From: a virus | DNA: 27,094 bases | Virus record (IMG/VR): IMGVR_UViG_3300025674_000300 | Span: 1 to 27,094 of that record | Reading direction: 5' to 3' (one strand) | Shown here: in pieces, positions 1 to 27,094 of the stretch | Layout: each line of letters starts with the position of its first letter | Numbering within the stretch: position 1 is the stretch's first letter | Position numbers and translations under genes: made by a program | The notes under the pieces: generated by a model | The model's database searches: none | Seen by the model: the letters and a program-made list of their open reading frames with translations, nothing else | What the model was told of the DNA's origin: nothing

Positions 1-1448
1 GTCATTGGTAATGTTCCAGTCAAACTCGTATTAAGAGCTAAAATACCTTGGTTGACGTTGTTTGTATTCAATGCCGCTGTAAGCCTGTTAGTGCTTTCAG
101 TGATATAAATATTACAACGCTGTACTGAGGTGCTGTCGTTTCCTAGTTCCACCGCCCTTGGAAATCCTGTACCACCTTCGACATAGGTTTGATCGAACTC
201 AACAACCATTGTTCCTTCTTTGTCGTTTAAACCAAACACATCTCCACTGATTTCCACTGTATCGGCAGAGCGTGTTGCTGTGCTTCCTGTAGTCTTGATG
301 TAGCTTGTGGGGAATGAGCCTTCCTCTAGTTGAGCGCCCCAAACGTAAACACCTTCTGTACCGTCTGGCGTAGATGTTCCGTCTGTGTTTATTCTTCCGT
401 CATCCCCTGTCATATAAACAAAAACCATACGTCCAGCAGATTCGGTAGCATTGCATGGCATAGTAACTGAGCATCGATACCAACCATTACCCACGTTTTG
501 GATAGAGGCGCTTCCGTCGTTCGATGTAACATCTCCACTGCCTAATGAGCCTGTTGCTATATTAAAGTTTTGATAACTTGCGGCAAAACCTGTAGAGGGT
601 GCTATTTGAAACCAAGACGTATCTTTTTGTTTTACAAAAATAGACTGAGTGTAAGTAGTCCCACTTGTTACAGATCGGTTTAAATTAATAAAACTTTGAT
701 TAGCCGATGCTGTTGGAATCATTTCTGACGCTGTCAGTGTTCCATCAGGAGCCGTTGCCTGATTGGCTGATAAACTGGCGTTATTTTTTGACCAGTATTC
801 AGTTAGTAGTAAGCTGTAAGTAAACAGATTAGTCCTAGCTTCCTCAATCAGCAAACCCAGCCTGTTACTGTCTGCATCGTACTCTACACGGGGCACGTTA
901 TTGGGATGCTCAAAGAGCGTTAGGGTGCCGCCTGATTCGTCGAAGGTGACTTCTTTAAGGGATACGTTATCTATAAAAAACGAAGCGTTGTCGTTTGTTC
1001 CTCTTTCTCGAATTCGTATTTGGCTTGTGGTAGAAGTTGCAACAAAGTTATAGCTGAGTTGCCTCCAATCCGTATCACTGCTAGTAACTAATGTTTGAGA
1101 ATTATTTTCTACTACTTCAAAGATCTCGACAGAGCTAGTATCACCGCTGTTGTACTTTACAAAGCAAGATAAACGATAAAGCTTACCCACTTCAGTTGTC
1201 ACATTTTGAACTGCTCGTCCTGCTCCTCCACTTGCCGTTAAAAGAGCGGAATTATCGCCTTCGTATGGATCAGAGTTATCAGTTACGAATGTCGCAGAGC
1301 TAGAAGGCCAGCTAGTGACATCACTATCAAACGTCCCATTAGTTACAAGCTCGCTACCATAGCTAACAGGGCGCAACGCATGGCCGCCAGAGGCTCTAGT
1401 AAACGTGATTAGATCTTCGTAGTTGTTATGTACTTTGGTTCCCATCAT
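1..1448 (-). CDS. Fibre/adhesin-like structural protein, C-terminus outside window
   Basis: The frame is open from the start at 1448 to the left edge, giving about 482 residues with the C-terminus missing. The ATG overlaps the stop of the upstream adhesin gene (ATGA), so the two are probably translationally coupled. Residues about 30-165 look like a carbohydrate-binding beta-sandwich of CBM4/9 type (LVTNGTFDS at the start, FFIDNVSLKEV at the end). This is followed by a phage fibre repeat with the landmarks EARTNL, TAPDGT, VGNGWYRCSV, WGAQLEEGSFPTSYI and TRSAD, and then the start of a LamG-like domain. The same modules in the same order occur in the upstream 788-residue protein, so the pair are paralogues. 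The likely role is virion attachment to surface sugars. Virion location and exact ligand are inference. Confidence 0.75.
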   Translation of the reverse strand, partial: MMGTKVHNNYEDLITFTRASGGHALRPVSYGSELVTNGTFDSDVTSWPSSSATFVTDNSDPYEGDNSALLTASGGAGRAVQNVTTEVGKLYRLSCFVKYNSGDTSSVEIFEVVENNSQTLVTSSDTDWRQLSYNFVATSTTSQIRIRERGTNDNASFFIDNVSLKEVTFDESGGTLTLFEHPNNVPRVEYDADSNRLGLLIEEARTNLFTYSLLLTEYWSKNNASLSANQATAPDGTLTASEMIPTASANQSFINLNRSVTSGTTYTQSIFVKQKDTSWFQIAPSTGFAASYQNFNIATGSLGSGDVTSNDGSASIQNVGNGWYRCSVTMPCNATESAGRMVFVYMTGDDGRINTDGTSTPDGTEGVYVWGAQLEEGSFPTSYIKTTGSTATRSADTVEISGDVFGLNDKEGTMVVEFDQTYVEGGTGFPRAVELGNDSTSVQRCNIYITESTNRLTAALNTNNVNQGILALNTSLTGTLPM

Positions 1449-3811
1449 TCACTCCAATCATTAACAACAAACGAATTAGTACCAGTGCCTTCAAAGGTTA
1501 GGCTCAGGGATGGCTCTAGCGATGGATTGGTTGCCTCTACAAGGCCGTCATCGGTGATGTCTTTGTCCCATACACGGAAGGTGCCAATGGTGCCCATGTA
1601 GGTATAGGCTAGATTCAAGTCAGTGCTAGAGAGATCAGGGAGAGCCGTAGGAGTCGAGTTTTCTGAGAATGATACGCCTGATTCTGCACCCTGAATGAAG
1701 GTTGAGCCGTGTCTGCTAGCAGTGTTGTAAGGAACCAAAACATCAGGACTAAAATAAGTATCGCTTGTTGCACTACCGTCTTGTGTTCCTAATGCTTCTT
1801 GAAAAGGTTGCAACTGTCCTGTTTTCGTAGAGTCTGTCCTAATTCTACTTCTAATAAAGTTATCAGCATCTAAGTTCCAGTAGTATAAATATACTTCTAC
1901 AGAGCTACCCGTATCAGCATAAGTCACCCTACCTTCCATGCCGATAGAGACGGCTGTGCCGCTCCACGGTAGGTTAGCTGATGGGATAGTGAATGTCTCA
2001 GCCGCTCTGGTTACGGTAGAGCCAGACGTTGGGATTAGCGATGAGGGTGTGGATGCTTCCTCACGTTGTGCGCCATAGACTTGGATGCCTGATGTACCGT
2101 CGCCAGTAAAACTGCCAGCGCCTGTATTTTCTAAAATTTGAACTCTAAAGCCATAAGCGCCTGTGATTGTTCCTGATACAGTATATGTGGCCGCAATTCT
2201 ATACCAGCCATTGCCTATATCTTGTATTGTTCCCGTAGTACCTGATGGTGCATTTAGAACTGTGCCAGCTTCTACGTCAAACTCTACATTTTGCGTTGCG
2301 CCTTCTGTTGCGCCTACGTGGACTGGGCGGATAAATACTCGTTTATATCCATCAGCTTTTACATAGGCTGAATCAGTGAAAGTGCCTGTATTTGAAGTAA
2401 GATCATATTGCACATAATGCTCACCACTTACGGCTGTAGGCACAACGGTTGACGCTGATTGTGTTCCATCAGGTGAAATTTCAGCATCATCAGTCACAGT
2501 GACTTTTATGCGTGTGCTCCAAGTGTTAAATTCACCGCTTTTAGGCAATATGTTAGTCCTAGCCTCAGACTCAGCCAGTACGCCCTCGTTAACCCATGCA
2601 GAGCCGTTATAGACGTGGTGGCCTATGCGTGGGAGGTAGACAGCCGCTGATGTTGTAGGGACGTATGAGTCTCCACGCTCAGGGTTGTCTACCATGCCGC
2701 CTAAGTCAGATCGGTAGAGGTGTGCGCCCCATGCGTAGATTCCTGATGATCCGTCGCCTGTGTGCGAAAAGTTTATGTCGGATATTGTGTCCGTCGGGTG
2801 TCCAGAGACGACTAATGCAAAATCAGTAACGTCGTCCATGCCAACGCTACATAAATACCAACCGTTACCTACGTCTTCTATAGAATAAAACGGATCTAAA
2901 GGCGAGCCGCTACTTAGCGTGTCTGCTACCGCGCCTGTTTGTAAATCAAAAAGTACCGCGTATCTGTCAGTAGCACTGTTGACTCGTATGACTACACCGC
3001 CGTAACGGAACTCATCTGCTTTTAGGAAAACGGCACCTGTGGCTTTGGCGTTTACTCCCGTAGTCGGACTTAACGCCAAATGAAAAGTTGATCCACTGTC
3101 ACTGACTAATTTGTCTGCTGTTTGTGTGCCATCTGGAGCAGTCGTATCGTTATTTGTGACAGTTGCGTTCTGTAAAGTAAACGCCGAAAGATCTTCGCTA
3201 TTTCTCAGCAGATTATGCGGCCCCCATTTGATGACAGGCATCTCTCGGACTGACACAGAATCTATTTCTACAGTCGCAGACGTTGATCCTGTAGCTCCAA
3301 AGCCAAGCTCTACTGATGACGAGGAAGCGTTAAAGACAACCTCATGCGTTCCTTTTGATGAAAAAGTGCTACCCTGCGTAGAACCGTCAATTCTTACACC
3401 TATTTCGTGTGATATGTCTTTGATTTGGAAGCTAACAATATATGATTTTCCAGCAGTTACGCTAAGAGTCTGCTGAATATGATCCTCATACGATCCGCCG
3501 TTCCTATCAATAAAAACACAACCTGAAGATAACCACGTTACAGACGAGCTACCAGCACCTGTTGTCCAGCTACTTAAACCACTGTCGAAAGTTCCGTTAA
3601 CAACTACGTTAGGCCCATAGCCGTCCGTCATAGTGGCATTGCCAGCTCGGGCGTGGGTGACTGCGGAAGCAAAGGTAGACGTAGAGTTATTAGTAATGTA
3701 CTCGTTGTCTATAAAGTTAAGTGCCAACTCAGGTTCATTGGCACCAACAGCATATTGAGACAAAGCCCGTCTAACAGACGTAGCTAGCCTGTTTAGTACG
3801 GCCCCAAACAT
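1445..3811 (-). CDS. Large multi-domain fibre/adhesin protein
   Basis: 788 residues. The N-terminal ~60 residues (MFGAVLNRLATSVRRALSQY) probably anchor it to the virion. Residues ~65-190 form a CBM4/9-like beta-sandwich (NVVVNGTFDSGLSSW to VEIDSVSVREM). Two fibre repeats follow. Repeat 1 (~200-375) runs from NLLRNSEDLSAF to WGAHLYRSDLGG with VGNGWYLCSV inside. Repeat 2 (~415-600) runs from EARTNILPKSGEF to YGAQREEASTPSSLIPT with IGNGWYRIAA inside. The C-terminal ~185 residues look LamG/concanavalin-like. The start ATG overlaps the stop of the preceding small gene (TAATG). Such modules are known from phage spike and fibre proteins and carbohydrate-binding proteins. I infer a receptor-binding or head-fibre role. 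No enzymatic motif is seen, and family assignment is by pattern only. Confidence 0.8.
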   Translation of the reverse strand: MFGAVLNRLATSVRRALSQYAVGANEPELALNFIDNEYITNNSTSTFASAVTHARAGNATMTDGYGPNVVVNGTFDSGLSSWTTGAGSSSVTWLSSGCVFIDRNGGSYEDHIQQTLSVTAGKSYIVSFQIKDISHEIGVRIDGSTQGSTFSSKGTHEVVFNASSSSVELGFGATGSTSATVEIDSVSVREMPVIKWGPHNLLRNSEDLSAFTLQNATVTNNDTTAPDGTQTADKLVSDSGSTFHLALSPTTGVNAKATGAVFLKADEFRYGGVVIRVNSATDRYAVLFDLQTGAVADTLSSGSPLDPFYSIEDVGNGWYLCSVGMDDVTDFALVVSGHPTDTISDINFSHTGDGSSGIYAWGAHLYRSDLGGMVDNPERGDSYVPTTSAAVYLPRIGHHVYNGSAWVNEGVLAESEARTNILPKSGEFNTWSTRIKVTVTDDAEISPDGTQSASTVVPTAVSGEHYVQYDLTSNTGTFTDSAYVKADGYKRVFIRPVHVGATEGATQNVEFDVEAGTVLNAPSGTTGTIQDIGNGWYRIAATYTVSGTITGAYGFRVQILENTGAGSFTGDGTSGIQVYGAQREEASTPSSLIPTSGSTVTRAAETFTIPSANLPWSGTAVSIGMEGRVTYADTGSSVEVYLYYWNLDADNFIRSRIRTDSTKTGQLQPFQEALGTQDGSATSDTYFSPDVLVPYNTASRHGSTFIQGAESGVSFSENSTPTALPDLSSTDLNLAYTYMGTIGTFRVWDKDITDDGLVEATNPSLEPSLSLTFEGTGTNSFVVNDWSE

Positions 3812-4104
3812 TAGTCCATCTCCGAAACGTAAGCTGTACCTGATGTACCGTCGGTAATGAAGCTAATGGTGTCTCCTGAAAAAGTGTGGATAAATTCTAC
3901 CGTGTTGGCAGGAATATAGTAGCTACTTGTAGTTGCAGTACCAGAGACGCTAATGTGTACGTCTGTAGTGGCAACAATACGAGTTACTCGTTGAGAAATA
4001 GAAGTAGAAGATGCAGCAGTACCAGACACAGAAACAGTTTGTGTAGCTCCGGGACGGAGACACTGGATAGGTGCTGAGTTAGTATCTTTAGCTAAACGTG
4101 ACAT
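3811..4104 (-). CDS. Small beta-rich virion protein downstream of capsid
   Basis: 97 residues, rich in Ser, Thr and Val, with a predicted all-beta pattern (QTVSVSGTAASS, TDVHISVSGTATTS, YYIPANTVEFIHTF, ISFITDGTSGTAYVSEMD). The ending DGTSGTAYVSEM recurs in small structural proteins of marine podoviruses as I remember them, but the function is not established. It follows the capsid gene after a hairpin and has a good ribosome site (AGGAG, 7 bases before the ATG). Its stop overlaps the start of the large adhesin gene. Candidates are a head decoration protein or a small adaptor for the following fibre. Confidence 0.75.
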   Translation of the reverse strand: MSRLAKDTNSAPIQCLRPGATQTVSVSGTAASSTSISQRVTRIVATTDVHISVSGTATTSSYYIPANTVEFIHTFSGDTISFITDGTSGTAYVSEMD

Positions 4105-4131
4105 GGATGTTCTCCTGAGTCAGAAAAGGTA

Positions 4132-4153
4132 AAGGGGCCATTGCTGACCCCTT
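4132..4153 (-). terminator. Hairpin after the major capsid gene, probable leaky terminator
   Basis: Read on the minus strand, an 8-bp stem AAGGGGTC/GGCCCCTT (one G-T pair) closes a six-base loop AGCAAT and is followed by TTTACCTTTTC. It lies between the capsid stop and the next gene's ribosome site. The interrupted T-run suggests partial termination, which would give more capsid than fibre transcript. It could also simply be an mRNA-stabilising or processing hairpin. Confidence 0.6.
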
Positions 4154-4169
4154 GAGTTTTAACTTAGTC

Positions 4170-5195
4170 TTAGTTTGGCAGAGCCAGAACAAAACCAGCT
4201 TCAGGACGGTAGCACTCAACACCGTAGAGGGTGTCAGCAGTGTACAGAGTTGACAAGTGCTCCTGCTTGTACTGAGTCTGTGAACGTACAGACATCTGCT
4301 CAGCAAGGACGACAGCATCACGGTGGAACAAGAGTCCAGCACGTACTTCAGCAGCACCAGTAGCAGCGCCGTTTTCAGCAAGAGTCTCAATAACTTCACA
4401 GTTAGACGACACGTAAATGTCTACACCGTACAAGTTACCGATAAGGCCGCTTGCAACTGGTTGGCCGCTTACGAAGTCAGAAGACACGTAACGCTGAATA
4501 CCGAGGATCTGGTTACGTACTGAAGGTGGAATTACCAAGCAACGGTTGTCCATAGGAACGTCGTTGTCGTCCATCTTCTGAATCATGTCACGGAAGAAGT
4601 CGTCAGTAAATACGTCAGCAGCAGTTACTGTGTCTTCAGCAAAAGCAACAGTTCCAACAGTATTGTCAGCAACATTGTTAAAGAAACAAGAGCTGTGTAC
4701 GTAGCTGCCGGGAAGACCAGTGTGGAGTACGTTGGTAGAACCTATGGCAGCGTTAGCACCGTCAATACGGAAAGCTGTAGCAACTTGGTGGAGGTCAGTG
4801 TCAACCTTTTTAGCAAGTGCATAACCAGCGTCTTCAGTGTAGAACTGACGGAGGCTGTTAAGTGCCTGTACTTCTACGATGTCTTCGATAAGACGAGAGT
4901 ACTCAAAGTGACGATTTACGTCAATTGTAATTTCGTCTTCAGTGTTTGCAATTACAGTAACCGCAGTGTCAGCGTCTTTAGGGTTTGCATCTGCACGAAC
5001 GGGTACAGGAACGTGAATACGGTCACCCTTCTTGCCTGTCATAGTAATCTTCTTGACAAGCGGTGCCATCTTCAGGTTTTTCTGGTAAGCAGCAATTACT
5101 TCGTCACTCCAGATTTCTGGGATAAACGCTGATGCTTCGGTCTTAGCGGTAAAGGCCGCTGCTGCCGGTGAACTAGTATAAGTTGTAGTAGCCAT
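4170..5195 (-). CDS. Major capsid protein
   Basis: 341 residues. The N-terminus (FIPEIWSDEVIAAYQKNLKM, then PLVKKITMTGKKGDRIHVPV) resembles capsid proteins of podoviruses that are expected to have the HK97 fold. Further support comes from FEYSRLIEDIVEVQALNSL, an ALAKKVDTDLHQVA helix, a central DNRCLVIPP segment, and the ending YGVECYRPEAGFVLALPN. It lies immediately after the scaffold gene, the usual order scaffold then capsid, with ribosome site AGGAGATTAAC before the ATG. The ending and surroundings show no cleaved prohead protease domain, so the scaffold is a separate protein. A terminator-like hairpin follows. The capsid call is strong; the exact family is inference. Confidence 0.9.
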   Translation of the reverse strand: MATTTYTSSPAAAAFTAKTEASAFIPEIWSDEVIAAYQKNLKMAPLVKKITMTGKKGDRIHVPVPVRADANPKDADTAVTVIANTEDEITIDVNRHFEYSRLIEDIVEVQALNSLRQFYTEDAGYALAKKVDTDLHQVATAFRIDGANAAIGSTNVLHTGLPGSYVHSSCFFNNVADNTVGTVAFAEDTVTAADVFTDDFFRDMIQKMDDNDVPMDNRCLVIPPSVRNQILGIQRYVSSDFVSGQPVASGLIGNLYGVDIYVSSNCEVIETLAENGAATGAAEVRAGLLFHRDAVVLAEQMSVRSQTQYKQEHLSTLYTADTLYGVECYRPEAGFVLALPN

Positions 5196-5212
5196 GTTAA
5201 TCTCCTAATAGA

Positions 5213-6010
5213 TTATTTTACACGACCCTCTGCGTAAGCTGCCATGATTTCATTGGCTAAACTTTGGTAACGCTCTGGGTCGTCTCGCATTAGTTTAATA
5301 ATGTCGGCCCTACGATATACTTTCTTACGTGTCCCTTCAGCACTACCTCGTGCGTTGCCGGTATTAGCTGACTTGAGTTGTTGCTTACGTGCTTGTTTTT
5401 CAACTTGAGCAGTTTGCTGAGTTACTGTCTTTCGTTCTTTCCAGAGTGTAAACAGTTCATCAGCAGCGTCAGCATTGTACTCTTGGTCAGCTTGTACAAA
5501 CAACTGAGTCCTAATCTTTGAAGCTTTAATCCATTCTGCAAACTTAGAATCACCAAGGATCTCTTGCATATCTGGATGTTTGTTACTAAGGGTAGCCAAA
5601 GCAGCTTGTTGCTTGTACTGCTGTGAATACTCTTGTGCTTCTCTAATCTTAGGATGGTTCTCAATAGCACGATTGACAGCGCCTTGAGGGTCCGTAAAAT
5701 AGTCTATATCGTCTTCAGGCTCAACATGTTGTGGTTGAGGTGCTGATTGTGTTTGAGTACTGATGTAATCATCCACGACTTTACGAAGTTCACCTACTTC
5801 AGAAGACTGACGACCAAGGAGCTTCTCAGCTTCCTGATGCATCTGTACTACTTCTTCTAAAGACTTGCCTTGGTACTTCTCTGGTAAGCTTGGTTCTTCT
5901 TGAGGTTGCTCAACTACTTCTTCTTGTTGAATCTCGTTAACTTCGTTGGTTTCGATCTCGTCCACATTCTCCTCTTCAGGTTGTGGATCTACAATCATTG
6001 CTCTTGACAT
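5213..6010 (-). CDS. Capsid assembly scaffolding protein
   Basis: 265 residues, highly charged and predicted mostly helical. The N-terminal ~45 residues are very acidic (repeated Glu, EEENVDEIETNEVNEIQQEE). The stretch KYQGKSLEEVVQMHQEAEKL, with GRQSSEVGELRKVVDDYI after it, is typical of scaffolds of marine podoviruses. The C-terminal part is basic and helical (KQARKQQLKSAN, GTRKKVYRRADIIKLMRDDP), as expected for a coat-binding helix-turn-helix. The gene is directly upstream of the capsid gene with a 17-base gap. It would nucleate and shape the procapsid and then leave. No protease motif is visible. Confidence 0.85.
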   Translation of the reverse strand: MSRAMIVDPQPEEENVDEIETNEVNEIQQEEVVEQPQEEPSLPEKYQGKSLEEVVQMHQEAEKLLGRQSSEVGELRKVVDDYISTQTQSAPQPQHVEPEDDIDYFTDPQGAVNRAIENHPKIREAQEYSQQYKQQAALATLSNKHPDMQEILGDSKFAEWIKASKIRTQLFVQADQEYNADAADELFTLWKERKTVTQQTAQVEKQARKQQLKSANTGNARGSAEGTRKKVYRRADIIKLMRDDPERYQSLANEIMAAYAEGRVK

Positions 6011-6031
6011 TATTAAACTCCGTGATTATAA

Positions 6032-6253
6032 TCATTGTGGAGGTTGTTTTTTACCTGCTTTTTCGTGCTCCTTCACCCATTTCATGTGTTGGCCCGGGAA
6101 GTCACCGGACGCACCTTCTAAGTGAAAAGACGGGGCAGACACTAACTTCGTAGCGTTGGCACCACAACCGCACCTACTGGTTGTAATACCTGACTCTACA
6201 AAATCTTCAAAGACATGACCATTGTCACATCTAAAATCATATACTTTATACAT
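6032..6253 (-). CDS. Small zinc-ribbon-like protein (FmdB type)
   Basis: 73 residues. The start MYKVYDFRCDNGHVFEDFVE and the later SRCGCGANATKLVSAPSFHLEG follow the layout of FmdB-type putative zinc ribbons, in which a first metal-binding knuckle (here reduced to Cys-x3-His, CDNGH) pairs with a second (here CGC). The knuckles are imperfect, so metal binding is unsure. The C-terminus is basic and polar (KEHEKAGKKQPPQ). It overlaps the end of the preceding 84-residue gene by eight bases and lies just before the scaffold. Similar short proteins are common beside phage head genes; their role is unknown. Confidence 0.75.
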   Translation of the reverse strand: MYKVYDFRCDNGHVFEDFVESGITTSRCGCGANATKLVSAPSFHLEGASGDFPGQHMKWVKEHEKAGKKQPPQ

Positions 6254-6500
6254 CCAAACTACCTGCTTCTTCGGCTACAACTTGTTCTCTGGCTGCTTCT
6301 ATAGTAGACTGTAAGTTAATTATAGTAGCAAATGCAGCAACTTGGCCTTTACGAAAGAATAGTTCTTCAGCATCTTTAACCGACTGAATGTCAGCTAATT
6401 GAGTAGCATTGTTAGATATTTCTACTAAGAGTTGTTTGAAACCTTCGCTATTGAAGAGATCAAAGTAGTTGTTGTAGTAAGTTTCAAGCTCTGGTGTCAT
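6246..6500 (-). CDS. Small helical phage protein, function unknown
   Basis: 84 residues, predicted helical and acidic: MTPELETYYNNYFDLFNSEG, then FKQLLVEISNNATQLADIQSV, and AEELFFRKGQVAAFATIINL. The sequence looks like a recurring small protein of podovirus head modules, but I cannot name a function. It is the first gene after the second leftward promoter (6529-6557) and is followed, with an 8-base overlap, by the zinc-ribbon gene. The pattern FFRKGQ followed by a hydrophobic helix might form a dimerisation surface (inference). Confidence 0.75.
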   Translation of the reverse strand: MTPELETYYNNYFDLFNSEGFKQLLVEISNNATQLADIQSVKDAEELFFRKGQVAAFATIINLQSTIEAAREQVVAEEAGSLDV

Positions 6501-6528
6501 AATATCTCTTTGGTTAAACTATAGTTAT

Positions 6529-6557
6529 AGTATAGCATACTTTTACACAAATGTCAA
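6529..6557 (-). promoter_or_regulatory. Leftward sigma70 promoter, copy 2 (before head genes)
   Basis: On the minus strand: TTGACA (6557-6552), a 17-base spacer, TATACT (6534-6529). Around the boxes it matches the promoter at 11747-11775, sharing TTGAC-TT-GTGTAAA and ATG-TATACTAT. The -35 box overlaps the stop codon of the upstream basic-protein gene. It would boost transcription of the small genes, scaffold, capsid and adhesins. Confidence 0.85.
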
Positions 6558-6823
6558 GCTTTTCTTGTAGTCTTTCTACGTCTACCTGAAGCTGTGACTG
6601 CGTGTTTAATTTTAGCTGGTCCTGTTTTACGTCGTGCTGATGAAGCCTTTTCAGCCTTTGTCATTTTTGCAGCAACGGCTTTGGGTCTACAAGAAGGATA
6701 CGGACGTTTGCTACCGCCCTTTGCAGACTTACGTCCACAGGGTTTACCTGTCTTTACGTCAATCCATTCTTCTTTGAACCACTTTTTAAGGGCAGCACCC
6801 TTCTTACTTTTTCTTACGGCCAC
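6554..6823 (-). CDS. Small basic protein, DUF5872-like
   Basis: 89 residues from the GTG at 6823. An upstream in-frame GTG at 6847 would add eight residues, but GGGGT sits seven bases before 6823 and the family normally starts near this point (M-A-x-RKSKKGAALKKWFKEEW). KKWFKEEWIDVKTGKPCGR followed by a Ser/Lys-rich segment and RPYPSCRPK matches the uncharacterised DUF5872 pattern as I remember it. The protein is strongly basic, with the tail RRRKTTRKA, suggesting nucleic-acid binding. The start overlaps the previous small basic gene by 20 bases. Role unknown; possible virion component or DNA-binding protein. Confidence 0.75.
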   Translation of the reverse strand: MAVRKSKKGAALKKWFKEEWIDVKTGKPCGRKSAKGGSKRPYPSCRPKAVAAKMTKAEKASSARRKTGPAKIKHAVTASGRRRKTTRKA

Positions 6824-6965
6824 TTTTGTTACCCCAGTTCTTTGCACCTACCTTACGGCATTTAACTACAGCACCTGAAGCATACGCAGAAGGCCAAACT
6901 TTGTATCTGGATTTAACCTTCTTTGCACAAGCGTCGTTAGCTTTTTTACTTTTTGTTTTTGGCAT
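6804..6965 (-). CDS. Small basic phage protein with Cys pair (53 aa)
   Basis: 53 residues, starting MPKTKSKKANDACAKKVKSR and continuing YKVWPSAYASGAVVKCRKVG. The KVKSRYKVWPSAYASGA-VKCRKVGA-NWG core recurs in small proteins of many aquatic phages. Two Cys (C13, C36) are positioned for a disulfide or metal site. It is strongly basic. It is too short to be found by length alone, but the motif, its tight packing between neighbours (the start overlaps the end of the 37-residue gene by 20 bases) and the same start context MPxxxxK as other genes here support it. Function unknown. Confidence 0.8.
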   Translation of the reverse strand: MPKTKSKKANDACAKKVKSRYKVWPSAYASGAVVKCRKVGAKNWGNKSGRKKK

Positions 6966-7059
6966 AGCTAACCTTTTTACCTGCTTTTTTTGCAGCGTCT
7001 TTAGCTTTTTTCTTACCTGCTGCTGTATATGCGTATTTTTTTCCGTTTACCATTGGCAT
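6946..7059 (-). CDS. Very small Lys/Ala-rich protein (37 aa)
   Basis: 37 residues, MPMVNGKKYAYTAAGKKKAK followed by DAAKKAGKKVSYAKNKK. About a third are Lys and there is no Asp/Glu except one Asp, so it is highly basic. A good ribosome site (AAGGAG) lies five bases upstream. The MPMVNGKKYxYTAxGKK start is a recurring short phage protein pattern as I recall it. It lies in a run of four small basic genes between portal and scaffold. Likely binds DNA or RNA, or packs inside the head (inference). Confidence 0.75.
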   Translation of the reverse strand: MPMVNGKKYAYTAAGKKKAKDAAKKAGKKVSYAKNKK

Positions 7060-7069
7060 AAAAATCTCC

Positions 7070-7336
7070 TTACCATTTCTTACACGACCAGTATCGTGCT
7101 GTTAGTTTACTAGGTGGATTAGTGTCGCACTTATGACGTGCCCTAAAGGACTTACGTCGTGCTGGTTGATCCTTCTTGATGGTCATCTTAGCGTCACCAA
7201 ATCGGATAGTCTTAGTCTTGTCACCTTCCTTGGCAACTACTACAAACTTTTTAGTAGGATGATTAGGAGTCCTTTTTGGTTTGTTGTACCCGCTTACTCC
7301 TGCTCGTGCTAGCTTTGGGTCTTTCGACTTTGGCAT
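7070..7336 (-). CDS. Small basic protein, DUF5754-like
   Basis: 88 residues. The sequence LARAGVSGYNKPKRTPNHPT, then KKFVVVAKEGDKTKTIRFGD, ARRKSFRARHKCD and LTARYWSCKKW follows the DUF5754 pattern, a short family in aquatic viruses without known function. It is strongly basic. The start ATG coincides with the final bases of the portal gene (portal stop at 7336-7338), so the two are translationally coupled. It precedes three further small basic genes. The conserved RRKSFRARH core suggests nucleic-acid binding; I infer a virion or packaging-related role. Confidence 0.8.
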   Translation of the reverse strand: MPKSKDPKLARAGVSGYNKPKRTPNHPTKKFVVVAKEGDKTKTIRFGDAKMTIKKDQPARRKSFRARHKCDTNPPSKLTARYWSCKKW

Positions 7337-7448
7337 TACTGAGTTCCTCCACCTTGCGTTCCAGCTCCTCCAAGCGGTTCCATTGGTCTTGAAACTGCTG
7401 GCTGATTTTGTCTGTTAGGAGTTGAAACTCTCTGGTTGTCATTAACAT
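7263..7448 (-). CDS. Overlapping coiled-coil protein across the portal stop
   Basis: 61 residues in a different frame, overlapping the last ~110 bases of the portal gene and the first 74 of the DUF5754-like gene. MLMTTREFQLLTDKISQQFQ and DQWNRLEELERKVEELSNAK show a clear heptad pattern, followed by a basic tail (SRSKRVQQTKKDS). An AGAAGG ribosome site lies about eight bases before the ATG. The matching portal C-terminus is low-complexity (Gly/Gln/Asn), so it could tolerate overprinting. Either a real small accessory protein or a chance frame; the amphipathic coiled coil and ribosome site favour a gene. Confidence 0.5.
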   Translation of the reverse strand: MLMTTREFQLLTDKISQQFQDQWNRLEELERKVEELSNAKVERPKASTSRSKRVQQTKKDS

Positions 7449-9369
7449 TGTTTTTACCTTCTATTTGCTTTTCTTTAAGGAGAGTTTCAGCAACGCGCAT
7501 ACGTCGTTCAAACTCTTTATCTTCAGCGTCACCTTCTTTTAGGTTACGAGTAATAGCATTAATTTTGTCAATCTCAAGTTCTTGCGGTACAGCCATAGCT
7601 TCAGCAGCAAGCTTAGACGCCCTAGCGTTAGACTCTTGAGCCTGAGCTGACAGTGCTGCTGTCTGAGACTGCTGGAACTCCAGTTGTGCTTGTTGTGCCA
7701 TTTGAGCCATCTGCTGTGCTTGTGGGTTAGGCTGCATTGCTTGAGCCATAGCCGCTAACAACTCTTCACGGTTAGATAAGTTCATGTTGTCAATAATTGA
7801 CTGGATCAGTGTGTTGTACAACGGTGACTGTCGATCCATAGTCTGCAACAACTGTACAAGCTGTGTGACTTCGTACTCTCGTGCAATAATACCAAGAGTA
7901 CTGCTTGCGTTGAACTTGTAGTCAGCAACAGGGTAGTTCTCAGGATCAAACTGCATATAACGATAAGCAGCTTTCTTAACAAACGGGATAAGGAATGACT
8001 GCTGGAAGTTAATCAGAGTACGCTTATGGCGTTTAATAATAGCCCCAAGAGACATAGAAATACCGGCGGCAGTAGCCTCGCCATTAACCTGACCAGCAAT
8101 TCCTGCTGAGTCCACGGCTCCGGTAGCCTGTTGTACCATCTGTTGTAGCGCTCCGGCTTGTGCAAAGGTAATCTGACTGACTTGTCCGAAGTTAAACGGT
8201 TGCAGTACTTCACGAGGATCTCCGTTAGTTAATATCATCTTACCGGGTCTAATCTCAGGTTTAGCACCTCGTGGTAGACGAGTAGCATCAATAGCCATCA
8301 TTGGATGAATAGTAAGGCTTAGTGCGTCGATTCTAGCTCTTAACTCAGTGTCAAGTGCTTTCTGGCTGTTGTAACCTTTTTCACAAACACCACGACCCCA
8401 GAAGCGACCGGGTACTACGTCCCAAGGAAACGCTACTACAGGACGATCTTCCATCATGTAAGGGTTAGCTTCAGCCTTAAGCAAGATACCCCCGTTAGCA
8501 ATCACTACAACGGCTTCTACGTACTTTGAATCTGACCCTGCCTCTGCTACCTCTTCAGAGTCATCGTCGCCTGTAGCGGAATCTAGAAGCTCTCGTGGCA
8601 CTAAACCGTAGTACTTAGTTAAACGTACCTTGTCGTCGTTGTAAATAGTAAGGTCTTGATCAGGCTCAAGGTCAGTATCGGGAGCAGCAGGACCAACGTA
8701 TTCATCACGATATACGCCTTGTTCTTGTAGTAGTTCTACTTGGTGTCGGCTAACAAACTCATCAATAGCCACACCCATAGCGTCTTCAACTGACGTAGCA
8801 ACAGGATCAATCAAGAAGTTCTGTGGTAGTACAGGCTTAAGCTTTACTTTAACACGGTCAGTAACACTTACGCCTACTGCTTGTAAATCACCACCCATAA
8901 TAGGCTGTGTTGCTGGAGCCATCTCTTTCATTTCTTCAATAACAATCTCACCAACACCTGTACCAAATACAGCAGCGTTGATCAAACATTCAGCAACAGA
9001 CTTACGAATCATACAGTCTTCAAAGTCTTCGGTTAGTTTGTTACGAAGGAACAGTACGTCCTGCTTGTTTGTGTCACCTAGGTTGTCAGCAACGTCAAAC
9101 CATTTACCACGTCCAAAAGTAGCTTCTTCTAGTTCTGCTACGTTAGACTCAACAGCTTGCTGTAGTGCAGGAGAAATAATACGGGAACGCTCACTGCGAC
9201 GCTCGCTGTCAGCAGGATCCCAAATGCCACGCCAGAGTCGATAATACTCTTCAAAGCGTCCTTCATAATTTGATTCATAATAATCGCGCCAATCCTCACA
9301 TTTAGTCATGACCCATTCTTCAATAGATTCTTCTACTAGTAATGGATCTTGTTCATAAAGTTCTGTCAT
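7336..9369 (-). CDS. Portal (head-tail connector) protein
   Basis: 677 residues, in the position expected for a portal: right after the large terminase and before scaffold and capsid. The N-terminal region WRDYYESNYEGRFEEYYRLW, then SERSRIISPALQQAVESNVA, and the mid-region GRFWGRGVCEKGYNSQKALD with DATRLPRGAKPEIRPGKMI are typical of podovirus portals. The last ~140 residues (QQMAQMAQQAQLEFQQSQTA onward) form a long Gln/Ala-rich coiled coil ending in a Gly/Gln-rich tail, comparable to barrel extensions in P22-type portals. It is longer than T7 gp8 (about 536). A dodecameric ring for DNA passage is the known family role. Stop and start overlap neighbouring genes. Confidence 0.9.
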   Translation of the reverse strand: MTELYEQDPLLVEESIEEWVMTKCEDWRDYYESNYEGRFEEYYRLWRGIWDPADSERRSERSRIISPALQQAVESNVAELEEATFGRGKWFDVADNLGDTNKQDVLFLRNKLTEDFEDCMIRKSVAECLINAAVFGTGVGEIVIEEMKEMAPATQPIMGGDLQAVGVSVTDRVKVKLKPVLPQNFLIDPVATSVEDAMGVAIDEFVSRHQVELLQEQGVYRDEYVGPAAPDTDLEPDQDLTIYNDDKVRLTKYYGLVPRELLDSATGDDDSEEVAEAGSDSKYVEAVVVIANGGILLKAEANPYMMEDRPVVAFPWDVVPGRFWGRGVCEKGYNSQKALDTELRARIDALSLTIHPMMAIDATRLPRGAKPEIRPGKMILTNGDPREVLQPFNFGQVSQITFAQAGALQQMVQQATGAVDSAGIAGQVNGEATAAGISMSLGAIIKRHKRTLINFQQSFLIPFVKKAAYRYMQFDPENYPVADYKFNASSTLGIIAREYEVTQLVQLLQTMDRQSPLYNTLIQSIIDNMNLSNREELLAAMAQAMQPNPQAQQMAQMAQQAQLEFQQSQTAALSAQAQESNARASKLAAEAMAVPQELEIDKINAITRNLKEGDAEDKEFERRMRVAETLLKEKQIEGKNNVNDNQRVSTPNRQNQPAVSRPMEPLGGAGTQGGGTQ

Positions 9370-9370
9370 A

Positions 9371-10621
9371 TTAGTACCCTGCTACCACGTCAAGTATTTC
9401 ATGGTCTTCAATTTCGTAGCTATAGTCATACGCTACGTTAGCCAACTGATCGATGTACGCCAAAGCGTCTATTAAGTCATCGTGTGTTAATGGATCAGGG
9501 AACTGAAATAGTTGATCAAGGAATCTACTGTTCCATTCGCCTTTGTTTAAAGTAATGTAGCCGTTTTCAAAACGACCTTGGAGTGCCCACATTACCCTGT
9601 CTGTTTTCTTTTTGTTTGCGTGTGTTAGTTCTTCTACTCTAAAAAACATACCGTAACGCTTTTGCATATCCAACAAAGGAGACATTACTGCTTGTTTAGC
9701 AATACCTCTTTCGATACCAACGGATACGGGACGGTAATCTCTAACGGCCTGAAATATCTTAGCTGCTGTTTCGTCAAGTGTCCATCTACCGTATATGATA
9801 TTGTCAACATACCAACCATGCTCATTGACCTTAACCACGGCAATGGCTGTTTCGTCAAGCTTACTATTTTTGGTTCTTTTTTTATTGACTTCTTCAAATC
9901 CTGCCAAGTCAACAGCAATGTAATAGTCTCCTACGTCCGGACCCACTTCACTAACTTTAACCCAATCTTCCTTGAACATCTCTGAGCCACGGGCTTCAAA
10001 CGACGCCATAAATTCCTGACGAAACGCATAAGAAGACATAGAGCGCTTTGCAATATCGATTTCAGACGGATCAAGAAGAGGATTATCGTAAGAAGTAAAG
10101 TGCCATGCTTTGTACGTTTCATCATCACCAAGCTCCGCATACTTATACAACTCGTAGAAATGGTTCCTTCCCATAGGCGTACCAATAAACATTGCACAGC
10201 CTTTTTGGTCAGCCAAGGCAGGTCTCAGGATTTGTTCAAATACATCAGGTTTCATGTCTGCGTATTCGTCCAACACTAAGAACTTAAGACTAACACCTCG
10301 CATTGTCTCTGGTCGGTCAGCACCCTTGAGGCTAATGGTGGCTCCATTGACGAGCTTGATTTGCAAGTTGTTGATGTGGCTGCCAGCAATAACAGGATGC
10401 CCAAGCTCCAGAAGGGTTTGCCACATGATGTCTCGGGCTTGTCCTTGTGTTGGAGCAACGTAAAATACGTGTCCCCTATCGGCCTGAAGAGCATTTACTA
10501 TTAACATCCATGCGGCTAGTCTTGATTTACCCGTTCTTCGTCCTGCCGCTACAATCTTGAAACGAGTGTCGTCTGCCCAGACTTCTTGCTGCCAAGGCAG
10601 TAGTTCAATATTAAGATCCAT
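9371..10621 (-). CDS. terL: Terminase large subunit
   Basis: 416 residues. The ATPase has Walker A GRRTGKS (27-33), Walker B FLVLDE (114-119) and a coupling motif GTPMG (147-151). The RNase H-like nuclease shows D238 (AVDLAG), E304 (VGIERG) and D381/D382 with D385 (THDDLIDAL). All catalytic residues are present. It packages DNA into the procapsid through the portal, using ATP, and cuts concatemers. The portal gene starts one base after its stop. The length is shorter than T7 gp19 (about 586), near other marine podovirus terminases. Start ATG at 10621 overlaps the end of the upstream small gene. Confidence 0.95.
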   Translation of the reverse strand: MDLNIELLPWQQEVWADDTRFKIVAAGRRTGKSRLAAWMLIVNALQADRGHVFYVAPTQGQARDIMWQTLLELGHPVIAGSHINNLQIKLVNGATISLKGADRPETMRGVSLKFLVLDEYADMKPDVFEQILRPALADQKGCAMFIGTPMGRNHFYELYKYAELGDDETYKAWHFTSYDNPLLDPSEIDIAKRSMSSYAFRQEFMASFEARGSEMFKEDWVKVSEVGPDVGDYYIAVDLAGFEEVNKKRTKNSKLDETAIAVVKVNEHGWYVDNIIYGRWTLDETAAKIFQAVRDYRPVSVGIERGIAKQAVMSPLLDMQKRYGMFFRVEELTHANKKKTDRVMWALQGRFENGYITLNKGEWNSRFLDQLFQFPDPLTHDDLIDALAYIDQLANVAYDYSYEIEDHEILDVVAGY

Positions 10622-10973
10622 TAAAGTTATTAAACGCTGTTGGTCTTTCTAAAAGCTCAAAAGTAACTGCTACTTCCATCTGCCCTGTTGCTGAAGATGC
10701 TTGAGTTTTTACAGTATCTCCATTGTGCAAAACAAAGATGCCTTTGTCGTTTTGACCTCCTAGTATTTCTTTATTACCTGATCCAATACTAGTACTGTCA
10801 AAAAAGTACATTTGGTCTACACCGCCTGTTTCCCACCAAAGACTTACTTGGTTTGTACTGCCACCATGGTTGGCAATAAAGATATACACAATATGTATTG
10901 TATAGCCTGTTGGTATAGTAAATAACGTCTGCTCAGTAGCGTTTGTTAGCGTGATGTGTTTTGTATGAAGCAT
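10611..10973 (-). CDS. Small beta-rich protein of packaging module
   Basis: 120 residues from the ATG at 10973, which overlaps the stop of the lysin gene (TAATG); an in-frame TTG four codons earlier is less likely. MLHTKHITLTNATEQTLFTI, IVYIFIANHGGSTNQVSLWW and GIFVLHNGDTVKTQASSATG give an all-beta pattern that resembles small phage virion proteins of jelly-roll type. No known catalytic motif. It sits between lysin and large terminase, which suggests a structural accessory (for example a decoration or tail-tip component); this is inference. Confidence 0.7.
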   Translation of the reverse strand: MLHTKHITLTNATEQTLFTIPTGYTIHIVYIFIANHGGSTNQVSLWWETGGVDQMYFFDSTSIGSGNKEILGGQNDKGIFVLHNGDTVKTQASSATGQMEVAVTFELLERPTAFNNFNGS

Positions 10974-11323
10974 TAGTAAGTCCAAATAACAGGAGTAGTA
11001 CCACGAGTATCAACATGAACAAAGTCATCAGCAACACCAATGCCTGTAAAACCCATGTCAAGTGCTTTGCTGACAATAGCGTGGCGGTGGGCGGCATTTG
11101 TTATTTTTATGTCAGCCGCAATCCCCTGCGCGTGTGTTCCCGGTATGTCTTTTTTTCGTTCTATGGGATGAAGTGTTGGGTGTCGATACCCACTAGTCAC
11201 TTCAAAGGGAAAGCCACACGCTCCGCGCAACTTGTCTAGCTTTTGAAGGAAGTCCATTTCCATGTTGTTAGTACCTGATACTTGACAGTCAAATTCTTCA
11301 CGTTTGAAGTACTTAAGACTCAC
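10973..11323 (-). CDS. M15-family peptidase, probable endolysin
   Basis: 116 residues. SGYRHPTLHP, GTHAQGIAADI and DFVHVDTRG are the M15_3 metallopeptidase pattern, with probable zinc ligands H64, D71 and H103. This family cuts D-Ala or L-Ala-D-Glu peptide bonds in peptidoglycan, so it is the likely lysis enzyme. No signal peptide is visible, so it would need a holin, and none is recognised in this window. The GTG start overlaps the stop of the small-terminase gene (GTGA), with AGGAGG seven bases upstream. Its place between the two terminase genes is unusual compared with T7. Confidence 0.88.
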   Translation of the reverse strand: MSLKYFKREEFDCQVSGTNNMEMDFLQKLDKLRGACGFPFEVTSGYRHPTLHPIERKKDIPGTHAQGIAADIKITNAAHRHAIVSKALDMGFTGIGVADDFVHVDTRGTTPVIWTY

Positions 11324-11718
11324 TTGCTGCCTCCTTCGTAGCCATCTACTACTTCTCCCTCTATAATTTCTGGAGTATTAACTTCAGCAGTACCAACACC
11401 GGTAATATTAATTTGTATAGCGTTTCTACCACCGTCTTTTACTACGTCTTTTTCAAAAGCACCCACTGGTAGTATACGGTCCATCACAAGTTTCCAAGCA
11501 GCAGCCTGATTCTTATGGTCGTTGTCCAAAGCAGCATCAAAAATAGTCTCTAACACCTTACGAGACTTAGGGCTAGCTAACATTCTAGCCTTGTACTCAT
11601 TGATTATCGCTGCGTCACCCTTTGGTCTACCAACTACACCCTTGTTTCCGGGTTTTACAGCGGCTACTTCTGACTTCCGGGGTCTGCCACGACCTCTTTT
11701 TTTAACTTCTTCGGCCAT
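11320..11718 (-). CDS. terS: Putative terminase small subunit
   Basis: 132 residues. The N-terminus has two AT-hook-like basic motifs (KKRGRGRPRK and VVGRPKGD), then a helical part (MLASPKSRKVLETIFDAALD, then AAAWKLVMDRILPVGAFEKD) and a beta/acidic tail (NAIQINITGVGTAEVNTPEI). The first gene of the leftward operon, two genes before the large terminase, is where a small terminase is expected. AT-hooks and helices fit DNA binding at a packaging site. Sequence identity to known small terminases cannot be shown here. The leftward promoter lies just upstream, giving a 5' leader of about 20 bases. Confidence 0.75.
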   Translation of the reverse strand: MAEEVKKRGRGRPRKSEVAAVKPGNKGVVGRPKGDAAIINEYKARMLASPKSRKVLETIFDAALDNDHKNQAAAWKLVMDRILPVGAFEKDVVKDGGRNAIQINITGVGTAEVNTPEIIEGEVVDGYEGGSK

Positions 11719-11746
11719 AACACAAATTGTCCCTAATTACAACAAT

Positions 11747-11775
11747 AGTATAACATAAGTTTACACGAAAGTCAA
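11747..11775 (-). promoter_or_regulatory. Leftward sigma70 promoter, copy 1 (late operon)
   Basis: On the minus strand: TTGACT (11775-11770), 17-base spacer, TATACT (11752-11747). It lies about 30 bases before the small-terminase start. It shares long parts of the spacer and downstream bases with the second copy at 6529-6557. A third, weaker -35 (TTGACT at 11914-11909) with TTGTGT context lies upstream but lacks a good -10. Confidence 0.85.
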
Positions 11776-11823
11776 GCTATTTTTGTTGTAAATACGTAGT
11801 GTGTAGTTTCTTGAGTAAAAACA

Positions 11824-11964
11824 ACAGGTTACACGGCATTGATTATTGCTTATTTTTTCTAATTTTGACCTATTTTGTGCTTAAGGTGCTACTACAATAG
11901 TAAACACAAGTCAACCCCCTCCCCCGCCCCTAAAGTTATCCACAGGTTACACACAGGTTATCCA
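11824..11964 (+). repeat. Short direct repeats CAGGTTAC/TCC
   Basis: ACAGGTTACAC occurs at 11824-11834 and 11942-11952, and a partial copy CAGGTTATCC at 11955-11964. The copies flank the AT-rich and C-tract segments and run into the DnaA boxes, resembling short iterons. Confidence 0.55.
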
Positions 11965-12018
11965 GAGTTGTGGGTAGTCTGTGGATAACTCCAGGGTCTG
12001 TGGACAACTTGTGGATAA
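11936..12018. promoter_or_regulatory. DnaA-box cluster
   Basis: Three perfect TTATCCACA boxes: 11936-11944 (plus), 11980-11988 (minus) and 12010-12018 (minus). Near-matches: TTACACACA at 11947-11955 (plus), TTATCCAGA at 11958-11966 (plus) and TTGTCCACA at 11999-12007 (minus). This gives up to six sites in 83 bases, in mixed orientation. The consensus TTATNCACA is well established for bacterial DnaA. It suggests host DnaA binding for replication start or transcription control. Confidence 0.8.
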
Positions 12019-12140
12019 CTTTTGTGGCAACATTGGCACGGTTTGTGCATGGGTTGACAAATGTGAGGGCTTATGTTGGTGCCTATAGTTGGTACGATTG
12101 TTGCTACGCGAGCATTCTATATCACGCGCACACGCGGTTA

Positions 12141-12191
12141 ACATAAGTTGTTGTCTGTTGTCAACTTAAGTAATGACCCATATGGGTTATT
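12141..12191. promoter_or_regulatory. Palindromic operator-like elements with weak rightward promoter
   Basis: An inverted repeat ACATAAGTTG (12141-12150) and CAACTTAAGT (12162-12171) matches at nine of ten positions with an 11-base spacer. Immediately after it, ACCCATATGGGT (12176-12187) is a perfect 12-base palindrome, extending to 20 bases with one mismatch. A possible promoter TTGTCA (12158-12163), 17 bases, TATGGG (12181-12186) would place both elements over its boxes. The promoter is weak by sequence, so an activator or another promoter is possible. Confidence 0.45.
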
Positions 12192-12263
12192 GCGCTACAG
12201 GCTACCCTATGGCCTAATACACACATGGCGACAGGGGATCGATGCCACCCCAGAGACAAAAGC

Positions 12264-12590
12264 ATGAACAACAGAATGACAGACGCGCAACTGGGCGCAA
12301 TGGTACGCAAGGCACTACAGAAGGACACAGAGGCCAACACAGTACAGGCCTCAGGCGATCACATCGCCGACCTGTTCGCGGAGTACACGGACGCACGTTG
12401 GGACTTTGACTACGCGAAGCGTAAACAACACGATTGCAACTCCGATAGCGGCTTACGTGCCTTGTATAAGGACGACGCGGACAAGGCCTTTGATCGTCTA
12501 TGGGACGCAGAGCAAGCATTGGAGGCGCTGGGTATTGATATCAGGTCTGCGATCTATCGTAGAGACAGAGCAGAACGACAAGCCGCATAG
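12264..12590 (+). CDS. First early protein, function unknown
   Basis: 108 residues from the ATG at 12264. An earlier in-frame ATG at 12225 lacks a ribosome site and would leave almost no leader. The protein is predicted helical and charged: MTDAQLGAMVRKALQKDTEA, then HIADLFAEYTDARWDFDYAK and AFDRLWDAEQALEALGIDIR, ending in basic RRDRAERQAA. No signal peptide or membrane segment. I do not recognise the family. As the first gene after the origin region it should be among the earliest expressed, a usual place for host-takeover proteins (inference). Confidence 0.7.
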   Translation: MNNRMTDAQLGAMVRKALQKDTEANTVQASGDHIADLFAEYTDARWDFDYAKRKQHDCNSDSGLRALYKDDADKAFDRLWDAEQALEALGIDIRSAIYRRDRAERQAA

Positions 12591-12593
12591 GGA

Positions 12594-12641
12594 GTTGACT
12601 AATTGCAGGGCATCCTGTAGGGTGCCTTTCAGTGAGTCAAC
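12594..12641 (+). other. Nested hairpin RNA element between early genes
   Basis: Outer arms GTTGACT (12594-12600) and AGTCAAC (12635-12641) pair perfectly. Inside, GGCATCC (12609-12615) pairs with GGGTGCC (12620-12626) over a TGTA loop with one G-T pair, followed by TTTC. It lies in the 78-base gap before the next gene. It may be an attenuator, processing site or protein-binding RNA. Confidence 0.5.
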
Positions 12642-12668
12642 ACACGAGCCACAGGAGGGCTTAAGACC

Positions 12669-12908
12669 ATGCAACTACGACAGCTAGGCAGTAACAAAAC
12701 AGAGGTAGAGTTCACAGACGGTACTACGGTGTTTTTCAGCTACAGCACACCGGTAGCACTACAGGACGCGCAGGGGAACTATTTCAGGACAGAGGACTTC
12801 TGGAGCGTCACCACGTCTAAGCACATCAATCAGTGGTTAAAGTCCAGAGGTGTGGACTATTGTGACACACTGACACAGGACAGCATCAACGCGAGGGCTA
12901 CAGCATGA
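12669..12908 (+). CDS. Small early phage protein, function unknown
   Basis: 79 residues. MQLRQLGSNKTEVEFTDGTT, then VFFSYSTPVALQDAQGNYFR, then TSKHINQWLKSRG. The layout (beta hairpin with F-SY-TPVA, then a trailing TTSKHINQWL helix) recurs in short proteins of many phages, possibly DUF8033, but the function is not known to me. A strong ribosome site (AGGAGGG) precedes the ATG. The stop overlaps the start of the next gene (ATGA type). Expressed with the small early gene run. Confidence 0.75.
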   Translation: MQLRQLGSNKTEVEFTDGTTVFFSYSTPVALQDAQGNYFRTEDFWSVTTSKHINQWLKSRGVDYCDTLTQDSINARATA

Positions 12909-13123
12909 ACATAGGACGATACACCATCTGGTACAATCACGAGGATCACGTCTGGGACATCTATGACAACCGCAAGGGCTTCAGATACCCAGAGTACACC
13001 ATTAACAACTACTCGCGTCTGCTCTGTGGGCTACGCGATAAGCTAGGGTGGTTAGACACTGACAGGAATCACAGACGATTCTGGTCTGTCATGCGATTCA
13101 TCAGGAGGGCTAAAAATGTTTGA
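12905..13123 (+). CDS. Small early protein, function unknown
   Basis: 72 residues, rich in aromatic and charged residues: MNIGRYTIWYNHEDHVWDIY, then NYSRLLCGLRDKLGWLDTDR, ending RRFWSVMRFIRRAKNV. Predicted beta start then helices with a basic C-terminus. The start overlaps the end of the previous gene by four bases, so it is translationally coupled. I do not recognise the family. The basic amphipathic C-terminal helix might contact membrane or nucleic acid (inference). Confidence 0.65.
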   Translation: MNIGRYTIWYNHEDHVWDIYDNRKGFRYPEYTINNYSRLLCGLRDKLGWLDTDRNHRRFWSVMRFIRRAKNV

Positions 13124-13223
13124 GGACTGGCAACCATGGTGGGACTGTGTTATAATCGGGCTATCCTTCGCGGTAGCGTTTGGAATCTTTGAACTAATGG
13201 ACAGGAGCGACAACAATGGCTAA
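13116..13223 (+). CDS. Tiny membrane protein (35 aa)
   Basis: 35 residues, MFEDWQPWWDCVIIGLSFAV followed by AFGIFELMDRSDNNG. A single hydrophobic segment (about residues 11-26) sits between an aromatic/acidic N-terminus and a polar C-terminus, so it is probably inner-membrane. AGGAGGG lies seven bases upstream, and the start overlaps the previous stop by eight bases. Too small for homology to be judged. Could act on host membrane functions or be a small holin-like protein; neither is shown. Confidence 0.6.
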   Translation: MFEDWQPWWDCVIIGLSFAVAFGIFELMDRSDNNG

Positions 13224-13389
13224 AGAATCATGGGAACTGTGGCACGATGACTACCAGCGTTACTACGAGCGCATGGACGCCTACGACGACCTAGAGGACG
13301 ACGAGGAAGACCCTGATCTGGAGTGGAAAATAGAGCAGGACATGGTCATAAATGAGGTGATAGCAATGTTACAAGGTAAGACCACGTGA
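13216..13389 (+). CDS. Small acidic early protein (57 aa)
   Basis: 57 residues, MAKESWELWHDDYQRYYERM and DAYDDLEDDEEDPDLEWKIE, then a helical end. Strongly acidic with many Asp/Glu and aromatic residues, so it may mimic DNA or bind a basic host protein, as some small phage proteins do (inference only). Ribosome site AGGAG eight bases before the ATG; the start overlaps the end of the membrane protein gene by eight bases. No known family recognised. Confidence 0.65.
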   Translation: MAKESWELWHDDYQRYYERMDAYDDLEDDEEDPDLEWKIEQDMVINEVIAMLQGKTT

Positions 13390-13511
13390 AGTACTTAAAG
13401 ACGGGGGCTATGGTGCTATTCCTAGCCCCCATATGGATACCTGTATTAGTCTACATGGGGCTGATGTTCATGGTGTACAACTTCGATAAACTAGACGAGA
13501 ATGAGGACTAA
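13386..13511 (+). CDS. Tiny membrane protein with GTG start (41 aa)
   Basis: 41 residues. The GTG at 13386 overlaps the previous stop (GTGA). After MKYLKTG comes one long hydrophobic stretch (AMVLFLAPIWIPVLVYMGLM, about residues 8-31) and an acidic tail (DKLDENED). One membrane span is likely, with two short spans possible around the Pro residues. Its stop overlaps the start of the next gene (TAATG). It is the second tiny membrane protein in this run. Could be a holin or a membrane-acting early protein; no motif decides this. Confidence 0.6.
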   Translation: MKYLKTGAMVLFLAPIWIPVLVYMGLMFMVYNFDKLDENED

Positions 13512-13705
13512 TGATGAGAGACTACAGAGTAGGTGTATTTTTTGAGGAGGGTGCTGTACTTAATATCAGTGCAGAGAGTCCAGAGCAAGCAAGGGAAAAG
13601 GCTATAGAAATGCTGGATTTATATGCTGGTGTGGACTACCCAGACAGTTATAATTCAGAAGCAGTGCATCGGGATTATACGGTTACAGATGTGGAGGTGA
13701 AATAG
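13511..13705 (+). CDS. Small early protein, function unknown
   Basis: 64 residues, MMRDYRVGVFFEEGAVLNIS, then AESPEQAREKAIEMLDLYAG and YTVTDVEVK. The beta-alpha-beta pattern with AESPEQAREKA helix resembles a small phage fold (a DpnD/PcfM-like or similar ferredoxin-like domain), but I cannot assign it. The start overlaps the stop of the preceding membrane-protein gene. Codon use and spacing are like its neighbours. Confidence 0.7.
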   Translation: MMRDYRVGVFFEEGAVLNISAESPEQAREKAIEMLDLYAGVDYPDSYNSEAVHRDYTVTDVEVK

Positions 13706-13706
13706 T

Positions 13707-13928
13707 ATGACACTAGCAGACTTTGAGAGGGGTTACAGTGAAGGGCTAGAGGACGATCCTTGCCCTACTCAAGACCCTAGAGACCACGCAATGCTAGAGC
13801 ACCTAGTAGAGTTTGAGACTGAGATGTACCGCCTAGACTGCTACCGGCGGCTCAGGGGATGCACTACTAGACAACTTGAACGTATGATGATGAACATTCA
13901 CGGGGAGGGCTGGGAAGATGCGTTGTAA
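13707..13928 (+). CDS. Small acidic early protein, function unknown
   Basis: 73 residues, MTLADFERGYSEGLEDDPCP, then MLEHLVEFETEMYRLDCYRR and TTRQLERMMMNIHGEGWEDA. Acidic, helical, with three Cys (C19, C45, C52). GAGGTGAAATAGT lies before the ATG and holds the ribosome site. It begins one base after the previous stop. The end overlaps the next gene by eleven bases. Family not recognised. Confidence 0.65.
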   Translation: MTLADFERGYSEGLEDDPCPTQDPRDHAMLEHLVEFETEMYRLDCYRRLRGCTTRQLERMMMNIHGEGWEDAL

Positions 13929-14115
13929 AGCCTGTAATCGAATACTGGAAGACTTTGAATTAACACGGAAGGATCAAAATGGTGACTTTCTTGATATCTG
14001 CTCTATTTGTCTTACTGCTTCTAATGTTGAGGGAATAGAGTTTGACGAACAATACCTAGAAGATTACCCAAATGGGTCATTGACAACGGAGGAAACTTAT
14101 GATACCCTCTTCTAA
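13918..14115 (+). CDS. Small zinc-finger protein
   Basis: 65 residues. MRCKACNRILEDFELTRKDQ followed by DICSICLTAS gives Cys-x2-Cys (C3, C6) and Cys-x2-Cys (C28, C31), a zinc-ribbon or treble-clef layout. The rest is acidic (EGIEFDEQYLEDYPNG). Similar small Cys4 proteins are common in phages and are of unknown function; they may bind nucleic acid or a host protein. Ribosome site GGGGAGGG with the ATG inside the previous gene's end. The end overlaps the lipoprotein gene by 17 bases. Confidence 0.8.
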   Translation: MRCKACNRILEDFELTRKDQNGDFLDICSICLTASNVEGIEFDEQYLEDYPNGSLTTEETYDTLF

Positions 14116-14380
14116 GGTATATACTAAAGTAATAACCAAAGAAGCAAATAAAGAAGTAAACAGTAGTAGTAAACTACTATGGTTAACTACTTTAGTATTA
14201 CTTATGTTTATGGCTTCTAGCTGTACAACTCTAGAAGAACCAGAGGGTGTTTGTATTGACTACAAAAGTTTTAGGACAGTGGTCGAAGAGTGTACACCTT
14301 TGTATGGCCGATTAATCTGTATTGACAAAGAAAAGACCCGAGTGGTCTGCACTAGGAGGGAAGCAATTGACAGTGAATGA
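14099..14380 (+). CDS. Predicted early lipoprotein with four further Cys
   Basis: 93 residues. After a polar N-terminus of 25 residues comes a hydrophobic stretch (LLWLTTLVLLMFM, 26-38) and ASSC at 39-42, a lipobox-like site with C42 as the lipid acceptor. The mature part has C52, C65, C74 and C84, enough for two disulfides in the periplasm. The long polar N-terminus is unusual for a signal peptide, so a type II membrane protein is possible. GGAGGA lies before the ATG. Early position fits a superinfection-exclusion or envelope protein rather than a lysis spanin (inference). Confidence 0.65.
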   Translation: MIPSSKVYTKVITKEANKEVNSSSKLLWLTTLVLLMFMASSCTTLEEPEGVCIDYKSFRTVVEECTPLYGRLICIDKEKTRVVCTRREAIDSE

Positions 14381-14630
14381 AAAATCAGTCTATCTGGTAG
14401 ACGGTGGTGACTACAGTATATACTGCTTAGGGTACACACAAGCCCGTGTGATCACTAATGAGATCATGAGGCGTGACCCTTGGGGTGGTATACCGTTTGT
14501 CCTGAGTCAAGACTTTGATCTGTCCTTTGACGACAAGGGGAACGTAGTGATGACCAAGAACACGCTAGAGAAGATACTCAAGCTAGCTAGCGATGACCTA
14601 CCAAAGGCAACGGAGGATGACGACGAATGA
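14367..14630 (+). CDS. Small early protein, non-ATG start
   Basis: 87 residues from TTG at 14367, which lies six bases after the strong ribosome site AGGAGGG (14354-14360). GTG at 14373 is the alternative. An upstream in-frame TTG at 14322 has no ribosome site. The protein (VNEKSVYLVDGGDYSIYCLG, then YTQARVITNEIMRRDPWGGI, DFDLSFDDKGNVVMTKNTLE) is beta-rich then helical, with an acidic Asp/Glu end. Family not recognised. It overlaps the lipoprotein stop by fourteen bases. Confidence 0.6.
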   Translation: MTVNEKSVYLVDGGDYSIYCLGYTQARVITNEIMRRDPWGGIPFVLSQDFDLSFDDKGNVVMTKNTLEKILKLASDDLPKATEDDDE

Positions 14631-14824
14631 CATATCGGCAATTAATGGAGGTTTTACAGCGTATGCCTGAATGCTATCTAAAGCAACAGGTGACGTACCA
14701 ATCGTTTGATGAGGGGGAGCAGATCACAATCAACGCAACACGGGTGTCCTTCTTCTCTTACGAGTACAAGGACAACGACCCAAGTATACCAAAGGAAGGC
14801 AAATTCGTGTTAGCCTTTGACTGA
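14627..14824 (+). CDS. Small phage protein, function unknown
   Basis: 65 residues: a helical start (MTYRQLMEVLQRMPECYLKQ), then beta strands (QVTYQSFDEGEQITINATRV, KFVLAFD). The pattern TYRQLMEVLQRMP resembles short phage proteins with an initial helix that holds a beta sheet. The start overlaps the previous stop (ATGA). It is the last of the small early genes before the SSB promoter. Confidence 0.65.
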   Translation: MTYRQLMEVLQRMPECYLKQQVTYQSFDEGEQITINATRVSFFSYEYKDNDPSIPKEGKFVLAFD

Positions 14825-14830
14825 AAAGTG

Positions 14831-14839
14831 TGGTATAAT
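14831..14839 (+). promoter_or_regulatory. Extended -10 promoter before SSB
   Basis: TGG directly before a perfect TATAAT (14834-14839). No good -35 at the normal spacing. It lies about 60 bases before the SSB start, which has GGAG in its leader. A similar TGGTATAATAT occurs at 20078. Confidence 0.6.
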
Positions 14840-14897
14840 ATTAATATGTTCTGGCATTCGCTAGAGCTAAACCTAAGACGATAACGGAGATTATTCC

Positions 14898-15275
14898 ATG
14901 ACAGCAACAACAGTAGAAGGCGTAGTTAACTTCAGCAACCTAACCCAGCATGACGTGTTCAATGGGCAGGACACTGGAGCCTACTCCATGACCATCACAT
15001 TGTCGGAAGACGATGCAGCAGCACTGGCAGCTAGTGGTGTCAAGATTAAGGACTACCAAGGTAACAAACAGCGTAAGTTCAAGTCTCGCTATGAGATCAA
15101 GCGTTTTGATGCCGACGGTAACCCTTATGACGGCGAAGTGCCTTACAACTCCCGTGTACGCTTGAAGTACAAGCTGGGACAGCCTCACCCAGTTCACGGG
15201 GTAGCTACCTACCTTGAGGCAGTAAAAGTACTAGAGGAAGCTGAGTTTGAAGCTGGCGATGCCTCAGACTTCTAA
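14898..15275 (+). CDS. Single-stranded DNA-binding protein (T7 gp2.5-like)
   Basis: 125 residues. The core has an OB-fold-like strand pattern (GVVNFSNLTQHDVFNGQD, YSMTITLSEDDAAALAASGV, YEIKRFDADGNPYDGEVPYN). The C-terminus is acidic and ends in an aromatic residue (EEAEFEAGDASDF), like the gp2.5/SSB tail that contacts polymerase and helicase. Smaller than T7 gp2.5 (232). First gene of the replication cassette, directly followed by primase-helicase with a 17-base overlap. It coats ssDNA at the fork. Family identity rests on position and tail. Confidence 0.8.
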   Translation: MTATTVEGVVNFSNLTQHDVFNGQDTGAYSMTITLSEDDAAALAASGVKIKDYQGNKQRKFKSRYEIKRFDADGNPYDGEVPYNSRVRLKYKLGQPHPVHGVATYLEAVKVLEEAEFEAGDASDF

Positions 15276-16875
15276 GTTCCTAAGACACGAGGGTTGTCCG
15301 GAGTGTGGTTCTTCGGACGCCCTCGCTATTTATGACGACGGGGGTCAACATTGCTTTGGCTCCGGTTGTGACTATCACGTCAATGGTAATTCTAGTATGA
15401 CTACAGAAACACAGCTACCTAAAGCTACTGCCCTCTATATGGGTGGTGTAGTAGCGGCTATCCCCCAAAGGCGCATATCTCAGGACACTTGTGGGCGCTT
15501 TGGGGTCACCATTGAGTACTCAACCACAGGTGAAATACTAAAGCACTACTACCCCTACTACAACGTAGACACGGGGGACTTGAGTGCGGCTAAGGTGCGT
15601 GACGTACAGACAAAGAACTTCTACTCCACTGGTAACCCAGAGGGTGTGGGCTTCTTTGGACAGAAACAATGCACCAACAACAAGTACCTAACGATTACCG
15701 AAGGGGAGCTAGATGCCCTGTCGGTATATGAGATGTTCGGTAAGCAGTACGACGTAGTGTCGCTACGTGCCGGTGCTAACAATGCGGCCAAGGAAATCAA
15801 GGCGCAGTTAGAATGGCTAGAGACCTACGAAAACGTCGTCCTGTGTTTTGACAATGACAAAGCTGGTGAAGCGGCGTTGGACTCAGTCAAGGACTTATTC
15901 AGCCCTAATAAGCTGAAGATCTGTAGACTGCCAATGAAGGACGCCAGTGAGATGCTCATGGCTAACAAGGTCAAAGAGTTTGTACAAGCATGGTGGAACG
16001 CCAAGGTGTACAGACCTGACGGTATTGTAGCCGGTACAGACACTTGGGACAAACTGGTAGAGAAGCGTAACGTGAAGTCCATCCCTTACCCTTGGGAAGG
16101 TCTTAATCACATCACAAGGGGGCATAGACCTTATGAGCTTGTCACAATCACCAGCGGTAGTGGAATGGGGAAGTCCCAGTTCATTCGTGAGATCGAATTT
16201 GATCTATTACAACGATGTGACGGAAATATTGGAGTCCTTGCTCTTGAGGAAGATCTGGCCAGAACGACGCTTGGTATCATGTCGGTGGCAGCAAACAGGC
16301 CGTTACACTTGGAAGAGGACACTCCTGTCGACCAACTGCGACCATATTGGGAAAGCACGTTGGGAACAGGACGTTACTACCTATTCGACCATTGGGGGTC
16401 AACTTCGGCTGACAACCTGCTTGCCCGTGTTCGTTACATGGCAAAAGCCCTTGATTGTCGGTACGTCATACTGGATCATTTGTCCATCGTCGTTAGTAGT
16501 CAAGAGTCGGGAGACGAACGAAAAGCTATCGACGAGATAATGACCAAGCTGAGGACGCTGGTGGCTGAGACAGGTATCTGCCTGTTCCTCGTGTCACACC
16601 TTAGACGCTCCCAAGGGAAGGCACACGAGGACGGTGCTCAGATATCCTTGGGTGAGCTGAGGGGTAGCCAAGCGATTGCACAACTGTCCGACATAGTCAT
16701 TGGTATGGAACGGGATCAGCAACACGAGAATGAGGACATCAGGAACACTACTACGGTACGAGTACTGAAGAATCGTTACACAGGTGAAACTGGGCCAGCT
16801 TGTTGGTTAGCCTATGACCGTACCACCGGCAGACTGGCTGAAGTAGCTAATCCACACATCGGGGACGACTTTTGA
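15259..16875 (+). CDS. Primase-helicase (T7 gp4-like)
   Basis: 538 residues from the ATG at 15259; a TTG four codons earlier is possible. Zinc module: C13, C16, C32, C37 (CPEC and HCFGSGC). TOPRIM: E149 (ITEGELDAL) and DND at 198-200. RecA-like helicase: Walker A SGSGMGKS (299-306), E330/E331 (ALEED), Walker B YVILDH (402-407), and SHLRR with H447. The late region SLGELRGSQAIAQLSDIVIG closely follows T7 gp4. Full-length with all motifs, so it should both unwind DNA and make primers. Overlaps the SSB end and the polymerase start (TTTTGA). Confidence 0.95.
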   Translation: MPQTSKFLRHEGCPECGSSDALAIYDDGGQHCFGSGCDYHVNGNSSMTTETQLPKATALYMGGVVAAIPQRRISQDTCGRFGVTIEYSTTGEILKHYYPYYNVDTGDLSAAKVRDVQTKNFYSTGNPEGVGFFGQKQCTNNKYLTITEGELDALSVYEMFGKQYDVVSLRAGANNAAKEIKAQLEWLETYENVVLCFDNDKAGEAALDSVKDLFSPNKLKICRLPMKDASEMLMANKVKEFVQAWWNAKVYRPDGIVAGTDTWDKLVEKRNVKSIPYPWEGLNHITRGHRPYELVTITSGSGMGKSQFIREIEFDLLQRCDGNIGVLALEEDLARTTLGIMSVAANRPLHLEEDTPVDQLRPYWESTLGTGRYYLFDHWGSTSADNLLARVRYMAKALDCRYVILDHLSIVVSSQESGDERKAIDEIMTKLRTLVAETGICLFLVSHLRRSQGKAHEDGAQISLGELRGSQAIAQLSDIVIGMERDQQHENEDIRNTTTVRVLKNRYTGETGPACWLAYDRTTGRLAEVANPHIGDDF

Positions 16876-18506
16876 CAATCTACCTTGACTTAGAAGCCAA
16901 CGGCCTGACTCCTGACACCATTTGGTGTGTTGTTACCCGGGAAAATGGTGTGTCACAGGTACATACCAACCGTAACACCCTCTGTGAGGCTCTAGAAGGC
17001 TCTGTGAGCGTTTGTGGGCACAATCTAATAGGGTACGACCTCCCTGTGCTAAAACGTCTCTGGGGGCTTTCTGTGGCTCCTGAGAGGGTAGTAGACACAT
17101 TGGTACTTTCTAGGCTGTACGACCCAAGTCGACAGGGTGGGCACTCATTGAGGGCTTGGGGTGAGACACTGGGCTTCCCAAAGGGTGACCATAGTGACTG
17201 GTCGAAGCTGTCCACTGAGATGATTGACTACTGTATGCGGGACGTGGAGGTAACTGAAGCAGTACACAAGCAGTTAGTCAGAGACATGGCAGACTTCTCA
17301 CCGGAGTCCATTGAGTTGGAACACAAGGTGCAGTTTGCAATTCAACAACAGGAACGCAATGGTTGGTTGTTAGACCAAGGTTTAGCCCATGAGTTGTGTG
17401 CAACATTTAAGGAGAGAATGAATGAAATTGAAGAAGAACTACAGGCGAAGTTTCCGCCGATTGTCACTGAAAGGTGGTCTGAGAAAACTGGCAAGCGCCT
17501 CAAAGACAGCGTCGAAGTCTTTAATGTGGGGTCTCGTCAACAGATTGCCAAGAGGCTCTCGGGGCTTGGTGTACGGTTTGATAAAGTCACGGACAAGGGC
17601 AATCCCATTGTCGATGAGGCTGTACTAGATACGATTGATCTACCAGAAGCTAGAGTCATTAGTGAGTACTTGATGCTACAGAAACGATACGCACAGGTTA
17701 ACTCATGGCTAGAGCACGTAAAGGAGGACGGTAGAGTCCACGGTCGTGTCATTAGTAATGGCGCTGTCACTGGACGTATGACACACCAGAGTCCCAACAT
17801 GGCACAAGTACCAGCAAGCCACAGCCCATACGGGCATGAGTGTCGCTCCTGCTGGACTGTACCAGAGGGTAAAAAATTAGTCGGGTTTGACGCTAGTGGC
17901 CTTGAGCTACGTATGCTAGCCCATTACATGAACGACAAGGAGTTTACTGATGTCCTCCTCACTGACGACATTCATACAAGAAATCAAATGGCTGCAGGGC
18001 TTGAAACAAGACCTCAAGCAAAGACTTTCATCTACGCTTTCCTATACGGAGCAGGAGATGCAAAAATTGGAACTATCGTTGGAGGAAGCGCAAGAGACGG
18101 GGCAGACCTTAAGCAACGATTTCTACGAAACACACCTTCTCTTGAAAGTCTACGAGAACGCGTTATTAGAGCATCTGGGCGCGGGTATCTCACAGGACTT
18201 GATGGTAGAAAGCTTCGAGTTCGATCTGAACACGCGGCACTAAACACACTACTACAGGCTGCTGGCGCTATCGTAATGAAGAAAGCATTGGTCATCTTGG
18301 ACGACTACGCACAGCAGTGGAACCTTGACTACAAACTAATAGGGAACATACACGATGAGGTACAATCGGAGGTGGCTACAGACCAAGCAGAGAAGTACGG
18401 TTGGCTTGCAGTCGAATGCCTCAAGGCGGCAGGTGTGGAGTTTAACCTCAGATGCCCCCTTGACGGAGAGTACAAAGTTGGTACAACATGGGCAGAGACA
18501 CACTGA
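16872..18506 (+). CDS. Family-A DNA polymerase with 3'-5' exonuclease
   Basis: 544 residues, TTG start overlapping the primase-helicase stop. Exonuclease residues: D6, E8 (YLDLEANGL), N51/D56 (GHNLIGYDLP), Y120/D124 (YCMRD). Polymerase motif A D340 (VGFDASGLELR), motif B K384 and Y388 (KTFIYAFLYGAG), motif C H494-D495-E496. Y388 is the O-helix Tyr as in T7, a residue linked with fast synthesis. It is 160 residues shorter than T7 gp5; the stretch where T7 carries its thioredoxin-binding insertion is only about 25 residues here (198-222), so that processivity loop seems absent. Confidence 0.95.
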   Translation: MTIYLDLEANGLTPDTIWCVVTRENGVSQVHTNRNTLCEALEGSVSVCGHNLIGYDLPVLKRLWGLSVAPERVVDTLVLSRLYDPSRQGGHSLRAWGETLGFPKGDHSDWSKLSTEMIDYCMRDVEVTEAVHKQLVRDMADFSPESIELEHKVQFAIQQQERNGWLLDQGLAHELCATFKERMNEIEEELQAKFPPIVTERWSEKTGKRLKDSVEVFNVGSRQQIAKRLSGLGVRFDKVTDKGNPIVDEAVLDTIDLPEARVISEYLMLQKRYAQVNSWLEHVKEDGRVHGRVISNGAVTGRMTHQSPNMAQVPASHSPYGHECRSCWTVPEGKKLVGFDASGLELRMLAHYMNDKEFTDVLLTDDIHTRNQMAAGLETRPQAKTFIYAFLYGAGDAKIGTIVGGSARDGADLKQRFLRNTPSLESLRERVIRASGRGYLTGLDGRKLRVRSEHAALNTLLQAAGAIVMKKALVILDDYAQQWNLDYKLIGNIHDEVQSEVATDQAEKYGWLAVECLKAAGVEFNLRCPLDGEYKVGTTWAETH

Positions 18507-18922
18507 TGGAACAGATCAGTTTTCTAGAGGATGACCATTACGACTTAGGGGACGGAGTAAAGCAGTGTAGTAAGTGTCAACACACACTACCACTGCAAGC
18601 ATTCTCCCGACATTCAGGAGGCAACTACCTAAGACCAGAGTGTAAAAAGTGTAACAACGAGTTGAGTAAGGTACGCGAGAGGCTGAAAGAACAGTACGGC
18701 TCTGCACCTGACAACTACACCTGTCCGATCTGCTTAGGCAACGAAGAAGCAGTACAAGGAAGGGGCAACACAAAGAACGGCGCTTGGGTCTTAGATCACT
18801 GCCACGAAACAGAGGAGTTCAGAGGATGGCTTTGTCACAAATGTAACAGATCGTTAGGAGGTTTCGATGATGACATAACTATGTTACAAAGAGCAATTAA
18901 ATACCTAGAGGAATCGGAATGA
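18506..18922 (+). CDS. Recombination endonuclease VII-like
   Basis: 138 residues from the ATG at 18506, which overlaps the polymerase stop (TGATG). An earlier ATG at 18488 lies inside the polymerase gene without a well-placed ribosome site. Zinc pairs C21/C24 with C46/C49, and C73/C76 with C110/C113. The catalytic motif LDHCHETEEFRGWLCHKCNR, then SLGGFDDD, is the endonuclease VII (HNH-type) signature. The family resolves branched DNA and Holliday junctions. It pairs here with a second resolvase (endonuclease I) downstream. Confidence 0.9.
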   Translation: MEQISFLEDDHYDLGDGVKQCSKCQHTLPLQAFSRHSGGNYLRPECKKCNNELSKVRERLKEQYGSAPDNYTCPICLGNEEAVQGRGNTKNGAWVLDHCHETEEFRGWLCHKCNRSLGGFDDDITMLQRAIKYLEESE

Positions 18923-19785
18923 AAAACATATACACATTAGTCGACGACATCTACCAACTGGTATCTACAAAAGAGCCAGCAGAAGGTGTAGACATAGAAG
19001 AGTGCATTGAGCAGTTTGGCGAAGGTGTCAAACGTCTGATGCGACACGAGTTCTTAGAGAAACGAGACGACACCCGAAAGTTGCGTATGTCTAACATCGG
19101 GCGTGAGGATCGCTATCTGTGGAACTTGTACAACGATGTAGAGCAGACAGACGAGATACAGCCACACACGTATGTCAAGTTCCTCTACGGTCATCTTATT
19201 GAAGAGATGCTACTATTCTTAACCAGAGCAGCAGGACACGAGGTTACTGATGAGCAGAAGAAGTGTGAAGTCAATGGTATTACAGGTTCTATGGACTGTA
19301 AGATTGATGGCATCGTCACAGATGTTAAGTCTGTGTCAACTTATGGGTTCAGGAAATTCAAAGACGGCACTTTGGCTTATGATGACCCGTTTGGATATGT
19401 CGCACAAATTAAGGGATATGCGTACTCAGAGGGTGCTACAAAGTTTGGATGGTTAGCCATGGACAAACAGAACGGACACCTGACGTACCTGATGTACGAC
19501 ACAGAGGACACTCAAGCCCCTGTGTATGACTTGATTAGCTTTGACATCAAGGAGCGCATCGATCACGTAAAAAAGCTAGTGGAGCTTCCGACCCCACCCG
19601 GCGTATGCTACGAGCCTATCGCCGATGGAAAGAGTGGAAACCAGAAACTCGCCGTCGGATGCTCTTACTGTTCTTACAAAAAGGAATGCTGGCCTTCCGT
19701 TCGCGCCTTCGCATATTCTTCAGGCCCAAGATACTTAGTGGAGGTAGTCAATGAGCCGAAGGTCCAAGAGATCACGCTTTCGTAG
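18919..19785 (+). CDS. RecB/Cas4-like PD-(D/E)XK exonuclease
   Basis: 288 residues. Nuclease motifs: HLIEEMLL (E95/E96), KIDGI (D130), TDVKS (D135, K137) and QIKGYAY (Q163), the PD-(D/E)XK set of RecB-type exonucleases. Near the C-terminus C230, C248, C251 and C257 (GCSYCSYKKECWP) could hold an iron-sulfur cluster or zinc as in Cas4 and AddB. An early segment MSNIGREDRYLWNLY resembles the Cas4 N-terminal motif without its Cys. It probably digests DNA ends for recombination or host DNA degradation, where T7 uses gp6. Overlaps the previous stop by four bases. Confidence 0.85.
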   Translation: MKNIYTLVDDIYQLVSTKEPAEGVDIEECIEQFGEGVKRLMRHEFLEKRDDTRKLRMSNIGREDRYLWNLYNDVEQTDEIQPHTYVKFLYGHLIEEMLLFLTRAAGHEVTDEQKKCEVNGITGSMDCKIDGIVTDVKSVSTYGFRKFKDGTLAYDDPFGYVAQIKGYAYSEGATKFGWLAMDKQNGHLTYLMYDTEDTQAPVYDLISFDIKERIDHVKKLVELPTPPGVCYEPIADGKSGNQKLAVGCSYCSYKKECWPSVRAFAYSSGPRYLVEVVNEPKVQEITLS

Positions 19786-20140
19786 TACGTTTGAAGAAGA
19801 CGTAGCGAAGATACTAAAGGGGTTTGACTATGAACCGTTCACTGTTCCATACACTATTGAGCGTAACTATCGTCCTGACTTTGTTCATCGGTCTTCTGGT
19901 GTTCTTGTTGAGTGCAAGGGATTCTTCAGAGAAGGAGACACAAAGAAGTACACCAGCATACGAGACAGTTTGCCCGAAGACCAGCAACTGGTGTTTGTTC
20001 TGATGCAACCAAACAAGAAGATACGCAAGGGGGCTAAAATGACTATGTCTCAATGGTGTGACAAAGAAGGAATTTTATGGTATAATATAGATACACTACA
20101 GGAGTTGATTGATTATGTCACTAACACTAGAGGAAATTAA
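19751..20140 (+). CDS. Endonuclease I, Holliday junction resolvase (T7 gp3-like)
   Basis: 129 residues. FRSTFEEDVAKIL (E15 or E16), RPDF (D43) and VLVECKGFF (E54, K56) match the T7 endonuclease I active site (E20, D55, E65, K67). The segment MTMSQWCDKEGILWY parallels the T7 C-terminal part. The domain-swapped dimer known for T7 resolves branched DNA and degrades host DNA. It overlaps the exonuclease gene by 35 bases. T7 gp3 has 149 residues, so the length is close. The promoter for the next genes lies inside its 3' end. Confidence 0.9.
   Translation: MSRRSKRSRFRSTFEEDVAKILKGFDYEPFTVPYTIERNYRPDFVHRSSGVLVECKGFFREGDTKKYTSIRDSLPEDQQLVFVLMQPNKKIRKGAKMTMSQWCDKEGILWYNIDTLQELIDYVTNTRGN
20058..20086 (+). 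promoter_or_regulatory. Rightward sigma70 promoter inside endonuclease I gene
   Basis: GTGACA (20058-20063), 17-base spacer, TATAAT (20081-20086) preceded by TGG (extended -10). Predicted to transcribe the acidic protein, DUF3310 and ribonucleotide reductase genes. Shares TGGTATAATAT with the SSB promoter. Confidence 0.7.
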
Positions 20141-20291
20141 GGAGCGCCTCTTGAAAACCTATGACCCTGACGACCTTCTGGAGGCTTTGGAGATCACCTC
20201 AGAAGAACTACTAGACAGGTTTGAAGACAAGTTGATCAACAGGTTAGACATCTTTGAGGAAGAGCTAGAGGAGGAAGACGATGAGTATTGA
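20115..20291 (+). CDS. Small acidic helical protein
   Basis: 58 residues from the ATG at 20115, with GGAG ten bases before; an earlier TTG adds two residues only. MSLTLEEIKERLLKTYDPDD, then LLEALEITSEELLDRFEDKL, ending EEELEEEDDEY. Highly acidic helix-turn-helix-like layout (a LEEI-RLL-DPDDLLE-L-I-EELL pattern) that recurs in phages of aquatic bacteria, function unknown. The first gene after the internal promoter. Overlaps the endonuclease I stop by 26 bases and the next start by eleven. Confidence 0.75.
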   Translation: MSLTLEEIKERLLKTYDPDDLLEALEITSEELLDRFEDKLINRLDIFEEELEEEDDEY

Positions 20292-20574
20292 TGATGCAAC
20301 TCCTGCTGAGTGGGATACTTTAGTTGAGTTGGGTAAACTGTCTGTACGAAAAACAGACAATGCAGACCCGGTGGAAAAACCAGATCATTATAACAAAGGA
20401 GCAATCGAAGCAATAGAAGCAATCAAGGCGTCCATGCCAGACCATGAGTTCAATGGATATCTGAAGGGCAACGCATTGAAGTACTTGTGGCGCTACGACT
20501 ACAAAGGAAAGCCAGTGGAAGACTTACGTAAGTGTCGCTGGTACATTGAACGACTAATCAAGGAACTAACTTAA
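20281..20574 (+). CDS. DUF3310-family protein (nucleotide-kinase-like)
   Basis: 97 residues. The C-terminal two thirds, PVEKPDHYNKGAIEAIEAIK, then GYLKGNALKYLWRYDYKGKP and DLRKCRWYIERLIKEL, match DUF3310 (HY-KG-IE-I-, KGN-LKYLWR, D--K--WY---L). This family is widely annotated as phage nucleotide kinase-like but activity is not proven. Start ATG follows GAGGAAG. It sits directly before the ribonucleotide reductase, which supports a link with nucleotide metabolism. Confidence 0.85.
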   Translation: MSIDDATPAEWDTLVELGKLSVRKTDNADPVEKPDHYNKGAIEAIEAIKASMPDHEFNGYLKGNALKYLWRYDYKGKPVEDLRKCRWYIERLIKELT

Positions 20575-20575
20575 T

Positions 20576-22447
20576 ATGGACGCATACCAACAGTACATTC
20601 ACAAGTCACGTTACGCTCGTTACCTACCAGAGGAACAGCGACGGGAGACTTGGGAAGAAACAGTATACCGATACCTAAACTACTGGGTAGACCGGGTAGA
20701 GCTTAACGACTTCGAACAGTCAGAGATCTTCAAGGCTATCCATGACTTAGATGTCATGCCTTCAATGAGGGCTTTGATGACCGCAGGAGAAGCATTAGAC
20801 CGTGACAACGTAGCTGGCTTCAACTGTAGCTATCTACCTATTGACCACCCTAAAGCCTTTGACGAGATGATGTACGTACTGATGTGTGGTACTGGTGTAG
20901 GCTTCAGTGTGGAACGTCAATACATTTCTAAACTACCAGAAGTAGCAGAGGACTTCCATGACACCGATACCGTTATACACGTCGCTGACTCAAAAATTGG
21001 ATGGGCAAAAGCATACAGAGAACTTATTGCAATGCTCTTTAGTGGTCAAGTTCCGAAGTGGGACACGTCTGGAGTACGACCTGCAGGGGCCGCACTTAAG
21101 ACTTTCGGCGGTAGAGCGTCTGGCCCGGAACCTCTTGTTGATCTGTTTGCCTTCACCGTTGAAGTCTTTCGGAGCGCTGCTGGACGTAGGCTCTCTTCCG
21201 TCGAGTGCCATGATCTCTGCTGTAAAATTGCACAGATCGTCGTCGTCGGAGGAGTACGGAGAAGTGCTCTCATCAGTCTCAGTAACCTCACTGATGATAG
21301 ACTCCGACGATGCAAGTCAGGCCAATGGTGGGTTGACAATCCACAACGAGGACTAGCCAACAACAGTGCGTGTTACACAGAGAAGCCAGATTTTGAGGCG
21401 TTTTTAAATGAGTGGAAAAGTTTATACGAGTCCCGTTCAGGAGAACGAGGTATGTTCTCTAGAGTCGCAAGTCAACGACAAGCTGCAAGAAATGAGCGAC
21501 GAGATGCTACCTATGATTTTGGAACTAATCCATGCAGTGAGATCATCCTCCGACCCTACCAGTTCTGTAATCTTTCGGAAGTTGTTGTCCGGCAAACCGA
21601 TAGTCTCGAAGACCTGTCAAGAAAAGTACGTATTGCAACTATCCTTGGGTCTCTTCAGGCAACACTAACAGACTTCCGTTATCTACGTAAGGTATGGCAA
21701 AAGAACACAGAGGAAGAAGCACTCTTAGGTGTATCATTAACAGGCATCATGGATCATCCAGTGTTGTCAGGGAGGGAAAACCGTGAAAAACTTAAGGACT
21801 GGTTGGTGGCTCTCAAAGAGACAGCGATTAGTACTAATGCGGAATGGTCTGGAAGGCTCGGTATTAATCTTAGCGCTGCTATTACTGCTGTTAAACCTTC
21901 CGGTACTGTTAGTCAGTTGGTTGATTCTGCTAGTGGTATCCACCCTAGATACTCAGATCAGTACATTAGACGAGTTAGAGCGGACGCAAGAGACCCACTC
22001 TGCGCCGTTCTAGAAGCTTCAGGAGTGCCCGTAGAGGACGACGTAATGTCACCCACTACCAAGGTATTCTCCTTCCCCATAAAGTCGCCTGACGGGGCTG
22101 TGGTGGCCTCTGAGATGGGTGCAATGGAACAACTTGAGCTATGGGAGATTTATCAGGACTACTGGTGTGAGCACAAACCGTCCATGACGTGCTACTACCG
22201 TGATGATGAGTTCCTTGAGGTAGGCCAATGGTTGTACAACAAGTTCGACAAGATCAGTGGCGTTAGTTTCCTGCCCTATTCCGAACATACGTACCAACAG
22301 GCTCCTTACGAACCCATAGACTTAGAGACCTATGAGAATCTGAAGGAGGAATTTCCAGAGACGATCGATTGGAACATCTCTGAAAACTCTGATATGACAG
22401 AAGGGTCTCAGCAGTTAGCGTGTACAGGCAATAACTGCGAGTTGTAA
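20576..22447 (+). CDS. nrdJ: Class II (B12-dependent) ribonucleotide reductase
   Basis: 623 residues. Key motifs: C84 (FNCSYLP), NPCSEIILRPYQFCNLSEVV with C320 and C331, GGVRRSALISLSNL, and the C-terminal redox pair CTGNNCEL (C616, C621). This layout is the monomeric ribonucleoside-triphosphate reductase (RTPR) type, which uses adenosylcobalamin to start the thiyl radical and makes dNTPs from NTPs. All catalytic Cys are present. No nrdA/nrdB, thioredoxin or glutaredoxin is seen, so reduction relies on the host. It ends the rightward operon. It is shorter than L. leichmannii RTPR (739), mostly before the C-terminus. Confidence 0.95.
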   Translation: MDAYQQYIHKSRYARYLPEEQRRETWEETVYRYLNYWVDRVELNDFEQSEIFKAIHDLDVMPSMRALMTAGEALDRDNVAGFNCSYLPIDHPKAFDEMMYVLMCGTGVGFSVERQYISKLPEVAEDFHDTDTVIHVADSKIGWAKAYRELIAMLFSGQVPKWDTSGVRPAGAALKTFGGRASGPEPLVDLFAFTVEVFRSAAGRRLSSVECHDLCCKIAQIVVVGGVRRSALISLSNLTDDRLRRCKSGQWWVDNPQRGLANNSACYTEKPDFEAFLNEWKSLYESRSGERGMFSRVASQRQAARNERRDATYDFGTNPCSEIILRPYQFCNLSEVVVRQTDSLEDLSRKVRIATILGSLQATLTDFRYLRKVWQKNTEEEALLGVSLTGIMDHPVLSGRENREKLKDWLVALKETAISTNAEWSGRLGINLSAAITAVKPSGTVSQLVDSASGIHPRYSDQYIRRVRADARDPLCAVLEASGVPVEDDVMSPTTKVFSFPIKSPDGAVVASEMGAMEQLELWEIYQDYWCEHKPSMTCYYRDDEFLEVGQWLYNKFDKISGVSFLPYSEHTYQQAPYEPIDLETYENLKEEFPETIDWNISENSDMTEGSQQLACTGNNCEL

Positions 22448-22450
22448 CTT

Positions 22451-22475
22451 AGGGGGCCTTAGCGCCCCTCTTTTT
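22451..22475 (+). terminator. Rightward terminator after ribonucleotide reductase
   Basis: AGGGGGC, loop CTTA and GCGCCCCT form a GC-rich stem with one bulged G, followed by CTTTTT. It lies four bases after the reductase stop and overlaps the end of the converging minus-strand gene. It would end the early operon; on the minus strand the T-run is poor, so it acts mainly in one direction. Confidence 0.75.
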
Positions 22476-24108
22476 CCATCCTGTTAGCAGTAAGCATTCC
22501 AGCGCCGGTAGTTACTGCCGCAGTGTCTGCTATGTTTCTAGCAACTGCTGCCCTATCTTGTGCAGTTACAGGGGCTTGGTATTCGCCCATTGCACGACGT
22601 TGATAAGCCAGCAGACTTTCTCTAGGCTGTCGCTGTATACCTGTGCGTCTTTGCATTTCTTTTACAGCTTGCTCTTCTGTCTTACCTTCTACTGTCTTTC
22701 TTTTCTTGGTCTTGATTCCACCACCTTGGCCTATCTTAATCTTTTGTATAGGCGCTACGTTGAGTAGGAAGTTACCGCCGGGAGGCGTAATACCAAACAT
22801 ATCATGCCCGTCGTAAACAAGGCCGTACAGATCTTTATTCTTTGTGTCTACAACTACAACATGACCCACACCGCCCAACTCTTGAGCTTCTGAGATATAA
22901 CCAGTTTTTAACTTAAGTACGCCGTCTCTTGTTTCTTCTACTTTAGCAGGTCTTACTTTCATCTTAGGCACTTTAGTTGCCATAGCCTTTTCTACGGCAT
23001 CAAACACCGGCTTCTGGTTTTTACCTCCAGATAGACCCCTTTGGCTTTTCTTTTTGTAAGAAAGGTAGCTTTTAAACAAGTCGTAGCCGTTAGTTCCTCT
23101 GAGTTCCTTTGGTAAGAACCGGGCAATCTTAGGGACATTTTGGGTATTGAACATGGGAGACAACTCTAGAATCTCCCGGTACTGGTCTTTAGTCAACTCA
23201 TCTACTTTATAAATAGACTTCATATCGTCGATTCGACCTTGGTTAGACATGATTCTAGCTGCCAAAGAAGATGTTTTACCAGAGAGTCCTACTGACTGCT
23301 CTCCTAGTGTACTAGTACCAGCCCGGGGGTTTCTAACAACAACTGTGGTGGGCTTACTTCGTCCAGTGACATTCTGTGCCTGAAACACAGTTTCCATCAT
23401 GTCGTCAGCAATGTCCTCTGGTATGTTAAAATCAGAAGTCAAGCCTTTTTTTACTTCTAAGGGTTTATCAGAAGTAGTAGTCATCCTTGTTTCTACTTGG
23501 TTTAAGGGGCTTATGTCTGATAGTGTTTTGCCAAAGTCGCTTCTGTTTTCTTGTTGCGCCCTCATGTAAACATTAGCTTGCATATTACCTTGAGCAATAT
23601 TAGGGTCTGCCTCTTGAAACTCTCTGATTCTACGCTCTCCTGTGCCTTTTACCCGGGCGTTAGCAGCCGCTTGTGGGCTTAACATTTGCCTTGCGGCATC
23701 AGGAACAGCACCTAAAGATTCTTTACCAAATACGTAAGCTTGGCCTACAGGACTTCTTTGGTAAAAACGGTCTAAGTACGTAGGTACGTTTTCAACAACA
23801 GCATTCAATGTTCTACCAGCCAAAGCAGGGCCACGAGTTAACAGACCACCGCCTACGATATTAGCAGGAGTAGTCAACTCTTCAGCAGCAAAGTTAAGTG
23901 GAGCCATAACATCTACTTGAGTTTTTCTAGGAGCAGACATTGGTATACCCTCTGATCCAGCATATGCCGTCATTGGTAAAGAACCAAAGGGTTGATCAAG
24001 CATTGGCTTAAAGGCTGTGCCTACTGTCTTCCTTGCTTGCTGGCTGTACTCTTGAGCTTTCGGCCCCGCCCTAAGAGCCTTACGCATTTCAAAGATATCA
24101 CTGCTCAT
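22459..24108 (-). CDS. Predicted internal virion/ejection protein C
   Basis: 549 residues from the ATG at 24108, which has GAGGAG seven bases upstream; an in-frame ATG at 24123 would add five residues. Mostly helical and polar, with a Lys/Arg-rich stretch (GLSGGKNQKPVFDAVEKAMA and KTKKRKTVEGKTEEQAVKEM). One beta-rich part, VGHVVVVDTKNKDLYGLVYD, follows EAQELGGVG. The C-terminus is Ala-rich (RAAVARNIADTAAVTTGAGM). I recognise no enzyme motif. Size, position after two similar large genes, and Ala/Lys richness fit podovirus DNA-ejection proteins (inference). Overlaps the previous gene's end. Confidence 0.6.
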   Translation of the reverse strand: MSSDIFEMRKALRAGPKAQEYSQQARKTVGTAFKPMLDQPFGSLPMTAYAGSEGIPMSAPRKTQVDVMAPLNFAAEELTTPANIVGGGLLTRGPALAGRTLNAVVENVPTYLDRFYQRSPVGQAYVFGKESLGAVPDAARQMLSPQAAANARVKGTGERRIREFQEADPNIAQGNMQANVYMRAQQENRSDFGKTLSDISPLNQVETRMTTTSDKPLEVKKGLTSDFNIPEDIADDMMETVFQAQNVTGRSKPTTVVVRNPRAGTSTLGEQSVGLSGKTSSLAARIMSNQGRIDDMKSIYKVDELTKDQYREILELSPMFNTQNVPKIARFLPKELRGTNGYDLFKSYLSYKKKSQRGLSGGKNQKPVFDAVEKAMATKVPKMKVRPAKVEETRDGVLKLKTGYISEAQELGGVGHVVVVDTKNKDLYGLVYDGHDMFGITPPGGNFLLNVAPIQKIKIGQGGGIKTKKRKTVEGKTEEQAVKEMQRRTGIQRQPRESLLAYQRRAMGEYQAPVTAQDRAAVARNIADTAAVTTGAGMLTANRMEKEGR

Positions 24109-25699
24109 TCTCAGGCTCCTCATTGATGTCTGCCAGCATTTGAGCCAACATGACTTTGTCAGCCCTGAGAGTAGCCATTGTTTCTGCTGTTACGTTACCA
24201 CTTTGAATCATCTTGTCCGTGGCCTTTACAAGCTCTCGTACAACTTCCCTTCTACGACGCTTTCGGCTCATACGAGCAATCCCTACGCCTACAGCACCTC
24301 CTCCAATAATCTGTCCTAAGACAGGGAAGCCAGCTAAGGCTGAACCTGCGGCACCTGTTGTAGCTGCGATAGCGAGAGGAGTAGTAGGAAAACGTAAGCC
24401 AGACACGTCTTCAATGCCTTGCATTGTGCGTCCTATCATTGTTTGGTTTATGGCTCGTCCTGCTTTGACATCAAGCAAATTCTTAGCTCTAAACAACATG
24501 GACATACCGTTAATAAGTCGATAGGCTTCGTCATCGGGCATCAGCTTAAGGAACGCTTGGTTTAGTTCGTCCCTTACGTACTTACCTGCTACTTCTTTTG
24601 CACTTGCTAAATCAGGGTTCTCAAGACCTGCCGAAGGCTTCTTACGGAAGATTTGCTTATCTAAAGCACGTCGTACTTCTAAGATGTCTCTGGCTGTAAT
24701 ATTGCCTTTCTTTGCTTTCTTTTGAAGCCTTTCAATAGCCGTGTCAATAAACAAGTCTACTTTCTTTTGTGCGTCGGGCATCAACTCAACGTAGTCGTCA
24801 AGGTCATGGAAGCCAGCTTTAAGTTCTTCAAGAGTATCAGCCAAATTCTGTACTTCAGTCTTAGGATTCTTAGACCTATTGATGTAGCTCTGTAAGTCAG
24901 CCTCGTGTCTAGCTAACTGACTATCTACAACATTGGCATTGACTGCCGGGTTACGGTCACCTTTGTAGTCCGGGAGTGTCTGAAGGTAATCAATCACAGC
25001 TTCTTCAGAAGGCGAGTGGACGTACACGTTTCGATTCATAGCCCCTACAGGCTCCACAGTGCCCGGTGCTTTAACGTAATCTTCAGGTAGTAGGCTGTCT
25101 GCAATAAGCTTGCGTTCTTCCTCTAGACGGGCTTCTGTAGCCATTCTGGTAGCTTGGACACGAGTAGACCTAGGAACGCCGGGAACTTGAGGCAAAGCCA
25201 TCTTAGGCCCAGCAGCCGCGACGTTTAACATAGCTTCAGCAGTAGTAGCTGTTTCTGGGTATTGTTGGGCTACCTCACCTAACTTTTCTACACCACGTTT
25301 GATGTCCGAAGCTTCATAAGCTCTTGAGGCAAACTCCTGAACAGCCTCTGGAGCATACCTACGGTAAGCTTCTCCAGCAATGCCACCCACGGCCTCACCT
25401 GCGGCACCTACACCAGCAGCAATGTTGAACGCAGGGTCAAACCGGCTAACAGGTACATCACCAGCAACGGTCTCTACGTATCTTTCACGAGTTTCTCTGA
25501 ACCTTTCAGGTACGTCAGCAATCATCTGACGCATACTCTCAGGCTCACGAGGTCTTGGAGGCACTACAGTAAATGTTTCTCCGTTGACAATACCAATGAC
25601 TTCTCCTGTTTCTTTGTTAGTAGCAGTCTTGAGAGGCAACCATTGTTCACCGTCCCAGTACACTCTTTTTCCTGTCTGTGGATTAGTCGCTGTTTTCAT
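24098..25699 (-). CDS. Predicted internal virion/ejection protein B
   Basis: 533 residues. The N-terminus has two short repeats, TATNPQTGKRVYWDGEQWLP and TATNKETGEVIGIVNGETFT, followed by a Pro/Arg-rich linker. The middle is long helices (DLQSYINRSKNPKTEVQNLA, VDLFIDTAIERLQKKAKKGN). Near the C-terminus is a hydrophobic Gly/Ala stretch (LAIAATTGAAGSALAGFPVL, then IGGGAVGVGIARM) that could insert in a membrane, followed by RKRRRREVVRELV. This layout fits a DNA-ejection protein that forms a channel in the host envelope. No enzyme motif. The stop overlaps the start of the next gene. Confidence 0.65.
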   Translation of the reverse strand: MKTATNPQTGKRVYWDGEQWLPLKTATNKETGEVIGIVNGETFTVVPPRPREPESMRQMIADVPERFRETRERYVETVAGDVPVSRFDPAFNIAAGVGAAGEAVGGIAGEAYRRYAPEAVQEFASRAYEASDIKRGVEKLGEVAQQYPETATTAEAMLNVAAAGPKMALPQVPGVPRSTRVQATRMATEARLEEERKLIADSLLPEDYVKAPGTVEPVGAMNRNVYVHSPSEEAVIDYLQTLPDYKGDRNPAVNANVVDSQLARHEADLQSYINRSKNPKTEVQNLADTLEELKAGFHDLDDYVELMPDAQKKVDLFIDTAIERLQKKAKKGNITARDILEVRRALDKQIFRKKPSAGLENPDLASAKEVAGKYVRDELNQAFLKLMPDDEAYRLINGMSMLFRAKNLLDVKAGRAINQTMIGRTMQGIEDVSGLRFPTTPLAIAATTGAAGSALAGFPVLGQIIGGGAVGVGIARMSRKRRRREVVRELVKATDKMIQSGNVTAETMATLRADKVMLAQMLADINEEPENEQ

Positions 25700-25702
25700 G
25701 TT

Positions 25703-26974
25703 TTATTGATCCATTACAAAACCGGGTCTTAGTAATAATTCTGCTTCTTCGTCTTCTTCCTGTTTAGACTTAGGTATACTGTACTTAGGGAAACCCGCAA
25801 GAACACTTTCTAAACCTGCATTGGAATATCCTTCACGTATTGCATTATAATCTTCAATGGTTTGCACCATTCCTCTACGTCTAATGTTTAAAAGTTTAAT
25901 TAAAGCTTCTGCTTGAACTCTTGGGTCTCCACCAACCATGTTTTGAGTATACTCTCTATCAGCATCAGTGATGCTCGTTCCAGAACCAAAGGCTTTAATT
26001 TCTTGTTTAACAAGCTCCGCTACTTCTTGCATATAGTTTTGAGCGTCTACTAATTTTGGATCGTAAGGCATACCAACAGCCTGACCGATTTGTCTTAAAG
26101 TAACTTCAAGGCCAGCAGTTATGCCGGTAGGAATACCTCCTTCAACTCTTTCTAACTGTCTGTCAATAGTATCTAAAGTTCGTATGGCGTTTCTTGCTTT
26201 TTCACCCATTTTAATAAAGTTGTCTACACCTGCTTTAGCCAATGCTTCTTTTTGTTGTTTATTAGTGTTGTCAATAATTTCCTGAGCTTGTGGAGCCTTA
26301 CGTACCAACCCAAGTTGAGACGCCCTAACGTATTTATTCGTCTGGTCGTCATAGACTAAACCAAAGTCATTGACATTTACAGCTTGAGTATTTCCTTCTA
26401 CGTCCTGCCAAGCCTCTAGGTTACCTGTGCGTCCTTTGAGTAATGCATCAGCGTCTTCAGCCGAAATAGTACCCATAGCTGTAATTTGAGCAGGGGTAAA
26501 CCCAGCCATCCTTAGACGTGCCTTGATTACTTGAGGGTTGTCCAAAGGTAGTTGTTCAATCTGAAAGTCCCTAACGTCATTACTAATGGCTCTTAGCTCG
26601 TCCATGTCTTGTGTTGCTCTAGCTGTAGCTGCTTGATCTTTTAAACCAGCGCCTTCAGCCGCAGAAGCTACTTTTTCTTGAAAAGCAACTAAACGAGCCT
26701 GTTCGTCTACTTGACCTTGTAGTGCACGAGCTGCTTCCTCATATTTTACAGCGTTTTCAATATCTCCTTGACTTCTGTAAAAACCAGCTAACTGCAATAA
26801 ACCGGCAGGAGAATTAGTATCTATTGCTGCTAAAGCTTGTTTTTGTTGCTCAAGTTTTTGTGCTTCTCTACGCCGTGCAGGAGCAGAACCTATCTGTTGT
26901 GCAGCAGTAAACAACCCTTGAGTGTACGCAGGTTGCGTAGCTGCTCTGACAAAATCTCTTCCAAATGTAGCCAC
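25703..26974 (-). CDS. Predicted internal virion/ejection protein A
   Basis: 423 residues from GTG at 26974 (AGGGGTG ribosome site about six bases upstream). Almost entirely helical and polar: RREAQKLEQQKQALAAIDTN, GFYRSQGDIENAVKYEEAAR (TPR-like), VDEQARLVAFQEKVASAAEG, and later GVDNFIKMGEKARNAIRTLD. A distinct segment GSGTSITDADREYTQNMVGG follows MQEVAELVKQEIKAF and resembles phage internal virion or head-associated proteins. It ends KQEEDEEAELLLRPGFVMDQ. No signal peptide. First of three consecutive large genes of similar character; a virion-internal role is inference. Confidence 0.65.
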   Translation of the reverse strand: MATFGRDFVRAATQPAYTQGLFTAAQQIGSAPARRREAQKLEQQKQALAAIDTNSPAGLLQLAGFYRSQGDIENAVKYEEAARALQGQVDEQARLVAFQEKVASAAEGAGLKDQAATARATQDMDELRAISNDVRDFQIEQLPLDNPQVIKARLRMAGFTPAQITAMGTISAEDADALLKGRTGNLEAWQDVEGNTQAVNVNDFGLVYDDQTNKYVRASQLGLVRKAPQAQEIIDNTNKQQKEALAKAGVDNFIKMGEKARNAIRTLDTIDRQLERVEGGIPTGITAGLEVTLRQIGQAVGMPYDPKLVDAQNYMQEVAELVKQEIKAFGSGTSITDADREYTQNMVGGDPRVQAEALIKLLNIRRRGMVQTIEDYNAIREGYSNAGLESVLAGFPKYSIPKSKQEEDEEAELLLRPGFVMDQ

Positions 26975-26976
26975 GA

Positions 26977-27094
26977 TTAGTCACCCCTTTTAAATAAATT
27001 ACCAATAGATCCAAAGATACCTGCAAAGTTTGGATCAAGACCTAACACATCATCAAAGAATCCTCCGCCATACGAAGGCTGTCCTGTTCCTGCT
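26977..27094 (-). CDS. 3' end of an upstream virion gene
   Basis: The last 38 residues of a gene entering from the right edge: AGTGQPSYGGGFFDDVLGLD, PNFAGIFGSIGNLFKRGD, then TAA. Gly/Phe-rich with a short amphipathic end, as in C-termini of internal virion proteins. The stop is two bases before the GTG of the 423-residue gene, with its ribosome site (AGGGGTG) in the final codons. Too little remains to name it. Confidence 0.6.
   Translation of the reverse strand, partial: AGTGQPSYGGGFFDDVLGLDPNFAGIFGSIGNLFKRGD

Follow-up and report, generated by a model that had tools for sequence, protein, structure and literature searches.

The window, the whole 27,094-nucleotide stretch of viral DNA analysed here, contains a real cluster of DnaA boxes set in exact 11-bp steps. 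Arrays of this kind are conserved at the same place in many relatives, and two near-complete relatives (one with boxes and one without) carry the surrounding region as an exact terminal direct repeat. The leading explanation, to which we assign a probability of roughly 0.4, is that an array for host DnaA sits in the terminal repeat of a linear genome and would open a replication origin at the genome junction. This reading draws on the array itself, its phasing and conservation, the position of the repeat in relatives, the modular swapping of the array and a search for a phage RNA polymerase in which none was found.

A phased cluster of DnaA boxes between the late and early genes

Three exact TTATCCACA boxes lie in the window at 11936..11944 (plus strand), 11980..11988 (minus) and 12010..12018 (minus), as the first-pass annotation had stated; where it counted three further sites with one mismatch there are two (11958..11966, plus, TTATCCAGA; 11999..12007, minus, TTGTCCACA). 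Two DnaA-like boxes with two mismatches, at 11947..11955 (plus, TTACACACA) and 11969..11977 (minus, CTACCCACA), keep the same register. All of these sites were located as motif matches, and their starts advance in exact 11-bp steps (11936/47/58/69/80, then 11999/12010), a regularity that had previously been overlooked. The gaps between the tandem boxes are therefore 2 bp, within the spacing of 3 bp or less between boxes that is expected of a basal unwinding system (BUS). In 500 first-order resamplings, no 83-bp stretch held three exact boxes or four sites of no more than one mismatch each, and no other 9-mer in the window clusters as strongly as TTATCCACA. The count against shuffled sequence that had been suggested as a check gave a divided answer: the clustering is beyond chance, and it alone is unusual, the number of sites in the whole window being ordinary (8 seen against 6.4 expected).

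The array sits between the leftward terS-lysis-terL late operon and the rightward early genes. Both the divergence of gene directions at this point (terS leftward, early genes rightward) and the AT-rich stretch beside the boxes (11,720-11,880, about 65-74% AT) had been described correctly. On the leftward side are the large terminase gene (9371..10621, minus), which was used for finding relatives, a small-terminase-like gene with an AT-hook motif (11320..11718, minus), assigned by its position upstream of terL, and a putative sigma70-type promoter for terS and the late operon (TTGACT-17-TATACT; 11747..11775, minus). The AT-hook, KRGRGRPRKS, opens the terS-like protein, and AT-rich repeats lie just past the predicted terminal-repeat boundary. 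A GC-skew minimum at 11,954, inside the cluster, was rejected as evidence for an origin; it is uninformative because the skew tracks gene direction, also at 22.5-27 kb.

The array is bordered by a conserved G tract (11915..11930; GGGGCGGGGGAGGGGG as read on the minus strand), which adjoins the exact box at 11936, a box with fixed spacing and orientation in relatives. Beyond the tract is a conserved core on the minus strand (11849..11895), for which an ungapped consensus of 140 relatives was derived; it reads GTAG and then, after a repeat boundary predicted between 11891 and 11892, TAGCACCTTAAGC-ACAAAATAGGTCAAAATTAG..., with AT-rich direct repeats beyond. Nearly all relatives, with or without boxes and across all array types, share the order CCGGGGGAGGGG, about 46 bp (the distance from the G tract to ACAAAA) and then GTAGCCAC..A..CACAAAATAGG..AAAATTAGG. 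The window is mixed, in that the boxes are accompanied by one or two degenerate sigma54-like sites. The site at 12034..12049 (plus; TGGCAC-N5-GTGCA, one mismatch) may be a relic or forerunner of the alternative array described below, and a second candidate at 12090..12105 (plus; TGGTAC-N5-TTGCT), which faces the early genes from outside the predicted repeat, has related sites in relatives.

Conservation and exchange of the array among relatives

Relatives were collected by a TerL scan of viral contigs, from which the 80 best were taken, and by a scan for the conserved core motif, which added more; the intergenic set comprised 143 distinct regions, 132 of them with at least 250 bp readable. In close relatives the corresponding position upstream of terS holds 9-13 boxes. 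At least four boxes occur there in 43 of the 132 relatives with enough sequence (maximum 13 boxes), a proportion that is not a frequency because some contigs in the set were chosen by their box pattern. The steps between boxes in relatives are 11 bp (148 cases), 12 bp (44), 22 bp (41), 23 bp (18) and 33 bp (11), and of the periods tested 10.5 bp fits best (R = 0.54), which points to helical spacing. The least conserved positions of the box are position 5 (0.95 bit) and position 3 (1.04 bit), the others holding 1.4-1.93 bit, and this variation fits the DnaA rule TTWTNCACA. A reversed control pattern gave one match in viral contigs, compared with at least 120 for the box pattern.

The box nearest the G tract and ACAAAATA core is held at a fixed distance and in a fixed orientation: its distance to ACAAAA is 64 bp, give or take 1 bp, in most arrays, and in 44 of 46 it reads TGTGGATAA in the direction of that motif. 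The boxes thus stand in a fixed geometry to an AT-rich candidate opening element, as was looked for in an origin, and this geometry is, in our judgement, reminiscent of E. coli oriC. The spacing of the proximal box could equally be set by the repeat boundary.

Judged by these sequence patterns, host DnaA is very probably the binder of the array. A protein search found no single-subunit RNA polymerase in ten near-complete relatives or in the window fragment, two positive controls being matched, which bears out and extends the earlier remark that no RNA polymerase was in view; a DnaA domain was not found in the relatives. The phage would therefore need a host factor or another protein to start. 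The suggestion in the first-pass annotation that host DnaA is recruited accordingly gains support from the conserved position, helical register and DnaA-type degeneracy of the boxes, together with the absence of an RNA polymerase or DnaA gene from these searches, whereas the opening of an origin stays a proposal. No box cluster was seen in the genome parts examined of the nearest cultured replication-gene relatives (HTVC103P, HTVC115P and CRP-361). Host assignment from GTDB contigs returned only MAG bins of unrelated phyla and was not trusted.

The conservation of the boxes, proposed earlier as a further check, proved to be partial: many relatives keep them in position, and some have no boxes or another array, even within one pair with identical TerL. 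Many box-free relatives carry two to nine copies of TGGCAC-N5-TTGCA/T, a match to the sigma54 -24/-12 consensus. These sites mostly face the early genes, about a quarter of them facing the other way, and DnaA-box and sigma54-like arrays tend toward mutual exclusion (Fisher P = 4e-6). Upstream of the core in six contigs (L037, L038, L040, L041, L005 and L323), tandem sigma54-like sites with a 47-bp unit, often in alternating orientation, replace the boxes, and RpoN binding there is putative. The pair with identical TerL consists of L006 (11 boxes) and L007 (no boxes; three sigma54-like sites); between terL and terS their DNA identity is 90-100%, for the most part 97-100%, dropping to background across the core and array. 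Mapped on the TerL tree, most inner branches of which are weakly supported, the box label needs eight changes. Since the array was exchanged while the terminase genes are nearly identical, it goes with the early module rather than serving as the recognition site of the terminase itself.

Other differences between relatives were observed in the same region. One relative without boxes or sigma54-like sites has three Fur-box-like repeats (AATGAGAATCATT) at the array position (L075:1-100). A 72-residue early protein (MNIGRYTIWYNHEDHVWDIYD..., encoded at 12905-13123 in the window) has relatives in 18 of 31 genomes with sigma54-like arrays and in 2 of 26 with box arrays.

A probable direct terminal repeat as the setting

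The array in the window lies very probably inside a direct terminal repeat, as judged by comparison with relatives. Two near-complete relatives, both from one sample, have exact terminal direct repeats, of 190/190 bp in G038 (L323; 35,152 bp; box-free and of the sigma54-like class) and of 221/221 bp in G025 (L085; 36,338 bp; with boxes). Upstream of the array, each repeat begins at a conserved element, and each ends exactly 13 bp before ACAAAA; their lengths are unequal, and neither is a usual assembly k-mer. The window is a 27-kb fragment without a terminal repeat of its own, and boundaries transferred from the relatives give a predicted repeat at 11892..12065 (the far edge may reach 12069) that contains the G tract, all of the boxes and one sigma54-like site. 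The far boundary is predicted at element E (CACATTTGTCAACCC in the window; 12051..12069, minus), where the G038 repeat starts (CACACTTGTCAACCC); the L025 and L318 contigs begin 4 nt upstream of it. Element E, which reads TTGACAAGTGTGTG on the early strand, is shared by every array type; it may in addition belong to a promoter or a cut site.

Contig ends are also informative. The starts of contigs are concentrated in the stretch 100-240 bp upstream of the core. In a count drawn from the at least 120 contigs that match the phased-triple box pattern, 38 entries reach 20 kb or more, and 10 of these (0.75 expected) have the array at most 350 bp from a contig end; G025 is counted twice, both of its ends having been included, and an assembly may also break at a repeat. 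Other near-complete contigs in this family are self-closing, with their junctions at unrelated positions, as expected from a terminal repeat collapsed in assembly and also from circularly permuted genomes. A lambda-type cos end at the G tract was considered and rejected, as contig ends do not pile up there and complete contigs run through it.

Cultured parallels were found by BLAST with an array and by direct reading of sequences. DnaA-box arrays lie inside both terminal repeats of phiEap-1 (five boxes per copy), Shigella phage A7 (eight) and Klebsiella phage Kp7 (seven); BF23 has boxes inside its annotated left terminal repeat, and Escherichia phage P483, the host on record of which is E. coli, has eight boxes between a packaging gene and early genes. 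The internal oriC-like site described in the earlier reading stands as a conserved box array, but its setting is very probably a direct terminal repeat, as indicated by the repeats of relatives, the contig ends and the cultured T7-like phages.

Arrays were also seen in unrelated uncultured contigs, beside terminase or portal genes in L107, L171, L151 and L132 and with recombination or replication genes as neighbours in others. In L107 (7294-7324) and 22 sibling contigs of this unrelated family (about 66% GC), tandem exact boxes lie between terS and terL. Microvirus mar31 (L342) has 11-bp tandem DnaA-like repeats (GTGGAAAACCT) about 11 times around 1911-2068, and in a microvirus contig (L155) a phased array near 4313 lies beside the replication initiator gene.

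Possible roles at the genome junction and comparison with known systems

According to the leading explanation, a small linear podovirus-like marine phage genome would carry a binding array for host DnaA in its direct terminal repeat. The spacing and base tolerance suggest that DnaA binds the phased boxes as a cooperative oligomer; with the repeat at both virion ends and at every circle or concatemer junction, DnaA would be delivered to ends and junctions alike. Positioned beside the G tract, it would help in opening the conserved AT-rich core next to it (ACAAAATAGG..AAAATTAGG..), and the T7-type primase-helicase and family A DNA polymerase, which are encoded with a gp2.5-like SSB at 14898..18506 (plus), may then start there without a phage RNA polymerase. 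DnaA is plausible as the opener beside such a core. The G tract beside the boxes is hard to melt, however, which counts against origin opening, and the conservation of the core in relatives without boxes means that DnaA is not universally needed.

It is possible, if on balance unlikely, that DnaA in the repeat instead blocks or bridges the genome ends as a structural element, with a part in concatemer processing, repeat duplication, staged DNA entry (as proposed for the T5 injection stop region) or the protection or joining of ends, and is no origin. Such an end or junction role is a serious rival because arrays of this kind are also found in the terminal repeats of phages with an RNA polymerase and with other replication systems. 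Cultured T7-like phages that bear an array can have an RNA polymerase, as phiEap-1 does, and would by analogy with T7 begin replication elsewhere, a hint at a function in the ends rather than at an origin. The boxes in the BF23 repeat, the fixed geometry to the repeat boundary, the arrays that neighbour terminase or portal genes in contigs of unrelated phages and the DnaA boxes reported for the T5 injection stop signal (PMC13250531) argue in the same direction. Against this, the exchange of the array between almost identical terminases implies that the terminase needs no array, and the box-free G038 keeps the same repeat boundary.

A switch of early transcription, in which DnaA (or sigma54 RNA polymerase in other relatives) at the early end would control the first transcripts, appears improbable. 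It would account for an array that travels with the early module and for alternative arrays that match the sigma54 consensus and mostly face the early genes, and no sigma70-type promoter toward the early genes was found in the intergenic region; but the quarter of sigma54-like sites with the opposite direction does not fit, up to 13 strictly phased boxes exceed the needs of a promoter, and no DnaA-regulated promoter was identified. We give little credence to the array as a sponge that titrates DnaA from the host oriC: there are up to 13 high-affinity boxes per array, doubled to two copies per genome if the repeat is terminal, but titration requires no fixed spacing or orientation relative to the core. 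That a phage protein reads sites which merely resemble DnaA boxes is very improbable, as their base tolerance fits TTWTNCACA and among the early ORFs no initiator-like gene, or gene with the size of an initiator, was found to follow the array type.

A wider reading, which we regard as rather doubtful, is that several unrelated phage families recruited host DnaA to their terminal repeats, where it would initiate replication or the duplication of the repeat at genome ends and junctions, and that in the window's family this module is interchangeable with RpoN (sigma54)-type sites beside one core. If true, phages of this family can exchange one host protein for another in running the genome junction. 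To our knowledge, it is only partly understood how direct-terminal-repeat phages begin replication near their ends and duplicate these ends, and podovirus replication is not usually taken to involve host DnaA. The phased arrays in the repeats of unrelated phages and beside the P483 packaging gene make the question directly testable, and the swap of DnaA-box and sigma54-like arrays between phages with nearly identical terminases is a natural experiment on which host protein serves.

A literature search for DnaA boxes in the terminal repeats of podophages yielded the T5 case, a software-predicted origin in a Pseudomonas phage and nothing further. With T5 as a precedent, DnaA boxes in a phage terminal repeat are already known; as far as the literature consulted shows, what is new here is how tightly the boxes are phased, how fixed their geometry is and that a sigma54-like array can take their place. 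Iteron/DnaA-box plasmid origins and lambda pR activation are other cases of mobile elements that use host DnaA at the start of replication or transcription, but in the window's family no Rep/O-type initiator was found among early genes tracking the array. The array resembles E. coli-type oriC and the B. subtilis BUS (PMC8287927) in its tandem phased boxes beside a G/C cluster and in the constant orientation of the box closest to the AT-rich element; it differs in the length of the G/C cluster (about 16 bp rather than about 4), in having no adjacent DnaA-trios and in its setting in a viral terminal repeat. A BUS was rejected for the window, DnaA-trios being absent within about 16 bp of a box; the G tract fills the DnaA-trio position, and TAGTAG lies some 40 bp away. 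The T5 injection stop region, in the T5-like terminal repeat, contains DnaA boxes (PMC13250531), as does the predicted repeat of the window. The T5-like system differs in belonging to a siphovirus and in its repeat of almost 10 kb, with few boxes and with pre-early genes inside. Among the Autographiviridae, phiEap-1 differs from the window's family in having a phage RNA polymerase, and the terminase family of these parallels is, in our judgement, a different one. In Enterobacter phage phiEap-1, Shigella phage VB_Ship_A7 and Klebsiella phage Kp7, as predicted for the window, the array adjoins a G/C tract inside the repeat, and in phiEap-1 and A7 it lies beside the packaging gene.
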